Assembly (NCBI GenBank): GCA_012840135.1
Contig: DUMA01000038.1
Coordinates: 1 to 64,000, forward strand
Origin: Thermoanaerobacterales bacterium
Lineage (GTDB): Bacteria; Bacillota; Thermosediminibacteria; Thermosediminibacterales; Tepidanaerobacteraceae
DNA length: 64,000 bases
Reading direction: 5' to 3'
Position 1 is the first letter of the stretch. Every line of letters begins with the position of its first letter. Under the pieces are notes generated by a model that was not told the origin of the DNA, ran no database searches, and worked only from the letters and a program-made list of their open reading frames with translations. A program made the position numbers and the translations under genes. Below, piece after piece: positions 1-64,000 of the stretch.

Positions 1-146
1 AACTTATAGCCGAAGCCGCTCTTGCCATAAAATTGGAGTGCACTGCCGAAGAACTGGCTGAAACCATCCATGCCCATCCCACCCTTTCGGAAGCGGTCAT
101 GGAAGCTTCCTTTGACGTGCTGGGAGAACCGGTTCACAAGATATAG
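1..146 (+). CDS. Dihydrolipoyl dehydrogenase (E3), C-terminal end only
   Basis: The window opens inside a gene read from base 3 to a TAG stop; 47 residues are visible. They contain HAHPTLSE, the C-terminal dimerisation-domain motif that holds the catalytic His-Glu pair of dihydrolipoyl dehydrogenases, and end shortly after, as in the family. E3 reoxidises the lipoyl group of 2-oxoacid dehydrogenase or glycine cleavage complexes using FAD and NAD+. A second, complete E3 gene lies at 38.8 kb, so this genome has at least two. Which complex this copy serves cannot be seen because its upstream neighbours are outside the window. Confidence 0.85.
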   Translation, partial: LIAEAALAIKLECTAEELAETIHAHPTLSEAVMEASFDVLGEPVHKI

Positions 147-154
147 AAACAAAA

Positions 155-187
155 AAAAGGGGGGGATAGTGATCTCCCCCTTTTTAT
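155..187 (+). terminator. Rho-independent terminator after the E3 gene
   Basis: A-rich run, GGGGGGA stem, short loop, TCTCCCCC stem and a T run, starting nine bases after the stop codon. It separates the E3 gene from the next unit. Confidence 0.85.
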
Positions 188-213
188 ATTTTTATATATT
201 TTACATTTCTATG

Positions 214-242
214 TTGATACTTTTATGATTTAACGTTATTAT
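214..242 (+). promoter_or_regulatory. Probable sigma-A promoter for the zinc-ribbon gene and ptsI
   Basis: TTGATA (214-219), a 17-base gap and TATTAT (237-242). It is the only good match in the 188-base space between the terminator and the next gene. Confidence 0.5.
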
Positions 243-334
243 ATTATAGAGAAATTGGATTTAAGGCGCTTAAAGTTTCAAGAATTAAATTAAAATTGGA
301 TAGACATAAACCAACTTTGAGAGGGGGGATTTAA

Positions 335-649
335 GTGACCTCCAGAATGGAAGCCGAACTTTTTTGCCTTCACTGCAATAAGGATACGCCCCATACGGTA
401 ACCTATGTCGGAAACACATTAAAAAGCATTAAATGTACCCAGTGCGGCAACGAGATTGAAATAAGAAGAGAAAAGCTCCTGGGAAACTATGCGGTAGACT
501 TTATAGAGAGAATCCTGACAAAACCATACAGGATGACAAAAGAACTGGAAGGGGATATTAAAAAGTTTATTCTTTCCTTGCCCATCAGGATTATTACCAA
601 ACCGTATCGCATTGTAAAAGAAGTGGAAGATATCATAAAAAAGGATTAG
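335..649 (+). CDS. Small zinc-ribbon protein with an internal repeat
   Basis: A 104-aa protein starting at GTG behind a GAGGGGGG ribosome-binding site. Residues about 11-40 hold two CxxC knuckles (CLHC and CTQC), the signature of a four-cysteine zinc ribbon. The second half holds two copies of a roughly 20-residue unit built around TKPYR (about residues 61-80 and 86-104), predicted helical and lysine-rich. Similar small proteins of unknown role occur in clostridia. It sits 17 bases ahead of ptsI and should be co-transcribed with it. I cannot assign a function; binding to nucleic acid or to a partner protein is possible. Confidence 0.75.
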   Translation: MTSRMEAELFCLHCNKDTPHTVTYVGNTLKSIKCTQCGNEIEIRREKLLGNYAVDFIERILTKPYRMTKELEGDIKKFILSLPIRIITKPYRIVKEVEDIIKKD

Positions 650-666
650 ATTAAGAGGGGGTTAAT

Positions 667-2391
667 ATGATAAAAGGGATTGCAGCATCGCCTGGTATAG
701 AAATAGGAAAAGCTTATGTACTAAGGGAACACAGTATTACCATAAATAAAAAAAGTATTGCGGAAAACACGGTAGAAAATGAGATAAATCGCTTAATAGA
801 AGCCATAGCAAAGTCAAAGATTCAGATAGAGAAAATCAAGGAAAGAGCCGAAAGAGAAATGGGACGGGATAAAGCTGAAATCTTCGGAGCACATCTGATG
901 GTTCTGGAAGATCCGGTTTTTATTGATGAGATCAAGTCGAAAATAAGAGAAAATAGGATTACTGCAGAAAATGCCGTTTATATTGTTTCGCAGAATTATA
1001 TTGAGATGTTTAAAAACATGGATGATGAATACTTGAAAGAGAGGGCTTCGGACGTTAAGGATGTAAGCGAAAGGATTATAAAAAATATCCTGGGAGTGCC
1101 TATCGAGTCCCTGGCGGATATATCTGAAAAGGTTGTCGTGATTGCAAAAGACCTGACTCCTTCGGATACGGCCCAGATGAATAAACAGAATGTATTAGCT
1201 TTTGCCACCGACATGGGAGGGCGCACGTCCCATACTGCCATTATGGCCAGATCTCTGGAGATTCCAGCGGTAGTTGGACTCGTTGATATTACCAGTCAGG
1301 CCGCTGACGGAGATGTGGTGATAGTAGATGGCAACAAAGGAATCGTATATATCAATCCCGATGAAGATAAATTGAGAGAATATGAAAAGCTAAAACAGGA
1401 TTATGTAAAATACAGGCAGGAACTCAAACAATTGAAAAATCTTCCGGGAGAAACCAGGGACAAAGTTCGTAGGGTAGAACTTTCAGCAAATATCGGCACT
1501 CCAAAAGACGTAAAAGGGGCTCTCGAAAACGGAGCAGAAGGTGTAGGCCTCTACCGCACAGAATTCTTATACATGGACCGGGAAAACCTTCCTACTGAAG
1601 AAGAACAGTTTGAAGCATATAAAGAAGTGGCAGAATCTATGGCTCCCAGGCCCATTATCATAAGGACTCTGGATATCGGCGGCGATAAGAAACTTCCTTA
1701 CCTTGACATGCCCGATGAACTGAACCCTTTCCTGGGCTGGAGGGCCATCCGCATGTGCCTGGACAGACCTCAGATTTTAAAGACGCAGCTCAGGGCAATA
1801 CTCCGGGCCAGCCACTACGGCAATTTGAAGATCATGTACCCAATGGTTTCCAGGGTTGAAGAGATAAAAAGGGCCAATGCCATCCTTAAAGAAGCAATGC
1901 AGGAGCTTCGAGCGGAAGGTATACCGTTTGATGAAAAACTCCAGGTGGGAATCATGGTAGAGATACCTTCAGCCGCTGTGATAGCCGATATACTGGTCAA
2001 GGATGTGGATTTCTTCAGCATAGGCACCAATGATCTGATTCAGTACACCTTGGCTGTCGATAGAATGAACGAACACATTTCGAATCTGTATGAACCTTTG
2101 CACCCGGCCGTGCTGCGACTCATAAAAAACGTGATTGATGCTTCCCATAAAGCCGGGAAATGGACGGGCATGTGCGGAGAGATGGCGGGAGATGTGACCG
2201 CAGTTCCGATATTACTGGGCATGGGACTGGACGAGTTTTCCATGAGCGCATCCTCCATCCCCCAGGTGAAAAAGATAATACGGTCTCTTTCCTATGATGA
2301 AGCAAAACAGATAGCAGAAAAGGCATTAAGCCTGGAAAGGACGGAAGAGATAAGGGAGATGGTGGAAGGGGTAATCGTAAGGATAAAATAA
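667..2391 (+). CDS. ptsI: PTS enzyme I (phosphoenolpyruvate-protein phosphotransferase)
   Basis: A 574-aa protein of the usual length for enzyme I, which takes phosphate from phosphoenolpyruvate and passes it to HPr in the cytoplasm, the first step of sugar uptake by the phosphotransferase system. In order: N-terminal HPr-binding helical part, phosphohistidine swivel domain with GGRTSHTAIMAR (His189, the same number as in E. coli) and a C-terminal PEP-binding TIM barrel with the GMCGEMAGD motif (Cys503). ATG start with GAGGGGG eight bases upstream. ptsH is not adjacent, so HPr must be encoded elsewhere. A hairpin and T run follow at 2434. Confidence 0.97.
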   Translation: MIKGIAASPGIEIGKAYVLREHSITINKKSIAENTVENEINRLIEAIAKSKIQIEKIKERAEREMGRDKAEIFGAHLMVLEDPVFIDEIKSKIRENRITAENAVYIVSQNYIEMFKNMDDEYLKERASDVKDVSERIIKNILGVPIESLADISEKVVVIAKDLTPSDTAQMNKQNVLAFATDMGGRTSHTAIMARSLEIPAVVGLVDITSQAADGDVVIVDGNKGIVYINPDEDKLREYEKLKQDYVKYRQELKQLKNLPGETRDKVRRVELSANIGTPKDVKGALENGAEGVGLYRTEFLYMDRENLPTEEEQFEAYKEVAESMAPRPIIIRTLDIGGDKKLPYLDMPDELNPFLGWRAIRMCLDRPQILKTQLRAILRASHYGNLKIMYPMVSRVEEIKRANAILKEAMQELRAEGIPFDEKLQVGIMVEIPSAAVIADILVKDVDFFSIGTNDLIQYTLAVDRMNEHISNLYEPLHPAVLRLIKNVIDASHKAGKWTGMCGEMAGDVTAVPILLGMGLDEFSMSASSIPQVKKIIRSLSYDEAKQIAEKALSLERTEEIREMVEGVIVRIK

Positions 2392-2433
2392 AATAACCAA
2401 TAGTTATATTAAACTGACAGAAATATTTTAAAG

Positions 2434-2459
2434 CGCTTCATAAAAGAAGCGTTTTTTTG
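2434..2459 (+). terminator. Terminator after ptsI
   Basis: CGCTTC, a six-base loop, GAAGCG, then seven T, 42 bases after the ptsI stop. Confidence 0.85.
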
Positions 2460-2841
2460 TGCAAAAGATAGATAATATTAAAATAGTTAATTTCAAAAAT
2501 AAAACCATTGATATTATCAATATGAAAAAACATATTACGTAAACAATCTATTATGAATAGGTATAACGAAAAATAGAAAAAATGAATTTCTAAAATATTG
2601 ATGGTGCTAAAAATAAAACAAAATCTTTATATATATTAAAGACTGATTCAAACCATAATAATTTAGCATAGGAGAATTTATACACGTATTTTTGGGGTTC
2701 ATTTAAAAATTTTTTTATATAAAAGAAGGAATTATAAATTTCATGTAGAATATATAAATATAAATAAAAAATAAAATAAATGATTTCAAAAAATAGGAAT
2801 CATATTAACTAATAATAAAATAGATAAAGGAGAAAACGAAA
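2460..2841. other. AT-rich intergenic region ahead of the IclR gene
   Basis: About 380 bases, very AT-rich, with no credible reading frame. It holds one clean palindrome (2507-2521, listed separately) and several AT-rich stretches that could serve as promoters, none clearly better than the others. It ends in the AAAGGAGAA ribosome-binding site of the regulator gene. Confidence 0.6.
2507..2521. promoter_or_regulatory. Candidate operator palindrome upstream of the IclR regulator
   Basis: A perfect 7-1-7 inverted repeat, ATTGATA-T-TATCAAT. IclR proteins bind short palindromes and often control their own gene, so this is a plausible autoregulatory site. It is 320 bases upstream of the start codon and AT-rich sequence produces such repeats by chance, hence the low confidence. 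Confidence 0.25.
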
Positions 2842-3615
2842 TTGAACGGGAAAATTGAGCAACAATCTTTTATACAAGCACTTGTAAAAGGATTAAGCGT
2901 ATTGGAATGTTTTGAATCGGATTCAGAAGAATTGGGTGTGCAGGACATAAGCAAAAAGATAGACTCGCCTGAAGCCACAGTATACAGAACCTTAAGCACC
3001 CTTGAATTTAAGGGCTATGTCATACAAAACCCCGAAACTAAAAAGTACAGGCTGAGTTTGAAGTTTTTAATTTTTGGAAGTAAAATGAAACACATCTTAA
3101 AATGGCAAGAAAAAGCTAAACAACTGATGTTAGAGTTGAACGAAAAATGCGGGGAAACTGTAAATCTGGCTATAAGAGAAGATGATAAACTTGTATACCT
3201 TGATAAAGTTGATTGCCGTCACGTGCTGCGCCCGAATTTTAAAATAGGAGTGCGTTATCCCACATATTGTACTGCTTTAGGAAGAGTTTTGCTGACGGTA
3301 TTCCCCGAAGAAGCTTTAGATTCTCTGTTCACTACCCCCCTTGAACCTTTAACACCTTATACAATTACCGATCTAGAAAAAATAAAAGAAAAGATAAGGG
3401 AAATAAAAAAACAGGGTTATGCCATTGATAACGAAGAATTTTGTCTTGGCGTAAGATGTGTAGCCGCACCGATTAAAGGTTTCGGGGGCAACACAGTGGC
3501 TGCAATTAGTGTTTCTATACCGACTATAAGAATTGAAAGTGATGAAAAGATGGAACATATCAAAGACCTTGTGGTAGCAACCGCAAAAAAAATTTCCGGC
3601 GAATTAAACTTTTAA
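2842..3615 (+). CDS. IclR-family transcriptional regulator
   Basis: A 257-aa regulator starting at TTG with AAAGGAGAA upstream. The N-terminal winged helix-turn-helix (about residues 8-70, with SPEATVYRTLSTLE as recognition helix) is followed by an IclR effector domain (about 80-255, with YCTALGRVLL and a VRCVAAPIKGFGG segment near the end). IclR proteins sense small carboxylic acids or aromatics and regulate the neighbouring catabolic operon. It precedes the 4-hydroxybutyrate island on the same strand and is its likely local regulator. The gamma-butyrolactone regulator BlcR of Agrobacterium is also an IclR protein; that parallel is inference. Confidence 0.92.
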   Translation: MNGKIEQQSFIQALVKGLSVLECFESDSEELGVQDISKKIDSPEATVYRTLSTLEFKGYVIQNPETKKYRLSLKFLIFGSKMKHILKWQEKAKQLMLELNEKCGETVNLAIREDDKLVYLDKVDCRHVLRPNFKIGVRYPTYCTALGRVLLTVFPEEALDSLFTTPLEPLTPYTITDLEKIKEKIREIKKQGYAIDNEEFCLGVRCVAAPIKGFGGNTVAAISVSIPTIRIESDEKMEHIKDLVVATAKKISGELNF

Positions 3616-3741
3616 TTTTTTATCTTAAACTTTCAGAAAAAAATATTATTCGTGAAAAATATATCAAGCGACGCAAGTGCCATTACATGGCAAAATTATA
3701 ATATTTATAAATTGCAACGTATTTGGAAAGGAAGTGAATTT

Positions 3742-4296
3742 ATGATGAAGGAGATCAGGATTCACGGCAGAGGTGGTCAGGGATCTGTTGTCACTGCGGA
3801 ACTGTTTGCAATAGCGGCCTTTGAGGATGGAAAATACAGCCAGGCCTTTCCTTACCTTGGTGGAGGTGGAGAAAGAAGGGGAGCCCCCGTCCAAGCATTT
3901 GCAAGGATTAGCGATAAACCTATAAGATTGCGCAGCAAGATACATTATCCCGATTATATTATCGTTCAAGATTTAACCCTCTTAGAAAATGTCAATGTTT
4001 TTGAAGGGATTAAGCCGGGGGGATTGGTGCTTATCAACACTGAAAAGAAAGTGGACGGCTATGATTTTCCCGAAGATATCACAATAAAAACCATTCCTGC
4101 AACAAAAATCGCTCTCGAAGTTTTAGGTCTGCCCATAATGAATACAGCCATCATGGGGGCTTTTGCTGCGGCTTCCGGGGAAATAAGAATAGATTCTATT
4201 ATAAGAGCTATCAAGAATCGTTTCCCCGGAGCACTGGGGGAGAAAAATGCCGTTGCAGCAAAAACCGCATACGATATGGTGCTGAGCAGCAATTAA
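3742..4296 (+). CDS. 2-oxoacid:ferredoxin oxidoreductase, gamma subunit
   Basis: 184 aa from the first of two adjacent ATG codons, behind GGAAAGGAAG; an open frame runs further upstream but lacks a ribosome-binding site. The start MMKEIRIHGRGGQG is the typical beta strand and glycine loop of the gamma (catalytic-domain III) subunit, followed by PYLGGGGERRGAPV. The subunit works with beta, delta and alpha, encoded next, to oxidise a 2-oxoacid to acyl-CoA, CO2 and reduced ferredoxin, or the reverse. It opens a four-gene unit in the order gamma-beta-delta-alpha. Confidence 0.92.
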   Translation: MMKEIRIHGRGGQGSVVTAELFAIAAFEDGKYSQAFPYLGGGGERRGAPVQAFARISDKPIRLRSKIHYPDYIIVQDLTLLENVNVFEGIKPGGLVLINTEKKVDGYDFPEDITIKTIPATKIALEVLGLPIMNTAIMGAFAAASGEIRIDSIIRAIKNRFPGALGEKNAVAAKTAYDMVLSSN

Positions 4297-4326
4297 AATA
4301 CAAAAATCATTTAGGAGGATATGGGA

Positions 4327-5211
4327 ATGGTAGAGAACATGGAATTACTTGCACCGGGGCACAGAGCCTGCCCGGGCTGCGGAACTGCCATAGCCACCAG
4401 GCTCATACTAAAAGCTACGGGAAAAGATGTTATTGTCGTTACCTCCACCGGCTGTCTGGAAACCTTTACATCTCCATACGGCCAATCCGCATGGGAAGTG
4501 CCGTGGATACATTCTCTCTTTGAAAACGGGGCGGCTGTAGCTTCTGGTGTCAAAGAGGCCCTAAAGGCAAAAGGAAACAATCATACCAAAGTTGTGGTTA
4601 TCAGCGGAGACGGAGGTTCTTTTGACATCGGTTTTGGGGCTATTTCGGGAATGTTTGAACGGGGTCACGACATAACTTACATATGCTATGACAATGAAGC
4701 TTATATGAATACTGGAGTTCAAAGGAGCAGTTCAACTCCGTATGCTGCGACAACTACAACAACCCCCGCGGGTGTAGCATCGTACGGCAAGCTGGAACCC
4801 AAGAAAGACATGCCATCTATAGCTCTTGCGCATGGAATCCAATATGTAGCAACCGCATCCATATGTTACCCTCAGGATTTGATTAGAAAAGTAAAAAAAG
4901 CAATCTCAATTAACGGTCCCAAATACATACAGGTTCATGTGCCGTGCTGTATTGGCTGGGGATTTGACCCCAGTGAAACCATAGAAGTTGGAAGATTGGC
5001 AGTCGAAACCGGACTTGTTCCAATTTATTCAATTGAAAAAGGAAAGCCGATGGAAGTTAGAAAAGTTTCAGATAGAAAGCCTGTGGAAGCATATCTCAAA
5101 AAGCAGAATAGGTTCAAACATCTATTTAAGGGAGAAGAGTATAAAGAAGTAGTTGCGCAGCTCCAAAAAATATGCGATGACAACTTTGAATATTTCGGAT
5201 TAGCAAAATAG
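4327..5211 (+). CDS. 2-oxoacid:ferredoxin oxidoreductase, beta subunit (TPP-binding)
   Basis: 294 aa. Two ATG codons lie close together; the second (4327) is eight bases from AGGAGG, the first (4321) only two, so the second is preferred. The N-terminal GHRACPGCG and later cysteines are ligands for a 4Fe-4S cluster; GDGGSFDIGFG and the following NEAYMNTG bind thiamine diphosphate and Mg2+. The NTGVQRSSSTPYAATTTTTPAG stretch closely resembles pyruvate oxidoreductase beta chains, so pyruvate or a short 2-oxoacid is the likely substrate. The exact acid cannot be read from sequence. Confidence 0.93.
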   Translation: MVENMELLAPGHRACPGCGTAIATRLILKATGKDVIVVTSTGCLETFTSPYGQSAWEVPWIHSLFENGAAVASGVKEALKAKGNNHTKVVVISGDGGSFDIGFGAISGMFERGHDITYICYDNEAYMNTGVQRSSSTPYAATTTTTPAGVASYGKLEPKKDMPSIALAHGIQYVATASICYPQDLIRKVKKAISINGPKYIQVHVPCCIGWGFDPSETIEVGRLAVETGLVPIYSIEKGKPMEVRKVSDRKPVEAYLKKQNRFKHLFKGEEYKEVVAQLQKICDDNFEYFGLAK

Positions 5212-5253
5212 TAAAAGATGCTTAATTTTGATACAAAAGCGAGGTGTTCACAC

Positions 5254-5511
5254 TTGAAATTGACTGTAGGTGCTGTAGTTAAAGCGGGCACTTCGAAAGT
5301 TAATAAGACCGGTAATTGGCGTTCTTTTCGGCCTGTAGTAAATAAAGATTTATGCAATGGGTGCGGCATATGCACGTTTTTCTGCCCAGACAGCAGCATA
5401 CAAATAACTGAAAAGAAAAGCAATATTAATTATGATTACTGTAAGGGATGCGGAATATGCGCAAAAGAATGCCCGCAAGGGGCGATTAAAATGGAGGAAG
5501 AGAGGACATGA
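5254..5511 (+). CDS. 2-oxoacid:ferredoxin oxidoreductase, delta subunit (2x[4Fe-4S] ferredoxin)
   Basis: 85 aa from TTG, chosen because GAGGTG stands seven bases upstream; an in-frame ATG at 5218 has no ribosome-binding site. Two ferredoxin motifs are visible, CNGCGICTFFCP and CKGCGICAKECP, each with CxxCxxCxxxCP spacing, so it should carry two [4Fe-4S] clusters and move electrons from the beta subunit to free ferredoxin. The start GAVVKAGTSKVNKTGNWR is typical of delta chains. Its TGA overlaps the ATG of the alpha gene, so the two are translationally coupled. Confidence 0.92.
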   Translation: MKLTVGAVVKAGTSKVNKTGNWRSFRPVVNKDLCNGCGICTFFCPDSSIQITEKKSNINYDYCKGCGICAKECPQGAIKMEEERT

Positions 5512-6686
5512 GCAAAAAAGCCGTTATTGAAGGATCTATGGCTGTTGCCGAAGCTGTAAAGGCATGTAGGCCTAAAGTTATTTCCGCATATCCCATAAGC
5601 CCTCAAACACACATTGTAGAAGATTTGGCAAAAATGATTGCAGATAAGGAATTAGACAGTACTATGGTGCGGGTAGATTCGGAGTTTTCGGCAGCTTCGG
5701 TAATATGCGGAGCCAGTGCTACTGGAGTAAGGGCATATACCGCATCATCATCCCAGGGCCTGTTGCTGATGACAGAAGTTTTGTTTAACACAGCGGGGAT
5801 GCGTTTGCCAATAGTGATTACCGGTGTTAACAGGACGATTTCTGCTCCGATAACTATACAGCCTGATCATCAAGACACGATGACCTTAAGAGATGCGGGG
5901 TTAATACAACTTTATGTGGAAAACAGCCAGGAAGCTTATGCCACTCACATTCAGGCTTTCAAAATAGCAGAGGATAGAGAAATTCTTCTTCCCGTAATGG
6001 TTTGCATGGATGGATGGATTTTAACCCACTCCTTTGAACCCGTTGAAATATATGACCAAGAATTGGTGGATAAATTCCTGCCAGAATATGACCCGTTGTA
6101 TTGCCTAGACCCGGAGAAACCTATTACTTATGGTTCGTATGCGGACAATGAAGTTATGGAATTTAGATACATGATGCAGGAAGCCATGGAACGGGCCAAA
6201 GATAAGATTCAAGATGTGGCGTTGGAGTATAAAGAATTGTTCGGAGAATATTACGGAGGTTTGATTGAGGAATACAGGACTGAAGGTGCCGATGTAATAG
6301 TTGTTGCCATGGGTTCGGTCTTGGGGACAATCAAAGATGCTGTCGACGAAATGAGAGAAAATGGCCAAAAGGTCGGTGCAATCAAGGTAAGAAGTTACAG
6401 GCCTTTCCCGGCTGAGGAATTATACAACGCAGTAAAAGATGCAAGTATTATCGCGGTGCTCGATAAGAGCTTATCTATAGGACAGGGCGGTCCGCTTGCA
6501 ACCGATACAAAAGCGGCATTTTACAACAAAAAAGCTCCAAAAGTTGCTAGTTTTATGGCAGGCCTGGGAGGCAGGGAAGTTACAAAAGAAACGATAAAAA
6601 ATATAGTTTATAAGTGTAAAAAGGCACTAGAATTGAATATAGTTGCTGATATGGAATTTGTAGACCTTAGAAGAGAGATAATATGA
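5508..6686 (+). CDS. 2-oxoacid:ferredoxin oxidoreductase, alpha subunit
   Basis: 392 aa, starting in the ATGA overlap with the delta gene. Contains AYPISPQTHIVE, the substrate-side motif of PorA-type chains, then TASSSQGLLLMTEVLF and MRLPIVITGVNR of the pyrimidine-binding domain, and a C-terminal transketolase-like domain II from about residue 250. Length fits PorA (about 390 aa). It completes the enzyme; neighbours suggest that it links the island to ferredoxin and acetyl-CoA metabolism. Having beta before delta and alpha last differs from the common gamma-delta-alpha-beta order. Confidence 0.93.
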   Translation: MSKKAVIEGSMAVAEAVKACRPKVISAYPISPQTHIVEDLAKMIADKELDSTMVRVDSEFSAASVICGASATGVRAYTASSSQGLLLMTEVLFNTAGMRLPIVITGVNRTISAPITIQPDHQDTMTLRDAGLIQLYVENSQEAYATHIQAFKIAEDREILLPVMVCMDGWILTHSFEPVEIYDQELVDKFLPEYDPLYCLDPEKPITYGSYADNEVMEFRYMMQEAMERAKDKIQDVALEYKELFGEYYGGLIEEYRTEGADVIVVAMGSVLGTIKDAVDEMRENGQKVGAIKVRSYRPFPAEELYNAVKDASIIAVLDKSLSIGQGGPLATDTKAAFYNKKAPKVASFMAGLGGREVTKETIKNIVYKCKKALELNIVADMEFVDLRREII

Positions 6687-6890
6687 ATTTTGGTTTAGTA
6701 ATCGCATTATGCCCATAAAATTTGTATCAAATAATACCACAGACATAGATAAAAGTGAGGTGATATGGTCGAGAAAAAAATTATTAATGAGATATTTTAT
6801 TGAAGGAGGTGGTAAGTACGAAGGTTTTACTAACATTAATTTAATAAAATATTATTAAAAGTTATTAAAATTAAGCAAAGGAGGATTATT
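6687..6890. other. Short intergenic region with possible vestigial leader reading frame
   Basis: 204 bases between the alpha-subunit gene and the hydrolase gene. A 12-codon frame (6765-6803) follows a GTGAGGTGAT ribosome-binding-like site, and another AAGGAGGTG stands at 6803-6811 with only a few codons after it. These look like leftover translation signals. No terminator is evident, so the hydrolase may be read from the same transcript. Confidence 0.35.
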
Positions 6891-7703
6891 ATGTCTAAAC
6901 CCGTTTATAAAATTAATGTGTTACATGTTGCTGACTTGGGATCTATTGATGCGAGTTTTTTGGTAAATAAATATAACCCTGGAGAAAAAATGCCAGTTCC
7001 TACATATTCTTATCTTATTACTGGTGATAATATTCCTCCCATGTTAGTGGATACAGGAGTTAAAGAAAGCCAACTTGATATTATGCATAGATTAGGAATG
7101 ACTGCAACACAGACTCCTGAGCAAACATACGAAGCACAACTGGCTAAATGGGGATACAAGAAAGAAGATATTAAAGTTATACTTCATACACACCTCCACA
7201 TTGACCATGCTGGTAATGATGATATGTTTCCAAATGCAAAAATTATAATGCCCAGAAGGGAACTTATGTTTTCTGTTGCAGATATTATGGATGCACAGTA
7301 TCCTCCGGAATATATAACATACTTAGTACAGCAAATACATGTTCCCGGCAAGGTAAGATTAATTGATAATGATGCTGAAATAGCTCCGGGTATCATCCTC
7401 GAAATTACAGATGGCCATACTTGGGGAAGTATGAACATTAAGGTCAATACAAGAAAAGGTTTGGCCATTATATGTGGAGACGTTATTTATGATGAGATTT
7501 TACAGTGCCGGAAAAACCCCATGTACCCTGAGATAGAAGCACATAATAAGTATGAAATAGAAGCTTTTGGAGATAGATCAACAGGTAATTACTGGAACTT
7601 ATGGGCTGCAAAAGCTGCTGTACAAAAAGTTGTTAGAGAGGCGGATGTAATTCTTCCAATTCACGATCCATTAGTTGTTAAAAAATACGGATATGAAATT
7701 TAA
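6891..7703 (+). CDS. Metallo-beta-lactamase-fold hydrolase, lactonase-like
   Basis: 270 aa, ATG start behind AAAGGAGGATTATT. The zinc-binding motif is H101-x-H103-x-D105-H106 in the segment HTHLHIDHAGN, with further metal ligands expected at DGHTWGS, GDVIYDE and the IHDP near the C terminus. The layout matches the N-acyl-homoserine lactonase/gamma-butyrolactonase branch of the superfamily. Next to a 4-hydroxybutyryl-CoA dehydratase, opening gamma-butyrolactone to 4-hydroxybutyrate is an attractive role, but substrate prediction in this superfamily is unreliable. No signal peptide, so cytoplasmic. Confidence 0.85.
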   Translation: MSKPVYKINVLHVADLGSIDASFLVNKYNPGEKMPVPTYSYLITGDNIPPMLVDTGVKESQLDIMHRLGMTATQTPEQTYEAQLAKWGYKKEDIKVILHTHLHIDHAGNDDMFPNAKIIMPRRELMFSVADIMDAQYPPEYITYLVQQIHVPGKVRLIDNDAEIAPGIILEITDGHTWGSMNIKVNTRKGLAIICGDVIYDEILQCRKNPMYPEIEAHNKYEIEAFGDRSTGNYWNLWAAKAAVQKVVREADVILPIHDPLVVKKYGYEI

Positions 7704-7748
7704 ATAATATATTAACAAAATAATAAAGTATTGAATTGATATAATGAT

Positions 7749-7795
7749 ATAGCCTGCAGCAAGTTGGTTTATTTTTAAAGTTTGTTGCAGGCTAT
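7749..7795 (+). terminator. Long hairpin after the hydrolase gene
   Basis: A 14-base-pair stem (ATAGCCTGCAGCAA with TTGTTGCAGGCTAT, one G-U pair) around a 19-base loop, 45 bases after the stop. Only a short, broken T run follows, so it may be a weak terminator or an RNA-stabilising structure that tunes the operon rather than ending it. Confidence 0.5.
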
Positions 7796-7835
7796 AATCT
7801 CTTTTAACCTAAATGGAAAAAGGGAGGATTAAATT

Positions 7836-8298
7836 ATGTTAAAAAACGAGAAATGGAAAATATATACAAATAATGATTTTATACAGAAGTCAATCAACGA
7901 GGTTGTTCTCAGTGTATATTATTTGCATTGCGAGATAAATATAATATTCCTGACAATGTTTTTAAGTCTGCTTGTGGATTTGGAGGTGGAATTGGTCTGG
8001 CCGGGGAGGAAACTTGTGGAGCTTTTTTAGGTGGTGCTATGGTAATAGGTTTTTTGTTTGGGAGAAGTTATAAAGAAGTTGGTAACATATTGAAACTAAG
8101 AACGGTTTCCGAGTATAGAAGAAGATTGAAACAAAAGTTCGACATAGAATACGTAAGTTTTAATTGCGAAGACATTCAGAAGGTATTAATGGGCAAAGGC
8201 GGATTTAAATTATTTAAAACAGAGGAACTTAAAATTTCGATTCTTTAGGTGGTCATACAGATAAGTGTCCAGATGTTGTAGGTAAAGCAGCAAATTAG
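7836..8298 (+). pseudogene. C_GCxxG_C_C family redox protein, broken by two frameshifts
   Basis: A good start (AGGGAGG then ATG) opens a frame whose first 18 or so residues look normal; the frame then slips, and the next frame gives RGCSQCILFALRDKYN followed by ACGFGGGIGLAGEETCGAF, the hallmark of the small C_GCxxG_C_C proteins. A second slip near 8240 is needed to reach DKCPDVVGKAAN before TAG at 8298. Read across both slips, one protein of about 150 aa with all the family cysteines appears. Intact relatives are thought to be iron-sulfur or redox proteins. Two separate slips argue for a dead gene and against a sequencing error, but raw reads would decide. Confidence 0.75.
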
Positions 8299-8427
8299 GT
8301 TATAGAAGTTATTGAAGATATAATAATACATATCGTTTATATTTATAACTTGTAAGGTTTAATAAAAAAATATGTTTTTTATTAGTATAATATACTCTGA
8401 TGCTATTTTAAGGAAGGTGTGTTATAA

Positions 8428-9198
8428 ATGTCAGTTAATTTTAGCCTTGAAGACAAAGTAGCAATAGTAACCGGCGGAACAAGCGGTATAGGGAAAGCTA
8501 TAGCAATAGCTCTTGCCGAAGCCGGTGCTAATGTTATTCCTACAAGTAGAAATTTAGAAAAAGTTACGGAAACAGTTAGTATTATCGAACAGCTTGGACG
8601 AAAATCATTAGTCATTTCAACTGATGTAACTAGGCCCGATGAAGTAAATAATTTAATTAATCAAGTGTCTGATAAATTTGGTAAAATAGATATTCTTGTA
8701 AACAATGCAGGAATGACAATAAAAAAACAGATAATAGACCTCGCACTGGAAGAATGGGATAAGGTTATCAATCTGAATTTAAGGGCAGCATTTATATGTT
8801 GTAAGGCGGTCGGTAATGTAATGATAAGGCAAAAGGCTGGAAAGATCATAAATATAGCATCGATTGGCGGTCAAGTTGCATTAGTAGGATCTGCACCTTA
8901 TTGTGCTAGCAAAGGAGGTTTAATACAATTAACGAAAGTTTTAAGTGCAGAATGGGCGAAGTATAATATTTACGTAAATGCAATAGGTCCAGGTTATATT
9001 AAGACCTCTTTAAATGAAAAATTTTTATATGAAGGAAGTGAACTTTACAATAAAATCATAAATAGAGTTCCCATAAATAGACTAGGAAATGTAGAAGACA
9101 TACAAGGTATTGCAGTTTTTTTAGCATCAGAAGCTTCTAATTACATTACTGGACAAGTTTTCTTCGTTGATGGAGGAATGTTAGCATACGGAGTATAG
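8428..9198 (+). CDS. SDR-family NAD(P)-dependent oxidoreductase (copy 1)
   Basis: 256 aa, ATG start with AAGGAAGGTGTG upstream. Classical short-chain dehydrogenase: cofactor loop TGGTSGIGKA near residue 15, NNAG at about 92, catalytic serine in NIASIGG and Tyr158-x3-Lys162 in YCASKGG, then GPGYIKT and a C-terminal GQVFFVDGG. It probably oxidises or reduces a hydroxyacyl or sugar-like substrate; the family does not tell which. Its closest relative is the second copy at 11658 with the same length and motifs, so the pair arose by duplication. A 3-hydroxyacyl-CoA or hydroxybutyrate role is possible from context only. Confidence 0.88.
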   Translation: MSVNFSLEDKVAIVTGGTSGIGKAIAIALAEAGANVIPTSRNLEKVTETVSIIEQLGRKSLVISTDVTRPDEVNNLINQVSDKFGKIDILVNNAGMTIKKQIIDLALEEWDKVINLNLRAAFICCKAVGNVMIRQKAGKIINIASIGGQVALVGSAPYCASKGGLIQLTKVLSAEWAKYNIYVNAIGPGYIKTSLNEKFLYEGSELYNKIINRVPINRLGNVEDIQGIAVFLASEASNYITGQVFFVDGGMLAYGV

Positions 9199-9222
9199 TA
9201 AATATTAAGGAGCTGAACTTAA

Positions 9223-10407
9223 ATGCCTAAAGAAGTAGTTATTGTTGGCATGGCTCGAACGCCAATAGGGGATTTTCTGGGTTCGTTAAAAGATGTTTCA
9301 GCAGTGGATTTAGGCACAATAGCCGCAAATGCTGCTTTGGAAAGAAGCGGTGTTTTACCCGAACAAGTGGATAATGTAGTTGCTGGCATGGTATATAAAG
9401 CAGGAGCCAAAGGTAATCCAGCGAGACAAATTCAGTTAGCAGTCGGTATTCCAATAGAGGCTCCTGCTACAACGGTGGACCAACAGTGCGCATCATCAAT
9501 GAGGGCTTTTGAAATAGCTGCACATCAAATAATGCTCGGCTTGTCAAACATTAGTCTGGTAGTGGGCATAGAGAGCATGTCGAGAGTGCCTTATTTGTTA
9601 TTAAATGCTCGCCAGGGACTGCGTCTGGGAAACGGAACTATTTACGACAGCCTGCTGTATGACGCATTAGTAGACCCCTTTATTAATTATCATATGGGAG
9701 TAACGGCTGAGAATTTAGCTGAAAAATACAGTATTTCGCGAAAAGAACAGGATGAGCTAGCTTTTCTAAGTCAAAAGAGGGCTGTAGAAGCTATAGACAA
9801 AGGGAAATTTAAAGAGGAGATCGTTCCGGTAAAAATCCCGACCAAAAAGGGAACTGTCATAGTAGATACCGATGAGCACCCCAGAAGGGACGTTAGTCTG
9901 GAAGGGTTGGCCAAATTAAAACCCGCTTTTAAAGAAAACGGCACTGTTACTGCTGGTAATGCCTCAGGTATTAATGATGGTGCAGCAGCGGCTGTGCTCA
10001 TGTCGGGTGAAAAGGCTAGAGAACTGGGGATTAAACCGCTTGCAAAGGTTTTGGCCACGGCTTCATATGGTGTAGATCCGGAAATCATGGGAATAGGGCC
10101 GGCATACGCCATCCCGAAGGCTCTCAAGCAAGCAGGGCTTACTATAGATGAAATCGATTATTTTGAAATAAATGAAGCCTTTGCCGCTCAATTTTTAGCA
10201 GTTAATCGGGAATTAAACCTGGATATGAGCAAGGTTAATTTAAATGGTTCTGGAATATCTCTAGGGCATCCGGTAGGTTGTACGGGTTTGAGGATAATTG
10301 TAACACTGGTACATGAAATGAGAAGAAAAGGACAAAGATTCGGAGTTGCCTCTCTTTGCGCCGGCGGAGGCCCTTCGATGGCAACAGTTATAGAATGCTT
10401 ATATTAA
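9223..10407 (+). CDS. Acetyl-CoA C-acetyltransferase (thiolase)
   Basis: 394 aa, ATG behind AAGGAGCTGAAC. It has the full thiolase catalytic set: nucleophile Cys89 in QQCASSMRAFE, His349 in GHPVGCTG and Cys379 in CAGGGPSMA, plus NEAFAAQFLAV. It cleaves acetoacetyl-CoA with CoA to two acetyl-CoA, or condenses them. Followed by a 3-hydroxyacyl-CoA dehydrogenase and, further on, a crotonase and 4-hydroxybutyryl-CoA dehydratase, it is the last step of the island's beta-oxidation-like route. Length matches biosynthetic and degradative short-chain thiolases; direction cannot be told from sequence. Confidence 0.95.
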   Translation: MPKEVVIVGMARTPIGDFLGSLKDVSAVDLGTIAANAALERSGVLPEQVDNVVAGMVYKAGAKGNPARQIQLAVGIPIEAPATTVDQQCASSMRAFEIAAHQIMLGLSNISLVVGIESMSRVPYLLLNARQGLRLGNGTIYDSLLYDALVDPFINYHMGVTAENLAEKYSISRKEQDELAFLSQKRAVEAIDKGKFKEEIVPVKIPTKKGTVIVDTDEHPRRDVSLEGLAKLKPAFKENGTVTAGNASGINDGAAAAVLMSGEKARELGIKPLAKVLATASYGVDPEIMGIGPAYAIPKALKQAGLTIDEIDYFEINEAFAAQFLAVNRELNLDMSKVNLNGSGISLGHPVGCTGLRIIVTLVHEMRRKGQRFGVASLCAGGGPSMATVIECLY

Positions 10408-10434
10408 AAAATTTATAACGGGGAGGGGATTATT

Positions 10435-11277
10435 ATTAAAACTGTAATGGTATTAGGTGCCGGAACCATGGGTTCTGGTATTGCCCAGGTCATGGCTCAG
10501 GCCGGATATAAAGTTTTTTTAAGGGATATTGAACTGCAGCTTGTAAATAAAGGTATAACTTCTATAGAAAAAAACCTTACACGTCTAATTGAAAAAGGAA
10601 AGATGGATGCAAGACAGAAAAATGAAATTATGGGCCGTATCCAGGGCATTGTTGAACTGTCTGAGGGGAAAGAAGCAGATCTTGTCATAGAAGCAATAGT
10701 TGAAAACCTTGAACTAAAAAAAGAAGTTTATAAGGAATTAGATGAAACTTGCAAGAAAGAAACAATTTTTGCGTCTAACACTTCAAGCCTAAGCATTACT
10801 GCATTAGCAGCTTGTACAAAACGGCCTGAGAAAGTTTTGGGAATGCATTTTTTCAATCCAGCTCCTGTAATGAAACTTGTTGAAGTAATTAAAGGGGTGT
10901 CAACATCTACTGAAGTAGTTGAAACGGTTAAAAATATAGTTGAAAGTTTGGGCAAAACACCGGTTCTTGTGAATGAAGCGCCGGGATTTATTGTAAACAG
11001 GATGCTTGTCCCGATGATCAATGAGGCTGTTTATCTTTTGATGGAAGGAGTGGCATCGGCCGAAGATATTGACAAGGCCATGCAGCTCGGTGCCAACCAC
11101 CCCATAGGTCCTTTAGCTTTAGCTGACTTGATCGGTCTTGATGTCTGTCTTGCTGTCATGGAGGTTTTACACGCGGAATTCGGAGAAGATAAGTATCGGC
11201 CCTGTCCGTTGTTAAGAAAAATGGTGAGGGCAGGTGCTCTTGGCCGTAAAACAGGTAAAGGATTTTATCAATATTAA
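10435..11277 (+). CDS. 3-hydroxybutyryl-CoA dehydrogenase, probable ATT start
   Basis: 280 aa if translation begins at ATT 10435, which lies six bases from a GGGGAGGGG ribosome-binding site and restores the family start (M)KTVMVLGAGTMGSG. The first ordinary start, ATG 10447, is 18 bases from that site and cuts into the first beta strand of the NAD-binding fold. The glycine loop GAGTMGSG, catalytic His138 in GMHFFNPAP, NEAPGFIVNR and a C-terminal GRKTGKGFYQY identify the enzyme. It oxidises 3-hydroxybutyryl-CoA to acetoacetyl-CoA with NAD+, between the crotonase and the thiolase steps encoded nearby. Confidence 0.93.
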   Translation: MKTVMVLGAGTMGSGIAQVMAQAGYKVFLRDIELQLVNKGITSIEKNLTRLIEKGKMDARQKNEIMGRIQGIVELSEGKEADLVIEAIVENLELKKEVYKELDETCKKETIFASNTSSLSITALAACTKRPEKVLGMHFFNPAPVMKLVEVIKGVSTSTEVVETVKNIVESLGKTPVLVNEAPGFIVNRMLVPMINEAVYLLMEGVASAEDIDKAMQLGANHPIGPLALADLIGLDVCLAVMEVLHAEFGEDKYRPCPLLRKMVRAGALGRKTGKGFYQY

Positions 11278-11301
11278 AAATGTTTAAGGGAGACTAATAT
11301 T

Positions 11302-11616
11302 ATGAAGTTTTATGAAATGCGTATATACACAATCAAAGCGGGTCAGTTAGGGACTTACGTCAAATTATTTGAAGAAGAAGGTTTTCCTATCATATCAAAA
11401 TATCAAAAGTTGGTAGGATACTGGTACACCGATATTGGTGAACTTAACGAAGTAGTTCATATTTGGGAATATGATAGTTTGGATGAAAGGGCAGAAAAGA
11501 GAAAAGCCTTATATGAGGATCCGGAATGGAAAAAATTTACATCAAAGGCATTTTCCCTAATTCTAAGTCAAAAGAATAAAATCATGTACCCCTCTAACTT
11601 TTCACCAATAAAATAA
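11302..11616 (+). CDS. NIPSNAP-family protein
   Basis: 104 aa, ATG start behind AAGGGAG. The beginning MKFYEMRIYTIKAGQ and the later HIWEYDSLDERAEKR are typical of the NIPSNAP family, small dimeric alpha/beta-barrel (ferredoxin-like) proteins. Bacterial members often sit in catabolic operons for aromatic or acyl compounds but have no agreed biochemical role. Here it lies 24 bases after the 3-hydroxyacyl-CoA dehydrogenase and 41 bases before the second SDR start, clearly inside the operon. It could be a small-molecule-binding or isomerase-like accessory; this is a guess. Confidence 0.8.
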   Translation: MKFYEMRIYTIKAGQLGTYVKLFEEEGFPIISKYQKLVGYWYTDIGELNEVVHIWEYDSLDERAEKRKALYEDPEWKKFTSKAFSLILSQKNKIMYPSNFSPIK

Positions 11617-11657
11617 AAGCTAAAACATTGAATAATTATACCAAGGAGAATTCCGAA

Positions 11658-12428
11658 ATGTCTATTGATATGGCACTTGAAGGCAAAGTTGCAATAGTAA
11701 CAGGGGGAACCAGCGGAATTGGAAAGGCTATTGCTGTAGGGCTTGCCGAAGCGGGCGCAGATGTTATACCAACTAGCAGAAGCATAGATAAAGTTAAGGA
11801 AACTGTCGATATGATTCGGCAGATGGGACGTAAGTCTTTGGAAATTCCAACAGATGTAACAAAACCCGAAGATGTTGCTGAGTTAGTCAAAAAAGTGCTG
11901 CAAGAGTACGGTAAAATTGATATTCTCGTAAACAGTGCTGGGATGACAGTACAAAAACTTGTCAAAGACCTTTCCCTGGAAGAATGGGATGAAGTTATAA
12001 ATTTAAATTTAAGAGGAGCTTTTGTGTGTTGTAAATTTGTTGGGGACGCTATGATTTCTCAAGGCAGCGGCAAGATAATAAATATCGCATCAATTGGTGG
12101 GCAAGTTGCAATAGGCGGGGCTGCACCCTACTGTGCAAGTAAAGGGGGATTAATTCAGCTTACAAAAGTTTTGGCTGTGGAATGGTCAAAATACCACATT
12201 TACGTCAATGCAATAGCACCTGGTTATATACGCACGCCGTTGAATGAACAGTATTTGAATGAAGAGGGTAAACTTTATAAAAAAATCATCGGTCGAGTTC
12301 CATTGAAAAGACTGGGAAACGCAGATGACCTAAAAGGTTTAGCGGTTTTCCTAGCTTCACAGGCTTCTAATTATATAACAGGGCAGGTTATATATGTCGA
12401 TGGAGGTATGCTGGCTTTCGGAATTTAA
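11658..12428 (+). CDS. SDR-family NAD(P)-dependent oxidoreductase (copy 2)
   Basis: 256 aa from ATG 11658, behind CCAAGGAGAA; an upstream in-frame TTG has no ribosome-binding site. Motifs match copy 1 at 8428 almost one for one: TGGTSGIGKAI, NSAG (where copy 1 has NNAG), NIASIGGQVA, Tyr158-x3-Lys162 and a C-terminal GQVIYVDGGMLAFGI. Equal length and near-identical spacing show a duplication within the island, with thiolase, dehydrogenase and NIPSNAP genes between the copies. NSAG instead of NNAG is a mild departure in the structural asparagine position. Substrate unknown. Confidence 0.88.
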   Translation: MSIDMALEGKVAIVTGGTSGIGKAIAVGLAEAGADVIPTSRSIDKVKETVDMIRQMGRKSLEIPTDVTKPEDVAELVKKVLQEYGKIDILVNSAGMTVQKLVKDLSLEEWDEVINLNLRGAFVCCKFVGDAMISQGSGKIINIASIGGQVAIGGAAPYCASKGGLIQLTKVLAVEWSKYHIYVNAIAPGYIRTPLNEQYLNEEGKLYKKIIGRVPLKRLGNADDLKGLAVFLASQASNYITGQVIYVDGGMLAFGI

Positions 12429-12471
12429 AGTATTATATCTATAATTTAGGATGAGAAAAGGTGGATTTGTG

Positions 12472-12918
12472 ATGTCGAAAATTCTGGGAAGTGAATTGAC
12501 AAGAGAATTGGTGAACCTTCTAAACAGTAAAGGTGTAACGGTGGTTTTAGCTACTATTTCAGGAGATAACTATCCCAATACCACACCTGTACACTTGATA
12601 ACAGCTCCTAACGAGAAAAAGGTTAGAATGGCACTGGGGAAGATGCATCAATCTTATATGAATATAAAAGCAAATGAAAATGTAATGATAAATATACTTG
12701 AGTCCAATGACACGGCTATAAGTATAAAAGGGAATGCAAGAATTATTAAAGACCCGATGGAAGGCAATAAAAATATGGCCATGGTAGAAGTTGAAGTGCT
12801 GGAAATAAAGAGTGATACAACGCCAACTCTGATTGTAACCGACGGTATAAAGACAAAACACCGCACGGCTAAGACGCCTGAATTTTTCAGGTTGATGTTT
12901 GATGAACTTAATTCTTAA
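12472..12918 (+). CDS. Pyridoxamine 5'-phosphate oxidase-like flavin-binding protein
   Basis: 148 aa from ATG 12472, behind AAAAGGTGG; an in-frame ATG 21 bases earlier is less well placed. The pattern of a split-barrel FMN-binding protein is seen: helix, then a strand with VVLATISGDNYPNTTPVH, a strand with KVRMALGK, and a helix followed by NVMINILE and ISIKGNARII. Members bind FMN, F420 or heme and include many uncharacterised reductases. It immediately precedes the 4-hydroxybutyryl-CoA dehydratase, itself an FAD/[4Fe-4S] enzyme, and might supply or maintain flavin, but that is speculation. Confidence 0.75.
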   Translation: MSKILGSELTRELVNLLNSKGVTVVLATISGDNYPNTTPVHLITAPNEKKVRMALGKMHQSYMNIKANENVMINILESNDTAISIKGNARIIKDPMEGNKNMAMVEVEVLEIKSDTTPTLIVTDGIKTKHRTAKTPEFFRLMFDELNS

Positions 12919-12937
12919 TATAAGGGGAGAGATATAG

Positions 12938-14383
12938 ATGAAAAACAGGGAACAATACATTGAAAGCTTAAAAAATTTAAAGACACAAGTTTATTATTTT
13001 GGAAAGAGAATTGATAATATCATTGAACATCCCAGCTTTAAACCACACATAAACAGTGCGGCTTTGACATATGAACTGGCAAATATGCCGGAGTACGAAG
13101 AACTGCTGACAGCCACATCCCATTTAACCGGCAAAAAAATAAACAGATTTACCCATATACATCAAAGCACAGAAGATTTAGTTAAGAAGGTAAAAGCCTT
13201 AAGATTACTGGGCCAAAAAACGGGTGCTTGTTTTCAAAGATGTGTAGGATGGGATGCCCTCAATGCTACTTACACAGTAACTTACGAAATGGACCAGAAA
13301 TATGGGACCGATTATCACAAGAGATTTCTTGAATATCTTAAATTTGTTCAAGAAAATGATCTTATGATCGCAGGGTCTATGACTGATCCGAAAGGAGATA
13401 GAAGCTTAAGGCCCAGCCAACAAGCGGACCCTGATTTGTATGTCCATATTGTAGAAAAAAATGACAAAGGAATTGTTGTTAGAGGAGCCAAAGCGCATCA
13501 AACCGGCATAATAAATTCTCATGAAATGATTGTTATGCCCACAATCGCCATGGGTGAAGAGGACAAGGATTACGCGGTGGTATTTGCGATTCCCGTAGAC
13601 ACGGAAGGTGTTATACATATTTTCGGAAGGCAGACCAATGACTCCAGGCGCTTTGAAGAAGGTGAAATTGATAAAGGCAACTACAAATACGGCATCGTAG
13701 GTGGTGAGGCATTAACCATCTTCAATGACGTCTTTGTGCCCTGGGAAAGGGTATTCATGTGCGGCGAGTTTGATTATGCGGGGCTTTTAGTAGAGCGCTT
13801 TGCCTCTTATCACCGTCAAAACTACGGCGGATGCAAGACCGGTGTCAGTGATGTTATTATAGGTAGTGCCGTAGCAATTGCTGAATATAACGGTGTTGCA
13901 AAAGCATCACATGTAAGAGATAAAATAGTAGAAATGGTTCATCTGGCCGAAACTCTTTATTGCGGCTCAATAGCATGTTCTGCCGAAGGCTTTCCAACAC
14001 CGTCTGGCGCTTATTTCGTTAATCCGCTACTTGCCAATACGGTAAAACAGAACGTAACAAGGTATATCTATGAAATATGCCGGTTATGCCATGATATAGC
14101 CGGTGGTATTATAGCGACACTGCCTTCAGAAGCAGATTTGAAGAACGAGGAAATCGGACCTTATATCGAAAAATATCTTAAAGGTGTTGCCGATGTTTCT
14201 ACTGAGGATAGGATCAGAATACTGCGTTTGATTGAAAATATGACCGGAGGAACGGCATTAGTTGAGTCAATGCATGGAGCAGGATCGCCCCAGGCCCAGA
14301 GGATAATGATTTTGAGACAGGCCAATTTAAATCAAAAGAAAAAGCTTGCCGAGGATTTAGCCGGGATTAAAAAGGAACATTGA
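12938..14383 (+). CDS. abfD: 4-hydroxybutyryl-CoA dehydratase / vinylacetyl-CoA isomerase
   Basis: 481 aa, ATG behind AAGGGGAGAG. The enzyme removes water from 4-hydroxybutyryl-CoA by a radical mechanism to give crotonyl-CoA, using FAD and a [4Fe-4S] cluster. All four cluster ligands known from the Clostridium aminobutyricum enzyme are here: Cys98 and Cys102 in ACFQRCVG, His292 and Cys299 in YHRQNYGGCKTG, with unchanged spacing. GAKAHQTG, MTDPKGDR and ESMHGAGSPQAQRIM are also shared. This separates it from 4-hydroxyphenylacetate 3-monooxygenases of the same fold, which lack the cluster. It is oxygen-sensitive, fitting an anaerobe. The thiolase, dehydrogenase and crotonase around it complete the route to acetyl-CoA. 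Confidence 0.95.
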   Translation: MKNREQYIESLKNLKTQVYYFGKRIDNIIEHPSFKPHINSAALTYELANMPEYEELLTATSHLTGKKINRFTHIHQSTEDLVKKVKALRLLGQKTGACFQRCVGWDALNATYTVTYEMDQKYGTDYHKRFLEYLKFVQENDLMIAGSMTDPKGDRSLRPSQQADPDLYVHIVEKNDKGIVVRGAKAHQTGIINSHEMIVMPTIAMGEEDKDYAVVFAIPVDTEGVIHIFGRQTNDSRRFEEGEIDKGNYKYGIVGGEALTIFNDVFVPWERVFMCGEFDYAGLLVERFASYHRQNYGGCKTGVSDVIIGSAVAIAEYNGVAKASHVRDKIVEMVHLAETLYCGSIACSAEGFPTPSGAYFVNPLLANTVKQNVTRYIYEICRLCHDIAGGIIATLPSEADLKNEEIGPYIEKYLKGVADVSTEDRIRILRLIENMTGGTALVESMHGAGSPQAQRIMILRQANLNQKKKLAEDLAGIKKEH

Positions 14384-14683
14384 ATGAAAATCGTTGGAAT
14401 CAAATATTGTGGCGAATGTAACCCTGAAATAGATATTGGAGACTTTATGAAAAGATTGAAATTGCGTTTGAATTCTTTGGGTTTTACACTCACTACAGAT
14501 ATTGATAAATCCTATGGGCTGATCATAGTAAACGGATGTAGGGTTGGATGTCTAAAAAGGGAAAAGTTCGCAAACTTTGAAAACATAGTTGTTATCAATG
14601 GCGCCAGTATAGACTCAGTCATTGTTGATGAATCTAAACTGGCGGAGAAAATAGCCGAAAAATTATTCGGAGGGAATTGTTGA
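14384..14683 (+). CDS. Unknown 99-aa cysteine protein coupled to abfD
   Basis: I do not recognise this family. Its ATG directly follows the abfD stop and its own TGA overlaps the next start, so it is translated with abfD and the crotonase. Visible features: a CGEC pair (Cys9, Cys12) followed by NPEIDIGDF, a central alpha/beta stretch, NGCRVGCLKRE (Cys52, Cys56) and a final cysteine at residue 99. The two cysteine pairs suggest a metal or iron-sulfur site or a redox-active disulfide. Position argues for a role with AbfD, for instance cluster protection or reactivation; this is inference. Confidence 0.7.
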   Translation: MKIVGIKYCGECNPEIDIGDFMKRLKLRLNSLGFTLTTDIDKSYGLIIVNGCRVGCLKREKFANFENIVVINGASIDSVIVDESKLAEKIAEKLFGGNC

Positions 14684-15468
14684 TGGAAGAAAAATATGTA
14701 TTGAGAGAGGACGTATCAAAGCGAATTGCACTCCTCACAATAAACAGGCCCAAGTTTTTAAATGCATTGAACAGGGCAACTTTAGAACAGCTTTATGAAG
14801 AGTTGAAAGCATTAAGTAATGACACAAATATTGGCTGCCTTATAATCACGGGAAGTGGCAACAAAGCCTTTGTAGCGGGGGCGGACATCGAAGAACTAAG
14901 GAACATGACATGTTTTGAAGCCAGGGAATTTTCAAAATTAGGCCATGAGATTTTTAACTTGATAGAAAACTATGACAAACCTGTGATAGCAGCAGTGAAC
15001 GGCTATGCGCTTGGAGGCGGATTGGAACTTGCTCTTTCCTGTGATATAAGAATAGCAGCAGAAAACGCTAAGTTTGGACTTCCGGAGATTAATCTCGGCA
15101 TTATTCCCGGGTTTGGAGGCACTCAACGGCTCCCCAAGGTTGTAGGTATGGGTAAGGCGAAAGAGATGATATTTACAGGAAAAGTTATAGATGCGATAGA
15201 AGCCGAAAAGATAGGGTTGGTAAACAAGGTTGTACCAGGCGAAGAATTACTAAAATCTGCAATAGAATTGTCAAATGAGATTACATCGAAAAGCAGCCTT
15301 GCTTTAAAGCAGGCTAAAGATTGTATAAACAAGGGTTTTGAAGAACCTGTTGAGACGGGTGTCATCATTGAACGAAATGCTTTCAGCCTTTGTTTTTCTA
15401 CTGAGGACCAAAAAGAAGGGATGACAGCATTTCTGGAAAAACGCAAACCCGAATTTACAAATAGGTGA
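14683..15468 (+). CDS. Enoyl-CoA hydratase (crotonase)
   Basis: 261 aa from ATG 14683, which overlaps the previous stop and follows CGGAGGGAA; a TTG two codons earlier is less likely. Oxyanion-hole segments GNKAFVAGADIEEL and NGYALGGGLELALSCD are present, and both catalytic glutamates are conserved (Glu115 and Glu135, 20 residues apart as Glu144/Glu164 in rat crotonase). It adds water to crotonyl-CoA to give 3-hydroxybutyryl-CoA, so it takes the AbfD product and feeds the dehydrogenase and thiolase upstream. It is the last gene of the island; a hairpin follows. Confidence 0.95.
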   Translation: MEEKYVLREDVSKRIALLTINRPKFLNALNRATLEQLYEELKALSNDTNIGCLIITGSGNKAFVAGADIEELRNMTCFEAREFSKLGHEIFNLIENYDKPVIAAVNGYALGGGLELALSCDIRIAAENAKFGLPEINLGIIPGFGGTQRLPKVVGMGKAKEMIFTGKVIDAIEAEKIGLVNKVVPGEELLKSAIELSNEITSKSSLALKQAKDCINKGFEEPVETGVIIERNAFSLCFSTEDQKEGMTAFLEKRKPEFTNR

Positions 15469-15479
15469 CCTTAATTGGG

Positions 15480-15525
15480 ATGCCCTTCAATACTATGTGG
15501 AAGTATAATGAAAGGGCCTCCTTTT
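15480..15525 (+). terminator. Terminator ending the catabolic island
   Basis: A stem pairing TGCCCTTCA with TGAAAGGGC (inner TACT/AGTA pairs also possible), followed by CTCCTTTT, a dozen bases after the crotonase stop. The T run is short. Confidence 0.6.
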
Positions 15526-15560
15526 AGCTTCTAGCTAGGTGATCCTATTCACAAGATATA

Positions 15561-15590
15561 AAAAAGCGGGACAATACCCCGCTTTTTATT
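15561..15590. terminator. Bidirectional terminator between converging units
   Basis: AAAAAGCGGGG-type stem (AAAAAGCGGG, loop, CCCCGCTTTTT) with A run on one side and T run on the other. It lies between the crotonase (+) and AEC permease (-) genes and can serve both. Confidence 0.85.
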
Positions 15591-15596
15591 TTGCTT

Positions 15597-16544
15597 TTAT
15601 TTGACTATATTTAACACCGCCATATATAGCGGCACCACAAAAATTGTAGCTATGGTAGTGGCGGTAATCATTACCGTTACGTATTCGCTGTCGGCACCAT
15701 AAGCTTTTGAAACTATGGCAGTATTTGTCATCACTGGCATAGCCGCCTGAATAACAAAGACATTTCTCATCAATGGCGGTATGGAGAAAACATTAGACAG
15801 CAAAAGGATGGACAATGGTGAAATGATGAACCTTCCGGCAAATAGCACTAGCATGTCCTTATTTATCTTTATGTTCTTAATGCCTATGGAATGAATGGTT
15901 ATGCCTATAAACAGCATTGACAAAGGCGTAGTGAGGTTTCCAAGGTGTTTAAAGGTATCCATGAGAAAAAGAGGTAATTTTATGCCAAGCATAATCATTA
16001 AAAACGCTGCGAGAAAACCGGTGAGCGGCGGAGATAGTAATTGCTTCAGCATTTCTATAGAAAAAACTTTTTGCTGGCAGCTGTTTCCATCCCTGTTAAT
16101 CTCGTATATTCCCAGTGTCCAGAAAAAGAATGTATTGGCTATATAATATAAAAGCACATAGGGCAGGCTTTTCTCGCCGAAAAGAGCAAGATTAATGGGA
16201 AGCCCCATGAAAATAGTATTGGAGTTGAAGAACATTGACCTAAAAACTCCACGCCTTTTTGACTGTATCCTGGCAATCCGTGAAACAACAAAACTCAGCA
16301 GATAGCACAGAGCAATGGATACAAATGGGACCACAAGGCCGCTGGTGCTGTTTAAAAGCTTTTCCCTGTCAAAATTATTCATGAGATCATGTATCATGAG
16401 CAGAGGAAGGGATATTTTAACAACGAGATTTACAAGAAGCTTAGAGGACGTTTCATCGAACCATCCCCGGGATGTCAGGAAATATCCCAGGGAAATAATC
16501 AGTATTATACTTAAAATACTTTCTGCAGATTGTAGTATAGCCAT
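15597..16544 (-). CDS. AEC (auxin efflux carrier) family permease
   Basis: 315 aa with about ten hydrophobic segments in two halves, typical of bacterial AEC carriers related to malonate and malate permeases. AAAGGAGCTGAAAA precedes the ATG. The C-terminal half contains FVIQAAMPVMTNTAIVSKAYG, a well-conserved AEC region with polar residues in a broken helix. Such carriers move organic acids across the membrane, so it might bring in or export an acid handled by the adjacent island, though it is on the other strand and separated by terminators. Substrate unknown. Confidence 0.85.
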   Translation of the reverse strand: MAILQSAESILSIILIISLGYFLTSRGWFDETSSKLLVNLVVKISLPLLMIHDLMNNFDREKLLNSTSGLVVPFVSIALCYLLSFVVSRIARIQSKRRGVFRSMFFNSNTIFMGLPINLALFGEKSLPYVLLYYIANTFFFWTLGIYEINRDGNSCQQKVFSIEMLKQLLSPPLTGFLAAFLMIMLGIKLPLFLMDTFKHLGNLTTPLSMLFIGITIHSIGIKNIKINKDMLVLFAGRFIISPLSILLLSNVFSIPPLMRNVFVIQAAMPVMTNTAIVSKAYGADSEYVTVMITATTIATIFVVPLYMAVLNIVK

Positions 16545-16626
16545 TTTTCAGCTCCTTTGTTTTAATAAATACGATCATACCATAAAAGAAACAGTTACGA
16601 CAATCCTGTTTATAAAACCATTATAT

Positions 16627-18054
16627 TTATAAACTCCTTCTTCTTAACCATATTACAAAACCAGCAATTATTATAACCATAGGAATAGCTACCACGGTGG
16701 TGTAAAAGATGGTTTGAACCATACTTCCGGTCAGGTTGACAAAGGGAGGTTCTTCAGATCTTGCCGGTATGCTGAGCAGATTGGCGCTTTGAAGCAGCCA
16801 TGTTACTGAACCCGCTGCAAAATCAAGATTGCCTGCGAGCCCCAGAGTCTGGGGCCCTAAAAAAGCAAAGTTACCTACTACTACAGCTACTGGGTTTCCA
16901 GTTTCTGTATCTTGTGCTGTTATAGTATTCGGATCGAGAGGAGTTTCCTGTTTATTGCCTTCTGGCGGTCTTGAAATGGCATAGGCCAGGTGAAGCGGTC
17001 CCTGAATGTCATTGTTGTCCTTCATAACCTTATCTTTAGACAGGTCTGTTTCCCCAAAAGCATCATTGCTGGTTATTAAAAGAGATCTCACCTGCAGATT
17101 ATCAGGCATCTTTTTCAAAGGTTCCAGGCTTCTGCTATATGGAAAAACGACCGTCAATTTTTTATCCAGCAAACTCTGGGTGACATCATGATTTTCCACC
17201 ATAGGAACTGGGGTGAGCGGATCCGAGTAAAATGATCGCTGCGGGTCTGTTACAATATCGTCATGAACAGTTAAGCCAAGGGAATAAATCAAATTTTTCC
17301 ATTGGGTAAAAGGGACGCTGGGGTCGGTAGGGCCCAAGAATATCAAGAGTTTGCCGCCTCTGTAAATATAATTCTCCAGCATTTTCCGATCTTTTGAAGT
17401 AAGGTCCCTTTGAGGGCCTGCCGCTACTACAAGGCTGGCATCATCGGGAATTTTACCTTCGAGGGAGAGAGACAGCTGATGGGTGATGTATCCTTCTCCC
17501 TTCAGGTAGGAGTTGAAACTGTCCAGGTCAGATATAAGGCTGGCTTCTCCGTGACCCTCAAGAAAATAAATATTAGCCTTGTTTTGCTGGTTTAAATCCA
17601 GGATAGCTCGGGTCACTGCCTGTTCTCCATTAAAATCCATGGAATAGGGATTTTTTCCAGGTGAATACAGGTTATACTGGCTTATGATGCGCTGATGTTT
17701 TGAATCCTCTACAATTATAGTATTGTAATCCTGTACATTATATTTTTTTGCGATGGATGGATCCTTTTCAGGGTCGTAAAAACTCACATTTATCTTTGAC
17801 GAGGTAAATCCGTATTCCTTGAGGAGATTTTTAATATCGCTGCCGGTGCTGCTGCCCTCTGCAATAAAAGCCGTTATCTTGACGGGTTCTTTTAAATTGG
17901 CCAGGATTTCCCTGGTTTTTTGAGATAAAGTAAACCTTTTAGATATTGTCAGATCCCATCTATGATGATATTTAGCTGCTGTGAAATTTACACCCACAAG
18001 GGATGCCAGCAATATGACGACAATCAGTGCACTGGATAATCTTGTGTATTTCAA
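16627..18054 (-). CDS. GldG-like ABC transporter auxiliary protein
   Basis: 475 aa. One N-terminal membrane segment (about residues 8-28), a long extracytoplasmic part with RFTLSQKTREILANLKEPVKITAF and GHGEASLISDLDSFN, and a C-terminal membrane segment before a basic tail. This is the GldG/ABC-type auxiliary domain found with GldF-type permeases. Firmicute versions are not tied to gliding; their substrate is unknown. The gene follows the permease gene by 14 bases and is the last of the three-gene ABC operon read leftwards. Confidence 0.85.
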   Translation of the reverse strand: MKYTRLSSALIVVILLASLVGVNFTAAKYHHRWDLTISKRFTLSQKTREILANLKEPVKITAFIAEGSSTGSDIKNLLKEYGFTSSKINVSFYDPEKDPSIAKKYNVQDYNTIIVEDSKHQRIISQYNLYSPGKNPYSMDFNGEQAVTRAILDLNQQNKANIYFLEGHGEASLISDLDSFNSYLKGEGYITHQLSLSLEGKIPDDASLVVAAGPQRDLTSKDRKMLENYIYRGGKLLIFLGPTDPSVPFTQWKNLIYSLGLTVHDDIVTDPQRSFYSDPLTPVPMVENHDVTQSLLDKKLTVVFPYSRSLEPLKKMPDNLQVRSLLITSNDAFGETDLSKDKVMKDNNDIQGPLHLAYAISRPPEGNKQETPLDPNTITAQDTETGNPVAVVVGNFAFLGPQTLGLAGNLDFAAGSVTWLLQSANLLSIPARSEEPPFVNLTGSMVQTIFYTTVVAIPMVIIIAGFVIWLRRRSL

Positions 18055-18068
18055 TTATATCACCCTCC

Positions 18069-18782
18069 TTAGGACCAGGCCCTTTTGGCCACGCCCAGCA
18101 TGGAAATCAATAGTGAAACAATGATGATGCTGAGAAAATATATTATATGGGTTGTATCGATAACACCCCGGAGGAAATCTCCGTAATGTTCGGATATGGA
18201 CAGAGCCTTTGCGAACTGGCCCAGAGGGCCCGATATATTGCCTGACAACCAGCCAACTATCCAAAAAAGCAGCAGTATGCCGAACCCCGATACGCTGGCA
18301 ATGATTTGGCTGCTGGTAAATGAAGAGCACATTATTCCGATGGCAAGATATGTGGCAGTAAGCAGCAAAAATCCAAGGTATGATGTTAATATTACTCCTT
18401 TATCAGGCGACGATAGGGAAAGCAGTATGCCTGGGAATATGAAGGTTAAAACAATTATCGCTCCAAACAGAGTTAGGGAGGCCAGATATTTTCCCAGCAC
18501 CATTTGGGGAATGGTGACTGGATATGTGAGCAGGAACTCCATGGTACCATCCTGTTCCTCTCCGGCTATCAGTCTCATGGTTAAAACCGGTGCGGCAAAG
18601 ATCAAAATTACTGCGAGATTCATAAAAAGGCTGGTCATTTCTGCAATTCTTGAAGTAAAAAGTGCCACTGAAAAGAAATACCCCGCCAGGGCCATAATGA
18701 CAGCAATGACCGCATAGGCTAGCGGAGACTGAATGTATCCCTTAAGTTCTTTTTTAAATATGCTGTATATAGCTGCCATCAT
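18069..18782 (-). CDS. ABC-2 type permease (GldF-like)
   Basis: 237 aa with six predicted membrane helices. The short N-terminal amphipathic segment IFKKELKGYIQSPLAY and the LMNLAVILIFAAPVLTMRLIAGEEQDGTMEFLLTYPV region, where a conserved loop follows the second helix, are typical of ABC-2/GldF permeases. The gene starts in a four-base overlap with the ATPase gene, so both are co-translated. Two adjacent ATG codons make the exact start uncertain by one residue. Confidence 0.88.
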   Translation of the reverse strand: MMAAIYSIFKKELKGYIQSPLAYAVIAVIMALAGYFFSVALFTSRIAEMTSLFMNLAVILIFAAPVLTMRLIAGEEQDGTMEFLLTYPVTIPQMVLGKYLASLTLFGAIIVLTFIFPGILLSLSSPDKGVILTSYLGFLLLTATYLAIGIMCSSFTSSQIIASVSGFGILLLFWIVGWLSGNISGPLGQFAKALSISEHYGDFLRGVIDTTHIIYFLSIIIVSLLISMLGVAKRAWS

Positions 18783-19747
18783 TTATCATCCTCCTTTGAT
18801 GCTGAAGAAACGGCATCTTCTTCAGTAACCAGTTCCAGGAATATTTCTTCCAAAGACATCTTTGAGGATTTCATTTCCAGTATGGCATATCCCTTTGCAG
18901 CCATGGTGAAAAACAGCTTTTCCCTGATATCTTTGTCTTTTTCCGCAGTAACCCTGAAAACCGATGTGTCTTCACCTGAAGAATCACTACAGACTGATTC
19001 CACACCTGGGATGTTTTGAAGGCAAAGGAGCACTTCTTCTTTGGGTCCTTTTACCTGTATGTTTATCTCCTGATGCCCCATCAGCGCGTTGCTGAGATTT
19101 TCCGTCGTATCCTCGGCTATTAGCTTACCTTTGTTTATTATGGCCACCCGGTGGCACAGACTGCTTACTTCTGGAAGTATATGAGAACTTAATATGACAG
19201 TCCGCCTGCCGGCAAGATTTTTAATAAGCTGTCGTATTTCATTGATTTGATGTGGATCAAGACCTACCGTAGGCTCATCCAGAATAAGAACTTCCGGATC
19301 TCCAACCAGCGCCTGGGCGAGGCCTACCCGCTGGCGGTACCCGCGAGAAATATGAGAAATGAGGCGGTTTTTTACATCGCCGACACCCACTTCTTCCATG
19401 ACCTTTTCAACCCGAGATGTTTTTTCCTTTCCTTTAAAACCCTTTAGTTCTGCGGAAAAAGTGATAAAATCCTTTACAGTCATGTCTTTGTACAGCGGAG
19501 GGTTCTCGGGCAGATAGCCGATGAATCTTTTTGCAGTTACGGCCTGTTTTACAATATCATATCCTGCCACTCTGACATTTCCGGATGTGGGAGGCATATA
19601 TCCGGTAATTATTCTCATGGTGGTGGATTTTCCGGCACCATTGGGGCCCAGGAGACCGAGGATTTCTCCTCTTTTTACAAATAGTGATATACCTTTTAAT
19701 GCAGTTTTGTTTCCATAATTTTTCGTGACATTGGAGAGTTCTATCAA
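18779..19747 (-). CDS. ABC transporter ATP-binding protein (GldA-like)
   Basis: 322 aa from TTG behind AAGGGGGAAT. Walker A GPNGAGKST, Q-loop in YLPENPPLY, signature ISRGYRQRVGLAQAL (SRGYRQ replaces the usual LSGGQ, as is common in this GldA/CcmA-type group), Walker B VLILDEP and H-loop ILSSH are all seen. The extra C-terminal domain of about 90 residues is typical of ATPases paired with ABC-2 permeases. It heads the operon with the permease and GldG-like gene. Confidence 0.92.
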   Translation of the reverse strand: MIELSNVTKNYGNKTALKGISLFVKRGEILGLLGPNGAGKSTTMRIITGYMPPTSGNVRVAGYDIVKQAVTAKRFIGYLPENPPLYKDMTVKDFITFSAELKGFKGKEKTSRVEKVMEEVGVGDVKNRLISHISRGYRQRVGLAQALVGDPEVLILDEPTVGLDPHQINEIRQLIKNLAGRRTVILSSHILPEVSSLCHRVAIINKGKLIAEDTTENLSNALMGHQEINIQVKGPKEEVLLCLQNIPGVESVCSDSSGEDTSVFRVTAEKDKDIREKLFFTMAAKGYAILEMKSSKMSLEEIFLELVTEEDAVSSASKEDDK

Positions 19748-19826
19748 ACGGATTCCCCCTTAATTTTTATAGTTAATCCTGGAATAAATTCGTTTTTTAA
19801 GGGCAACATATTTTTGAGGTGGGCTT

Positions 19827-20027
19827 ATGGGGAAAAAAAATAATAAAAAGAAAACTTCTATAGAATCTACTGATTCCAACGAAAAATTGAAAGTAGAAGC
19901 CGCCAGAGAACTGGGGCTTTTCGACAAAGCAAGGCACCTGGGCTGGGACATGCTGACAGCACAGGAAACCGGAAAAATTGGTGCTCTAGTAAAAAAGAAA
20001 TTACAGAACTGCAAAATGGATTCCTAG
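19827..20027 (+). CDS. Small acid-soluble spore protein, alpha/beta type (SspF-like)
   Basis: 66 aa, ATG behind GAGGTGG. A lysine-rich start is followed by KVEAARELGLFDKARHLGW and then GKIGALVKKKL, matching the alpha/beta SASP layout (ELG near the first helix, glycine turn, basic second helix) and most like the SspF branch with ELGFYD...GW. These proteins coat DNA in the forespore core and protect it from damage. The gene is divergent from the ABC operon with 79 bases between them. It shows that the organism, or its recent ancestor, sporulates. Confidence 0.8.
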   Translation: MGKKNNKKKTSIESTDSNEKLKVEAARELGLFDKARHLGWDMLTAQETGKIGALVKKKLQNCKMDS

Positions 20028-20173
20028 ACAAGTACAATTAAAATTATACCATAGATTAAAGCCTTTTCAACCATGCCATTTTCAGCTTAATAAGCAGATT
20101 CAGATATTACTCAATATTATGGTTGCCAATAAAAATTTTGTATTTCAGAACTGATAAAAATGATCTCATAAGC

Positions 20174-20202
20174 TTGTAGAAAAAGTAAATGTGAGATATA
20201 AT
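20174..20202 (+). promoter_or_regulatory. Promoter of the cobalamin operon
   Basis: TTGTAG (20174-20179), 17-base gap, TATAAT (20197-20202), just ahead of the riboswitch. Confidence 0.7.
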
Positions 20203-20215
20203 ATAAAAAACTATA

Positions 20216-20395
20216 TGCAGCAGGTGCCGTAAGGTCAAAAGGGAATCAGGTGAAAGTCCTGAGCGGTCCCGCCACTGTAACCGGGGATGAACTGCAATGC
20301 CACTGGGAAACCGGGAAGGCGCAGCGAATATGATCCGGTAGCCAGGAAACCTGCCTGCTGTATGGAGTACGAGCCTTCGGAAGAAAGGGGGAGTA
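20216..20395 (+). ncRNA. Cobalamin (B12) riboswitch
   Basis: Contains the core pieces of the adenosylcobalamin aptamer in order: GGTGCCGTAAGGTCAAAAGGGAAT, a GGTGAAAGTCCTGAGCGGTCCCGCCACTGT stretch that includes the B12 box GCCACTG (20271-20277), and the closing P1 strand CCTGCCTGCTG that pairs with CAGCAGG at the 5' end. An intrinsic terminator follows. When B12 is plentiful, the RNA is expected to stop transcription of the uptake and nucleotide-loop genes downstream. Confidence 0.95.
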
Positions 20396-20411
20396 CATTT
20401 GCAAAGGAGAA

Positions 20412-20448
20412 AACCCGGTTTTTCCAGAGAAAGGCCGGGTTGTTTTTA
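20412..20448 (+). terminator. Riboswitch-controlled terminator
   Basis: AACCCGG and CCGGGTT with T run after, directly behind the aptamer; this is the expression platform of the B12 switch. Confidence 0.85.
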
Positions 20449-20542
20449 TCGGTTTAGAATTAAATGTGTCAAAGAAAAATGAAGCTTTTTCAAAAAAGGA
20501 AGATAAGGAGGTTGGGGCAGGGTCGATGATCTTGCCGTAAAA

Positions 20543-21529
20543 ATGAGTAAAGCAATATCCAAAATCATTTCAGTTTTTTTGATACTTTTAATGATAATAG
20601 GCATTATTTCCGGATGCGGTGTTTCAAAAAATGGTCAGAGCAAACCTCAAGATAGTTCTTACGCTCCACAGGACACCGCCGGGCAGCAAAAAGGTGCAGT
20701 ATACCCGCTGAAGCTTAAGGATCAGATGGATCGTGAAGTGACTCTGGAAAAAGAGCCGGAAAGGATTGTTTCACTGGCTCCCAGCAACACAGAGATTCTT
20801 TTTTCGCTGGGGTTGGGGGATAAAGTGGTCGGGGTTACAAATTATTGCGACTACCCCGAAGAAGCAAAAGCAAAAGAAAAAATAGGCGGTTTTGCCAACC
20901 CTAACATAGAGAAGATTATTTCTTTGAAACCGGATCTGGTGGTGGCCACCGACATGCACCAGAAACCGGTGGAACAACTGGAGAAATTGAACATACCCGT
21001 AGTAGTTCTCGCCCCAAAGAATATCTCCGATGTGCTGGAAAGTATTGAAATGATAGGAGAGGCTACCGGGAAAACAGATGAATCACAAAAACTGGTGGAA
21101 ACACTTTCACAAAGAATTAAGACCGTTGAGGATAAAGTTGCCGGAATCCCCCAGGAGAAGCGTCCAAAGGTATATTACGAGGTGTGGCCGGAACCTTTTA
21201 CTACTGCCGGTCCTGGCACTTTCGTAAATGACATCATAGAAAAAGCCGGAGGTCAAAATATCGCCGGAGATGCACAAAAAGCCTATCCGGAGTACAGTCA
21301 GGAAATGATTATATCCAAAAACCCAGATATTATCATATTTTCACATCACGGTTCCAGCAAACAAACGGTGGAGGATATTTTAAAAAGATCCGGATGGGAG
21401 AGCATCAAGGCTATGAAGGATAAAAAAGTTTATTACGTGGATGAAAATATAGTCCAGCGGGCTACACCGCGCCTTATAGATGGTCTTGAACAATTTGCAA
21501 GTATTATCCACCCGGAATTGTTTAAATGA
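20543..21529 (+). CDS. btuF: Cobalamin ABC transporter substrate-binding lipoprotein
   Basis: 328 aa. A signal peptide ends in the lipobox ISGC with Cys25 as lipidation site, so the protein is anchored outside the membrane. A class III periplasmic-binding fold follows: RIVSLAPSNTEILFSLGLGDKVVGVTNYCDYPEEA is diagnostic for BtuF-like binders, with PNIEKIISLKPDLVV and IIIFSHHGSSKQ later. It captures cobalamin or cobinamide for import. The ATG has a poor ribosome-binding site; a strong AAGGAGG lies 31 bases upstream ahead of a five-codon frame (20526-20540). The B12 riboswitch upstream supports the B12 assignment. Confidence 0.88.
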   Translation: MSKAISKIISVFLILLMIIGIISGCGVSKNGQSKPQDSSYAPQDTAGQQKGAVYPLKLKDQMDREVTLEKEPERIVSLAPSNTEILFSLGLGDKVVGVTNYCDYPEEAKAKEKIGGFANPNIEKIISLKPDLVVATDMHQKPVEQLEKLNIPVVVLAPKNISDVLESIEMIGEATGKTDESQKLVETLSQRIKTVEDKVAGIPQEKRPKVYYEVWPEPFTTAGPGTFVNDIIEKAGGQNIAGDAQKAYPEYSQEMIISKNPDIIIFSHHGSSKQTVEDILKRSGWESIKAMKDKKVYYVDENIVQRATPRLIDGLEQFASIIHPELFK

Positions 21530-21545
21530 ACGTGGAGGATGCGCT

Positions 21546-22604
21546 ATGGCCGGCAGGTCTCCGAAGGATTTACAATTCATACAGAAATATACAGTGCTAA
21601 TCGCAGCGATTGTCCTTGGAGGTATTCTGGCGCTCGGGATTGGGTCGGTGAGTATCGAGCCCTTTAAAATATTGAAGATTCTACTTCACAAGGTTCCATT
21701 AATTGGAAACAATATTTCGACCGACTGGTCTTCTGCCCAGGAGACTATTGTATTGCATCTTCGGCTCCCGAGAATAATACTCTCATTTATTGTGGGAGCC
21801 GAGCTTTCCGCTGCAGGTGTAATATACCAGGGCATTTTCAGAAATCCCATGGCCGATCCCTATGTCATAGGGGCTTCAGCCGGAGCATCACTGGGGGCTG
21901 CCCTGGCTATCATGATTTTTTCTGGCTTGAGAATATGGGGAATGGGTTCAATACCTTTTTTTGCTTTTCTGGGCGCCACCGCCACCATAGTTGTGGTTTA
22001 CGGTATTGCAAGCATCGGAGGGCGTACATATTCTTTTACGCTGTTGCTGGCGGGTATTGCAGTGAGCAGTTTTATTTCAGCACTGGTATCTTTTTTCATG
22101 TATTTCAGTGACCAGAAATTGCACCAGATATATTTCTGGCTTCTGGGAAGTTTTTCTTCCCAGGGCTGGGATGATGTAGCACTTAATTTACCGTATGGAA
22201 TCATCGGATACTTTATAGGTCTCTGGAATTTGAGAGCCTTAAACATATTGCAATTGGGAGAAGAGACAGCTTTTTTTACGGGAGTTGATACAGAGCTTAC
22301 AAAGAGAGTAAGCCTTGCAGCAGCATGTCTTCTCACAGCCTCCGCAGTAGCGGTCAGCGGTATAATCGGTTTTGTGGGGCTTATAATGCCTCATATATCA
22401 AGACTCATTATCGGTCCAGACCACAGAAGACTTTTTACATTTTCGGCTCTGGCAGGTGGTCTTTACCTCATGCTGGCCGATACTGTTTCCAGGGTGATTA
22501 TAAGCCCTACCGAACTTCCGGTGGGCATCCTTACAGCACTGTTTGGAGGCCCCTTCTTTATATATCTTCTTTTTCGAAAAAAGAATAAGGAATACAGAAT
22601 GTAA
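21546..22604 (+). CDS. btuC: Cobalamin ABC transporter permease (FecCD family)
   Basis: 352 aa from ATG 21546 behind GTGGAGGATG; the frame is open further upstream but overlaps btuF. About ten membrane helices, with RLPRIILSFIVGAELSAAGVIYQGIFRNPMADPYVIGASAGA, the classic FecCD/BtuC signature, and the coupling region HISRLIIGPDHR near the C terminus. It forms the membrane channel for B12. The expected ATPase gene (btuD) does not follow: the next gene is cobU, so the ATPase is shared from another locus or encoded elsewhere. Confidence 0.9.
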   Translation: MAGRSPKDLQFIQKYTVLIAAIVLGGILALGIGSVSIEPFKILKILLHKVPLIGNNISTDWSSAQETIVLHLRLPRIILSFIVGAELSAAGVIYQGIFRNPMADPYVIGASAGASLGAALAIMIFSGLRIWGMGSIPFFAFLGATATIVVVYGIASIGGRTYSFTLLLAGIAVSSFISALVSFFMYFSDQKLHQIYFWLLGSFSSQGWDDVALNLPYGIIGYFIGLWNLRALNILQLGEETAFFTGVDTELTKRVSLAAACLLTASAVAVSGIIGFVGLIMPHISRLIIGPDHRRLFTFSALAGGLYLMLADTVSRVIISPTELPVGILTALFGGPFFIYLLFRKKNKEYRM

Positions 22605-22615
22605 GGGTGAAAAAT

Positions 22616-23173
22616 ATGAGCATGACATTTATCACCGGCGGCGCCCGCAGCGGCAAAAGCCGGTTTGCAGAAAGGATGGCTGCAGAGTCAAAACATAAAG
22701 TAATTTACATAGCTACCGCCCAGGCTCTGGACCAGGAAATGGTGCAAAGAATTGCAATCCACAGGCAAAGAAGGCCCCGCAGGTGGGAAACCATCGAGGA
22801 ACCCAAGTATGTATCAATGGTACTCAAGGATATAAGAAAAAGTGGTAAGTTTGACGATTGCGGAGTGATCCTCATCGACTGTCTTGCTCTGCTGGTTTCA
22901 AATTGGTTGCCACTGGAAAAAGCCGAGAAAAGTTCAACATGGGAGGAACTGAGGAAAACCCTTCTTGAAGAAATAGGTGCTATAATACAAGAAATTCGGA
23001 AGATGGAAAAACATATTATAATCGTTTCCAACGAGGTAGGCCTTGGCCTTGTGCCAGAATACCCGTTGGGGCGACTCTACAGAGATCTTCTGGGAGAGGT
23101 GAATCAGATGGTGGCTCTGGCAGCAGATGAAGTATATTTTATGGTATCAGGAATACCTCTAAAGATAAAATGA
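22616..23173 (+). CDS. cobU: Adenosylcobinamide kinase / adenosylcobinamide-phosphate guanylyltransferase
   Basis: 185 aa from ATG 22616, six bases after TAAGGGTG. Opens with FITGGARSGKSRFAE, a P-loop, followed by VIYIATAQALDQEM and HRQRRPRRWETIEEP (CobU histidine that takes GMP), then IVSNEVGLGLVPEYPLGRLYRDLLG. It phosphorylates adenosylcobinamide and adds GMP, activating it for attachment of the lower ligand by CobS, encoded further on. Length fits the family. Confidence 0.95.
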   Translation: MSMTFITGGARSGKSRFAERMAAESKHKVIYIATAQALDQEMVQRIAIHRQRRPRRWETIEEPKYVSMVLKDIRKSGKFDDCGVILIDCLALLVSNWLPLEKAEKSSTWEELRKTLLEEIGAIIQEIRKMEKHIIIVSNEVGLGLVPEYPLGRLYRDLLGEVNQMVALAADEVYFMVSGIPLKIK

Positions 23174-23224
23174 AAGTCTGAAATGTTGTGTAAAATTACA
23201 TTGTTTTATTTTAAAGGAGGTGAA

Positions 23225-24142
23225 ATGCTTTTGTGGGGTAAAGCCCGTTGCCCTGCAAGCTGCGGAGAAATAGTCCAGGGGAACATCAGAGGAAAGGATT
23301 TTTTGATTACATGCCCCATCTCACTATATACTGAAGTTGACGTAAAACTTGTCCCGAAAAAGACGAACAGTTCCGATGACTGTGATGAATTTTACGATAA
23401 AAAAAGCTATAAATCTTATCTTGCAGCTCTAAAGACCCTGCATTTTTTTAAGGTTGAAGGATTAAAACCGGTCATTAAAATAAATACTCAGATACCCCGT
23501 GGCATAGGCCTTTCATCCAGCACCGCCGATATTACTGCCACCTGTATGGCCACTGCGTCAGCCGCAGGGAGATACATTTTCTCAGGTGACATCGCTGATA
23601 TTGCCCTCTCCATTGAACCCAGCGACGGCGTCATGTTCAGTGGAGCGGTCATTTTTGACCATATAAAGGGTACCTGGAAGGAAAGTCTTGGATCGCTTCC
23701 GGATATGGACGTATACATAATAGATACGGGAGAGACAGTGGATACAAAGGAATTTAACAGCCGAAAAGATCTTTTGGCTTTAAATCAAAAAAAAGAAGCC
23801 AGAGTGATGGTAGCTCTGGAAATGGCTCGCAGTGCCATAAAAAAAGGTGATGTCAAACTTCTGGGTGAAGCCATGATAATGAGCGCTATGGCCCATCAGG
23901 AGATATTATACAAGTATCATCTTGAAAATATCATTGAATCGGCTTTAAAGTTTGGTGCCGTGGGAGTAAATATTGCTCACAGCGGTTCTGCAATGGGCTT
24001 GTTTTTTGAGAAAAACTGTAGAATTGATAACGGTCTATGGAAAGAACTGGATAGAGTTTTAAAACACCATACGGGGGGATATAGGATCATCAAGACATGT
24101 ATCGACAATAGAGGCCCTGTATACTTAATCGGAGGAATTTAA
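23225..24142 (+). CDS. pduX: L-threonine kinase (GHMP family)
   Basis: 305 aa from ATG 23225, close behind AAAGGAGGTG. The start GKARCPASCGEIVQG matches PduX of Salmonella, and the GHMP ATP-binding motif is PRGIGLSSSTADI; a C-terminal NIAHSGSAMGLFF is also shared. The enzyme makes O-phospho-L-threonine from threonine and ATP, which CobD, encoded next, decarboxylates to aminopropanol phosphate for the corrinoid side chain. Placement between cobU and cobD supports this over other GHMP kinases. Confidence 0.9.
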   Translation: MLLWGKARCPASCGEIVQGNIRGKDFLITCPISLYTEVDVKLVPKKTNSSDDCDEFYDKKSYKSYLAALKTLHFFKVEGLKPVIKINTQIPRGIGLSSSTADITATCMATASAAGRYIFSGDIADIALSIEPSDGVMFSGAVIFDHIKGTWKESLGSLPDMDVYIIDTGETVDTKEFNSRKDLLALNQKKEARVMVALEMARSAIKKGDVKLLGEAMIMSAMAHQEILYKYHLENIIESALKFGAVGVNIAHSGSAMGLFFEKNCRIDNGLWKELDRVLKHHTGGYRIIKTCIDNRGPVYLIGGI

Positions 24143-24245
24143 ATGTAGATTTTTATGGTAATTCAAAGGAACCTGCTGCCACTGAACTTGGGCTATTTGA
24201 AAAATACTATAAATTTTTATTTATTTTTGAAAGGAAACGATTTTA

Positions 24246-25316
24246 ATGGAACTTCATGGAGGAAATGTTTACAAAGCCGCCAGGGAGCTTGATTTGCCAT
24301 ATGAAAAAATACTGGATTTTTCTGCTAATATAAACCCTCTGGGATTCCCTGATGCAGTAAGACAAATAATAATAGATCATATAAAAGATATAGTCCATTA
24401 TCCTGACCCGGAACAGTTGGAGCTCAAGAAAGCTGCAGCGGAATACTACGGCATAAATCCGGAAAATCTGGTGCCGGGCAACGGGTCAGTGGAACTTATA
24501 AATATGATTATAGAAGCGATGAAACCTTCAAAGGTAATAATTGCTGCCCCCACTTTTTCGGAATATGCTCATTCGTGCAGGACAAGAGGAATAAAAGTAG
24601 AGCTTGTTGATATGACGAAAAACAATTTTGAGTGGAGTATGGATCTTTTAGAAAAAGTGGAACATATAGATAAAAACTCCATGCTGATAATATGCAATCC
24701 CAACAATCCCACAGGTAAAATCATCCTTAAAAGTGATATATTAAATGTATTGGAACTACTAAAAGACAAAAGTTCATTTCTGCTTATGGACGAAGCTTTC
24801 ATGGATTTTGTAATAAACAGTCAGAGTTTGATAAAAGAGGTCGAGAAATATAAAAATTTGATTATTCTCAGATCTCTCACCAAATTTTTTGCCTTACCGG
24901 GCCTTAGAATAGGTTTTGCCGCTGGCAATAGTGAGTTGGTGAAAAGAATAAATGATCTGAAGGATCCATGGAATATCAATACTTTTGCGGGTTTGGTGGG
25001 AAGTGAGGTTTTAAAAGATAAGAATTATATAGAACTGACCAAAGAATTTATTTCCCAGGAAAAGGAGTATTTATGGGATGCGTTAAACGACATCAAGGGA
25101 CTTTCACCTTACCATCCAGAAGCGAATTTTGTCTTTGTTCAGATTAAAGGCGGAATTAATTCTGATATGCTGGCTCAGAAGCTAAGAAATTACGGCATTT
25201 TAATAAGGCGGTGCAGCAATTTTGATTTTCTGGATGACAGTTTTTTCAGAGTAGCGGTCAGAAAGAGAACAGAAAACGACACTCTTATAAAAGCTCTTAT
25301 TTCAATTTTATCTTAA
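24246..25316 (+). CDS. cobD: Threonine-phosphate decarboxylase
   Basis: 356 aa, ATG behind AAAGGAAACG. A PLP-dependent fold I enzyme related to HisC: HGGNVYKAAREL at the start is typical of CobD, CNPNNPTG and the PLP lysine Lys213 in RSLTKFFALPGLRIGF are seen. It decarboxylates L-threonine phosphate to (R)-1-amino-2-propanol phosphate, the linker of the B12 nucleotide loop. Its neighbours pduX (makes the substrate) and cbiB (uses the product) decide between CobD and a histidinol-phosphate aminotransferase. Confidence 0.93.
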   Translation: MELHGGNVYKAARELDLPYEKILDFSANINPLGFPDAVRQIIIDHIKDIVHYPDPEQLELKKAAAEYYGINPENLVPGNGSVELINMIIEAMKPSKVIIAAPTFSEYAHSCRTRGIKVELVDMTKNNFEWSMDLLEKVEHIDKNSMLIICNPNNPTGKIILKSDILNVLELLKDKSSFLLMDEAFMDFVINSQSLIKEVEKYKNLIILRSLTKFFALPGLRIGFAAGNSELVKRINDLKDPWNINTFAGLVGSEVLKDKNYIELTKEFISQEKEYLWDALNDIKGLSPYHPEANFVFVQIKGGINSDMLAQKLRNYGILIRRCSNFDFLDDSFFRVAVRKRTENDTLIKALISILS

Positions 25317-25370
25317 ACTAAGGCTATGGCGAGAGATTTCTCTGTTCCGCAAAGGACACCGGTACTGCCC

Positions 25371-25414
25371 ATTTATGACTTTTACATGAGAAATTTATGA
25401 CTTTTACATGAGAA
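25371..25414. repeat. Perfect tandem repeat, 2 x 22 bases
   Basis: Two identical 22-base units abut at 25371-25392 and 25393-25414, each beginning ATTTATGACTTTTACATGAG, in the gap between cobD and cbiB. No other copy was noticed in the window. It could be a relic of insertion-sequence end repeats; nothing else of such an element remains. Confidence 0.8.
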
Positions 25415-25453
25415 TTATACTTCATATTATTACAGAAAGGTAAAGCAAGACTC

Positions 25454-26398
25454 ATGGATAATCTTATCTTTGCATCTTTTGTGCTGGATCTTATTTTGGG
25501 GGATCCCCGGAGGCCTACCCATCCCGTAGTAGTTATAGGAAAATTGATTTCCTTTCTGGAGGGCCTTGTTCGAAAGTTTTTTAAGAAATCTTCCGGCCTT
25601 AAATTCGGCGGAGCATTATTGTGGTTGGTTACAGTTGGTTCATCTTATTTTTTAACTTTTTTTGTGGTAAAATGGGGCTATAGGATAAACATATGGATGG
25701 GACATGTAATATCTGTATGGCTCCTATACACGGCTCTGGCAGTAAGAAACCTGGCCGATGAGGCCATGGGCATTTTTTATGAGTTAAAAAGCGACAATAT
25801 CGAAAATGCGCGACGGCGCCTTTCTGGCATAGTGGGACGCGATACTGATGAACTGCAGCAAGATGAGGTATGTCGGGCCACTGTGGAAACCGTGGCGGAA
25901 AACACTGTAGACGGCATCGTATCTCCGTTGTTTTACGCCTTTTTGGGAGGACCACCATTGGCCATGGCATTTAAGGCTGCCAGCACTCTTGATTCCATGG
26001 TTGGATATAAAAACGAAAGATATCTTTATCTTGGATGGTTTTCTGCAAAAATGGATGATTTTTTGAACTATATACCGGCCCGGTTATGCGGAGCATTTAT
26101 GCTGATGGCTGCTGCAATTATAGGGCTTGATGTAAAACGCGGTTTAATAACAGTCATGAAAGATTCTAGAAAACATGAAAGCCCTAACGGGGGCATTCCC
26201 GAATCTATAACCGCGGGAGTCATTGGCATACGGCTCGGAGGTATAAACTATTATTTCGGTGAACCCCATTTCAGGGCGTATATGGGCGAAAAGCTGAGAG
26301 AAATAGTTCCCGATGATATAAAAACTGTAGTAGTATTAAGCGTACTGTCCTCGATTATTGCCTTGATAGCGGGGGAATTGTTGATATTCCTATTATAA
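25454..26398 (+). CDS. cbiB: Adenosylcobinamide-phosphate synthase
   Basis: 314 aa integral membrane protein, ATG behind GAAAGG. LDLILGDPRRPTHPVVVIGKLISFLE at the start and the central ETVAENTVDGIVSPLFYAFLGGPPLAMAFKAASTLDSMVGYKNERY region are diagnostic, as is SRKHESPNGGIPES. It joins aminopropanol phosphate to adenosylcobyric acid. Starts after a 137-base gap containing a tandem repeat, but no terminator is seen, so it is probably still read from the riboswitch promoter. Confidence 0.95.
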   Translation: MDNLIFASFVLDLILGDPRRPTHPVVVIGKLISFLEGLVRKFFKKSSGLKFGGALLWLVTVGSSYFLTFFVVKWGYRINIWMGHVISVWLLYTALAVRNLADEAMGIFYELKSDNIENARRRLSGIVGRDTDELQQDEVCRATVETVAENTVDGIVSPLFYAFLGGPPLAMAFKAASTLDSMVGYKNERYLYLGWFSAKMDDFLNYIPARLCGAFMLMAAAIIGLDVKRGLITVMKDSRKHESPNGGIPESITAGVIGIRLGGINYYFGEPHFRAYMGEKLREIVPDDIKTVVVLSVLSSIIALIAGELLIFLL

Positions 26399-26563
26399 TT
26401 TAACCAATAAGATAGATTATATAAAATCTTTTACATTTTTATGTTTTGATGGCATAAAAAACTGTTATTGGCTAAAGGATTACGGCGAAAGACACCATAA
26501 TTATATTATGTAAACAATATATATATTCGGACCTTTTCGTAAGGGTCGAGGGAGAAAAATTTT
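26399..26563. other. Gap inside the cobalamin operon
   Basis: 165 AT-rich bases between cbiB and cobS without a reading frame. TAACCAATAA (26400-26409) can pair with TTATTGGCTA some 55 bases downstream, and a weak hairpin around TTTTCGTAAGG precedes the GAGGGAG ribosome-binding site. A role in regulation is possible but not shown. Confidence 0.35.
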
Positions 26564-27301
26564 ATGGGTTTTTATATAGCTCTTTTGTTTTTGACAAGGA
26601 TACCTTTACCACAGGTGATGCTCGACGAAAAAAAAATTGCATCGGCCGTTCCGTTCTTCCCTTTGGTGGGGAGTACAATAGGCGGCATATTAAGTTTTAT
26701 ATATTTCCTGGGGGAAAATATTCTGCCGCTGCAGGTTTTATCGGTGATCATAACCGCCAGCTGGGTCATGGTTACCGGAGGTATGCATATCGATGGCTTT
26801 GCCGATACCGTGGACGGGCTCTTCTGTGGAGGAAGCAGGGACAAAAAGCTGTCGGTAATGAAGGACAGCCGCATCGGGGCCTATGGCACCATGGGAGTCG
26901 TATTGCTCCTATTATTTAAGGTTTCTCTGTTAAGCGCCCTTTCGAAACGATTTATGATAAATGCTTTAATCCTCGCTCCCACATTGAGCCGATGGATAAT
27001 GACTTATGCTATAATTGGATTCCCTTACGTCAGGGAAAGCGGGCTTGGTAAAGCTTTCAGCATGTACAAGAGCCCATGGCACTTTGTTTTTTCAAGTGTC
27101 TGCGCCGCTAGCGTTGCGATTATGTTTGCAAAATATCAGGGAATTGTTATTTCATTTTTATTATTTGGAGCAGGATGGGTTTTTATAAAATACATCATGG
27201 ATCAACTGGGAGGCCATACAGGAGATACTTACGGGGCATTAAATGAATTATGTGAAGTAATTGTGCTTTTATTTTTTGCCATATTGTCAAACGAAGGGTG
27301 A
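26564..27301 (+). CDS. cobS: Adenosylcobinamide-GDP ribazoletransferase (cobalamin synthase)
   Basis: 245 aa membrane protein, ATG behind GAGGGAG. Contains LLFLTRIPLP near the start, GGMHIDGFADTVDGLFCGG with the acidic metal-binding residues, KDSRIGAYGTMGV and GGHTGDTYGALNELCE, all CobS hallmarks. It joins alpha-ribazole (phosphate) to adenosylcobinamide-GDP, the last step of B12 assembly, in the membrane. The stop overlaps the start region of the next gene. Confidence 0.95.
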   Translation: MGFYIALLFLTRIPLPQVMLDEKKIASAVPFFPLVGSTIGGILSFIYFLGENILPLQVLSVIITASWVMVTGGMHIDGFADTVDGLFCGGSRDKKLSVMKDSRIGAYGTMGVVLLLLFKVSLLSALSKRFMINALILAPTLSRWIMTYAIIGFPYVRESGLGKAFSMYKSPWHFVFSSVCAASVAIMFAKYQGIVISFLLFGAGWVFIKYIMDQLGGHTGDTYGALNELCEVIVLLFFAILSNEG

Positions 27302-27306
27302 TATTT

Positions 27307-27933
27307 TTGTCTAGATTTTATCTGATAAGGCATGGGGAGACTTTATGGAATAAAGAGTCTAAATATCAGGGTCAGTCTAATATTCCTCTGAGCGATAACG
27401 GAAGGCTTCAGGCAAAAAGACTATCCGAAAGGCTGAAAGAACAGAAGATCGATGCAATATATGCCAGCGACCTTCACCGGGCGATGGAAACGGCCGAAAT
27501 TATTGCGGCTCCCCACCGATTGGAGGTTTTTCCCACCAGGGAAATGAGGGAACTTAACTTTGGCATATGGGAAGGCTTTACCTTTGATGAAATAGTAAAA
27601 AGGTGGCCAGGAGAAATGGAAAGGTGGAGGCGGGATCCTTATAACGAGCGGCCGGAGGGAGGGGAAACCATGGCAGAGCTGTGTTGTAGGACATCCATGT
27701 TTTTAAAAAATGCAGCAAATGCATATCCAGACAAAAACATATTGGTGGTAACCCATGCCGGCCCCATAAGGGCACTGCTTTCGGTCATACTGAACCTGCA
27801 TTACGACCTTTTCTGGAAATTCAAAATCAGCAATGCTTCTCTCACAGTGGTGGAATATGACGGGCAGAAAGAACTGAACCGAAGTGGTGCATACATAGTT
27901 ACCGTCAACGATACGTATCATCTATATATATAA
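27307..27933 (+). CDS. cobC: Histidine phosphatase, probable alpha-ribazole phosphatase
   Basis: 208 aa from TTG 27307, six bases after AAGGGTG; an in-frame GTG at 27298 overlapping the cobS stop is the alternative. The catalytic RHG motif is in FYLIRHGETLWN, with the second histidine in VVTHAGPIRALL. Phosphatases of this family are hard to tell apart, but the last position in a B12 operon supports removal of the 5'-phosphate of alpha-ribazole or adenosylcobalamin phosphate. Confidence 0.82.
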   Translation: MSRFYLIRHGETLWNKESKYQGQSNIPLSDNGRLQAKRLSERLKEQKIDAIYASDLHRAMETAEIIAAPHRLEVFPTREMRELNFGIWEGFTFDEIVKRWPGEMERWRRDPYNERPEGGETMAELCCRTSMFLKNAANAYPDKNILVVTHAGPIRALLSVILNLHYDLFWKFKISNASLTVVEYDGQKELNRSGAYIVTVNDTYHLYI

Positions 27934-27943
27934 AACATATAAA

Positions 27944-27973
27944 AATAAAAAGCAGCCGGTGGCTGCTCTTTAT
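27944..27973. terminator. Terminator between cobC and the NifU-domain gene
   Basis: GCAGCC-GGT-GGCTGC with an A-rich left side and a T-rich right side, between two converging genes; probably works both ways. Confidence 0.75.
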
Positions 27974-27983
27974 ACCGTCCTGG

Positions 27984-28211
27984 TTACTGAACCTGCTGTA
28001 CTTCTTTTACTCCGGGAACCTGTTCTTTTAAGGCTTCCTCAATGCCGTTCTTTAAGGTCATGGTGGCAAAGGGACATCCGAAGCAGGAACCGGTTAACTT
28101 TACCTTTACAACACCGCTGGCTTCATCTACATCCACCAGTTCAACGTCACCGCCGTCGGCCTGCAGAGATGGACGGATTTTATCCAGGACTTCCTTTACT
28201 TTTTCCTTCAA
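27984..28211 (-). CDS. NifU-like iron-sulfur scaffold domain protein
   Basis: 75 aa from TTG at 28211, eight bases after AGGGAG; an in-frame TTG three codons earlier touches that site and is unlikely. It is a stand-alone C-terminal NifU domain: [24 protein letters not shown] followed by [13 protein letters not shown] with the CxxC pair that holds a transient Fe-S cluster. Such proteins deliver clusters to apo-proteins in the cytoplasm. Monocistronic, convergent with cobC. Confidence 0.92.
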
Positions 28212-28488
28212 AGGACACAACTCCCTTCAGTATCTATTTAAATCATTCCCATTATATCAGAAATTATTTTGATTATCAATTTTAAAGTTATCAATATACA
28301 TAAAAAAGTAAAAGTTGTATTTAGCAATTTTTAGCAGGAATAATGCAAAAATATGTAGAAATATATCATTGATCTAGCGGGTTTAATAGTTTAACAGGTT
28401 TAGAAGTAGCTGTTCCATCAGAACCATCTATGAACTTGAAAAATATTACCAATAGGCTGATATGTGAGTCAGAAGGAGTGTTAAAAAG
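28212..28488. other. Intergenic region without visible gene
   Basis: About 275 AT-rich bases. It contains the divergent upstream regions of the NifU-domain gene and the unknown gene at 28489, but I see no clear promoter pair, repeat or RNA structure. It ends in AGAAGGAGTG, the ribosome-binding site of the next gene. Confidence 0.5.
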
Positions 28489-29508
28489 ATGCTGGTATCA
28501 GAACTGAGAGAATTGCTAAAGAATTATAAAGAGGAAGACTTGAGGCTAATTATATCGGAGATGTATAAATCAATGCCTAAAAAACTGCGCGAGGACAAGG
28601 ATATTGACACGATGCTTCAGGACGTTCATGCATATATGAGCATCGGTAAAATTGAAAGGACACGTAATAGGCAAGTTGATGTAAACGATTTAAAGCAGGA
28701 AATCGAACAATTTATTGATTATGCGTATAAACAGTATTATTTTGCTCCCAATAGTTTCGTGCACAAAAAGGAGAGGCCAAAATGGAGATTCAAAGTAAAA
28801 GCTTTCATCAAGGATTTGCAGGGGGTTCCGGTGGAAGGCGAAGAGGGCAGAACAGCAACGGATTTACTAAAAAAACTATACGAAATGCTGAGCTATGCCT
28901 GTGATTATTATATTTTCAATACAGATAACCCTTTCAGATCAATTGGTATAGAGCAGATAGTATTGCTTGACACAGTTATCTCAAGAATACTTGGGCAGGG
29001 GATAAATGAAGAAAATGTAAAGTCCGTTGTTGAACTGGTTATAAATAGTAGTGTAGACAGAGAAACGTTGCATTCGGACCTGATAAATAAACTGGTTAAG
29101 AACCTGAAAACTCCCGATTCAAAAAAAATTGCCATTGAGCAGTGCAGGGTTTTAAAGGCAGAAATGGATAAATCAAAACCAGTTTCATCAAAGAAATCAT
29201 ACGATTCTTCCGAGTATCAGCGCAAAGAAAAAATCAATAACCTGGTTGAGACGGTTTTCAGGTTGAATATGGCGTTGTGTGAATACGAGGAAGCAATTGG
29301 ATATTTCCGTGATAACTATTTAGAGCATGCCGCTGAGGTATCTTTGTATGTGCTACTAAGTTTGCTACTTGAATACAAACTTAAAGAGTACTGGTTAAGG
29401 GAATACGATGAGGCATTGAAAAGAGGAATAAAGCCAAGAGTGGCATTACAGAAGACACGAAAGTACATACTGGAAAATGATAGTTTACCGGAATATATTC
29501 TTTATTAA
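28489..29508 (+). CDS. Unknown alpha-helical protein, 339 aa
   Basis: I do not recognise this protein. ATG start behind AGAAGGAGTG. The composition is highly charged and helix-forming throughout, with no signal peptide or membrane segment. The N-terminal 30 residues (LRELLKNYKEEDLRLIISEMYK) look like a small helical domain; a linker rich in Ser/Lys lies near residues 226-240; the C-terminal part may be a second helical domain. It stands alone in an accessory-looking patch, directly ahead of a DEAH helicase fragment and a broken toxin-antitoxin unit, so it may be the survivor of a lost defence or mobile locus. That is inference from position only. Confidence 0.6.
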   Translation: MLVSELRELLKNYKEEDLRLIISEMYKSMPKKLREDKDIDTMLQDVHAYMSIGKIERTRNRQVDVNDLKQEIEQFIDYAYKQYYFAPNSFVHKKERPKWRFKVKAFIKDLQGVPVEGEEGRTATDLLKKLYEMLSYACDYYIFNTDNPFRSIGIEQIVLLDTVISRILGQGINEENVKSVVELVINSSVDRETLHSDLINKLVKNLKTPDSKKIAIEQCRVLKAEMDKSKPVSSKKSYDSSEYQRKEKINNLVETVFRLNMALCEYEEAIGYFRDNYLEHAAEVSLYVLLSLLLEYKLKEYWLREYDEALKRGIKPRVALQKTRKYILENDSLPEYILY

Positions 29509-29510
29509 AT

Positions 29511-29624
29511 ATGGCCAATGCACGGAACATAATCGTAATTAACGATGAGGCCCACCATGCATGGCGTTGTAATCCCGAGCTGAAAATGAACGGGTTAGTC
29601 AAAATGGTGCATCCCATTGAGTAG
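29511..29624 (+). pseudogene. DEAH helicase / restriction-subunit fragment
   Basis: A 37-codon remnant beginning two bases after the previous stop. It reads ARNIIVINDEAHHAWRCNP and ends at TAG. INDEAHHxxR is the Walker B (motif II) region of a group of superfamily 2 helicases found in type III restriction-like proteins. Nothing before or after this segment is left of a parent protein that should be many hundreds of residues long. Treat as gene debris. Confidence 0.6.
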
Positions 29625-29757
29625 ACAACGGCTATCCAGGCTTAGAACAGCAAATTCTGGAAGCCATTGAAAAGGATTGCATTAATTTTAAAATTGCTGT
29701 TAAATTTTACGAATAATAAGGATATAATAATAACAGCAAGGAAAGGAGCTGTTATCT
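29625..29757. other. Further coding debris of unknown origin
   Basis: One frame reads through GYPGLEQQILEAIEKDCINF to a stop near 29717 and looks like real protein sequence, but has no start or partner. A TATAAT-like stretch near 29720 and GAAAGGAGCTG ahead of 29758 belong to the next remnant. Confidence 0.35.
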
Positions 29758-30157
29758 ATGCCAAATATCAAACCTATCTCCGATTTAAGGAATTACAATG
29801 AAGTCCTGCGTGATATTACCATAGGCGAGCCAGTGTTTAACCAAAAATGGCAGAGGGAAATATGCCATTATCGCTATTAAAGAATATGAAAAATTAAAAG
29901 CTTCACTGAAGCTGATGTCACAGCTTGCCCGGGGAGAGTTGGCTGGAAAAGAAAAAGGATGGATGACTATCGAGGAAGTGGAAGCAGAACTGTGTACCAA
30001 TTACCTGATATTTTACAGGTACGAAGATGGAATTGTTTTCGTGTCGAAAATCTTTCGCGGCAGGCTGGATTATACGCATATACCGTTCGGTGATTTGTCC
30101 GTTGTAATGATATTGACCGATGGAAAAAGATATGGTAGTATCATCTTAATACTTTAA
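29758..30157 (+). pseudogene. Toxin-antitoxin remnant: frameshifted antitoxin fused to a toxin tail
   Basis: A good start (AAAGGAGC, ATG 29758) opens a Phd/YefM-type antitoxin: PNIKPISDLRNYNEVLRDI, GEPVF. The frame is lost near 29845 and ends at 29880; in the neighbouring frame the antitoxin continues with YAIIAIKEYEKLKASLKLMSQLARGE and GWMTIEEVEAEL. This then runs straight into YLIFYRYEDGIVFVSKIFRGRLDY, the C-terminal strands of a RelE/ParE toxin, whose first two thirds are missing. So one frameshift and one internal deletion have destroyed the pair. A 80-aa open frame (29915-30157) covers the fused tail and is probably not functional. Confidence 0.75.
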
Positions 30158-30184
30158 TAATTTACCATACTAAAGGATGATAAA

Positions 30185-31381
30185 ATGGATTATATTTTTC
30201 AAAAACCCGCCGGGGTAAAGGATTTTCTTCCACCGCTGGTCCGCAAAAAAAGGAAAATCGAAAAAGCCATATATGATGTTTTTGAAAAGTGGGGCTATGA
30301 GGAGATAATAGCTCCTTCCTTTGAATATCTGGAAACATTTCTTTCAAGCAACAGTCCGGAATTCTCCGATAAAATATTTAAGTTTTTTGACCGGCAGGGA
30401 AGGGTTTTAGCTTTAAGGTCTGACATTACCACTTCCATTGCCCGCATGGTCGCGACTTATTATAGTGAGCACCGGCTCCCGTTAAGATTTTGTTATGTTT
30501 CCAATGTCTTCAGATTTCAGGAGCCAAGAAAAGGGCGCGACCAGGAGTTTTTCCAGGTGGGCGCCGAACTCATCGGTATAAAGGGTATACAGGCCGATAT
30601 GGAGATAATCCTCATGGCATCAGAAATATTGAAGCAAATCGGCATTTCCGATTTTATTATTAATATCGGACATATAACATTTCTTGAAGGTTTGTTGGAT
30701 GAAATAGACGCTGATCCTGGGAAAAAAGAACAGATAGCCCATGCCATATGGGGAAAGAACTTTGTTCTAATGGAAGAACTTATTCGGGATATACCCGTAA
30801 GGCCGGACATAAAACAGGTCTTACTGTCGCTGAGCAGTTTTTACGGTGGTTCTGAGATTCTTGAGAAATTAAATAAAACGCCCTTGAATGAAAAATGTCA
30901 TAGTGCTCTGTCAGAGCTTATGACGCTTTCAGGGATGCTAAAAGGTTTCAGTGATGTGAGATTAACCTTTGACCCGGGGCTTGCCAGAGGTCTTGACTAT
31001 TATACCGGCATCGTTTTTGAAATATATTCGCCGGGTTCGGGTTTCCCTCTGGGCGGCGGTGGGCGCTATGACAATCTAATGGCAAGATTTAACGGAAATC
31101 GTCCCGCCACCGGATTTGCCTTGACCGAAGAAGCGCTGCTTTCAATACTGGAGAAAGATATGCCCGATTCATACGAACCGAATTATATCTTTTACGACAT
31201 GGAAAGTTTTATTGCGGCTCTAAAAAAAGCGGAAGAACTGAGGCAAAAGAACATCGCTGTAAAACTGATACCAGTGGAAAATGGGAAAGAACTATGGTTT
31301 GATGAAAGTTTTGCTTCTAAAACCTTATTTATAAAAACGAAAGATGGCGAAAAAAGGCATAATCAAAATAATACACCTTAA
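30185..31381 (+). CDS. hisZ: ATP phosphoribosyltransferase regulatory subunit
   Basis: 398 aa, ATG behind AAAGGATGAT. A histidyl-tRNA synthetase-like fold with class II motifs (PAGVKDFLPP, LRSDITTSIARM, RFQEPRKGRDQEFFQVGAELIG, ARGLDYYTGIVFEIYSPG) but no anticodon-binding domain, as in HisZ. It is required for activity of short-form HisG, which is encoded next. Opens the histidine operon. Confidence 0.93.
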   Translation: MDYIFQKPAGVKDFLPPLVRKKRKIEKAIYDVFEKWGYEEIIAPSFEYLETFLSSNSPEFSDKIFKFFDRQGRVLALRSDITTSIARMVATYYSEHRLPLRFCYVSNVFRFQEPRKGRDQEFFQVGAELIGIKGIQADMEIILMASEILKQIGISDFIINIGHITFLEGLLDEIDADPGKKEQIAHAIWGKNFVLMEELIRDIPVRPDIKQVLLSLSSFYGGSEILEKLNKTPLNEKCHSALSELMTLSGMLKGFSDVRLTFDPGLARGLDYYTGIVFEIYSPGSGFPLGGGGRYDNLMARFNGNRPATGFALTEEALLSILEKDMPDSYEPNYIFYDMESFIAALKKAEELRQKNIAVKLIPVENGKELWFDESFASKTLFIKTKDGEKRHNQNNTP

Positions 31382-31456
31382 GGCGAGTATAACAAGTGAA
31401 AGTTGTATAATATGTTTGCTATCTATCAAATATGAGTATGGAAAAGGAGATCTGCT

Positions 31457-32077
31457 TTGGAATTTCTTACTGTCGCCCTGTCAAAGGGTAGGATACTTGG
31501 GGAAACGATAGAACTTTTCAAAAGAATTAAGTTGAATTTTGATAATGTCAGCGAGGATTCCAGAAAACTGGTCTTTGAGTTTAAGGAATATGGCATGAGA
31601 TTGATTCTGTCAAAACCTTCCGATGTGCCGACTTTTGTGGAGCACGGTGTGGCGGACCTGGGGGTGGCGGGGAAGGACGTGCTCCTGGAAGATAGGAAGG
31701 ATGTCTTTGAGCTGCTGGATTTAAAACTGGCACGGTGCAGGATGGTGGTGGCGGTACCGGAGGATATGGACCCTAGTACTCCTATTTACAGAATAGCTAC
31801 AAAATATCCTCATATTGCTGAAGGCTTTTTTTTAAAAAAAGCTCAGCCGGTGGAAATAATAAAACTCAACGGTTCGGTGGAACTGGGGCCGCTTTTGGGA
31901 CTTGCCGATGCCATTGTAGATATTGTGGCCACGGGCCACACATTAAAGGAAAACCATCTAAAAGTACAAGAGGTCATCTATCCCATCAGCGCTCGCCTTA
32001 TTGCAAACCAGGTTAGTTTTCGCCTCAAATCCGGGCATATACAGGAATTGCTGGGCAAGATAAAAGCGGCTATATAG
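31457..32077 (+). CDS. hisG: ATP phosphoribosyltransferase, short form
   Basis: 206 aa from TTG behind AAAGGAGAT. VALSKGRILGET at the start, GVADLGVAGKDVL, and DIVATGHTLKEN with the phosphate-binding loop identify HisG. It catalyses the first step of histidine synthesis, joining ATP and PRPP. It lacks the C-terminal regulatory domain, consistent with dependence on HisZ upstream. Confidence 0.95.
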   Translation: MEFLTVALSKGRILGETIELFKRIKLNFDNVSEDSRKLVFEFKEYGMRLILSKPSDVPTFVEHGVADLGVAGKDVLLEDRKDVFELLDLKLARCRMVVAVPEDMDPSTPIYRIATKYPHIAEGFFLKKAQPVEIIKLNGSVELGPLLGLADAIVDIVATGHTLKENHLKVQEVIYPISARLIANQVSFRLKSGHIQELLGKIKAAI

Positions 32078-32301
32078 CGAAACAAATATCCCTGTGCTTT
32101 TGGTTTAGAGACAATTATTGATGATTATTGGCCATCTATTGAATGTTGTGTATAATGAGTAGGGGACGCATCTCATAACAGAGATCGGAATTCAGAAGTC
32201 AGATTGAGTGGGATTTACCGAAAAGGCAAATCCTTCTATTCCGACCTCCGATTTCTGACATCTGGCTTCTGATATGGGAGAGGCAGAGGAGCACCACCGA
32301 T
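32078..32301. other. Gap where hisD would be expected
   Basis: 224 bases between hisG and hisC. In many Firmicute operons of this order hisD lies here; no trace of histidinol dehydrogenase sequence is visible in any frame. The second half is taken up by an inverted repeat. Confidence 0.6.
32192..32272. repeat. Inverted repeat with inner hairpin between hisG and hisC
   Basis: Outer arms TCAGAAGTCAGAT (32192-32204) and ATCTGGCTTCTGA (32260-32272) match at 12 of 13 positions; inside them GGATTT pairs with AAATCC (32211-32233). The pattern TCAGAAGTCAGA resembles short extragenic repeats found in many copies in some clostridial genomes. Only one copy is in this window. No T run, so not a terminator. 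Confidence 0.65.
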
Positions 32302-33423
32302 ATGGACATAAGTAAACATGGGGAGGAGATTATAATAAATCCGGGATTAGAATTTGCAAGACAGGATATTTTAAATCTTGAACCGTATAAACCTTCAAAA
32401 GAAAAGTGCAGTATAAAGCTTGATGCCAATGAAAGCCCCTATGATATCCCGCTGGAGGTCAAAGAGCGCATCTGGCAGAGACTGAAACGTGAAAAAATAA
32501 ATTTCTACTATGACCCCAGCTGTGATGAGTTAAGAGAAGAACTTTCAAAATATGTAGGGGTGAGCACCGAGCAAATATTTGTGGGCAGCGGCTCCGATGA
32601 GATAATCAGTGATCTGCTATTTGCCTTTGCGGGCCCCGGCCGGGATGTAATAATTCCGGTACCAGCCTTTTCCAGTTATGAAATATTTGCCACTGTTTGT
32701 GGGGCAAGAGTAATAAAGGTACCTCTACTACTGGAACAAAAGGAAGGCTTCTGGCGATGGGATCTGGATGTAGAAGCTATGAAAAAGCACTTCAGCAAAG
32801 AACAGCCTCAGATGATGTTTTTATGTTATCCCAACAATCCCACCGGTGATTACTTCAGCGAAGAGAAAATCCTCGATCTCATAGAATCTTTTTATGGAAT
32901 CGTGGCAGTGGATGAGGCTTATTTTGAATTCGGAAGGAAGACTTTTGCAAACCGCCTTTCAAAATATCCTCATGTGGCTGTCATCCGTACTTTTTCAAAA
33001 GTATTTTCAATGGCGGGTCTGCGGGTAGGTTATGCTATAGCCCATGAATCCATAATCAACCAGTTATATAAGGTGAAACTTCCATATAATGTTACGCTGT
33101 TTTCACAGATCGCCGCAGTCGAGATATTGAAGAGCCTTGAGTGGGTGTGGAACTTAAGAGACGAACTGGTAAAATCTCGTAATGAGCTTAAGGCTGAATT
33201 GGGTAAGATGCCTGGTATAAGAGTTTATCCGAGTTCTACAAATTTCCTCTTGTGTGAATTTGAAAAGCCCAGGGACGTGGTCTACGAAAAGCTGCTGGAA
33301 AAGGGCATTCTCACGCGCAAGCTCAACGGCGAAAAGTTGGAAAATGTTCTGAGATTTTGCGTCGGAAGTCCTGAGCAAAATAAGGTTCTGGTGGATGCGT
33401 TGAGTCAAATCCTGGCGGAATGA
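32302..33423 (+). CDS. hisC: Histidinol-phosphate aminotransferase
   Basis: 373 aa, ATG behind GAGGAG. PLP-dependent fold I enzyme: KLDANESPYDIP, CYPNNPTGDYFS and PLP lysine Lys233 in RTFSKVFSMAGLRVGY. It transfers an amino group from glutamate to imidazole acetol phosphate. The operon position separates it from the related cobD at 24.2 kb. Confidence 0.94.
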   Translation: MDISKHGEEIIINPGLEFARQDILNLEPYKPSKEKCSIKLDANESPYDIPLEVKERIWQRLKREKINFYYDPSCDELREELSKYVGVSTEQIFVGSGSDEIISDLLFAFAGPGRDVIIPVPAFSSYEIFATVCGARVIKVPLLLEQKEGFWRWDLDVEAMKKHFSKEQPQMMFLCYPNNPTGDYFSEEKILDLIESFYGIVAVDEAYFEFGRKTFANRLSKYPHVAVIRTFSKVFSMAGLRVGYAIAHESIINQLYKVKLPYNVTLFSQIAAVEILKSLEWVWNLRDELVKSRNELKAELGKMPGIRVYPSSTNFLLCEFEKPRDVVYEKLLEKGILTRKLNGEKLENVLRFCVGSPEQNKVLVDALSQILAE

Positions 33424-33459
33424 ATTTTCTGCTTCATTTTATAGAAAGAAGTGAAATTC

Positions 33460-34047
33460 ATGGAAAGAAGCGCTGAAATTTCAAGAAAGACGGCAGAAAC
33501 TGATATAAATGCAAAGTTAAATTTAGATGGCACAGGGAAGAGTTTGATTCAAACTCCCGTGGGGTTTTTCAACCATATGTTGAATCTATTTTCCCGCCAT
33601 GCCCTTTTTGACCTGGAACTTACGGCTACCGGGGATGTAGAGGTGGATTTCCATCATCTAGTGGAAGATGCCGGTATAGTTCTTGGAGAAGCTTTTCTGA
33701 AGGCATTGAAGGGAAAGGAGTCAATCCGCCGATACGGAAGCTTTTATGTGCCCATGGATGAATCCCTGGGTTTTTCGGCTGTAGACATCAGCGGAAGGCC
33801 TTATCTTTTTTTCAGGGCGGATTTTTTGAAAAATAAGGTGGGAGAGTTTGATGTTGAACTGGTGGAAGAGTTTTTCAGGGCTTTCGTAAACAGCGCAAAA
33901 ATAACGCTACATGCGGAGGTCATACGGGGCAGCAATACCCACCACATGATAGAAAGTGTTTTTAAAGCCTTTGCTAGAGCATTGCGGGAAGCGGTAAGCT
34001 TTGATGAGCGTGAAAAAGGCGTACCTTCAACAAAGGGAATTTTATAG
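33460..34047 (+). CDS. hisB: Imidazoleglycerol-phosphate dehydratase
   Basis: 195 aa from ATG 33460 (the family's normal length); a GTG three codons earlier is the alternative. Contains [35 protein letters not shown] and [28 protein letters not shown] with the histidine clusters that bind two manganese ions. Removes water from imidazoleglycerol phosphate. Monofunctional, without the phosphatase domain. Confidence 0.96.
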
Positions 34048-34114
34048 GTCAAAATGCTTTTAAAAGACGGCAATGTATTTTACAGTCAGGATATGCATAA
34101 AGGAGGATGCATTC

Positions 34115-34726
34115 TTGATAGGCATCATCGATTATGGTATGGGAAATCTGATGAGTGTCCAAAAAGCTTTTGAAAAAATGGGCTTTAAGGCAAAGTTGCT
34201 CAAGAATCAACAGGATTTGGAAGATGTGAAATCAATGGTCCTGCCGGGAGTAGGAGCTTTTGAAGATGCCATTGACAGCCTTAAATCTTTTGGCTGGATA
34301 GAAGTTATTTATGATGCTGTAAAAGCCGGAATGCCCTTTTTGGGCATATGCCTTGGCATGCAGCTTTTGTTTGAAGAAAGTTTTGAAGGTGGCCATTTCG
34401 AAGGGTTGGGTCTCATAAAAGGTTCTGTAAGAAAACTTGAGCCGCATCAAAAAAATCTCAAGGTCCCTCATATGGGCTGGAACAGCGTTAAAAAAACTAG
34501 AGATTCTCGTTTATTGGCTAATATCCCCGATAACACCGACTTTTATTTTGTACACTCTTATTACTGTGATCCCCGGGAGAATGTAACCACAGGGGTTACA
34601 GAATATGATGGTCTTTTTTCATCCTGCATCGAAAAATACAATGTTTTCGGTGTGCAGTTCCATCCTGAAAAAAGCAGCCGGTTTGGACTGCATATTTTAA
34701 AAAACTTTGGAGAGATGGCCGGATGA
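34115..34726 (+). CDS. hisH: Imidazole glycerol phosphate synthase, glutaminase subunit
   Basis: 203 aa from TTG 34115, four bases beyond AAGGAGGATGC; this restores the family start (M)IGIIDYGMGN. Class I glutamine amidotransferase with Cys79 in FLGICLGMQLLFE and the His-Glu pair in VFGVQFHPEKS. Supplies ammonia to HisF. Its end overlaps the hisA start by four bases. Confidence 0.96.
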   Translation: MIGIIDYGMGNLMSVQKAFEKMGFKAKLLKNQQDLEDVKSMVLPGVGAFEDAIDSLKSFGWIEVIYDAVKAGMPFLGICLGMQLLFEESFEGGHFEGLGLIKGSVRKLEPHQKNLKVPHMGWNSVKKTRDSRLLANIPDNTDFYFVHSYYCDPRENVTTGVTEYDGLFSSCIEKYNVFGVQFHPEKSSRFGLHILKNFGEMAG

Positions 34727-35457
34727 TAATATATCCTGCTATAGATATTAAGGGCGGTCGGTGTGTAAGACTTGCGCAGGGGGATTTTTCAAAAGAAACA
34801 GTGTTTTCGCAAGACCCGGTAGAAGTGGCCCAAAAATGGGAGAACTTGGGTGCCTCATGGATTCACATAGTAGATCTGGATGGTGCAAAACTGGGCAGTC
34901 CGCAGAATTTTGAGTTAATCAAGCAGATCCGGGAAAAAACAAAGGTGGATATCCAGGTGGGCGGGGGTATAAGGGATTTAGATACCGCAAAAAGATATTT
35001 CGATTCAGGAATTGATCGGCTTATACTGGGATCAGCGGTTATAGAATCTCCGGCTATGGTAAAAGAAGCTATTATAGATTTCGGCCCAGAAAAGATAGCG
35101 GTAGGAGTCGATGTAAATAATAATTTTGTAGCCCTGAGAGGCTGGACCAGCACATCCACAGTTACCCTTGAGCAGGCTCTGGAAAAACTTTGTGAGCTAA
35201 ATATAAGAAGGATAATCTATACTGATATATCAAGAGATGGTATGATGTCAGGCCCCGACATGAAAGGCCTGGAAAAAATTTTGCATTTTAAGCATTTTTC
35301 AGTGATAGCATCGGGGGGCATTTCATCGATGGATGATATAAAAAGATTATCATTTTATGAGATGCAGGGCCTTGAAGGAGTCATTATAGGAAAGGCACTA
35401 TACAGCGGAAATCTTCACCTGGATGAATTAATAAAAAGGTTTTCTGCATCAGCCTAA
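34723..35457 (+). CDS. hisA: ProFAR isomerase
   Basis: 244 aa beta/alpha barrel, starting in an ATGA overlap with hisH. AIDIKGGRCVRLAQGD with the catalytic aspartate near the start, QVGGGIRD, and YTDISRDGMMSGPD with the second aspartate are present. Converts ProFAR to PRFAR by an Amadori rearrangement. Confidence 0.96.
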   Translation: MIIYPAIDIKGGRCVRLAQGDFSKETVFSQDPVEVAQKWENLGASWIHIVDLDGAKLGSPQNFELIKQIREKTKVDIQVGGGIRDLDTAKRYFDSGIDRLILGSAVIESPAMVKEAIIDFGPEKIAVGVDVNNNFVALRGWTSTSTVTLEQALEKLCELNIRRIIYTDISRDGMMSGPDMKGLEKILHFKHFSVIASGGISSMDDIKRLSFYEMQGLEGVIIGKALYSGNLHLDELIKRFSASA

Positions 35458-35508
35458 AAACGCTACAAATAAAATTTCGAAAATACTTTTAAAGGTGAGG
35501 ACGGATAT

Positions 35509-36264
35509 ATGCTCAAAAAAAGGATAATCCCCTGCCTTGACGTAAAGGATGGGCGGGTTGTAAAGGGTACGAACTTCGTAAACCTGCGGGATGCTGGGGA
35601 CCCTGTAGAGCTGGCAGCCTTTTACGACAGGGAAGGGGCCGATGAGGTGGTATTTCTCGATATAACCGCATCGGCCGAAAGACGAAAGACCACGGTGGAA
35701 ATGGTAAGAAGGGCTGCACAGGAAGTATTCATTCCTCTCACGGTGGGCGGCGGTATCTCGAGCATTGATGATATAAGAAATCTGCTCATGGCCGGGGCTG
35801 ACAAGGTATCTCTGAATACTGCGGCCGTTCAAAATCCCGATTTGATATATGAGGGAGCCAGGCGTTTCGGCAGCCAGTGCATTGTGCTGGCCTGTGATGC
35901 CAAAAGGAAAGGCAACGGCTGGGAAGTGTATATACACGGCGGGCGAACTGCTACTGGCATTGATGCCCTGAAATGGATAGATAAAGCAGTGAAACTGGGA
36001 GCCGGTGAAATCCTCCTAACCAGCATGGATACAGATGGTACCAAGGACGGCTATGATGTGGAACTCACCAGGGCAGTTGCTGAAATAGTAAAAGTGCCGG
36101 TGATAGCATCGGGCGGTGCAGGTAAAATAGAGCATTTCAAAGAAGTTTTTAGACAGGGAGGGGCTGATGCAGCCCTTGCAGCGTCAGTATTTCATTACGG
36201 AACTTACAGTATACGGCAGGTCAAACAATATCTGCAGCAAGAAGGGATTGAAGTAAGATTATGA
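35509..36264 (+). CDS. hisF: Imidazole glycerol phosphate synthase, cyclase subunit
   Basis: 251 aa barrel paralogous to His[20 protein letters not shown] at the start (Asp11), [10 protein letters not shown], and [15 protein letters not shown] (second aspartate) identify it; [11 protein letters not shown] follows. Uses ammonia from HisH to make imidazole glycerol phosphate and AICAR. ATG lies behind AAAGGTGAGG. Confidence 0.96.
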
Positions 36265-36959
36265 ACGGCACAGACAACATCCTTTTCGATGAGAAGGGAT
36301 TAATACCGGCAATACTTCAGGATGAGAAAACCGGTGAAGTTTTGATGATGGCCTATATGAACAGCGATGCGCTGAAAAAAACCCTGGAGACCGGGAGAGC
36401 ATGGTTTTACAGCAGAAAGCGGAAAACACTGTGGCAGAAAGGCGAGAACAGCGGCAATTTTCAGGAAGTAAAAGAAATCCTTTACGATTGCGATGGGGAT
36501 GCTTTGCTTTTGAAAGTAGATCCAAAGGGACCGGCATGTCATACTGGAAAAAGGTCATGTTTTTACAGAAGCCTGGTGGCGGCAAATGATGCTGGGGAAA
36601 CTTCGAAACTTCCTGACCATGATACAAACAATAATGAAGATAATGAAAAAGAACAAATGGAAAAAAAAGAAAATGTCGAATTTGAGATCCTTGAAGAACT
36701 TGTATCCATCATTGATTCCAGATTCAATGAACTGCCGGAAAATTCCTATGTGGCAAAGCTCTACAAAGGCGGCAGAGAAAGGATATTAAAAAAAGTAGGC
36801 GAGGAAGCTGCCGAAGTCGTTATAGCATCCATGAGTGAAAAAAGAGGCGATATCATCTACGAGGCTGCCGATTTAATTTTTCACTTGCTCATAGCACTGC
36901 GCTATGACGGCATATCCCTTCAGGAAATTATGGATGAATTGGAAAGGCGAAGAAAATGA
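36261..36959 (+). CDS. hisIE: Bifunctional PRA-CH / PRA-PP hydrolase
   Basis: 232 aa, start overlapping the hisF stop. N-terminal HisI (about 1-105): [44 protein letters not shown] charged linker (about 106-135) leads to C-terminal HisE (about 136-230) with [20 protein letters not shown] and [13 protein letters not shown]. It performs steps two and three of the pathway. Last gene of the operon. Confidence 0.95.
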
Positions 36960-37102
36960 AAGCAAGAACTGCATTTAGGCGATTATAAAAAACTTGGCTG
37001 GGAAAATACAACCATCTAGAAAATCAACAATATAAACTGTGATAGAAAGCTGATAAACTTGGTAGAAGGAGAAATGGAATAATATATTTAAGAAATGTTA
37101 TT

Positions 37103-37126
37103 TAGCCCGAAAGGGCTATTTTTTTT
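37103..37126 (+). terminator. Terminator after the histidine operon
   Basis: TAGCCC-GAAA-GGGCTA and eight T, 145 bases after hisIE; the bases between show no reading frame. Confidence 0.85.
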
Positions 37127-37240
37127 GAAAAAACACGAAACAAAAGAAGGAAAACTGTTTTTTATGTAGAAACATAATATACAGTGAACAAAATCTTATA
37201 AATGAACAAAATTTCATTTTTATTATGGGGGAAGGTAAGT

Positions 37241-38686
37241 ATGGCTATACCGGTTAAAATGCCTAAAATAGGGCTGTCGGATGAGAGTGCCATCATTGCA
37301 AAATGGCATAAGAAAAAGGGAGAACAGGTGAAAGCAGGGGAAGTGCTGTTTACTATCGAGACCGACAAATCCACCTTTGATGTTGAAGCAGAGGTTGATG
37401 GCATACTACTGGATGTATTTTATAACGAAGGAGATGAAGTCCAGGTATTAACAGATGTCGGTATAATTGGTAGGGAAGGAGAAAACATTGGCGACATTAT
37501 TCCCAGCCAGGGAAAACATAAGAGTCAGTCTGAAACTCAAAAGCAGCAAGTTTCGGAAGCAAAAAGCATAGAAGTAGAGTTATCTTTAAAAGATGCTGCT
37601 GAAAAGGCAGATTCTGACTTGTTGACCAGAGTGGTGGAAAAAGGGGCTGTAAAGATTTCACCCCGGGCCAGGGGCCTTGCCGAAAGGGCGGGAGTGGACT
37701 TCAGGTTAGCAAACGCTACAGGTCCCGAGGGCAGGATCATTGAAAGGGACATATTAGCACTTATAGAAAAAGGGCCGGTATTTACTCCTGCTGCAAAAGA
37801 AGAGTATCTAAAAAAGGATATGGATTTGCAATTAACTGAGGGAACGGGCATTGGAGGTAGGATAACCACAGAAGATATTCAGAAGAATTCCGAAGAACAA
37901 GAGGTGACGAAGGCACCTTTAATGATAGCTGAAGAGCCGGACAGACGGGAGACTATAGAAAAGCCGGCTTTAGAGGAACTTCGAAAGGGTGTGAAGTATA
38001 AAGAAGTTAGATTCACCAATATAAGAAAGCTCATCGCTAAAAATATGATGAGATCTCTTTCCACCACAGCCCAACTGACCAGTAATGCTTCCTTTGACGC
38101 CACAGAAATACTGGCTTACAGGGAAAAAATCAAGGCAAACGGGAAGAAGTACGGGCTGGAAAATATAACATTAAACGATATGGTACTATATGCCGTTTCC
38201 AGGACACTTCCAAATCATCCGGATCTGAATGCTCATCTTGTAGATGAAACCATGCTTATATTCGAAAATGTGCACCTTGGCGTGGCAATTGATACAGAAA
38301 GAGGCCTGATGGTGCCCACAATATTTAATGCAAACCTGAAATCCTTAAATGAAATTTCAAGAGAGGTAAAACAACTGGCCGAACAATGCAGAAAAGGCAC
38401 TATAAACCCCGATTATCTTAAGGGAGGAACTTTTACGGTGACAAACCTGGGAGCAATGGATGTGGAACATTTTACACCAATTCTGAATCCGCCTCAAACT
38501 GGCATTCTTGGAGTCTGCTCAATAACCTATAGACCCAGACCTGTAAATGGCCAGTATGAATATTACCCAGCCATGGGATTATCCCTCACTTTCGACCACA
38601 GGGCGGTGGACGGGGCTCCGGCAGCGAGATTTTTGAAGGACCTCAAGACAAACCTGGAGAACTTCAGCCTTCTGCTGGCAAGATAA
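37241..38686 (+). CDS. 2-oxoacid dehydrogenase E2 (dihydrolipoamide acyltransferase) with two E3-binding domains
   Basis: 481 aa from ATG 37241 behind GGGGGAAGG. Domains in order: one lipoyl domain (about 1-80, lipoyl lysine in ETDKSTFD), a linker, a peripheral subunit-binding domain (about 139-180, ISPRARGLAERAG...GPEGRIIERDI), a second, more divergent one (about 181-214, FTPAAKEEYLKK...GIGGRITTEDI), and the catalytic domain with His453 in DHRAVDGAPAARF. It forms the core of the complex whose E3 and E1 are encoded next. Pyruvate, acetoin or branched-chain acid as substrate cannot be distinguished. Confidence 0.93.
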   Translation: MAIPVKMPKIGLSDESAIIAKWHKKKGEQVKAGEVLFTIETDKSTFDVEAEVDGILLDVFYNEGDEVQVLTDVGIIGREGENIGDIIPSQGKHKSQSETQKQQVSEAKSIEVELSLKDAAEKADSDLLTRVVEKGAVKISPRARGLAERAGVDFRLANATGPEGRIIERDILALIEKGPVFTPAAKEEYLKKDMDLQLTEGTGIGGRITTEDIQKNSEEQEVTKAPLMIAEEPDRRETIEKPALEELRKGVKYKEVRFTNIRKLIAKNMMRSLSTTAQLTSNASFDATEILAYREKIKANGKKYGLENITLNDMVLYAVSRTLPNHPDLNAHLVDETMLIFENVHLGVAIDTERGLMVPTIFNANLKSLNEISREVKQLAEQCRKGTINPDYLKGGTFTVTNLGAMDVEHFTPILNPPQTGILGVCSITYRPRPVNGQYEYYPAMGLSLTFDHRAVDGAPAARFLKDLKTNLENFSLLLAR

Positions 38687-38818
38687 TTCTTGGCAAAATA
38701 GAGTTTTTTTATCATTATTAAAGCATAGGCAGTAGTTTTTGGTTTTATATTTGCCTGATGGAGATGCTTGACAGGCTAAAATATTTCTAAAATATTTATT
38801 GTTAGCAGGTGATAAAAC

Positions 38819-40183
38819 ATGGTTTATGATTTGATAGTTATCGGTGGCGGACCGGCCGGTTATCTGGGAGCAGAAAGGGCTGCTCAGGCAGGCTTTAAAA
38901 CGCTTCTGATTGAGAAGAGATTTCTCGGCGGGGTATGCCTTAATGAAGGCTGTATACCTACAAAGACCATGCTATACTCGGCTAAAATTTTTGAAGGAGC
39001 AAAGCATGGCGAAAAATATGGAGTTGTAGCCGAAGGAATTAAATTAAACCATGAAGCGGTAATGGCCAGAAAAAACAAAGTGGTAAAAATGCTGGTTTCC
39101 GGCGTCAGGTCCCAGCTTAAAAGCTGTGATGTAGTCGTTATTGAGGGTGCAGGCGAAATAAGAGGCAAAGCTGCAGAAGGATATGAAGTAAACGCAAACG
39201 GAGAAACATTTGTAGGTAAAAGGCTTTTGATTGCCACCGGTTCTGAATCCCTGATACCAGCCATTCCAGGAGCAAAGGAAGGTATGGAAAAGGGCATTGT
39301 ACTAACCAATAGGGAAATACTGGACATACAAAAGGTACCAGATTCCCTTGCCATCATAGGCGGAGGGGTAATAGGCCTGGAGATGGCTTCTTATTTTAAT
39401 TCTGCTGGGTGTAAAGTGACGGTCATTGAAATGCTGGATCACGTTGCCGGAAATACCGACAGAGAACTTGCACAAATTATCATGAAAAACTATGAGAAAA
39501 AAGGCATTGTCTTCAACCTGAACTCAAAAGTTACAGGGATAAAAGACAATACGGTTTTTTACGAAGTAAATGGTCAGGCTAGTTCCGTAGAAGCAGAAAA
39601 AATACTGATGAGCATAGGCAGAAAACCTGTGACTTTCGGTCTGGGCATTGAAAACATAGGCGTAGAGATTGAAAGAGGCCGTATAAAAACTGATGAAACT
39701 GGCAAGACCAACATCCCTCATGTTTACGCTGCAGGTGACGTAAATGGTGTTTCCATGCTGGCCCATACGGCTTACCGTGAAGCTGAAGTTTGTGTCAACA
39801 ACATGCTGGGCAAAAAGGATATAGTCAGGTATAATGCTATTCCTTCAGTCATATATACAAATCCCGAAGTGGCTTCAGTGGGCGAGACAGAAGAGTCAGC
39901 CAGGAATAAGGGAATAGATTTTGAAAAATCTACCATTTCTATGCGGTTCAGTGGCAGATACATGGCTGAAAATGAACAAGGAGACGGGATATGTAAAGTT
40001 CTGGCAGATAAAAAGAACGGCAGGATCATAGGCGTCCACATGATAGGGAATTATTCCTCGGAGATCATTTATGGTGCTGCATTAATGATAGAAACGGAGA
40101 TGCGGGTAAAAGATGTAAAACAGCTTGTTTTCCCGCACCCCACAGTTTCTGAAATTATCAGGGAAGCCATATTTAAATTTTAA
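38819..40183 (+). CDS. lpdA: Dihydrolipoyl dehydrogenase (E3)
   Basis: 454 aa, ATG behind CAGGTGAT. FAD-binding GGGPAGYLGAERAAQAG, redox-active disulfide Cys40/Cys45 in GGVCLNEGCIPTKT, NAD-binding GGGVIGLEMAS and C-terminal HPTVSE with the catalytic His-Glu pair. Reoxidises the lipoyl arm of the E2 encoded just upstream. A separate E3 is cut by the left edge of the window. Confidence 0.96.
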   Translation: MVYDLIVIGGGPAGYLGAERAAQAGFKTLLIEKRFLGGVCLNEGCIPTKTMLYSAKIFEGAKHGEKYGVVAEGIKLNHEAVMARKNKVVKMLVSGVRSQLKSCDVVVIEGAGEIRGKAAEGYEVNANGETFVGKRLLIATGSESLIPAIPGAKEGMEKGIVLTNREILDIQKVPDSLAIIGGGVIGLEMASYFNSAGCKVTVIEMLDHVAGNTDRELAQIIMKNYEKKGIVFNLNSKVTGIKDNTVFYEVNGQASSVEAEKILMSIGRKPVTFGLGIENIGVEIERGRIKTDETGKTNIPHVYAAGDVNGVSMLAHTAYREAEVCVNNMLGKKDIVRYNAIPSVIYTNPEVASVGETEESARNKGIDFEKSTISMRFSGRYMAENEQGDGICKVLADKKNGRIIGVHMIGNYSSEIIYGAALMIETEMRVKDVKQLVFPHPTVSEIIREAIFKF

Positions 40184-40203
40184 TTTTACAGGGGGAAATC
40201 AAG

Positions 40204-42675
40204 ATGTCAAAGGCTATTTTCATTGATCCAAAGGAAACGCGAAAAAGTGGTTGGATTACTTTCAAAGACATTCCGGTAAACCAGTATAGCAAAAGCATAG
40301 ATGATGAAAAAATGAATTTTTCAAAAGAAGATTTTTTAAGGATTTACCGTGATATGGCCATAATAAGGGAATTCGAAACCATGCTCTATATGGTCAGGAC
40401 TACAGGCGAGTATGAAGGTATAACGTATAAGTATACCGGGCCAGCCCATCTTTCCCTGGGGCAGGAGGCATCGGCAGTAGGTCAGGCATATATCCTGGAT
40501 AAGGATGATTATATTTTTGGCTCCCACAGGAGCCATGGGGAGATAATAGCCAAAGCCATGTCCTGCATTCAAAAGATGAGTGATGATGAACTGGTTGAAA
40601 TCATGAAGAACACCTTTGGAGGAGCTATACTCAAGGTCGTTGAAGGGAAACAGAAAGATAAAAACAGCGTAAAGGAACTAGCCATTGACTTTTTCATCTA
40701 TGGCGCTATGGCGGAGATATTCGGCCGGGAAAACGGATTTGCCAGAGGTTTGGGCAATTCCATGCATGTCTTTTTTACTCCCTTTGGCATTTATCCGAAC
40801 AATGCCATAGTGGGTGGTTCAGCTCCCATAGCCATTGGAGCAGCTTTGTACAAGAAAGTGAATAAAAAGAAAGGCATGGTCATCTGCAATGTGGGCGATG
40901 GTGCATTAGGATGCGGTCCTGTGTGGGAAGCTATGAACATGGCAGCTATGGATCAGTTTAAAACACTATGGGAGGAAGGATACAAAGGTGGTCTTCCCAT
41001 TATATTCAATTTCTTCGACAACCAGTACGGCATGGGTGGTCAAACCAACGGAGAAACCATGGGATATCAGATGCTGGCGAGAATTGGAGCCGGAATCAAC
41101 CCTGAGCAGATGTACGCTGAAAGAATTGATGGATATAATCCCCTGGCAGTGATAGATGCCATAAAGAGAAAGAAAAAATTAATAGAAGAAAATCAGGGCC
41201 CTGTTTTACTGGATACGGTGACATACAGGTTGACCGGTCATTCACCTTCCGACGCGGAAACGTACAGGACCAAAGAAGAACTTGATGCGTGGAAGGCAAT
41301 AGATCCTTTAGAAACCTTTAAAGATGATTTGGTAAATGCCGGTATTGCTTCACGAGAAGAAATCAATGAGATACGTCAATACAGCAAAGAATTAATTTTT
41401 AAGATATTCAAGCTGGCTATTGATGATAGTGTATCACCCAGAATAGACCTTGTAAAAAATCCAGATTTTATAGGTAATGTAATGTTCTCAAATCAAAGAA
41501 TCGAAAAAATGGAAGACAGGGAATGTGATGTCCTGATTCCAAAAGAAGAAAATCCAAGGGTGAAACAGATTAAAAACAAAATCAGGGTTGGAGTACAGGG
41601 TGATAAACCCGTTTCAAAGATAAAGACTTTCCAACTTAGAGATGCAATCTTTGAGTCTATAATCGACAAATTTTATGCGGATCCTACTTTGATAGCTTAT
41701 GGCGAGGATAATAGGGATTGGGGCGGTGCTTTCGGTGTTTACAAGGGTCTTACAGAATCGCTTCCCTATCACAGATTTTTCAATGCTCCAATCTCCGAAG
41801 CTGCCATAGTGGGTTCGGCTGTAGGATATGCCCTTTGCGGCGGCAGAGTGGTTGTGGAGTTGATGTATGCGGACTTTATGGGAAGGGCTGGGGATGAGAT
41901 TTTCAACCAGTTGTCTAAATGGCAGGCCATGAGCGCCGGAGTTTTGAAAATGCCGGTAGTTCTGCGCATGTCTGTAGGTGCCAAGTATGGTGCGCAGCAT
42001 TCCCAGGACTGGACGTCCATATGCGCCCATATTCCGGGCCTTAAAGTGGTATATCCCGCAACACCGTATGATGCTAAGGGTATAATGAATACTGCACTGA
42101 TGGGAACAGACCCGGTGGTGTTCATGGAAAGCCAGAAGATTTACGATATAGGAGAATTATTCCGCAAGGAAGGCGTGCCCGAGGGGTATTATGAGATTCC
42201 CATCGGTGAACCGGACATTAAAAAAGAGGGTAAAGATATAACAATACTGACTATAGGGCCTACCCTTTACCAGGCAGTAGAGGCGGCAAAGGTACTTGAG
42301 CAAAAATACGGTGTCGATGCGGAAATAATCGATGCAAGATCGGTGGTACCTTTTAATTATGAAAAAGTCATAGAATCGGTGAAAAAGACCGGCAAGATAG
42401 TACTGGCCAGTGATGAATGCGAGCGAGGTTCTATTCTGAACGATTTTGCGCGAAACATCACCGAACTTGCTTTTGATTACCTGGATGCCCCACCGGTTGT
42501 CATTGGTGCAAAAAATTGGATAACACCAGCCTACGAACTGGAAAAATATTTCTATCCACAGGCGGATTGGATAATAGATGCCATCCATGAAAAAATAATT
42601 CCCTTAAAAGATCACATACCGTTAAATAATTTTACTAGACTAGAGCAGATAAGATTGAATAAACTTGGTGTATAG
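40204..42675 (+). CDS. 2-oxoacid dehydrogenase E1, alpha and beta fused
   Basis: 823 aa, ATG behind AGGGGGAAAT. Residues about 35-430 form the alpha chain: GPAHLSLGQEASAVG, SHRSHGEIIAKAM, thiamine motif GDGALGCGPVWEA (about 234) through FFDNQYGMGG (about 272), and RLTGHSPSDAETYR. From about residue 475 the beta chain follows: AYGEDNRDWGGAFGVYKGL, APISEAAIVGSAVGYAL, GAKYGAQHSQDW and DARSVVPFNYE. Most bacteria encode alpha and beta separately; here one chain holds both with a linker (about 430-475) between. It decarboxylates a 2-oxoacid (or acetoin) and loads the acyl group on the E2 lipoyl arm. Confidence 0.92.
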   Translation: MSKAIFIDPKETRKSGWITFKDIPVNQYSKSIDDEKMNFSKEDFLRIYRDMAIIREFETMLYMVRTTGEYEGITYKYTGPAHLSLGQEASAVGQAYILDKDDYIFGSHRSHGEIIAKAMSCIQKMSDDELVEIMKNTFGGAILKVVEGKQKDKNSVKELAIDFFIYGAMAEIFGRENGFARGLGNSMHVFFTPFGIYPNNAIVGGSAPIAIGAALYKKVNKKKGMVICNVGDGALGCGPVWEAMNMAAMDQFKTLWEEGYKGGLPIIFNFFDNQYGMGGQTNGETMGYQMLARIGAGINPEQMYAERIDGYNPLAVIDAIKRKKKLIEENQGPVLLDTVTYRLTGHSPSDAETYRTKEELDAWKAIDPLETFKDDLVNAGIASREEINEIRQYSKELIFKIFKLAIDDSVSPRIDLVKNPDFIGNVMFSNQRIEKMEDRECDVLIPKEENPRVKQIKNKIRVGVQGDKPVSKIKTFQLRDAIFESIIDKFYADPTLIAYGEDNRDWGGAFGVYKGLTESLPYHRFFNAPISEAAIVGSAVGYALCGGRVVVELMYADFMGRAGDEIFNQLSKWQAMSAGVLKMPVVLRMSVGAKYGAQHSQDWTSICAHIPGLKVVYPATPYDAKGIMNTALMGTDPVVFMESQKIYDIGELFRKEGVPEGYYEIPIGEPDIKKEGKDITILTIGPTLYQAVEAAKVLEQKYGVDAEIIDARSVVPFNYEKVIESVKKTGKIVLASDECERGSILNDFARNITELAFDYLDAPPVVIGAKNWITPAYELEKYFYPQADWIIDAIHEKIIPLKDHIPLNNFTRLEQIRLNKLGV

Positions 42676-42728
42676 CATAAAAAGCATTTGACATCTTTTT
42701 GTAAAAAATATACTATGGAATTGTAAAA

Positions 42729-42756
42729 AGCCCGCAGAATTCTTTTCTGCGGGCTT
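42729..42756 (+). terminator. Terminator between E1 and the SorC-type regulator gene
   Basis: AAGCCCGCAGA-ATTCTT-TTCTGCGGGCTT, an 11-base-pair stem with no long T run. Its end is only three bases from the GGGAGG ribosome-binding site of the next gene, so it may also limit translation of that gene. Confidence 0.7.
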
Positions 42757-42772
42757 ATTGGGAGGATTAATA

Positions 42773-43714
42773 GTGGCAGATTACGACGTTGAACTTATGA
42801 TTAAAGTAGCTGAACTGTATTATCTTGATGATATGCCTCAGAGGGATATAGCTCAAAAACTTAACTTGTCAAGACCTAAAGTGTCCAGATTGTTAAAAGC
42901 TGCTAAAGAACATAATCTTATAGATATAAAAATAAATTATCCTGAACCCGCACGATCAGAGCTGGAAAAAGCTTTTGAAAGTAATTTCGGTTTAAAAGAA
43001 GCGGTCATAGTAAGTAATATAGATGAAAACCATGTCAGGACCTTTGCTGAAGTAACAGCAGTGGCAGCAAAGTATTTAAAAAGAGTAGTAAAAGAAGGGA
43101 ATTCCATCGGTGTTGCTTGGGGCAGGACACTCAGGGCGGTTGTTGAATCAATGGGCTTTGCAGAAAGGAAAAAAGTCAGAGTAGTTCAGATTATTGGAAG
43201 TCTTGGCCAGAGCTCTGAAAGCGCCAACGAGATCGTGCGTAAGTTGGCAGAGAGCCTGGGAGGCAGTTCTTTTATACTTCCGGCTCCAGCTATTGTAGAC
43301 AGTCCGGAAATAAAAAATGCCATTATAAAAGATAAGACCATCCAGGAAGTTTTAAGAATGGCAAGGTCGGTAAATATTGCTCTGGTGGGCATAGGCAATA
43401 TAGATGAAAACTCTAGCTTTTTTAATACGGGCTACCTGAAGAAAAAAGACCTGGAGGTTTTGAAACAAGAAAATGCTGTAGGAGATATCTGCGCCCATTT
43501 TTTTGATATGGATGGAAGATTATGCACTAACATAGACAAAAGGGTGATAGCAGTTAGCACTGAGGAATTGAAAAGTATCCCTAGAGTTATAGGTGTAGCT
43601 ACGGGCAAAGAGAAGGTCAGGTCAATCCTGGGGGCTCTGAAGAGCGGCATGCTGGATGTCCTCATAACTGACGAGAGGACCGCAAAATCAGTAATAGAAC
43701 TTTCAAAGTCTTGA
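42773..43714 (+). CDS. SorC/DeoR-type transcriptional regulator
   Basis: 313 aa from GTG 42773 behind TGGGAGGAT; an upstream TTG overlaps the hairpin. Helix-turn-helix at about residues 5-55 (VAELYYLDDMPQRDIAQKLNLSRPKVSRLLKAA), then the sugar-binding/isomerase-like domain of SorC regulators (GNSIGVAWGRTLRAVVE, VRVVQIIGSLGQ, VNIALVGIGNID, GVATGKEKVRSILGAL). Effectors are usually phosphorylated sugars or related metabolites. It follows the dehydrogenase complex and may control it, but on this strand it could also act elsewhere. Confidence 0.9.
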   Translation: MADYDVELMIKVAELYYLDDMPQRDIAQKLNLSRPKVSRLLKAAKEHNLIDIKINYPEPARSELEKAFESNFGLKEAVIVSNIDENHVRTFAEVTAVAAKYLKRVVKEGNSIGVAWGRTLRAVVESMGFAERKKVRVVQIIGSLGQSSESANEIVRKLAESLGGSSFILPAPAIVDSPEIKNAIIKDKTIQEVLRMARSVNIALVGIGNIDENSSFFNTGYLKKKDLEVLKQENAVGDICAHFFDMDGRLCTNIDKRVIAVSTEELKSIPRVIGVATGKEKVRSILGALKSGMLDVLITDERTAKSVIELSKS

Positions 43715-43861
43715 CAAATCGTCGGGATATTTATATAATTTAAACAACAATCCAATAGTTTTGGGACCTATCCTTTAACTATTGATGCTAGATATATAGA
43801 GTAATAAAGAGATTTTAAGCGTATAATACGAATAAATATGGATAATAATATTTAATGATTT

Positions 43862-43890
43862 TTGACACCGAGTGGATTCTAAGGTATACT
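43862..43890 (+). promoter_or_regulatory. Promoter of the tRNA cluster
   Basis: TTGACA (43862-43867), 17-base gap, TATACT (43885-43890), 14 bases before the first tRNA gene. Confidence 0.8.
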
Positions 43891-43904
43891 TAGTATTGTC
43901 TTCA

Positions 43905-43980
43905 GGGCGGATAGCTCAGTTGGGAGAGCACGTGCCTTACAAGCACGGGGTCACAGGTTCGATCCCTGTTTCGCCCACCA
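43905..43980 (+). tRNA. tRNA-Val (anticodon TAC)
   Basis: 76 bases with encoded CCA; acceptor GGGCGGA/TTCGCCC region, D-arm AGCTCAGTTGGGAGAGC, anticodon loop CTTACAA, T-arm ACAGGTTCGATCCCTGT. Confidence 0.95.
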
Positions 43981-43994
43981 GAATAAAAATTTGC

Positions 43995-44072
43995 GGCCCA
44001 GTAGTTCAGTTGGTTTAGAACGCCAGCCTGTCACGTTGGAGGTCGAGGGTTCGAATCCCTTCTGGGTCGCCA
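43995..44072 (+). tRNA. tRNA-Asp (anticodon GTC)
   Basis: 78 bases with encoded CCA and G discriminator; acceptor GGCCCAG pairs with CTGGGTC, anticodon loop CTGTCAC, T-arm GAGGGTTCGAATCCCTT. Confidence 0.93.
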
Positions 44073-44079
44073 TATATAA

Positions 44080-44155
<76 letters not shown>

Positions 44156-44163
44156 TAGATTGT

Positions 44164-44238
44164 GCGGAAGTGGCTCAGTGGTAGAGCATCGCCTTGCCAA
44201 GGCGAGGGTCGCGGGTTCAAATCCCGTCTTCCGCTCCA
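44164..44238 (+). tRNA. tRNA-Gly (anticodon GCC)
   Basis: 75 bases, CCA encoded; acceptor GCGGAAG/CTTCCGC, anticodon loop TTGCCAA, T-arm GCGGGTTCAAATCCCGT. Confidence 0.95.
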
Positions 44239-44251
44239 TTTTGTATCTTAA

Positions 44252-44325
<74 letters not shown>

Positions 44326-44335
44326 TATAGATTTT

Positions 44336-44424
44336 GCCGGGGTGGCGGAACAGGCAGACGCACAGGACTTAAAATCCTGCGGGTAGAAATACCCATACCG
44401 GTTCGATTCCGGTTCCCGGCACCA
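44336..44424 (+). tRNA. tRNA-Leu (anticodon TAA)
   Basis: 89 bases with the long variable arm of class II tRNAs (GCGGGTAGAAATACCC region), anticodon loop CTTAAAA, T-arm CCGGTTCGATTCCGG, CCA encoded. Confidence 0.95.
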
Positions 44425-44447
44425 CCGAAAATCATAAATTTTTAATA

Positions 44448-44480
44448 GAAGATGACTATGAAACGTCATCTTTATTATTT
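44448..44480 (+). terminator. Terminator of the tRNA cluster
   Basis: AAGATGAC, eight-base loop, GTCATCTT, then a T-rich stretch; 24 bases after the last tRNA. Confidence 0.7.
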
Positions 44481-44576
44481 TGCTATTATTACTTCTTTCG
44501 ATTTTGAGCAACTTTGAGTGTTTTATATCTCGTTCTGTGGGATCCTGTCAGAAATAAATTTATATTTAGCCTGTAA

Positions 44577-44780
44577 TTAAAAATCGTATTGTTCCATCAT
44601 CATGCTGGCTTCGTAGGTTCCCATGCGGCGCAGAAACATGTATTCCTGTTCGGTGATACGCCGTATGACAACTCCTTCTTCTTCATATTCCTCCGCCGTA
44701 ATGAAACGTCTAAAAGAGCCTAGATCTACAAAAAAGCCGGGGGCTAAGCGGAATATAAAAATATGTCTCTTTAAATCCAC
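44577..44780 (-). CDS. Small hypothetical protein, 67 aa
   Basis: No family recognised. The frame overlaps the end of corA by ten bases on the same strand, so it could be translated with it. Sequence is mixed alpha/beta in appearance (HIFIFRLAPGFFVDLGSFRRF, then acidic EEYEEEG and a methionine-rich end). No membrane segment. It may be real because of its corA-linked position and even codon use, but it could be a chance frame. Confidence 0.5.
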   Translation of the reverse strand: MDLKRHIFIFRLAPGFFVDLGSFRRFITAEEYEEEGVVIRRITEQEYMFLRRMGTYEASMMMEQYDF

Positions 44781-45733
44781 TTCTTTTTTCTAAAATAATA
44801 TAATAGCCCCAGAGCAGTGAGCGCCATTAACAATAGTGCAAAAGGATACCCCCAGCGCCAGGAAAGCTCCGGCATATATCTAAAGTTCATACCATAAATA
44901 CCTGCAATGAGCGAAAGAGGCATCATCAATGCAGTGAAGATGGTGAGCACCTTCATTATTTCGTTGGTCAAATTCGATACTACGGTAAGATAAGATTCCA
45001 GGGCGCCTGAAGCCCTTTCAAAAAATAGATCTACAGAATCAAAGAGCCTAAAAATGTGATCATATACATCCATAAAAAATAATCGGCTTTCTTCTCGTAT
45101 GTAAGGGAAATCATGTCTCAGGAGGAGATTAAAGACCTCGCGCTGAGCAGACAGGGTTTTTCTCAAATTAAGAATTTTTCGCTTGATTTCAAAAATACCG
45201 GATGCAAGATGCCTGTCGGGATGCTTAAAGGTGGCTTCTTCTATTTCTGATAATTTATCTTCAATGTCATCCATTAATGGGAAATACTCATCCACTAAGG
45301 CGTCAGTAATGCTGTATAGCAAGAAATCCACGCCTTTTTCAAATACTACAGGATTTTTAACAAATCTTTCCACGAGACTATCGATAAAGGAAAGAGGCTT
45401 CCAATGAAATGTAACGATAAAATTATTTGAAATAAATATATCAAATTCCACTGGTTCGTCGGGATTATGATGGGAAAAAGCATGCATCACCATGAAAAAA
45501 TAATTATCGTATTCGTCTATTTTAGGTCTTTGTAAGCGATAAAGGCAGTCTTCAATAGCAAGGGGATGAAATTGGAATACTTCTTTTAGCAGGGAAACCT
45601 CAGTATCCTTAGGGGTCGCAAAATCCAACCAAAATATGCTACCTTTCACATCGTTGATCTTGTCTAAAATCTCAGAAAGATCATGATAAACTTTTATGCC
45701 CTGCTTGTGGTCATAGGACAAAAGAGTAAGCAT
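44771..45733 (-). CDS. corA: Magnesium/cobalt transporter CorA family
   Basis: 320 aa from the ATG that follows GGAGGAAAAA; the frame is open 11 codons further but from a TTG without ribosome-binding site. Long cytoplasmic alpha/beta and coiled-coil part, then two C-terminal membrane helices with the pore signature YGMNF between them (first helix VLTIFTALMMPLSLIAGIYG) and a basic KKK tail. Forms pentameric Mg2+ (or Co2+/Ni2+) channels. Transcribed away from ytxC and the Val tRNA. Confidence 0.93.
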   Translation of the reverse strand: MLTLLSYDHKQGIKVYHDLSEILDKINDVKGSIFWLDFATPKDTEVSLLKEVFQFHPLAIEDCLYRLQRPKIDEYDNYFFMVMHAFSHHNPDEPVEFDIFISNNFIVTFHWKPLSFIDSLVERFVKNPVVFEKGVDFLLYSITDALVDEYFPLMDDIEDKLSEIEEATFKHPDRHLASGIFEIKRKILNLRKTLSAQREVFNLLLRHDFPYIREESRLFFMDVYDHIFRLFDSVDLFFERASGALESYLTVVSNLTNEIMKVLTIFTALMMPLSLIAGIYGMNFRYMPELSWRWGYPFALLLMALTALGLLYYFRKKKWI

Positions 45734-45854
45734 TTTTTCCTCCGAATTCATATATTTTAAGAGCAAACATTATTTATACTTTATCTTCAAGAGTAATTCT
45801 ATCATTTTTATCGTTCATGTCCAGTATAAAATCATACAAACCTTTCTTAAAAAC

Positions 45855-45884
45855 TTGACTTATGGATTAATGATATGGTAAAAT
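45855..45884 (+). promoter_or_regulatory. Promoter of tRNA-Val (GAC)
   Basis: TTGACT (45855-45860), 18-base gap, TAAAAT (45879-45884). Confidence 0.55.
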
Positions 45885-45917
45885 AAAAACACAATTAAAG
45901 ATAAAGATAAAAGATGT

Positions 45918-45992
45918 GGGCGCTTAGCTCAGTGGGAGAGCACTTCCTTGACGCGGAAGGGGTCGTAAGTTCAATCCTTACAGCGCCCACCA
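45918..45992 (+). tRNA. tRNA-Val (anticodon GAC)
   Basis: 75 bases, CCA encoded; acceptor GGGCGCT/AGCGCCC, D-arm AGCTCAGTGGGAGAGC, anticodon loop TTGACGC, T-arm GTAAGTTCAATCCTTAC. The acceptor and D-arm resemble the Val-TAC gene at 43.9 kb. A TTTTTT run follows directly. Confidence 0.93.
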
Positions 45993-46098
45993 TTTTTTGC
46001 CATTTGTACCCCACTTATTGGAAAAGCTCCCTTGAGTTTATTGTATATGGTATAAGCCACAGACATATAATAATTAACAAGGAAAGGGAGTGATTCCA

Positions 46099-47004
46099 AT
46101 GCAATTATTATCTATCGGTATTATTGAACCTATCGAAGGTTTTGAAGATAGATTAAAATTGGAATTCGATATTCTTAAAGATGAAGGTCTCGAGATAACT
46201 CTGAAAAAATTAAGTAAAAGTACTGCAGTATATTATTATTGTTTTGTTGATGACAGTATTTTATTAGAAGGAAATTATGAAGATTTGAGAAAAATGTTTT
46301 TCCATTGTATTGCCAATGCCGTATCAGATATCATTATAAATTTTTGGGAACCAAAACTTATAAAAAAGATCATAAGGGACAACTATTTTTATTTTGATAC
46401 AAACGAGCAAAATAAAATCTACGAATTTGCAGAGAATATATTGAATTATAATGATACTTGCGGTAAACAAAATCTACTTTATCAGATAAAGCGCAAGACC
46501 TTTGTGTTACATAAAATAATAGATTATCTGAATACCAGCAGTACCATTATTCTGGACGGTTTTATTAATTTCCGCCTCAAGGATTATATTGGTCAGCTTG
46601 AAGAAGCCGTCGATAAAGCCATAGATGAGTATCTAATGGACAAAGAATACAAGGAATTCATAAAACTTTTAAAATATTTTGTAGACCTTCAGGAACCAAA
46701 AAAGGAACTGGTGAATGTGGTGCTGCGAGGCGGTGAGTTTTATCTTTTTGATGATAAAATGAACCTCATCGAAAAAGATGAAGGAATAGATATGATAGCC
46801 CGTGAAAATCCTGATGTAAATCTTGATGATATACTGATCAGCACATTAATAAATATGGCGCCCAGAAAGATTGTTATTCATGGGTTTAAAGGAAGAGAAA
46901 AGGTTGAAGTTATAAACGCCTTATACAATATTTTTGAAGGTAGAATTAGTTTTTGCAACAGTTGCGAGATTTGCATCGAGCTGAAGCCTTTGACGACAAA
47001 ATGA
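46099..47004 (+). CDS. ytxC: YtxC-like sporulation protein
   Basis: 301 aa from ATG 46099 behind AAAGGGAGTG; a GTG three codons earlier is possible. Resembles YtxC, a conserved but poorly characterised endospore-former protein, with IANAVSDIIINFWEPKLIKKII and IILDGFINFRLKDYIGQLEEAVDKAIDEY as recognisable parts and IHGFKGREKVEVINALYNIF near the C terminus. As in many Firmicutes, thrS lies just downstream. A hairpin-like GGAGC...GCTCC with T run ends the gene at about 47004-47030. Confidence 0.85.
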   Translation: MQLLSIGIIEPIEGFEDRLKLEFDILKDEGLEITLKKLSKSTAVYYYCFVDDSILLEGNYEDLRKMFFHCIANAVSDIIINFWEPKLIKKIIRDNYFYFDTNEQNKIYEFAENILNYNDTCGKQNLLYQIKRKTFVLHKIIDYLNTSSTIILDGFINFRLKDYIGQLEEAVDKAIDEYLMDKEYKEFIKLLKYFVDLQEPKKELVNVVLRGGEFYLFDDKMNLIEKDEGIDMIARENPDVNLDDILISTLINMAPRKIVIHGFKGREKVEVINALYNIFEGRISFCNSCEICIELKPLTTK

Positions 47005-47093
47005 GGAGCAGAAAAAGCTCCTTTTTTTCTGGCTAATTTTATTAATATATGATATATTTTTATTATACTGTTGTGATTGATTTGGTGGTATAG

Positions 47094-47708
47094 ATGAATT
47101 ATATTCAATTTATTTTGATGCCATTAATAGGAGCCTTAATTGGGTGGAGTACCAATCTTTTGGCAGTAAAGCTGATCTTCAGACCGCTTAAACCCTTTAA
47201 AATACCGTTTACGGGAATAGAGATACAGGGGCTTATACCAAAAAGGAGACTGGATATTTCTAAAAATATTGGAGAAACCCTTGAAGAAGAGATTCTGTCT
47301 ACTGATGAAATTGTCAACAGGCTCACATCGGAAAATATAAAAAAGCACCTGATCTTATATATTAAAAATCTCGTGATGGCAAGGTCTTATGAAAAATTAC
47401 CTGCTTTCATTCCCCATGGGTTTAGGACCACTATTGCGGATTACTTGGGAGAAGTTATAGATCGATATGGAGGCAGTATTTTTGATGAACTGAAAGGTAA
47501 GTTGATGGAAAAGGCTAAAAATGAAATTGATTTAAAAACAATGGTGGAAGAAAAGATAAATTCCCTTGACCTGGAACAGCTGGAAGATCTCATTATAAGG
47601 CTGTCGAAGAAAGAATTGAGACAGATAGAAATTCTGGGCGGTGTAATCGGTTTTGTGGTGGGCTTGATTCAGGCAGCAGCATCTTATTACTTGAGTGTTT
47701 TAAGATGA
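47094..47708 (+). CDS. DUF445-family membrane protein
   Basis: 204 aa. First residues (FILMPLIGALIGWSTNLLAVKLIFRPLKP) make a membrane hairpin typical of DUF445, followed by GIEIQGLIPKRRLDISKNIGETLEEEIL, helical soluble part and a C-terminal membrane segment (GGVIGFVVGLIQAAASYYL). The function is unknown; the family is widespread in Firmicutes. The start has only a weak ribosome-binding site (TTGGTGG). Confidence 0.8.
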   Translation: MNYIQFILMPLIGALIGWSTNLLAVKLIFRPLKPFKIPFTGIEIQGLIPKRRLDISKNIGETLEEEILSTDEIVNRLTSENIKKHLILYIKNLVMARSYEKLPAFIPHGFRTTIADYLGEVIDRYGGSIFDELKGKLMEKAKNEIDLKTMVEEKINSLDLEQLEDLIIRLSKKELRQIEILGGVIGFVVGLIQAAASYYLSVLR

Positions 47709-47714
47709 TTGAAC

Positions 47715-47744
47715 TTGACAAATCAGCGCCTATGGAATTATAAT
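47715..47744 (+). promoter_or_regulatory. Promoter of thrS
   Basis: TTGACA (47715-47720), 18-base gap, TATAAT (47739-47744), just ahead of the T-box leader. Confidence 0.75.
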
Positions 47745-47751
47745 ATAAAAA

Positions 47752-47957
47752 ACTAAAAATTAAAGGAACTATGAAGAGAAGAGTAAGCTTATGATTTCTC
47801 CAAGAGAGGGGCCGGAAGCTGAAAAGGTCCTGAGAATAGTAAGCCGAAGACCACCTCCGAGTTTTTGGCTTGCGGCCTTAAAGCTTAATGAGTTCAAATC
47901 AGGGTGGAACCACGGGAAATGCCTCTCGTCCCTTTTATAAGACGAGGGGCTTTAGTT
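47752..47957 (+). ncRNA. T-box leader of thrS, threonine specifier ACC
   Basis: A T-box regulatory RNA: stem I region, AAGCTTAATGAG, the T-box AGGGTGGAACCACGG (47901-47915) and a terminator stem GCCTCTCGTC/GACGAGGGGC followed by TTTAGTTTT. The codon ACC (47850-47852) in the context GAAG-ACC-ACCTCCGAG stands where the specifier is expected and fits threonine; the pheS leader has TTC in the same context. Uncharged tRNA-Thr should allow read-through into thrS. Confidence 0.92.
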
Positions 47958-47997
47958 TTATATATATATAAAATAATAAACTAAAGGAAGTGAGCAT

Positions 47998-49905
47998 ATG
48001 GCACAGGTAAAAGTAAATTTGAGGGGTGAAATAAGAACATACCCCGAGGGAATTACACCTCTTGAAATTGCGGAAGACATAAGCAAAAAATTGGCAAAGG
48101 AAGCCCTTGTAGCAAAATTAAACGGTAAAATAGTGGACCTGAGTTACAGAATCAATCAGGACTGTAATCTAGAGCTTCTAACTTTTGAAGATGAAGATGG
48201 AAGGCGAGCTTTCTGGCACAGTACATCCCATGTTATGGCTCAGGCTGTAAAGCGCCTTTTTCCCGATGCCAAACTTACCATAGGGCCATCCATAGAAGAA
48301 GGCTTTTACTATGACTTTGACCGGGATGAAAGCTTTACACCCCAGGACCTGGAAAAAATAGAGAAAGAAATGGAGAAAATCGTATTCGAAGATTATACTT
48401 TCCAGCGGATGGATATATCCCGGCAAGAAGCCATCAAAAAGTTAGGGGAAATGAATGAGCCTTATAAAATTGAACTGGTCCGAGACCTGCCTGAAGATGC
48501 AGATATAAGTTTTTATCAGCAGGGTGAATTTGTTGATCTATGTGCAGGACCGCATATCCCCTCAACCGGTAAAATAAAAGCCTTCAAGTTGACCAGCCTT
48601 GCCGGAGCATATTGGAGGGGTGATGTGCGCAACAAGATGCTCCAGAGGATTTACGGCATATCATTTCCAAAAAAATCTATGCTAGAAGAGTATTTAATCA
48701 GGATTGAAGAAGCAAAGAAGCGCGATCACAGAAAGCTTGGCAAGGAATTGGGCATTTTCAGCCTTCACGAAGAGGGCCCTGGATTTCCTTTTTTCCATCC
48801 AAAAGGGATGGTACTCTGGAATATCCTTACGGATTTTTGGCGCAAAGAACATAAAAAAAGAGGCTATTTTGAAATTAAAACCCCAATAATTTTAAATGAA
48901 GGACTATGGAGAAGATCCGGCCATTGGGATCACTACAAGGATAACATGTACTTTACCAGGATCGACGAAGAGGATTATGCTGTAAAGCCTATGAATTGTC
49001 CCGGAGGTATGATTTTATATAAAACTGATGTTCACAGTTACAGGGACCTGCCCCTGCGATTAGGAGAACTGGGGCTGGTTCACCGGCATGAACTCTCCGG
49101 CGTATTGCACGGCCTTATGAGGGTAAGATCTTTTACTCAAGATGATGCTCACATATTTATGATGCCATCTCAAATTGAAGATGAAATAATAGGTGTAATT
49201 GATCTTGTAGACTATTTTTATAAGATATTCGGTTTTGAGTACAATGTGGAACTATCCACAAGGCCTGAAAATTCCATGGGTTCCGATGAACTCTGGGAGA
49301 AAGCTACCGATGCCCTTCGGCTGGCCCTTGAGAAAAAGGGTTTATCTTATAAGGTTAATGAGGGAGATGGCGCCTTTTATGGACCAAAGATAGATTTTCA
49401 TCTGAAGGATAGCATAGGTCGTACGTGGCAATGCGGTACAATCCAATTAGATTTTCAAATGCCTGAAAGATTTGATTTAACTTATATTGGGCCTGATGGC
49501 GAGAAACACAGACCAGTCATGGTCCACAGAGTAATTTTCGGCAGCATTGAGCGATTTATCGGTATACTGATTGAACATTATGCAGGTGCATTTCCTGTAT
49601 GGCTTTCACCCATACAGGTCAGGATTTTGCCCATAAGCGAGAAACATATGGATTATGCCAGAAAAGTTAAGGAAAGGTTAGAAAAGGCGGATATCAGAGC
49701 AGAATTGGATGAGAGAAACGAAAAAATTGGATACAAGATAAGGGATGCCCAGTTGCAAAAACTGCCGTATATGATTATAGTAGGAGATAAGGAAGCAAGC
49801 ACCGATAGTGTTTCAGTAAGACAGAGGGAAGTTGGGGATATTGGTTCTAGAAGCATTGAAGATTTTATAGCCGAGGTAAAGGAAAAAGAAAAAAACAATC
49901 AATAG
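47998..49905 (+). CDS. thrS: Threonyl-tRNA synthetase
   Basis: 635 aa, ATG behind AAAGGAAGTG. TGS domain (about 1-62), editing domain with HSTSHVMAQAVKRLFPDAKL and CAGPHIPSTGKI, class II catalytic core with MNCPGGMILYK (zinc cysteine), RVRSFTQDDAHIF and VHRVIFGSIERFIGILIEHYAG, and the anticodon-binding domain from about residue 535. Regulated by the T-box upstream. Confidence 0.98.
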   Translation: MAQVKVNLRGEIRTYPEGITPLEIAEDISKKLAKEALVAKLNGKIVDLSYRINQDCNLELLTFEDEDGRRAFWHSTSHVMAQAVKRLFPDAKLTIGPSIEEGFYYDFDRDESFTPQDLEKIEKEMEKIVFEDYTFQRMDISRQEAIKKLGEMNEPYKIELVRDLPEDADISFYQQGEFVDLCAGPHIPSTGKIKAFKLTSLAGAYWRGDVRNKMLQRIYGISFPKKSMLEEYLIRIEEAKKRDHRKLGKELGIFSLHEEGPGFPFFHPKGMVLWNILTDFWRKEHKKRGYFEIKTPIILNEGLWRRSGHWDHYKDNMYFTRIDEEDYAVKPMNCPGGMILYKTDVHSYRDLPLRLGELGLVHRHELSGVLHGLMRVRSFTQDDAHIFMMPSQIEDEIIGVIDLVDYFYKIFGFEYNVELSTRPENSMGSDELWEKATDALRLALEKKGLSYKVNEGDGAFYGPKIDFHLKDSIGRTWQCGTIQLDFQMPERFDLTYIGPDGEKHRPVMVHRVIFGSIERFIGILIEHYAGAFPVWLSPIQVRILPISEKHMDYARKVKERLEKADIRAELDERNEKIGYKIRDAQLQKLPYMIIVGDKEASTDSVSVRQREVGDIGSRSIEDFIAEVKEKEKNNQ

Positions 49906-50039
49906 CCAAGGGTTTTATTATGTATGGAAAAGCGAAATTTGCCTTTAAATAATATAAAATTTCATCCGGTATGTTTTAAAAGCTACAATACTCATAAATG
50001 TCTATAAATGAAAGGCTTTTGTAATATTTTAATTGACAG

Positions 50040-50187
50040 TATAAGTCTTGTGTGGTATATTACCATTGATAATTATATATTTATAAATTATCAAGAAGAA
50101 GATTCACTTCTCACCTTATGGCGCAAGCTAATAAGGTTCTTGTTCATGGTATTGCGGGACAGGAGAATCTTCCTGTTCTTTTTATTT
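50040..50187 (+). ncRNA. infC-rpmI-rplT leader (L20-type attenuator)
   Basis: A structured leader in front of infC. AGATTCACTTCTCACCTTATGGCGCAAGC, the hairpin CCTTAT/ATAAGG, and the terminator GGACAGGA-GAATCT-TCCTGTTC with T run (about 50157-50185). The loop GAATCTTC of the terminator can pair with GAAGATTC near 50100, giving alternative structures. In Firmicutes this operon is attenuated by ribosomal protein L20 binding its leader; here that is inferred from position and structure. Confidence 0.7.
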
Positions 50188-50208
50188 AAATAATTGGAGG
50201 TGAATAGT

Positions 50209-50739
50209 ATTAGCAAAGAAAAAGAGATACAGGTAAATCACGAGATAAAAGCCAAAGAGGTAAGAGTAATAGATCCCAATGGACAGCAACTTGGAATAAT
50301 GTCATTAAAGGAAGCTTTGCGCCATGCCCAGGAAGCTCAGATGGATCTTGTGAAAATTGTACCCGATGCAAAGCCGCCGGTATGCAAAATAATGGATTAC
50401 GGCAAATTTAAATATGAGCAGAGCAAGAGGGAAAAAGAAGCCCGGAAAAACCAGCGTGTAATAAACATTAAGGAAATCCGGATGAATCCAAATATTGAAG
50501 AACATGATTTCCAGGTAAGGGTAAAAAATGCTCTGAGATTCCTGAAGGATGGAGACAAGGTAAAAGTTACGATTAAGTTTCGGGGTAGGGAAATTACTCA
50601 TACCAAACTGGGGGAAGACGTGCTGAAGAAAATGGCGGATAGCGTACAAGAAGTGGGTTATATAGAAAAACAACCCCTTATAGAGGGTAGAAATATGGTA
50701 ATGATTTTATCACCCAAACAAAATAAAACTAAGGAGTGA
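50209..50739 (+). CDS. infC: Translation initiation factor IF-3, ATT start
   Basis: 176 aa from ATT 50209, six bases after GGAGGTG. The rare AUU start is conserved in infC and lets IF-3 limit its own synthesis. QVNHEIKAKEVRVIDPNGQQLG at the start, DLVKIVPDAKPPVCKIMDYGKFKYE, and KVKVTIKFRGREITH in the C-terminal domain are typical. A TTG five codons earlier lies inside the ribosome-binding site and is not credible as a start. First gene of the infC-rpmI-rplT operon. Confidence 0.95.
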   Translation: MSKEKEIQVNHEIKAKEVRVIDPNGQQLGIMSLKEALRHAQEAQMDLVKIVPDAKPPVCKIMDYGKFKYEQSKREKEARKNQRVINIKEIRMNPNIEEHDFQVRVKNALRFLKDGDKVKVTIKFRGREITHTKLGEDVLKKMADSVQEVGYIEKQPLIEGRNMVMILSPKQNKTKE

Positions 50740-50745
50740 CATAAT

Positions 50746-50943
50746 ATGCCCAAAATTAAAACACACAGAGGAGCAGCCAAAAGATTTAAAGTAACCAAAA
50801 ATGGGAAAATTAAAAGGGCAAAGGCCTATAAAAGTCATATTTTAACAAAAAAAACTTCTAAAAGAAAAAGGCATTTAAGAAAAGCTTCGTATTTGAGTAA
50901 AGCTGATCAGAAACGCATTAAAAAAGTATTGCCCTATATGTAA
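50746..50943 (+). CDS. rpmI: 50S ribosomal protein L35
   Basis: 65 aa, ATG six bases after the infC stop, behind [29 protein letters not shown] at the start and the [14 protein letters not shown] basic segment are diagnostic. Confidence 0.97.
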
Positions 50944-50964
50944 AACGTAAAGGAGGAATTAATT

Positions 50965-51321
50965 ATGGCAAGAGTTAAAAAAGGCGTGACAGCACGTCAA
51001 AGACATAAAAAGATAATAAAACTTGCAAAAGGTTACAGAGGTTCCAAAGGCAAGTTGTTTAGACCGGCAAACCAGACGGTGCTAAAAGCATTGTCCTACG
51101 CTTACACCGGCAGAAAACTCAGGAAGAGGGATTTTAGAAAACTGTGGATATCCAGGATAAATGCGGCTGCCAGACTTAATGGCATGACCTATAGTAAATT
51201 TATAAGTGGCTTGAAGAAAGCGGGCGTCCAGATAAATCGTAAAATGTTATCTGAGATGGCTATACATGATGCCAGCGGTTTTGCACAGTTAGTAGACATC
51301 GCTAAAGCCAATAACCAGTAA
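50965..51321 (+). CDS. rplT: 50S ribosomal protein L20
   Basis: 118 aa, ATG behind [34 protein letters not shown] and [21 protein letters not shown] identify L20, an assembly protein of the large subunit and the likely repressor of this operon through the leader. A GCGGCTCCGGTCGC stem and T run follow at once. Confidence 0.98.
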
Positions 51322-51347
51322 AAAGCGGCTCCGGTCGCTTTTTTAGA
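51322..51347 (+). terminator. Terminator after rplT
   Basis: AAAAGCGGCTCCGGTCGCTTTTTT directly after the rplT stop. Confidence 0.8.
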
Positions 51348-51351
51348 CTTT

Positions 51352-52713
51352 TTGGGGGCGGTTAAAATAAGACTGATTTCATTGGGAGCAAGATTCAATT
51401 TAAAACCCACACAGATTTTAGCATTTGGATTTGCAGCATTGATTTTAACGGGAGCAATTTTGCTTACACTACCGGCAGCTTCCCGCAACGGTCAAAGTGT
51501 AGGATTTTTGGATGCCCTTTTTACGGCTACATCGGCAGTGTGTGTTACGGGTCTTGTGGTGGTAGATACTTATTCCCAGTATTCCCTGTTTGGTCAGATT
51601 GTTATAATGCTTCTTATTCAAATGGGCGGATTGGGAATAATGACCATGGCTACATTGGTTTTTTTAATCTTTGGCAAGAGAATAACATTGAGAGAACGTT
51701 TGGTAATGCAGGAGGCATTGAATCAGCTGACTTTATCCGGAGTGGTAAAGCTTACAAGATATATCATAGCAACTACCATAATATTTGAAGGCATAGGCGC
51801 TCTTCTTCTTTCCATCAGGTTTACCCAGATTTACGGTTTTGCTAGGGGTATTTATTATGGTATTTTTCATTCCGTGTCTGCCTTTAATAATGCAGGATTT
51901 GATCTTATAGGCGGTTTCAGAAGTCTTACACCCTTTGTACAGGATCCGCTTGTAAATCTCGTTATCATGGGATTGATTATATTTGGTGGATTAGGTTTTT
52001 CTGTTCTATACGATATTTTTACTACTCGAAATTTCCAAAAGCTGAGCCTTCATTCTAAAGTAGTTATTACAACTACGGCATTATTACTAATTACTGGTTT
52101 TATAGGTTTTTACTTTTTAGAACACAATAATCCTGCGACATTAGGTCCACTTTCACCTTTAGGGAAAATACTGGCGGCAGCCTTTCAATCGGTGACCCCC
52201 AGGACCGCAGGCTTTAATACTATTAATTTAGCGGAGATGACAATGCCTTCAAAATATTTAACGATACTGCTGATGTTTATCGGAGCATCTCCCGGATCGA
52301 CAGGTGGTGGAATAAAAACATCCACTTTCGCATTGATATTAATGATGATTTACACTGTCATGGCATCAAAAGAGGATGTTGAAGTATATCAGAAGAGGAT
52401 ACCGCGCGATAATATATTTAAAGCCGTAGCCATTGCGATAATGTCATTATTTTTGGTGTTTACCACATCTTTTCTTTTAACTTTTTTTGAACATACGGAT
52501 TTTATTAATATTTTATTTGAAACCACATCAGCTTTTGGAACGGTAGGATTGAGTCTGGGCATAACTCCCAATTTAACAAGTTTCAGCAAGGTTTTCATAA
52601 TACTGACCATGTTTGCCGGCCGGGTAGGTCCGTTAACGCTGGCACTGGCACTGGCAGGAAATAAAAAGAAGGCTATCTTAAAGTATCCTGAGGAAAGAAT
52701 ATTAGTAGGTTAA
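51352..52713 (+). CDS. TrkH/KtrB-type potassium channel subunit
   Basis: 453 aa as an open frame from TTG. The start is uncertain: the only ribosome-binding site (GGGGGCGG) overlaps that TTG and is properly spaced only for an ATA at 51367. About ten membrane segments with four pore loops, including TSAVCVTGL, SVSAFNNAGFDL, SVTPRTAGFNTI and TSAFGTVGLSLG, where the glycines form the selectivity filter. K+ uptake subunit that works with the cytoplasmic gating proteins encoded in the next two genes. Confidence 0.9.
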   Translation: MGAVKIRLISLGARFNLKPTQILAFGFAALILTGAILLTLPAASRNGQSVGFLDALFTATSAVCVTGLVVVDTYSQYSLFGQIVIMLLIQMGGLGIMTMATLVFLIFGKRITLRERLVMQEALNQLTLSGVVKLTRYIIATTIIFEGIGALLLSIRFTQIYGFARGIYYGIFHSVSAFNNAGFDLIGGFRSLTPFVQDPLVNLVIMGLIIFGGLGFSVLYDIFTTRNFQKLSLHSKVVITTTALLLITGFIGFYFLEHNNPATLGPLSPLGKILAAAFQSVTPRTAGFNTINLAEMTMPSKYLTILLMFIGASPGSTGGGIKTSTFALILMMIYTVMASKEDVEVYQKRIPRDNIFKAVAIAIMSLFLVFTTSFLLTFFEHTDFINILFETTSAFGTVGLSLGITPNLTSFSKVFIILTMFAGRVGPLTLALALAGNKKKAILKYPEERILVG

Positions 52714-52729
52714 TGTGGAGGCGATTTTT

Positions 52730-53380
52730 TTGAAACAATTTGTGGTCATAGGCTTAGGACGTTTTGGCAGCAGTATAGCCAAGACTTTATACAATCTCGG
52801 ATATGATGTACTGGGAATAGATAATAACGAAGAGATAATCCAGGCTATGGCTGATTCAATAACACATGCCGTTCAGGCCGATGCTACTGATGAAAACACA
52901 CTAAAAGCTCTCGGTGTAAGAAATTTTGATGTAGGTATCGTGAGCATAGGGCAGGATATTCAGGCCAGTATCCTGGTTACACTTATCTTAAAAGAGTTAG
53001 GTATAAAGTTTGTTGTGGCAAAAGCCCAAAGTGAATTGCACGGGAAGGTCTTGTACAAGATCGGTGCCGACAGAGTAGTTTTCCCTGAAAGGGATATGGG
53101 GGTCCGGGTAGCCCACAATCTTGTTTCATCGAATATATTGGATTATATAGAACTTTCTCCGGACTTTTCTATAGTGGAAATTGCCGCTATTCCCGAGTGG
53201 TTTGAAAAATCTCTGAGGGAACTGGATATGAGGGTAAAACATGGTTTGAACGTAATGGCTATAAAGCGTAACGAAGAAGTTTTGGTTTCTCCCAAAGCCG
53301 ATGATGTTATTCATGAAGGGGATATACTTGTGGTCGTGGGCCAGAACAGAGACATTGAAAAACTAGAAAAGCACGTCTGA
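52730..53380 (+). CDS. TrkA/KtrA-type K+ gating protein (copy 1)
   Basis: 216 aa from TTG 52730 behind GTGGAGGCG. RCK domain: KQFVVIGLGRFGSSIA nucleotide-binding loop, VQADATDE with the acid residues, IVSIGQDIQASIL and a TrkA_C domain from about residue 135 (IVEIAAIPEWFEKSL...). Binds NAD(H) or ATP and gates the TrkH channel. A close paralogue follows, so two gating subunits share one channel gene. Confidence 0.92.
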   Translation: MKQFVVIGLGRFGSSIAKTLYNLGYDVLGIDNNEEIIQAMADSITHAVQADATDENTLKALGVRNFDVGIVSIGQDIQASILVTLILKELGIKFVVAKAQSELHGKVLYKIGADRVVFPERDMGVRVAHNLVSSNILDYIELSPDFSIVEIAAIPEWFEKSLRELDMRVKHGLNVMAIKRNEEVLVSPKADDVIHEGDILVVVGQNRDIEKLEKHV

Positions 53381-53389
53381 GGAGGAACC

Positions 53390-54049
53390 ATGAAACAGTT
53401 AAAAAAGTTCGCCATAATAGGCATGGGGAGATTTGGAACAAGTGTCGCTTCAACACTAATAAGTCTCGGGCATGAGGTCCTAGCCATAGACAAAGACGAA
53501 AACAGGATAAAGGAAATTTCAACCAAAGTAACCCATTCAGTGATAGCTGACGCCACCAATGAAAGTGTTTTAAGATCCCTTGGTCTGAATAGTTTTGATT
53601 GTGTTATAGTCAGCATCGGGTGCGACATTCAGGCCAGCATATTGACTACTCTTATACTGAAAGACATAGGAGTCAAAAGGATTATAGCAAAAGCCAACAG
53701 CGACCTCCACGGCAAGGTGCTTTCAAAGACAGGAGCCACTACCGTAATCTATCCTGAAAAAGATATGGCAGAAAAATTAGCCAAAAGCTTTGCATCTTTA
53801 AATATTTTGAATATGGTAGAGATAGCCAGAGATGCTTGTCTGATAGAAATAAATGTTCCTAAAACAATGGTGGGGAAAACCCTAAAAGAATTAAATCTTT
53901 CACAAAAATATAAATTAAATGTAGTAGCTTTAAAGAGAAAAAATGATGTTAAAGTTATGCTGTCACCAAATGAAGAGTTGCTCGAAAATGATACTTTATT
54001 GGTGATATGTCCCGGAAGTTGTCTAAAATGGCTGGGTGAGATAGCATGA
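53390..54049 (+). CDS. TrkA/KtrA-type K+ gating protein (copy 2)
   Basis: 219 aa, ATG behind GAGGAGG nine bases after the previous stop. Same layout as copy 1 (KKFAIIGMGRFGTSVA, VIADATNES, IVSIGCDIQASIL, AKANSDLHGKVLSKTGA and TrkA_C domain) but diverged in sequence. Tandem duplication; the two may form a mixed ring or respond to different nucleotides. Its stop overlaps the next start by four bases. Confidence 0.92.
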   Translation: MKQLKKFAIIGMGRFGTSVASTLISLGHEVLAIDKDENRIKEISTKVTHSVIADATNESVLRSLGLNSFDCVIVSIGCDIQASILTTLILKDIGVKRIIAKANSDLHGKVLSKTGATTVIYPEKDMAEKLAKSFASLNILNMVEIARDACLIEINVPKTMVGKTLKELNLSQKYKLNVVALKRKNDVKVMLSPNEELLENDTLLVICPGSCLKWLGEIA

Positions 54050-54870
54050 TTTCATCCAGCCTTCCCAAAAGACAAATAAAATTGATAAAAGCCTTGAAGG
54101 AATCAAAAAATGCCAGGGAAAAGAACCATTGTTTTGTTGCGGAAGGTCTTCGATCAGTAGAAGAAATTGTTAAGACAGACTATACTATAGAATTTACGGT
54201 TGTTTCAGAAAAATTTGCGAATAAGGATTGTGATAGGGTCCGTAAGTTGATAGAAAAACTTCAGAATTTTAAACTTTATATGATATCTGAGGGAATTTAC
54301 GATACCATATCCGATACGGTAACTCCTCAAGGGATAATGGCCGTTGTCAGGATGAAGGATTATGATTTAATGGAATATGCGGATAATAATTTTCTTTTTG
54401 TCGCACTGGACAGAATAAAGGATCCGGGCAATATGGGCACCATCATCAGAACTGCGGATGCAGCAGGGGTAAATGCAGTAATTGCAGGCAAGGGATGTGT
54501 TGATGCCTATAATCCAAAAGTAATTCGTTCCACCATGGGTTCCATTTTCCACTTGCCCGTGATACAAACCGATGATCTAATCATGACATTAAAGGAATTG
54601 AAACGCAGAGGCGGACGTATTGTAACTTCACACCTCAAAGCTAAAAAGTATTATTACGATGTGAATTTGAAAGTTTCCACGGTATTGGTTATGGGCAAAG
54701 AGGATGAAGGAGTATCTGACGAAATAATAGATATATCTGATGAAATGGTTAAAATTCCAATGCCGGGTCTGGCGGAGTCGTTAAATGTTTCAATTGCTAA
54801 TGGAATCATATTATTCGAAGCTGTAAAACAGCGAATGAATAAAATTGAAAACATGCCCTTTTGCTTGTAA
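54046..54870 (+). CDS. TrmH-family rRNA/tRNA 2'-O-methyltransferase (SpoU)
   Basis: 274 aa. N-terminal substrate-binding domain (about 1-95, with KNHCFVAEGLRSVEEI) and C-terminal SPOUT domain: FLFVALDRIKDPGNMGTIIRTADAAG, STMGSIFHLPV and MGKEDEGVSD, LAESLNVSIANGIILFE, the knot that binds S-adenosylmethionine. Usually methylates a ribose in 23S rRNA. The position before pheS is common in Firmicutes. Confidence 0.93.
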   Translation: MISSSLPKRQIKLIKALKESKNAREKNHCFVAEGLRSVEEIVKTDYTIEFTVVSEKFANKDCDRVRKLIEKLQNFKLYMISEGIYDTISDTVTPQGIMAVVRMKDYDLMEYADNNFLFVALDRIKDPGNMGTIIRTADAAGVNAVIAGKGCVDAYNPKVIRSTMGSIFHLPVIQTDDLIMTLKELKRRGGRIVTSHLKAKKYYYDVNLKVSTVLVMGKEDEGVSDEIIDISDEMVKIPMPGLAESLNVSIANGIILFEAVKQRMNKIENMPFCL

Positions 54871-54893
54871 ATAACCACAAGCTGTGCTATAAT
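54865..54893 (+). promoter_or_regulatory. Promoter ahead of the YqzL-like gene and pheS leader
   Basis: TTGTAA (54865-54870), 17-base gap, TATAAT (54888-54893). Confidence 0.65.
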
Positions 54894-54924
54894 TATTTTA
54901 AACCAATGGAAAGGGCGTGGTGTT

Positions 54925-55014
54925 ATGCTTTACGCCGACTTTTTTTGGAATATTTTTGAGGTTACAGGATCTATAACGGCTTATCTTATCTATAAAAAGC
55001 TGATTTTACAATAA
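54925..55014 (+). CDS. YqzL-like micro-protein, 29 aa
   Basis: A 29-codon frame, ATG behind AAAGGGCGTGG with normal spacing. The product begins MLYADFFWNIFEVTGSITAYLIYKK, which fits the F-W-x-F-x-x-TG-x-x-AYL-x-YK pattern of the tiny YqzL family. Function unknown. It lies between a good promoter and the pheS T-box leader, ending just before that structure. Confidence 0.7.
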   Translation: MLYADFFWNIFEVTGSITAYLIYKKLILQ

Positions 55015-55248
55015 AAGGGCTGTGAAGGAGAGAGTAGGTAGGGATAGCCTTCCAGGGAGAGAGAGTCACGGACTGAAAGCTCTCTTAAGGTAAAACCACT
55101 GAAGTTCACTCCGGAGCAGGGGGGCTGAACTTAGTAGGCCCCCACGGTTTTCTCCGTTAAAGGAACAAGAGGGTTTAAGATTTTTAAACTGAACAAGGGT
55201 GGTACCACGGAAGTTAAGCTTTCGTCCCTGATTGGGCGAAAGCTTTTT
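55015..55248 (+). ncRNA. T-box leader of pheS-pheT, phenylalanine specifier TTC
   Basis: T-box RNA with stem I from about 55017, the specifier TTC (55105-55107) in the context GAAG-TTC-ACTCCGGAG, a middle stem, T-box AGGGTGGTACCACGG (55196-55210) and a terminator AAGCTTTCG/CGAAAGCTT with T run ending near 55248. Uncharged tRNA-Phe is expected to allow transcription into pheS. Confidence 0.95.
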
Positions 55249-55278
55249 TATTATTACGACATAGGAGGGTTCAATGAA

Positions 55279-56295
55279 TTGAGAGAGGAATTAATCCTTT
55301 TAAAGCAAAGAGCGCTTCAAAATCTAGCCCAATCCCAAAATCTAGATGACTTGAATGAACTGAGAGTTAAATTTTTGGGGAAAAAAGGAGAACTTACGCA
55401 AATTCTGAGGGGTATGGCGGGTCTTTCTCCGGAGGAGAGGCCCACTATAGGCAAGCTTGCCAATGAGATAAAAGAAGATCTCGAAAGAGAATTTTCACAA
55501 AAAACTATTGAACTAAAGCAGCAGTTAAAATCTCAGAAGCTAGAAAAAGAATGGATTGATGTGACAATCCCATCAAAAATTGTGTTGGGGCATAAACATC
55601 CGCTGACACTGATTATGGACGAGATTAAGGAGATATTTGTAGGCCTTGGATATGAAGTAGTAGAAGGTCCTGAAATAGAACTGGACTATTATAACTTTGA
55701 GGCTTTAAATACTCCTAAGGATCATCCGGCTAGAGATATTCAGGATACATTTTATATAACTGATGAAATACTTCTCAGAACCCAGACGTCGCCGGTGCAG
55801 ATAAGAACTATGGAAAAACGAAAGCCGCCTCTAAAAATAATTGCTCCCGGCAGGGTTTACCGTTCAGATGCTGTGGATGCCACTCATTCCCCCATGTTCC
55901 ATCAAGTGGAGGGACTGACCATCGGCGAAGACATTACAATGAGCGATCTTAAGGGAACTCTGGAAATTTTCGCCCGGGAGATGTTCGGCCAGGACAGGAA
56001 ATCCAGGTTCAGGCCCCATTATTTTCCGTTTACTGAACCCAGTGCTGAGATGGATATTTCTTGCATTGCGTGCCATGGGGAAGGCTGCAGGATATGCAAA
56101 TATACGGGATGGCTGGAGATCCTCGGCTGCGGCATGGTTCACCCGAATGTTTTGGAAAACGTGGGCTATGACCCCGAAAGGGTGAACGGTTTTGCATTCG
56201 GCTTGGGCATCGAAAGGATAGCAATGCTGAAGTACGATATAAATGACATGAGACTATTTTTCGAAAATAACCTGCGGTTTTTAGAACAGTTTTAG
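55279..56295 (+). CDS. pheS: Phenylalanyl-tRNA synthetase alpha chain
   Basis: 338 aa from TTG behind AGGAGGG (an out-of-frame ATG nearby stops at once). N-terminal coiled coil, then class II core: [56 protein letters not shown] and [14 protein letters not shown]. Forms an alpha2beta2 enzyme with PheT. T-box regulated. Confidence 0.97.
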
Positions 56296-56307
56296 GAGGG
56301 TATGTAA

Positions 56308-58704
56308 ATGCTGGTGCCGCTGAACTGGTTAAAAGAATATGTAAATATCAATGATGAAATCAGGAATTTTACCGAAAGACTTACGATGTCGGGATCTAAT
56401 GTAGAAGGGGTAGAAGAACTGGGCAAGGATATCAAAAAAGTAATCATAGGCCGCATAGAAAAAATAGAGAAGCATCCGGATGCCGACAAATTGTTGGTAG
56501 TTCAGGTAAATATCGGAAAAAAGAGAATCCAGGTAGTGACAGGAGCTACCAATATAAAGGAGAAGGACATAGTGCCCGTTGCACTGGATGGTGCAGTCAT
56601 TCATGGAGGTAAAAAAATAACTTCTGCTGTATTCAGGGGAATTGATTCGGAAGGCATGCTTTGTTCACCAGAAGAACTGGGTCTTGATGACCATGGTCTG
56701 CCTGAAGACATGCAAAATGGAATACTGATTTTACCACCTGATGCTCCGGTAGGCAAGGATATAAAGGATTATTTAAATCTTGAGGATACAGTAATAGACT
56801 TCGAAATAACTCCCAACCGTCCCGATTGTTTGAGCATTGTGGGTATGGCCAGAGAAACAGCAGCTGTGTATAAATTGACCTTAAAGACCCCCAGTATCAT
56901 ATTAAAGGAAGAAGCCGAGGAAAATGCAAAGGATTTAGCGCATATTACCATTGAGGCCCGCGATCTTTGTAAAAGGTATATTGCCAGGATTATAAAAGAC
57001 GTCAGGATAGAACCATCACCATTGTGGATGCAGAGAAGGCTTCAGGAATGCGGAGTTCGTCCCATAAACAATATAGTGGATATAACAAATTACGTAATGC
57101 TTGAACTGGGCCAACCGCTTCACGCCTTTGATTATGATAAACTGCAAGGTCATTCAATAATCGTGAGGAGGGGTGGGGATTCCGAAAAAATAGTTACTCT
57201 GGATGGAGTTACCAGGGACTTATCCAGCGATATGTTGGTAATAGCTGATAAGAATAAACCAATAGCTATTGCAGGAGTCATGGGTGGAGAAGAATCCGAA
57301 ATAAGCCCATCCACAAAACGTATATTGCTGGAATCGGCGAATTTTGCCGGGCCAAGTATTAGAAGGACTTCCAGAAAATTAGGTCTCAGGTCCGAAGCTT
57401 CTACGAGATTTGAAAAAGGGTTGGACCCCAATATATGTGCTATGGCAGCAGATAGAGCATGCCAGCTCATAGAAGCACTGGGAGCGGGCAAAGTGGCAAA
57501 AGGTTATATTGATGTTTATCCGGAAAAGGTAAATCCCAGGAAAATTGTTTTCCGGCCCGACAGGATAAACCGCGCTCTGGGTACAAAGATTCCGGAAAGT
57601 GAAATGATAGATATTCTAGAACGCCTGGAGATAAAAATACAAAAAACCCCTGAAACTGCTTTTGCTATAATACCGACCTTCAGGGCCGATATTGCAAAGG
57701 AAGCTGACCTTGTGGAAGAAATAGGAAGGATTTATGGTTATGATAGGCTTCCGGCCACGCTGCCACAGGGAGATGTTACCCGGGGCAAACTGCAAACCTC
57801 TCAAAAGCTGGCTGACACTATCAAACAGGTGTTGACAGACCTAGGCTATTCAGAGATATATACTTATTCCTTTGTGAGTCCCGGCGTATTTGACAGGATA
57901 AATACACCGAATGATAGTCCTTTGAGAAGTGCGATAAAGCTGATGAACCCTTTAGGGGAAGAACAGAGTGTCATGAGGACTACATTGATTCCAAACATGC
58001 TTGATGTGGTAGGTTATAACCTGAATCAAAAAATTGAGGAAATAAGATTGTTTGAAACCGGTTCTGTATATATTCCCCAAAAACTGCCTCTGATGGAACT
58101 GCCCTATGAAAATAAGAAACTGGCTATAGGCCTTAGCGGTAAGCATACGGATTTTTACGAACTGAAAAAAACCATTGAAATATTGCTTGCCAGACTGAGG
58201 ATTAAACAATATACTTTTATCCAATATCAGCATTTCGCCTTTCACCCGGGACGTTGTGCTAGGATTATGATTGATGGAGATGAACTGGGTATAGTTGGAG
58301 AAATTCATCCGGATGTCCTGGAAAATTATGATTTAAATGCAAAGGTGTATATTGCCCAGCTCGATATGGATCTTTTGATAAAAAAAGCTTCCACTGATAT
58401 CAAGTTCAGTGCTTTGCCCAGATTCCCGGCTTCAGACAGAGATCTGGCTATTATTGTAGAGGAAAAAGTGCCGGCAGGTGATATCATTAAGGTCATAAAA
58501 GGAGCCGGGGGCGAGCTTGTAGAAAGCGTAGAACTTTTTGATATATACAAAGGTGACCAGATTAAAAAAGGATTTAAGAGCATAGCTTTTTCCATTACTT
58601 ATAGGGCGAAAGACCGGACGTTGACAGATGAAGATGTAAACGAAGTCCACAACAGAATAAAGGTAACTCTTGTAGAGGAATTCAATGGAATCCTGAGGGA
58701 GTAA
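56308..58704 (+). CDS. pheT: Phenylalanyl-tRNA synthetase beta chain
   Basis: 798 aa, ATG behind TAGGAGGGT. N-terminal tRNA-binding (EMAP) domain about 40-150, B3/B4 editing domain around 210-380 (NIVDITNYVMLELGQPLHAFD), B5 around 405-470 and a C-terminal anticodon-binding FDX-ACB domain (about 705-798, RFPASDRDLAIIVEE). Length is normal. Binds tRNA-Phe and removes mischarged tyrosine. Confidence 0.97.
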   Translation: MLVPLNWLKEYVNINDEIRNFTERLTMSGSNVEGVEELGKDIKKVIIGRIEKIEKHPDADKLLVVQVNIGKKRIQVVTGATNIKEKDIVPVALDGAVIHGGKKITSAVFRGIDSEGMLCSPEELGLDDHGLPEDMQNGILILPPDAPVGKDIKDYLNLEDTVIDFEITPNRPDCLSIVGMARETAAVYKLTLKTPSIILKEEAEENAKDLAHITIEARDLCKRYIARIIKDVRIEPSPLWMQRRLQECGVRPINNIVDITNYVMLELGQPLHAFDYDKLQGHSIIVRRGGDSEKIVTLDGVTRDLSSDMLVIADKNKPIAIAGVMGGEESEISPSTKRILLESANFAGPSIRRTSRKLGLRSEASTRFEKGLDPNICAMAADRACQLIEALGAGKVAKGYIDVYPEKVNPRKIVFRPDRINRALGTKIPESEMIDILERLEIKIQKTPETAFAIIPTFRADIAKEADLVEEIGRIYGYDRLPATLPQGDVTRGKLQTSQKLADTIKQVLTDLGYSEIYTYSFVSPGVFDRINTPNDSPLRSAIKLMNPLGEEQSVMRTTLIPNMLDVVGYNLNQKIEEIRLFETGSVYIPQKLPLMELPYENKKLAIGLSGKHTDFYELKKTIEILLARLRIKQYTFIQYQHFAFHPGRCARIMIDGDELGIVGEIHPDVLENYDLNAKVYIAQLDMDLLIKKASTDIKFSALPRFPASDRDLAIIVEEKVPAGDIIKVIKGAGGELVESVELFDIYKGDQIKKGFKSIAFSITYRAKDRTLTDEDVNEVHNRIKVTLVEEFNGILRE

Positions 58705-58763
58705 ATACACTGGAATTTGTAACCGCACAAAAAATGCGATATAATAGTGCAGGGGTGTTGGAG

Positions 58764-59036
58764 ATGGAGAAGACTCCCGAAAAAATAAACAGAATCAAAG
58801 TCAACATTAATGGAGAGGATTATTATATAAAAGGAGCTGCTCCAGATGAATACATCAGGCAGGTAGCTTCTTATGTTGATAAAAAGATGGCGGATCTATC
58901 CCGGAGCCATCGAAATTTAAACGCGGCTAGGATAGCTGTCCTGGCCGCTCTAAATATAACTGATGAATTGTTCAAATTGAAAAAAGAATACGATGAGTTC
59001 TTGGAGATGCTGGAAAGTGAGAATCCGAAAGGTTGA
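58764..59036 (+). CDS. zapA: Cell division protein ZapA
   Basis: 90 aa from ATG 58764; the frame is open 10 codons further without ribosome-binding site. NRIKVNINGEDYYIKG and EYIRQVASYVDKKMADL match the ZapA globular head, followed by a C-terminal coiled coil (ITDELFKLKKEYDEFLEMLE). ZapA cross-links FtsZ filaments. The gene commonly follows pheT in Firmicutes. Confidence 0.9.
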   Translation: MEKTPEKINRIKVNINGEDYYIKGAAPDEYIRQVASYVDKKMADLSRSHRNLNAARIAVLAALNITDELFKLKKEYDEFLEMLESENPKG

Positions 59037-59044
59037 AGTTGCAC

Positions 59045-60763
59045 ATGAAAAATTTCGAGATAGCCTTTATATTTTCCGATATTGCAGATATGCTGGAAAT
59101 CAAGGGAGAGAATTTTTTTAAAATTCGGGCCTACCGTAAAGCTGCCCATGTCATAGGAAATCTGCCGTCTGACATCCGGGATGTCATGATACAGACCCCT
59201 CTTGAGGAAATAGACGGAATAGGCAAGGCACTTTCAGGGAAAATACAGGAGATATTGAAAACAGGCACCTGCCGATTTTATGAGGATTTAAAAAGGGATT
59301 TGCCCCGGGGTCTTGTGGAAATGTTACGGATTCCAGGCCTGGGAGCCAAAAAAGTCAGGGTTATTTATGATACGCTTCATATTTCATCCATAGATGAACT
59401 GGAAAAGGCGGCAAAATCCCATCAGCTGAGAATACTGCCGGGCATGGGAGTCAAGACGGAACAGACCATATTAAAGGGCATACAAATGTTAAAAGGTGAA
59501 GCTGGCAAAACCCTGCTGTCTACTGGCATTATTATAGCCGAAGACATGGTGACCATGTTAAAAACCATGACCGAAGTTCAAAATGTAGATATTGTTGGAA
59601 GCCTTAGGCGTAGAAAGGAAATGATAGGGAACATAGATATCCTGGTGTCTTCTTACAAACCAGAAGATGTTATCAATGGATTTTTACGATACCCCAGGAT
59701 AAAGGAAATTATTGCCAGAGGTTCAGCTGAGACCAATGTAAGGTTAGACCTGGGGGTACAGGCGAACCTGAGGATAGTGGAACCGAGTTCCTTTTACTGT
59801 GCCATGCAGTTTTTTACGGGCAGCAAGGACCATAATACCAAACTCAGAAGCGTAGCAAGGAAGATGGGTTTCAATCTAAACGAACACGGCATATATGAGG
59901 AAAAAAGCGGAAAAGTGTTTTACCCTGAAAGCGAAGAGGAGCTTTATCATTTTTTGGAATTGCCCTATATAATACCTGAACTTCGCGAGGACAGGGGCGA
60001 AATAGAAGCGGCCATGGAGGGAAGGCTTCCTACAGTTCTGGAAAAGGAAGACATCAAGGGAGACCTTCATGTCCATACCGACTGGAGCGATGGTGCTTGC
60101 TCTTTAGAAACCATGATAGATGCCGCAAAAGCTTTGGGCTATGAATATATAGCCATAACCGACCATTCCAAGTCCCTGAAGGTAGCCCGTGGCCTTGATG
60201 AAAAGCGGTTGAAAGAGCAGATAGATATTATAAAAAAATTAAATAAAGAAGTTGAAGGCATCAGGATTCTTACCGGCATAGAAATGGATATTCTTTCCGA
60301 TGAAACAATGGATTTTGATGATGACATCTTAAAAGAGCTGGATGTCGTTATTGCTTCGGTTCACACCGGTTTCAAGCAAGACCGCGATAAACTTACCAGG
60401 CGTATTATCGCTGCCTGTGAAAATCCACATGTTGATATCATCGCACACCCGACGGGACGAATGCTTGGAAAGCGCGATCCGTACGATATAGATATGGATT
60501 TGATTTTCAAAGTGGCAGCTGAGACACACACTATTCTGGAAATAAATTCCTCTCCTGACCGATTGGATTTAAATGATATGATGGCAAAGAAAGCTAAGGA
60601 GAAAGGTGTTAAGATTTCTATCAATACCGATGCCCATGAAAAAGAAGGGCTAAAAGATATGCGTTACGGCATCTGGAATGCCCGCCGGGCGTGGCTTGAG
60701 AAAGATGATGTAGTAAATGCCATGCCTTTGGATAAACTTTTGAAGGAGTTGAGTGCCAGGTGA
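59045..60763 (+). CDS. polX: DNA polymerase X family protein with PHP nuclease; polymerase site degenerate
   Basis: 572 aa from ATG 59045. Helix-hairpin-helix and 8-kDa-like domain (1-about 130), polymerase palm/thumb (about 150-310), PHP phosphoesterase (about 335-572). The palm motif reads GSLRRRKEMIGNIDIL, and the later strand LGVQANLRIVE; in active family members these carry aspartates where Asn196 and Asn241 stand here, so only Asp198 of the metal-binding triad remains and DNA synthesis should be lost. The PHP domain is intact: HVHTDWSDG, ITDHSKS, GIEMDIL, SVHTGF, AHPTGRM, INTDAHEKEG. It may act only as a 3'-5' exonuclease or end-processing enzyme. Confidence 0.9.
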   Translation: MKNFEIAFIFSDIADMLEIKGENFFKIRAYRKAAHVIGNLPSDIRDVMIQTPLEEIDGIGKALSGKIQEILKTGTCRFYEDLKRDLPRGLVEMLRIPGLGAKKVRVIYDTLHISSIDELEKAAKSHQLRILPGMGVKTEQTILKGIQMLKGEAGKTLLSTGIIIAEDMVTMLKTMTEVQNVDIVGSLRRRKEMIGNIDILVSSYKPEDVINGFLRYPRIKEIIARGSAETNVRLDLGVQANLRIVEPSSFYCAMQFFTGSKDHNTKLRSVARKMGFNLNEHGIYEEKSGKVFYPESEEELYHFLELPYIIPELREDRGEIEAAMEGRLPTVLEKEDIKGDLHVHTDWSDGACSLETMIDAAKALGYEYIAITDHSKSLKVARGLDEKRLKEQIDIIKKLNKEVEGIRILTGIEMDILSDETMDFDDDILKELDVVIASVHTGFKQDRDKLTRRIIAACENPHVDIIAHPTGRMLGKRDPYDIDMDLIFKVAAETHTILEINSSPDRLDLNDMMAKKAKEKGVKISINTDAHEKEGLKDMRYGIWNARRAWLEKDDVVNAMPLDKLLKELSAR

Positions 60764-63183
60764 AAGCACCGGAAATATTATCGCCGGCGGGGAGCTTTGA
60801 AGCTTTGAAAGCCGCCGTAGAAAATGGAGCCGATGCAGTTTATCTTGGCGGGAAGGAATTTAATGCCAGAAAAGGTGCGGCAAATTTTAGCCGGGATGAA
60901 TTAAGAGCTGCATGCGAATATGCCCACCTTAAAGGAGTAAATATTTACGTCACGGTAAACATTCTCCTGTCCGACCGGGAAATGGAGGAAGTGGGAAATT
61001 TTATAGATTTTTTATATTCGATAGGTGTAGATGGTATAATAGTCCAGGATTTAGGTCTGGGCTTTTTTATAAAAAAGAATTTTCAGGAAATGGAACTTCA
61101 TGCCAGCACCCAGATGACCATACACAATCTGGAAAGCGCCAAAGTACTTAAAGAATTAAATTTTGACAGAATTGTACTTGCTCGTGAACTCTCCCTAGAA
61201 GATATTAAGGAAATAAAAAAGGAAACGGGATTAAAAATAGAAACCTTTGTACACGGTGCTCTTTGCTTCTGCTATTCTGGGCAGTGTCTGATGAGCAGTT
61301 TTATTGGAGCAAGAAGTGGCAACCGTGGACAATGTGCTCAACCCTGCCGCCTACCCTATACTATAGTTGATAACAAAGCCAGACCTTTAAGTGAAAGGCT
61401 ACATTTTTTAAGCCCCCGGGATCTGAATATGATAGAATATTTGCCCGAACTGATAGAGGCGGGAATTGATTCTTTTAAAATTGAAGGTCGCTTGAAAAGG
61501 CCGGAGTATGTGGCACAGGTCACTGCCATCTACAGAAAAGCCGTTGATAGTTTTCTTGAAAACCCTTCAAAATATAGAATTGGAATTGAAGATAAAAAAA
61601 GACTGGCACAAATATTTAACCGGGACTTTACAACAGGATATTATTTTAAAAATCCGGGTTCTGAGCTGATGAGTATAGACTGTCCAAGAAACAAAGGTGT
61701 TTTTTTAGGTAAAGTGACAGGATTCAATGTAAAAACAGGTATGACTCAAATCTTGTTGGAAGATACCCTGCGGGTGGGGGACGGGGTTGATTTTCGAGGA
61801 GATGATGGCTTTGGCTATACGGTGACGAGGTTTTTTGTGGATAAAAAGGAGGTAAAGGAAGCAGAGGCGGGAGATCTTATAGAAATAAAGACAAAGAAAT
61901 CCTTGCCAAAAGGGACACCCGTATATAAAACATGCGATATCAAGCTTATGGAACACCTGGAAGAGACCTATCGAAATCCGAAACTGGAAAAGAAAATACC
62001 CGTAGATATTGAAGTCACCGTTAAAAAAGGCTGCCCTGTACAAATAAAGGTTATGGACGAAGATGGTAATATATCGATCCGAAAAACTGATTATATTACG
62101 GAAAAGGCGGAAAAAAAGCCTCTAGAACAAAGAGTGCTAAAAGAGCAGATTGACCGACTGGGCAATACGGTGTTTAAATTGAGAAAATTTACTGCCAGGA
62201 TAGATGATGATGCGATGGTGCCTTTTAGTATAATAAATGAGCTGCGCAGAAGTGCCATAAAAGATATCGAAAATCAGAGAATTGATGCTCATATAAAATT
62301 AAATCCTTCCGGAAACTGGAAGGAATATCTCGAGAAAGTGTATGATTTTAAAAAAGAAACGACTCCGGATACGGGATTGAAATTCAGCGTGCGAGTAAGC
62401 AGCTGTGAAGCGGCTGAAGCCGCTATCCTTGCCGGAGCTGATATAATATATTACGGTGGGGAAGACCTTTCTGCTACTTTTTCTTCTTATAAAGAAGCAT
62501 ATAAGTTTGCGAGAAAAAATGGAAGGGAATTTTTCATGGTTTTCCCACGAATAATCAAAAACCAAAGAATGAAACTTTTTAATTCTCTGCTGGATGAACT
62601 TCAAAAAAATGAGGTTAGAGGTATTCTGGCGGGAAATCTTGGAATATTAAATGAAGCTAAAAAGCAAGGATTTGAAATAATAGCGGATTTTTCACTGAAC
62701 GTGTTTAATTCCTTAAGTATAAATCTGCTGGGAAGACTTGGGGCAACTCGGGTAATACTTTCTAATGAACTTACCCTGAATCAGATAAAAGAGATGAATA
62801 GCAGCGTGGAGAAAGAATGTATTGTTCACGGGAAAATACCTCTTATGGTCAGTGAACATAATTTGATAAAATCAAATTTAAAAGACTGTGAAAGGGCTTT
62901 CGGACTCAAAGATAGAATTGGAAAAGTATTTCCTGTAAAAATCGATGAAGATGGAAGGACTCACATATACAACTGTGATGAATTATGCATGATAAATTAT
63001 TTAGACCAGATGAGCCGTTCAGGAATAAATGTCATGCAACTTTATCTTATTGATGAAACACCGGAGAGAGTTCATAAAGTGGTATCGGCTTATGTGAAAA
63101 CTGCAAAGAAAGAACAAGAAATAGACGAGTCTGAAATAACGCCGGAATTTACTCACGGCCATTTTTTCAGAGGAGTTCTATAA
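60760..63183 (+). CDS. U32-family peptidase / collagenase-like protein
   Basis: 807 aa from GTG overlapping the polX stop. Two-part protein: N-terminal U32 domain (about 1-330) with ILSPAGSFEALKAAVENGADAVYLGG, ELHASTQMTIHN and the signature EIFVHGALCFCYSGQCLMSSFIGARSGNRGQCAQPCR-type segment around residue 165-195, then DUF3656 and a second partial barrel (about 540-807). U32 members of this size act in tRNA or rRNA hydroxylation (RlhA-type) or as peptidases; the cysteine-rich segment suggests an iron-sulfur site, hence RlhA-like is likely. Usual neighbour of mutS2. Confidence 0.88.
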   Translation: MKAPEILSPAGSFEALKAAVENGADAVYLGGKEFNARKGAANFSRDELRAACEYAHLKGVNIYVTVNILLSDREMEEVGNFIDFLYSIGVDGIIVQDLGLGFFIKKNFQEMELHASTQMTIHNLESAKVLKELNFDRIVLARELSLEDIKEIKKETGLKIETFVHGALCFCYSGQCLMSSFIGARSGNRGQCAQPCRLPYTIVDNKARPLSERLHFLSPRDLNMIEYLPELIEAGIDSFKIEGRLKRPEYVAQVTAIYRKAVDSFLENPSKYRIGIEDKKRLAQIFNRDFTTGYYFKNPGSELMSIDCPRNKGVFLGKVTGFNVKTGMTQILLEDTLRVGDGVDFRGDDGFGYTVTRFFVDKKEVKEAEAGDLIEIKTKKSLPKGTPVYKTCDIKLMEHLEETYRNPKLEKKIPVDIEVTVKKGCPVQIKVMDEDGNISIRKTDYITEKAEKKPLEQRVLKEQIDRLGNTVFKLRKFTARIDDDAMVPFSIINELRRSAIKDIENQRIDAHIKLNPSGNWKEYLEKVYDFKKETTPDTGLKFSVRVSSCEAAEAAILAGADIIYYGGEDLSATFSSYKEAYKFARKNGREFFMVFPRIIKNQRMKLFNSLLDELQKNEVRGILAGNLGILNEAKKQGFEIIADFSLNVFNSLSINLLGRLGATRVILSNELTLNQIKEMNSSVEKECIVHGKIPLMVSEHNLIKSNLKDCERAFGLKDRIGKVFPVKIDEDGRTHIYNCDELCMINYLDQMSRSGINVMQLYLIDETPERVHKVVSAYVKTAKKEQEIDESEITPEFTHGHFFRGVL

Positions 63184-63195
63184 TAAGGTGATGGG

Positions 63196-64000
63196 ATGAA
63201 TAAGAGAGCAGAAACCGTTCTTGAATTTGATAAAATAAAAAATATTTTAAGCGAATATGCCATATCGCCCATGGCAAAACAGATGATTCATAACCTTGAA
63301 CCTTGTAGCGATGAATCGCTGGTAAAAAAAATGCAACAGGAAACCACCGAAGGAGTTAATATACTGAACAGCGGCATTCATTTGCCGCTGGAAGGTATCA
63401 GGGATATAAGGAATTCTCTTAGGTTCGCAAAGTTAGGTTCAGTACTTTCACCAAAGGATCTGCTTGACATTGCATCTACCATGCGAACTTCACGACTGAT
63501 AAAAACATTGTGGGCAGAGAAAAAACTTGAATTCTGCAGGATATTTGACGAAATTATAGATGGCCTTCACACATTTCAATCTATTGAAGAAAAAATTGAA
63601 AGAGTGATATTGGGGGAGGATGAAATTGCCGATAATGCCAGCATAAAACTTTCTGCCATAAGAAGGCAAAAGAGAGTTTTGACCCAGAGAGTAAAGGAAA
63701 AATTAGAGAGTATTGTAAATTCCCCTCAATATCAAAAAGCACTACAGGAACCTATAGTTACCTTGCGAAAGGATAGATATGTAATTCCTGTAAAACAGGA
63801 ATTCAAAGGTGCCATTCCTGGGGTAGTCCATGACCAGTCTTCCAGTGGTTCAACTTTATACGTTGAGCCAATGCCGGTTTTGCAGATGAATAATGAGCTA
63901 AGACAACTGGAAACCCAGGAGAAAAAAGAAATAGAAAGGATTTTATGGGAGTTTACATTAAAGATTCAGGAGAATCATGATTTTTTGTCCGATACTTTAG
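63196..64000 (+). CDS. mutS2: Endonuclease MutS2, N-terminal part (cut by window end)
   Basis: 268 codons are visible from ATG 63196, behind TAAGGTGATGG. RAETVLEFDKIKNILSEYA at the start, LEGIRDIRNSLRFAKLGSVLSPKDLLDIASTMR, and ITLRKDRYVIPVKQEFKGAIPGVVHDQSSSG-type segments belong to the MutS2 core/lever domains. The ATPase and Smr nuclease domains lie beyond the window. MutS2 acts on recombination intermediates or on collided ribosomes, not in mismatch repair. Confidence 0.93.
   Translation, partial: MNKRAETVLEFDKIKNILSEYAISPMAKQMIHNLEPCSDESLVKKMQQETTEGVNILNSGIHLPLEGIRDIRNSLRFAKLGSVLSPKDLLDIASTMRTSRLIKTLWAEKKLEFCRIFDEIIDGLHTFQSIEEKIERVILGEDEIADNASIKLSAIRRQKRVLTQRVKEKLESIVNSPQYQKALQEPIVTLRKDRYVIPVKQEFKGAIPGVVHDQSSSGSTLYVEPMPVLQMNNELRQLETQEKKEIERILWEFTLKIQENHDFLSDTL

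Follow-up and report, generated by a model that had tools for sequence, protein, structure and literature searches.

A four-cysteine protein encoded beside abfD, a candidate [4Fe-4S] maturation or repair factor for 4-hydroxybutyryl-CoA dehydratase

The 99-residue protein encoded directly downstream of abfD in the analyzed window (the whole stretch of 64,000 nucleotides) is predicted, with a probability of roughly 0.5, to be a stand-alone [4Fe-4S] protein that employs C9, C12, C52 and C56 as ligands and assembles, hands over or repairs the cluster of AbfD, the 4-hydroxybutyryl-CoA dehydratase. The more specific proposal, namely that a free-standing domain of the sulfite reductase/IspG type serves specifically to mature or repair the AbfD cluster, in some lineages together with a NifU-type carrier paired with it, is tentative and falls somewhat below even odds. 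Two CO2-fixation cycles and the fermentation of GABA and succinate to butyrate depend centrally on 4-hydroxybutyryl-CoA dehydratase, which has also attracted interest in 1,4-butanediol engineering; we know of no enzyme-specific cluster factor for this class of enzymes. The product shows no significant sequence match in Pfam, NCBIfam or the PDB, and no description of the small protein was found in open-access papers on AbfD with NifU, cluster assembly or the operon, so that its original designation as an undescribed protein stands.

The abfD operon and the small gene

Judging by its sequence, the upstream neighbor really is a genuine 4-hydroxybutyryl-CoA dehydratase gene because the best PDB match of its product is 1u8v (the dehydratase/isomerase of gamma-aminobutyrate metabolism; E 9e-198) and all four cluster ligands are conserved. 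The 3' part of the operon consists, in this order, of genes for an SDR, the PNPOx_N protein, AbfD, the 99-residue protein and a crotonase, followed by a terminator-like hairpin (Table 1). A NIPSNAP protein is encoded in the same operon; neither this protein nor the PNPOx_N protein has a role assigned to it in the metabolism of 4-hydroxybutyrate.

The start and stop of the small gene were originally described as touching both neighbors, and this is indeed the case. Its ATG, shortly preceded by a Shine-Dalgarno-like AAGGA, begins at the very next base after the abfD stop (TGA, 14381-14383), and its own stop (TGA, 14681-14683) shares its last base with the likely ATG of the crotonase gene. The open reading frame listing gives TTG 14677 as the crotonase start; GGAGG precedes the ATG at 14683, which is hence the likelier one. 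In addition to the two cysteine pairs, the protein contains a non-conserved C99.

Table 1. Coordinates of features in the window
Feature	Position	Strand	Basis or remark
99-aa four-cysteine protein (99 codons), predicted stand-alone [4Fe-4S] domain	14384..14683	+	sequence, alignments, AlphaFold models, structure matches
Codons of C9-G-E-C12, first predicted cluster-ligand pair	14408..14419	+	invariant in the 12- and 67-sequence alignments
Codons of C52-R-V-G-C56, second predicted cluster-ligand pair	14537..14551	+	aligns with the sulfite-reductase CxxxC
abfD, 4-hydroxybutyryl-CoA dehydratase (FAD + [4Fe-4S])	12938..14383	+	ligands C98, C102, H292, C299
Enoyl-CoA hydratase (crotonase)	14683..15468	+	start overlaps stop of the 99-aa gene
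PNPOx_N flavin-binding-type protein	12451..12918	+	directly upstream of abfD, same operon
Terminator-like hairpin after the crotonase gene	15561..15587	+	probable operon end
NIPSNAP protein	11302..11616		same operon as abfD
NifU-domain protein, 78 aa	27984..28220	-	outside the abfD operon

Conservation of the family and its linkage to abfD

A pattern scan using the single window protein retrieved zero relatives; these were found by profile search and share about 20-40% identity. In an alignment of 12 and then of 67 sequences, K7, C9, G10, C12, N13, C52 and C56 are invariant, and N13 varies in the whole-genome profile matches (CGGCS, CGGCD). A CxxC near the N-terminus followed by a CxxxC about 40 residues on is present in 80/80 loci from the pattern scan of the collection, in which the first pair was pre-selected and is therefore not independent, and the second was unselected. 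The whole-genome profile searches did not require the motif for a match. Of the 59 distinct members that the profile searches recovered in the surroundings of abfD or in the second phylum described below, 57 retain both pairs; of the other two, one has an in-frame stop and one was called from a start inside the gene. Homologues have accordingly kept the cysteines, the loss of which had been named in advance as speaking against the original prediction, and the four residues (C9xxC12, C52xxxC56) are the signature of the family.

A chance open reading frame is ruled out by this conservation and by the linkage to abfD. In two relatives (L010:1501-1700 and, in Desulfosporosinus, L102:4986-5319), the small gene contains an in-frame TGA and is apparently decaying; the gene can therefore be lost. 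A selenoprotein reading of these two is ruled out because the stops replace non-cysteine codons. A plasmid search yielded no match.

The co-occurrence with abfD is nearly complete in two samples. In 398 genomes of the window phylum (abfD called at E<=1e-60), the family is present in 26 and abfD in 67, and 25 of the 26 carriers have abfD (hypergeometric p ~1e-20); in 198 genomes from the phylum of a Syntrophobacteraceae genome (abfD called at E<=1e-150), the respective numbers are 34 and 51, with abfD in 33 of the 34 carriers (p 2e-23). A profile search for homologues adjoining abfD had been set beforehand as a test, and homologues do not lie mostly far away from this gene. In the window phylum, 24 of the 30 matches immediately follow abfD in the same orientation (23/29 when the window copy is excluded), and two further matches are divergent neighbors of abfD; in the second phylum, 21/35 directly adjoin abfD on the same strand, 13 downstream and 8 upstream. 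Both gene orders are seen, and the pairing has therefore been kept through rearrangement. In the scan of the collection, abfD is directly upstream in 49 of the best 80 loci. Several members that are away from abfD adjoin genes for crotonase, 3-hydroxyacyl-CoA dehydrogenase or SDR. The location between abfD and crotonase, as originally noted, is thus recurrent on the abfD side but incidental on the crotonase side because genes of several kinds follow (CoA-transferase, thiolase, SDR or crotonase).

In a Xanthobacteraceae (alphaproteobacterial) genome (L103), abfD and the small gene are found in a butyrate-type operon, through either horizontal transfer or a binning error. In Smithella-like and other deltaproteobacterial loci (L085, L099, L112 and L120), the neighborhood of the small gene contains a distant (38-40%) AbfD paralogue, not a true abfD, and a gene assigned by eye to a TetR-type regulator. 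A further possible member, judging by its position, is CD630_23400 of C. difficile; this gene, annotated as a 'hypothetical protein' with no name, separates abfD from cat2 and is listed with iron-regulation data (PMC6311696).

The linkage is restricted to one set of AbfD enzymes. Among 100 AbfD-family loci taken for comparison, the small gene adjoins 23 of the 53 abfD genes with at least 57% identity to the window AbfD and none of the 47 at 55% or below (p 3e-8); the ORF caller did not pick up one of the 23 (L207), which is counted here from the other analyses. The 47 distant AbfD-like genes are never accompanied by the small gene, although most of them keep the same four CCHC ligands. Within the broad clade of the window AbfD, 30/53 abfD genes have no adjoining small gene and 15/40 genomes have no copy at all. 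On the AbfD tree, the presence of the small gene requires at least nine changes, and one supported clade of 37 is wholly devoid of it, that is, the gene has been repeatedly gained or lost beside these enzymes. Given that about half of the abfD genes of the clade lack a neighboring copy and the distant clade lacks it wholly, the small gene is not universally required. Several genomes encode more than one AbfD of the window clade but a single small protein, which may serve both copies. Furthermore, the AbfD of C. aminobutyricum has reportedly been produced in active form in E. coli, so that the small protein would not be strictly essential there. Genome context still suggests an accessory role, as originally proposed: the linkage supports this part of the proposal, with the restriction that not every AbfD needs the protein.

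NifU-type neighbors and domain fusions

In several lineages, a gene for a stand-alone NifU-type domain (PF01106, E ~1e-24) with a CxxC separates abfD from the small gene or immediately precedes abfD. Among the 100 sampled loci, PF01106 is encoded beside the small gene in 8 of the 25 loci that contain it and is present in 0/75 of those that do not (p 6e-6). NifU/Nfu C-terminal domains are Fe-S carriers which, encoded beside the small gene in several clades, are likely to take part in the same process although they share no sequence similarity with the 99-residue protein (profile probability 1.5%). In the window genome, the sole NifU-domain match is 13 kb away and adjoins CobS-like and phosphoglycerate-mutase-like genes (named by eye).

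In-frame fusions also occur, in which the small domain precedes an acetyl-CoA hydrolase/transferase-type CoA-transferase (L142 of Fusibacter and L144 of C. tyrobutyricum), a CoA_trans-family protein (L111), a crotonase (L174) or a MaoC-like hydratase (L188, and L196 by similarity to L188). All fusion partners have pathway steps close to that of AbfD; some of the fusions, e.g., that in L174, may be lost stop codons. These fusions, along with the one-base overlap with the crotonase gene in the window, are compatible with a structural or channeling subunit that links AbfD to the enzymes that follow it in the pathway. Such a function is nevertheless distinctly unlikely: the fusion partners differ and some possibly reflect lost stops, scaffolding needs no four invariant cysteines, and the NifU-domain genes would be left unexplained.

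Predicted fold and the proposed role in cluster maturation

AlphaFold2 predicts a beta-alpha-beta-beta-beta-alpha arrangement for both the window protein (pLDDT 89, pTM 0.81) and a relative, L075 (94.8 and 0.87). With neither model does Foldseek retrieve a structure at E<=0.001. In the VIA-align comparison, the cluster domain of IspG (3noy_D, residues 257-351) ranks second for the window model (83 residues) and first for the L075 model (81 residues), with Z 8.1 for both, a value just above background; unrelated folds of the Rossmann-like and receiver types reach 7-8.6. For the L075 model, DsrI (3or1) and nitrite reductase (3b0m) appear as well, at Z 6.7 and 6.4, respectively; notably, three [4Fe-4S] proteins of one fold are thus among its top 15 matches. 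A thioredoxin-like [2Fe-2S] ferredoxin, an early idea, is absent among the structural matches listed.

The similarity of the models to the C-terminal domain of IspG (GcpE) is colinear, with 20-24% identity over the 81-83 aligned residues, and in both proteins a CxxC ends strand 1 and a GC motif follows a later strand. Unlike the single 99-residue domain with four cysteines, complete IspG is a multi-domain isoprenoid enzyme composed of a barrel and the C-terminal cluster domain. Its cluster is held by three cysteines and one glutamate, located seven residues past the third cysteine, whereas the family has a cysteine at +4.

The best remote profile match, at 62-67% probability, is the sulfite/nitrite reductase domain (NIR_SIR, PF01077); the 73 aligned columns include the CxxxC cluster motif. 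This domain seems to share the order of cysteine pair, helix, strand and GCxxxC. It differs in the first pair (approximately Cx5C against Cx2C), and the 99-residue protein is free-standing, with no siroheme enzyme around. Direct searches with PF01077 gave no match for the window protein at E<=10 nor for any of the 67 members at E<=1, and the profile-profile match to IspG is weak and non-significant (8-29%). The DGC domain (PF08859; putative zinc-binding) scores about level with sulfite reductase (53-73%) over 14-33 columns. In the controls, six unrelated families reach at most 1.5%, shuffled profiles 0/100 (NIR_SIR and DGC), and CoA-transferases containing the fused domain, the positive control, 99%.

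The weak matches to DGC (15/67 members, best E 0.01), Rdx (6/67, best E 0.009) and TIGR02174 (4/67, best E 0.0011) could alternatively indicate a thiol-disulfide protein with an Rdx/SelW-like CxxC or a DGC-like zinc protein, and the family has a strand-then-GCPxxCA segment in common with DGC. We consider this very unlikely. The first cysteine region is unlike that of DGC and the single-sequence matches are weak; none of the Rdx/SelW profiles in Pfam and NCBIfam scores over the cut-off, the window protein having no match to them. Rdx proteins are not known to have a second cysteine pair. No selenocysteine variant was found, the in-frame TGAs replacing non-cysteine codons, and the NifU-domain context also argues against a thiol or zinc function. 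Taken together, the structural and profile comparisons favor, short of proof, a [4Fe-4S] site rather than one for zinc or a disulfide. Of the two options originally suggested for the CxxC and CxxxC pairs, a metal site gains from the IspG/sulfite reductase match and the NifU neighbors, and a disulfide becomes less favored.

From the computed fold similarity and gene linkages, we infer the binding of a cluster, a contact with AbfD and the direction in which transfer would run, as follows. The four conserved cysteines would bind a [4Fe-4S] cluster in a fold resembling the cluster domains of IspG and the sulfite/nitrite reductases. Produced next to AbfD, the small protein would build, transfer or repair the unusual [4Fe-4S] cluster of this enzyme, which is held by three cysteines and one histidine; in several clades, it may work with the dedicated NifU-type carrier encoded alongside. 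The main rival is that the protein does not build the cluster but, as a [4Fe-4S] electron carrier, resets the redox state of the AbfD FAD and cluster, for instance when the radical has been lost or over-oxidation has occurred. AbfD uses FAD and the cluster in a transient radical reaction, and in sulfite reductase and IspG the predicted fold serves electron transfer or catalysis. This function appears unlikely, though less so than the other alternatives, considering that the NifU-domain partners point to cluster delivery and that no conserved reductase gene is present beside the small gene in the loci read.

Altogether, the small protein appears to be a partner of AbfD in the two sampled phyla that is paired with genes for Fe-S carriers, which allows the making or protection of the oxygen-sensitive, histidine-ligated cluster of AbfD to be directly tested. 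The same small gene could raise the yield of recombinant AbfD.
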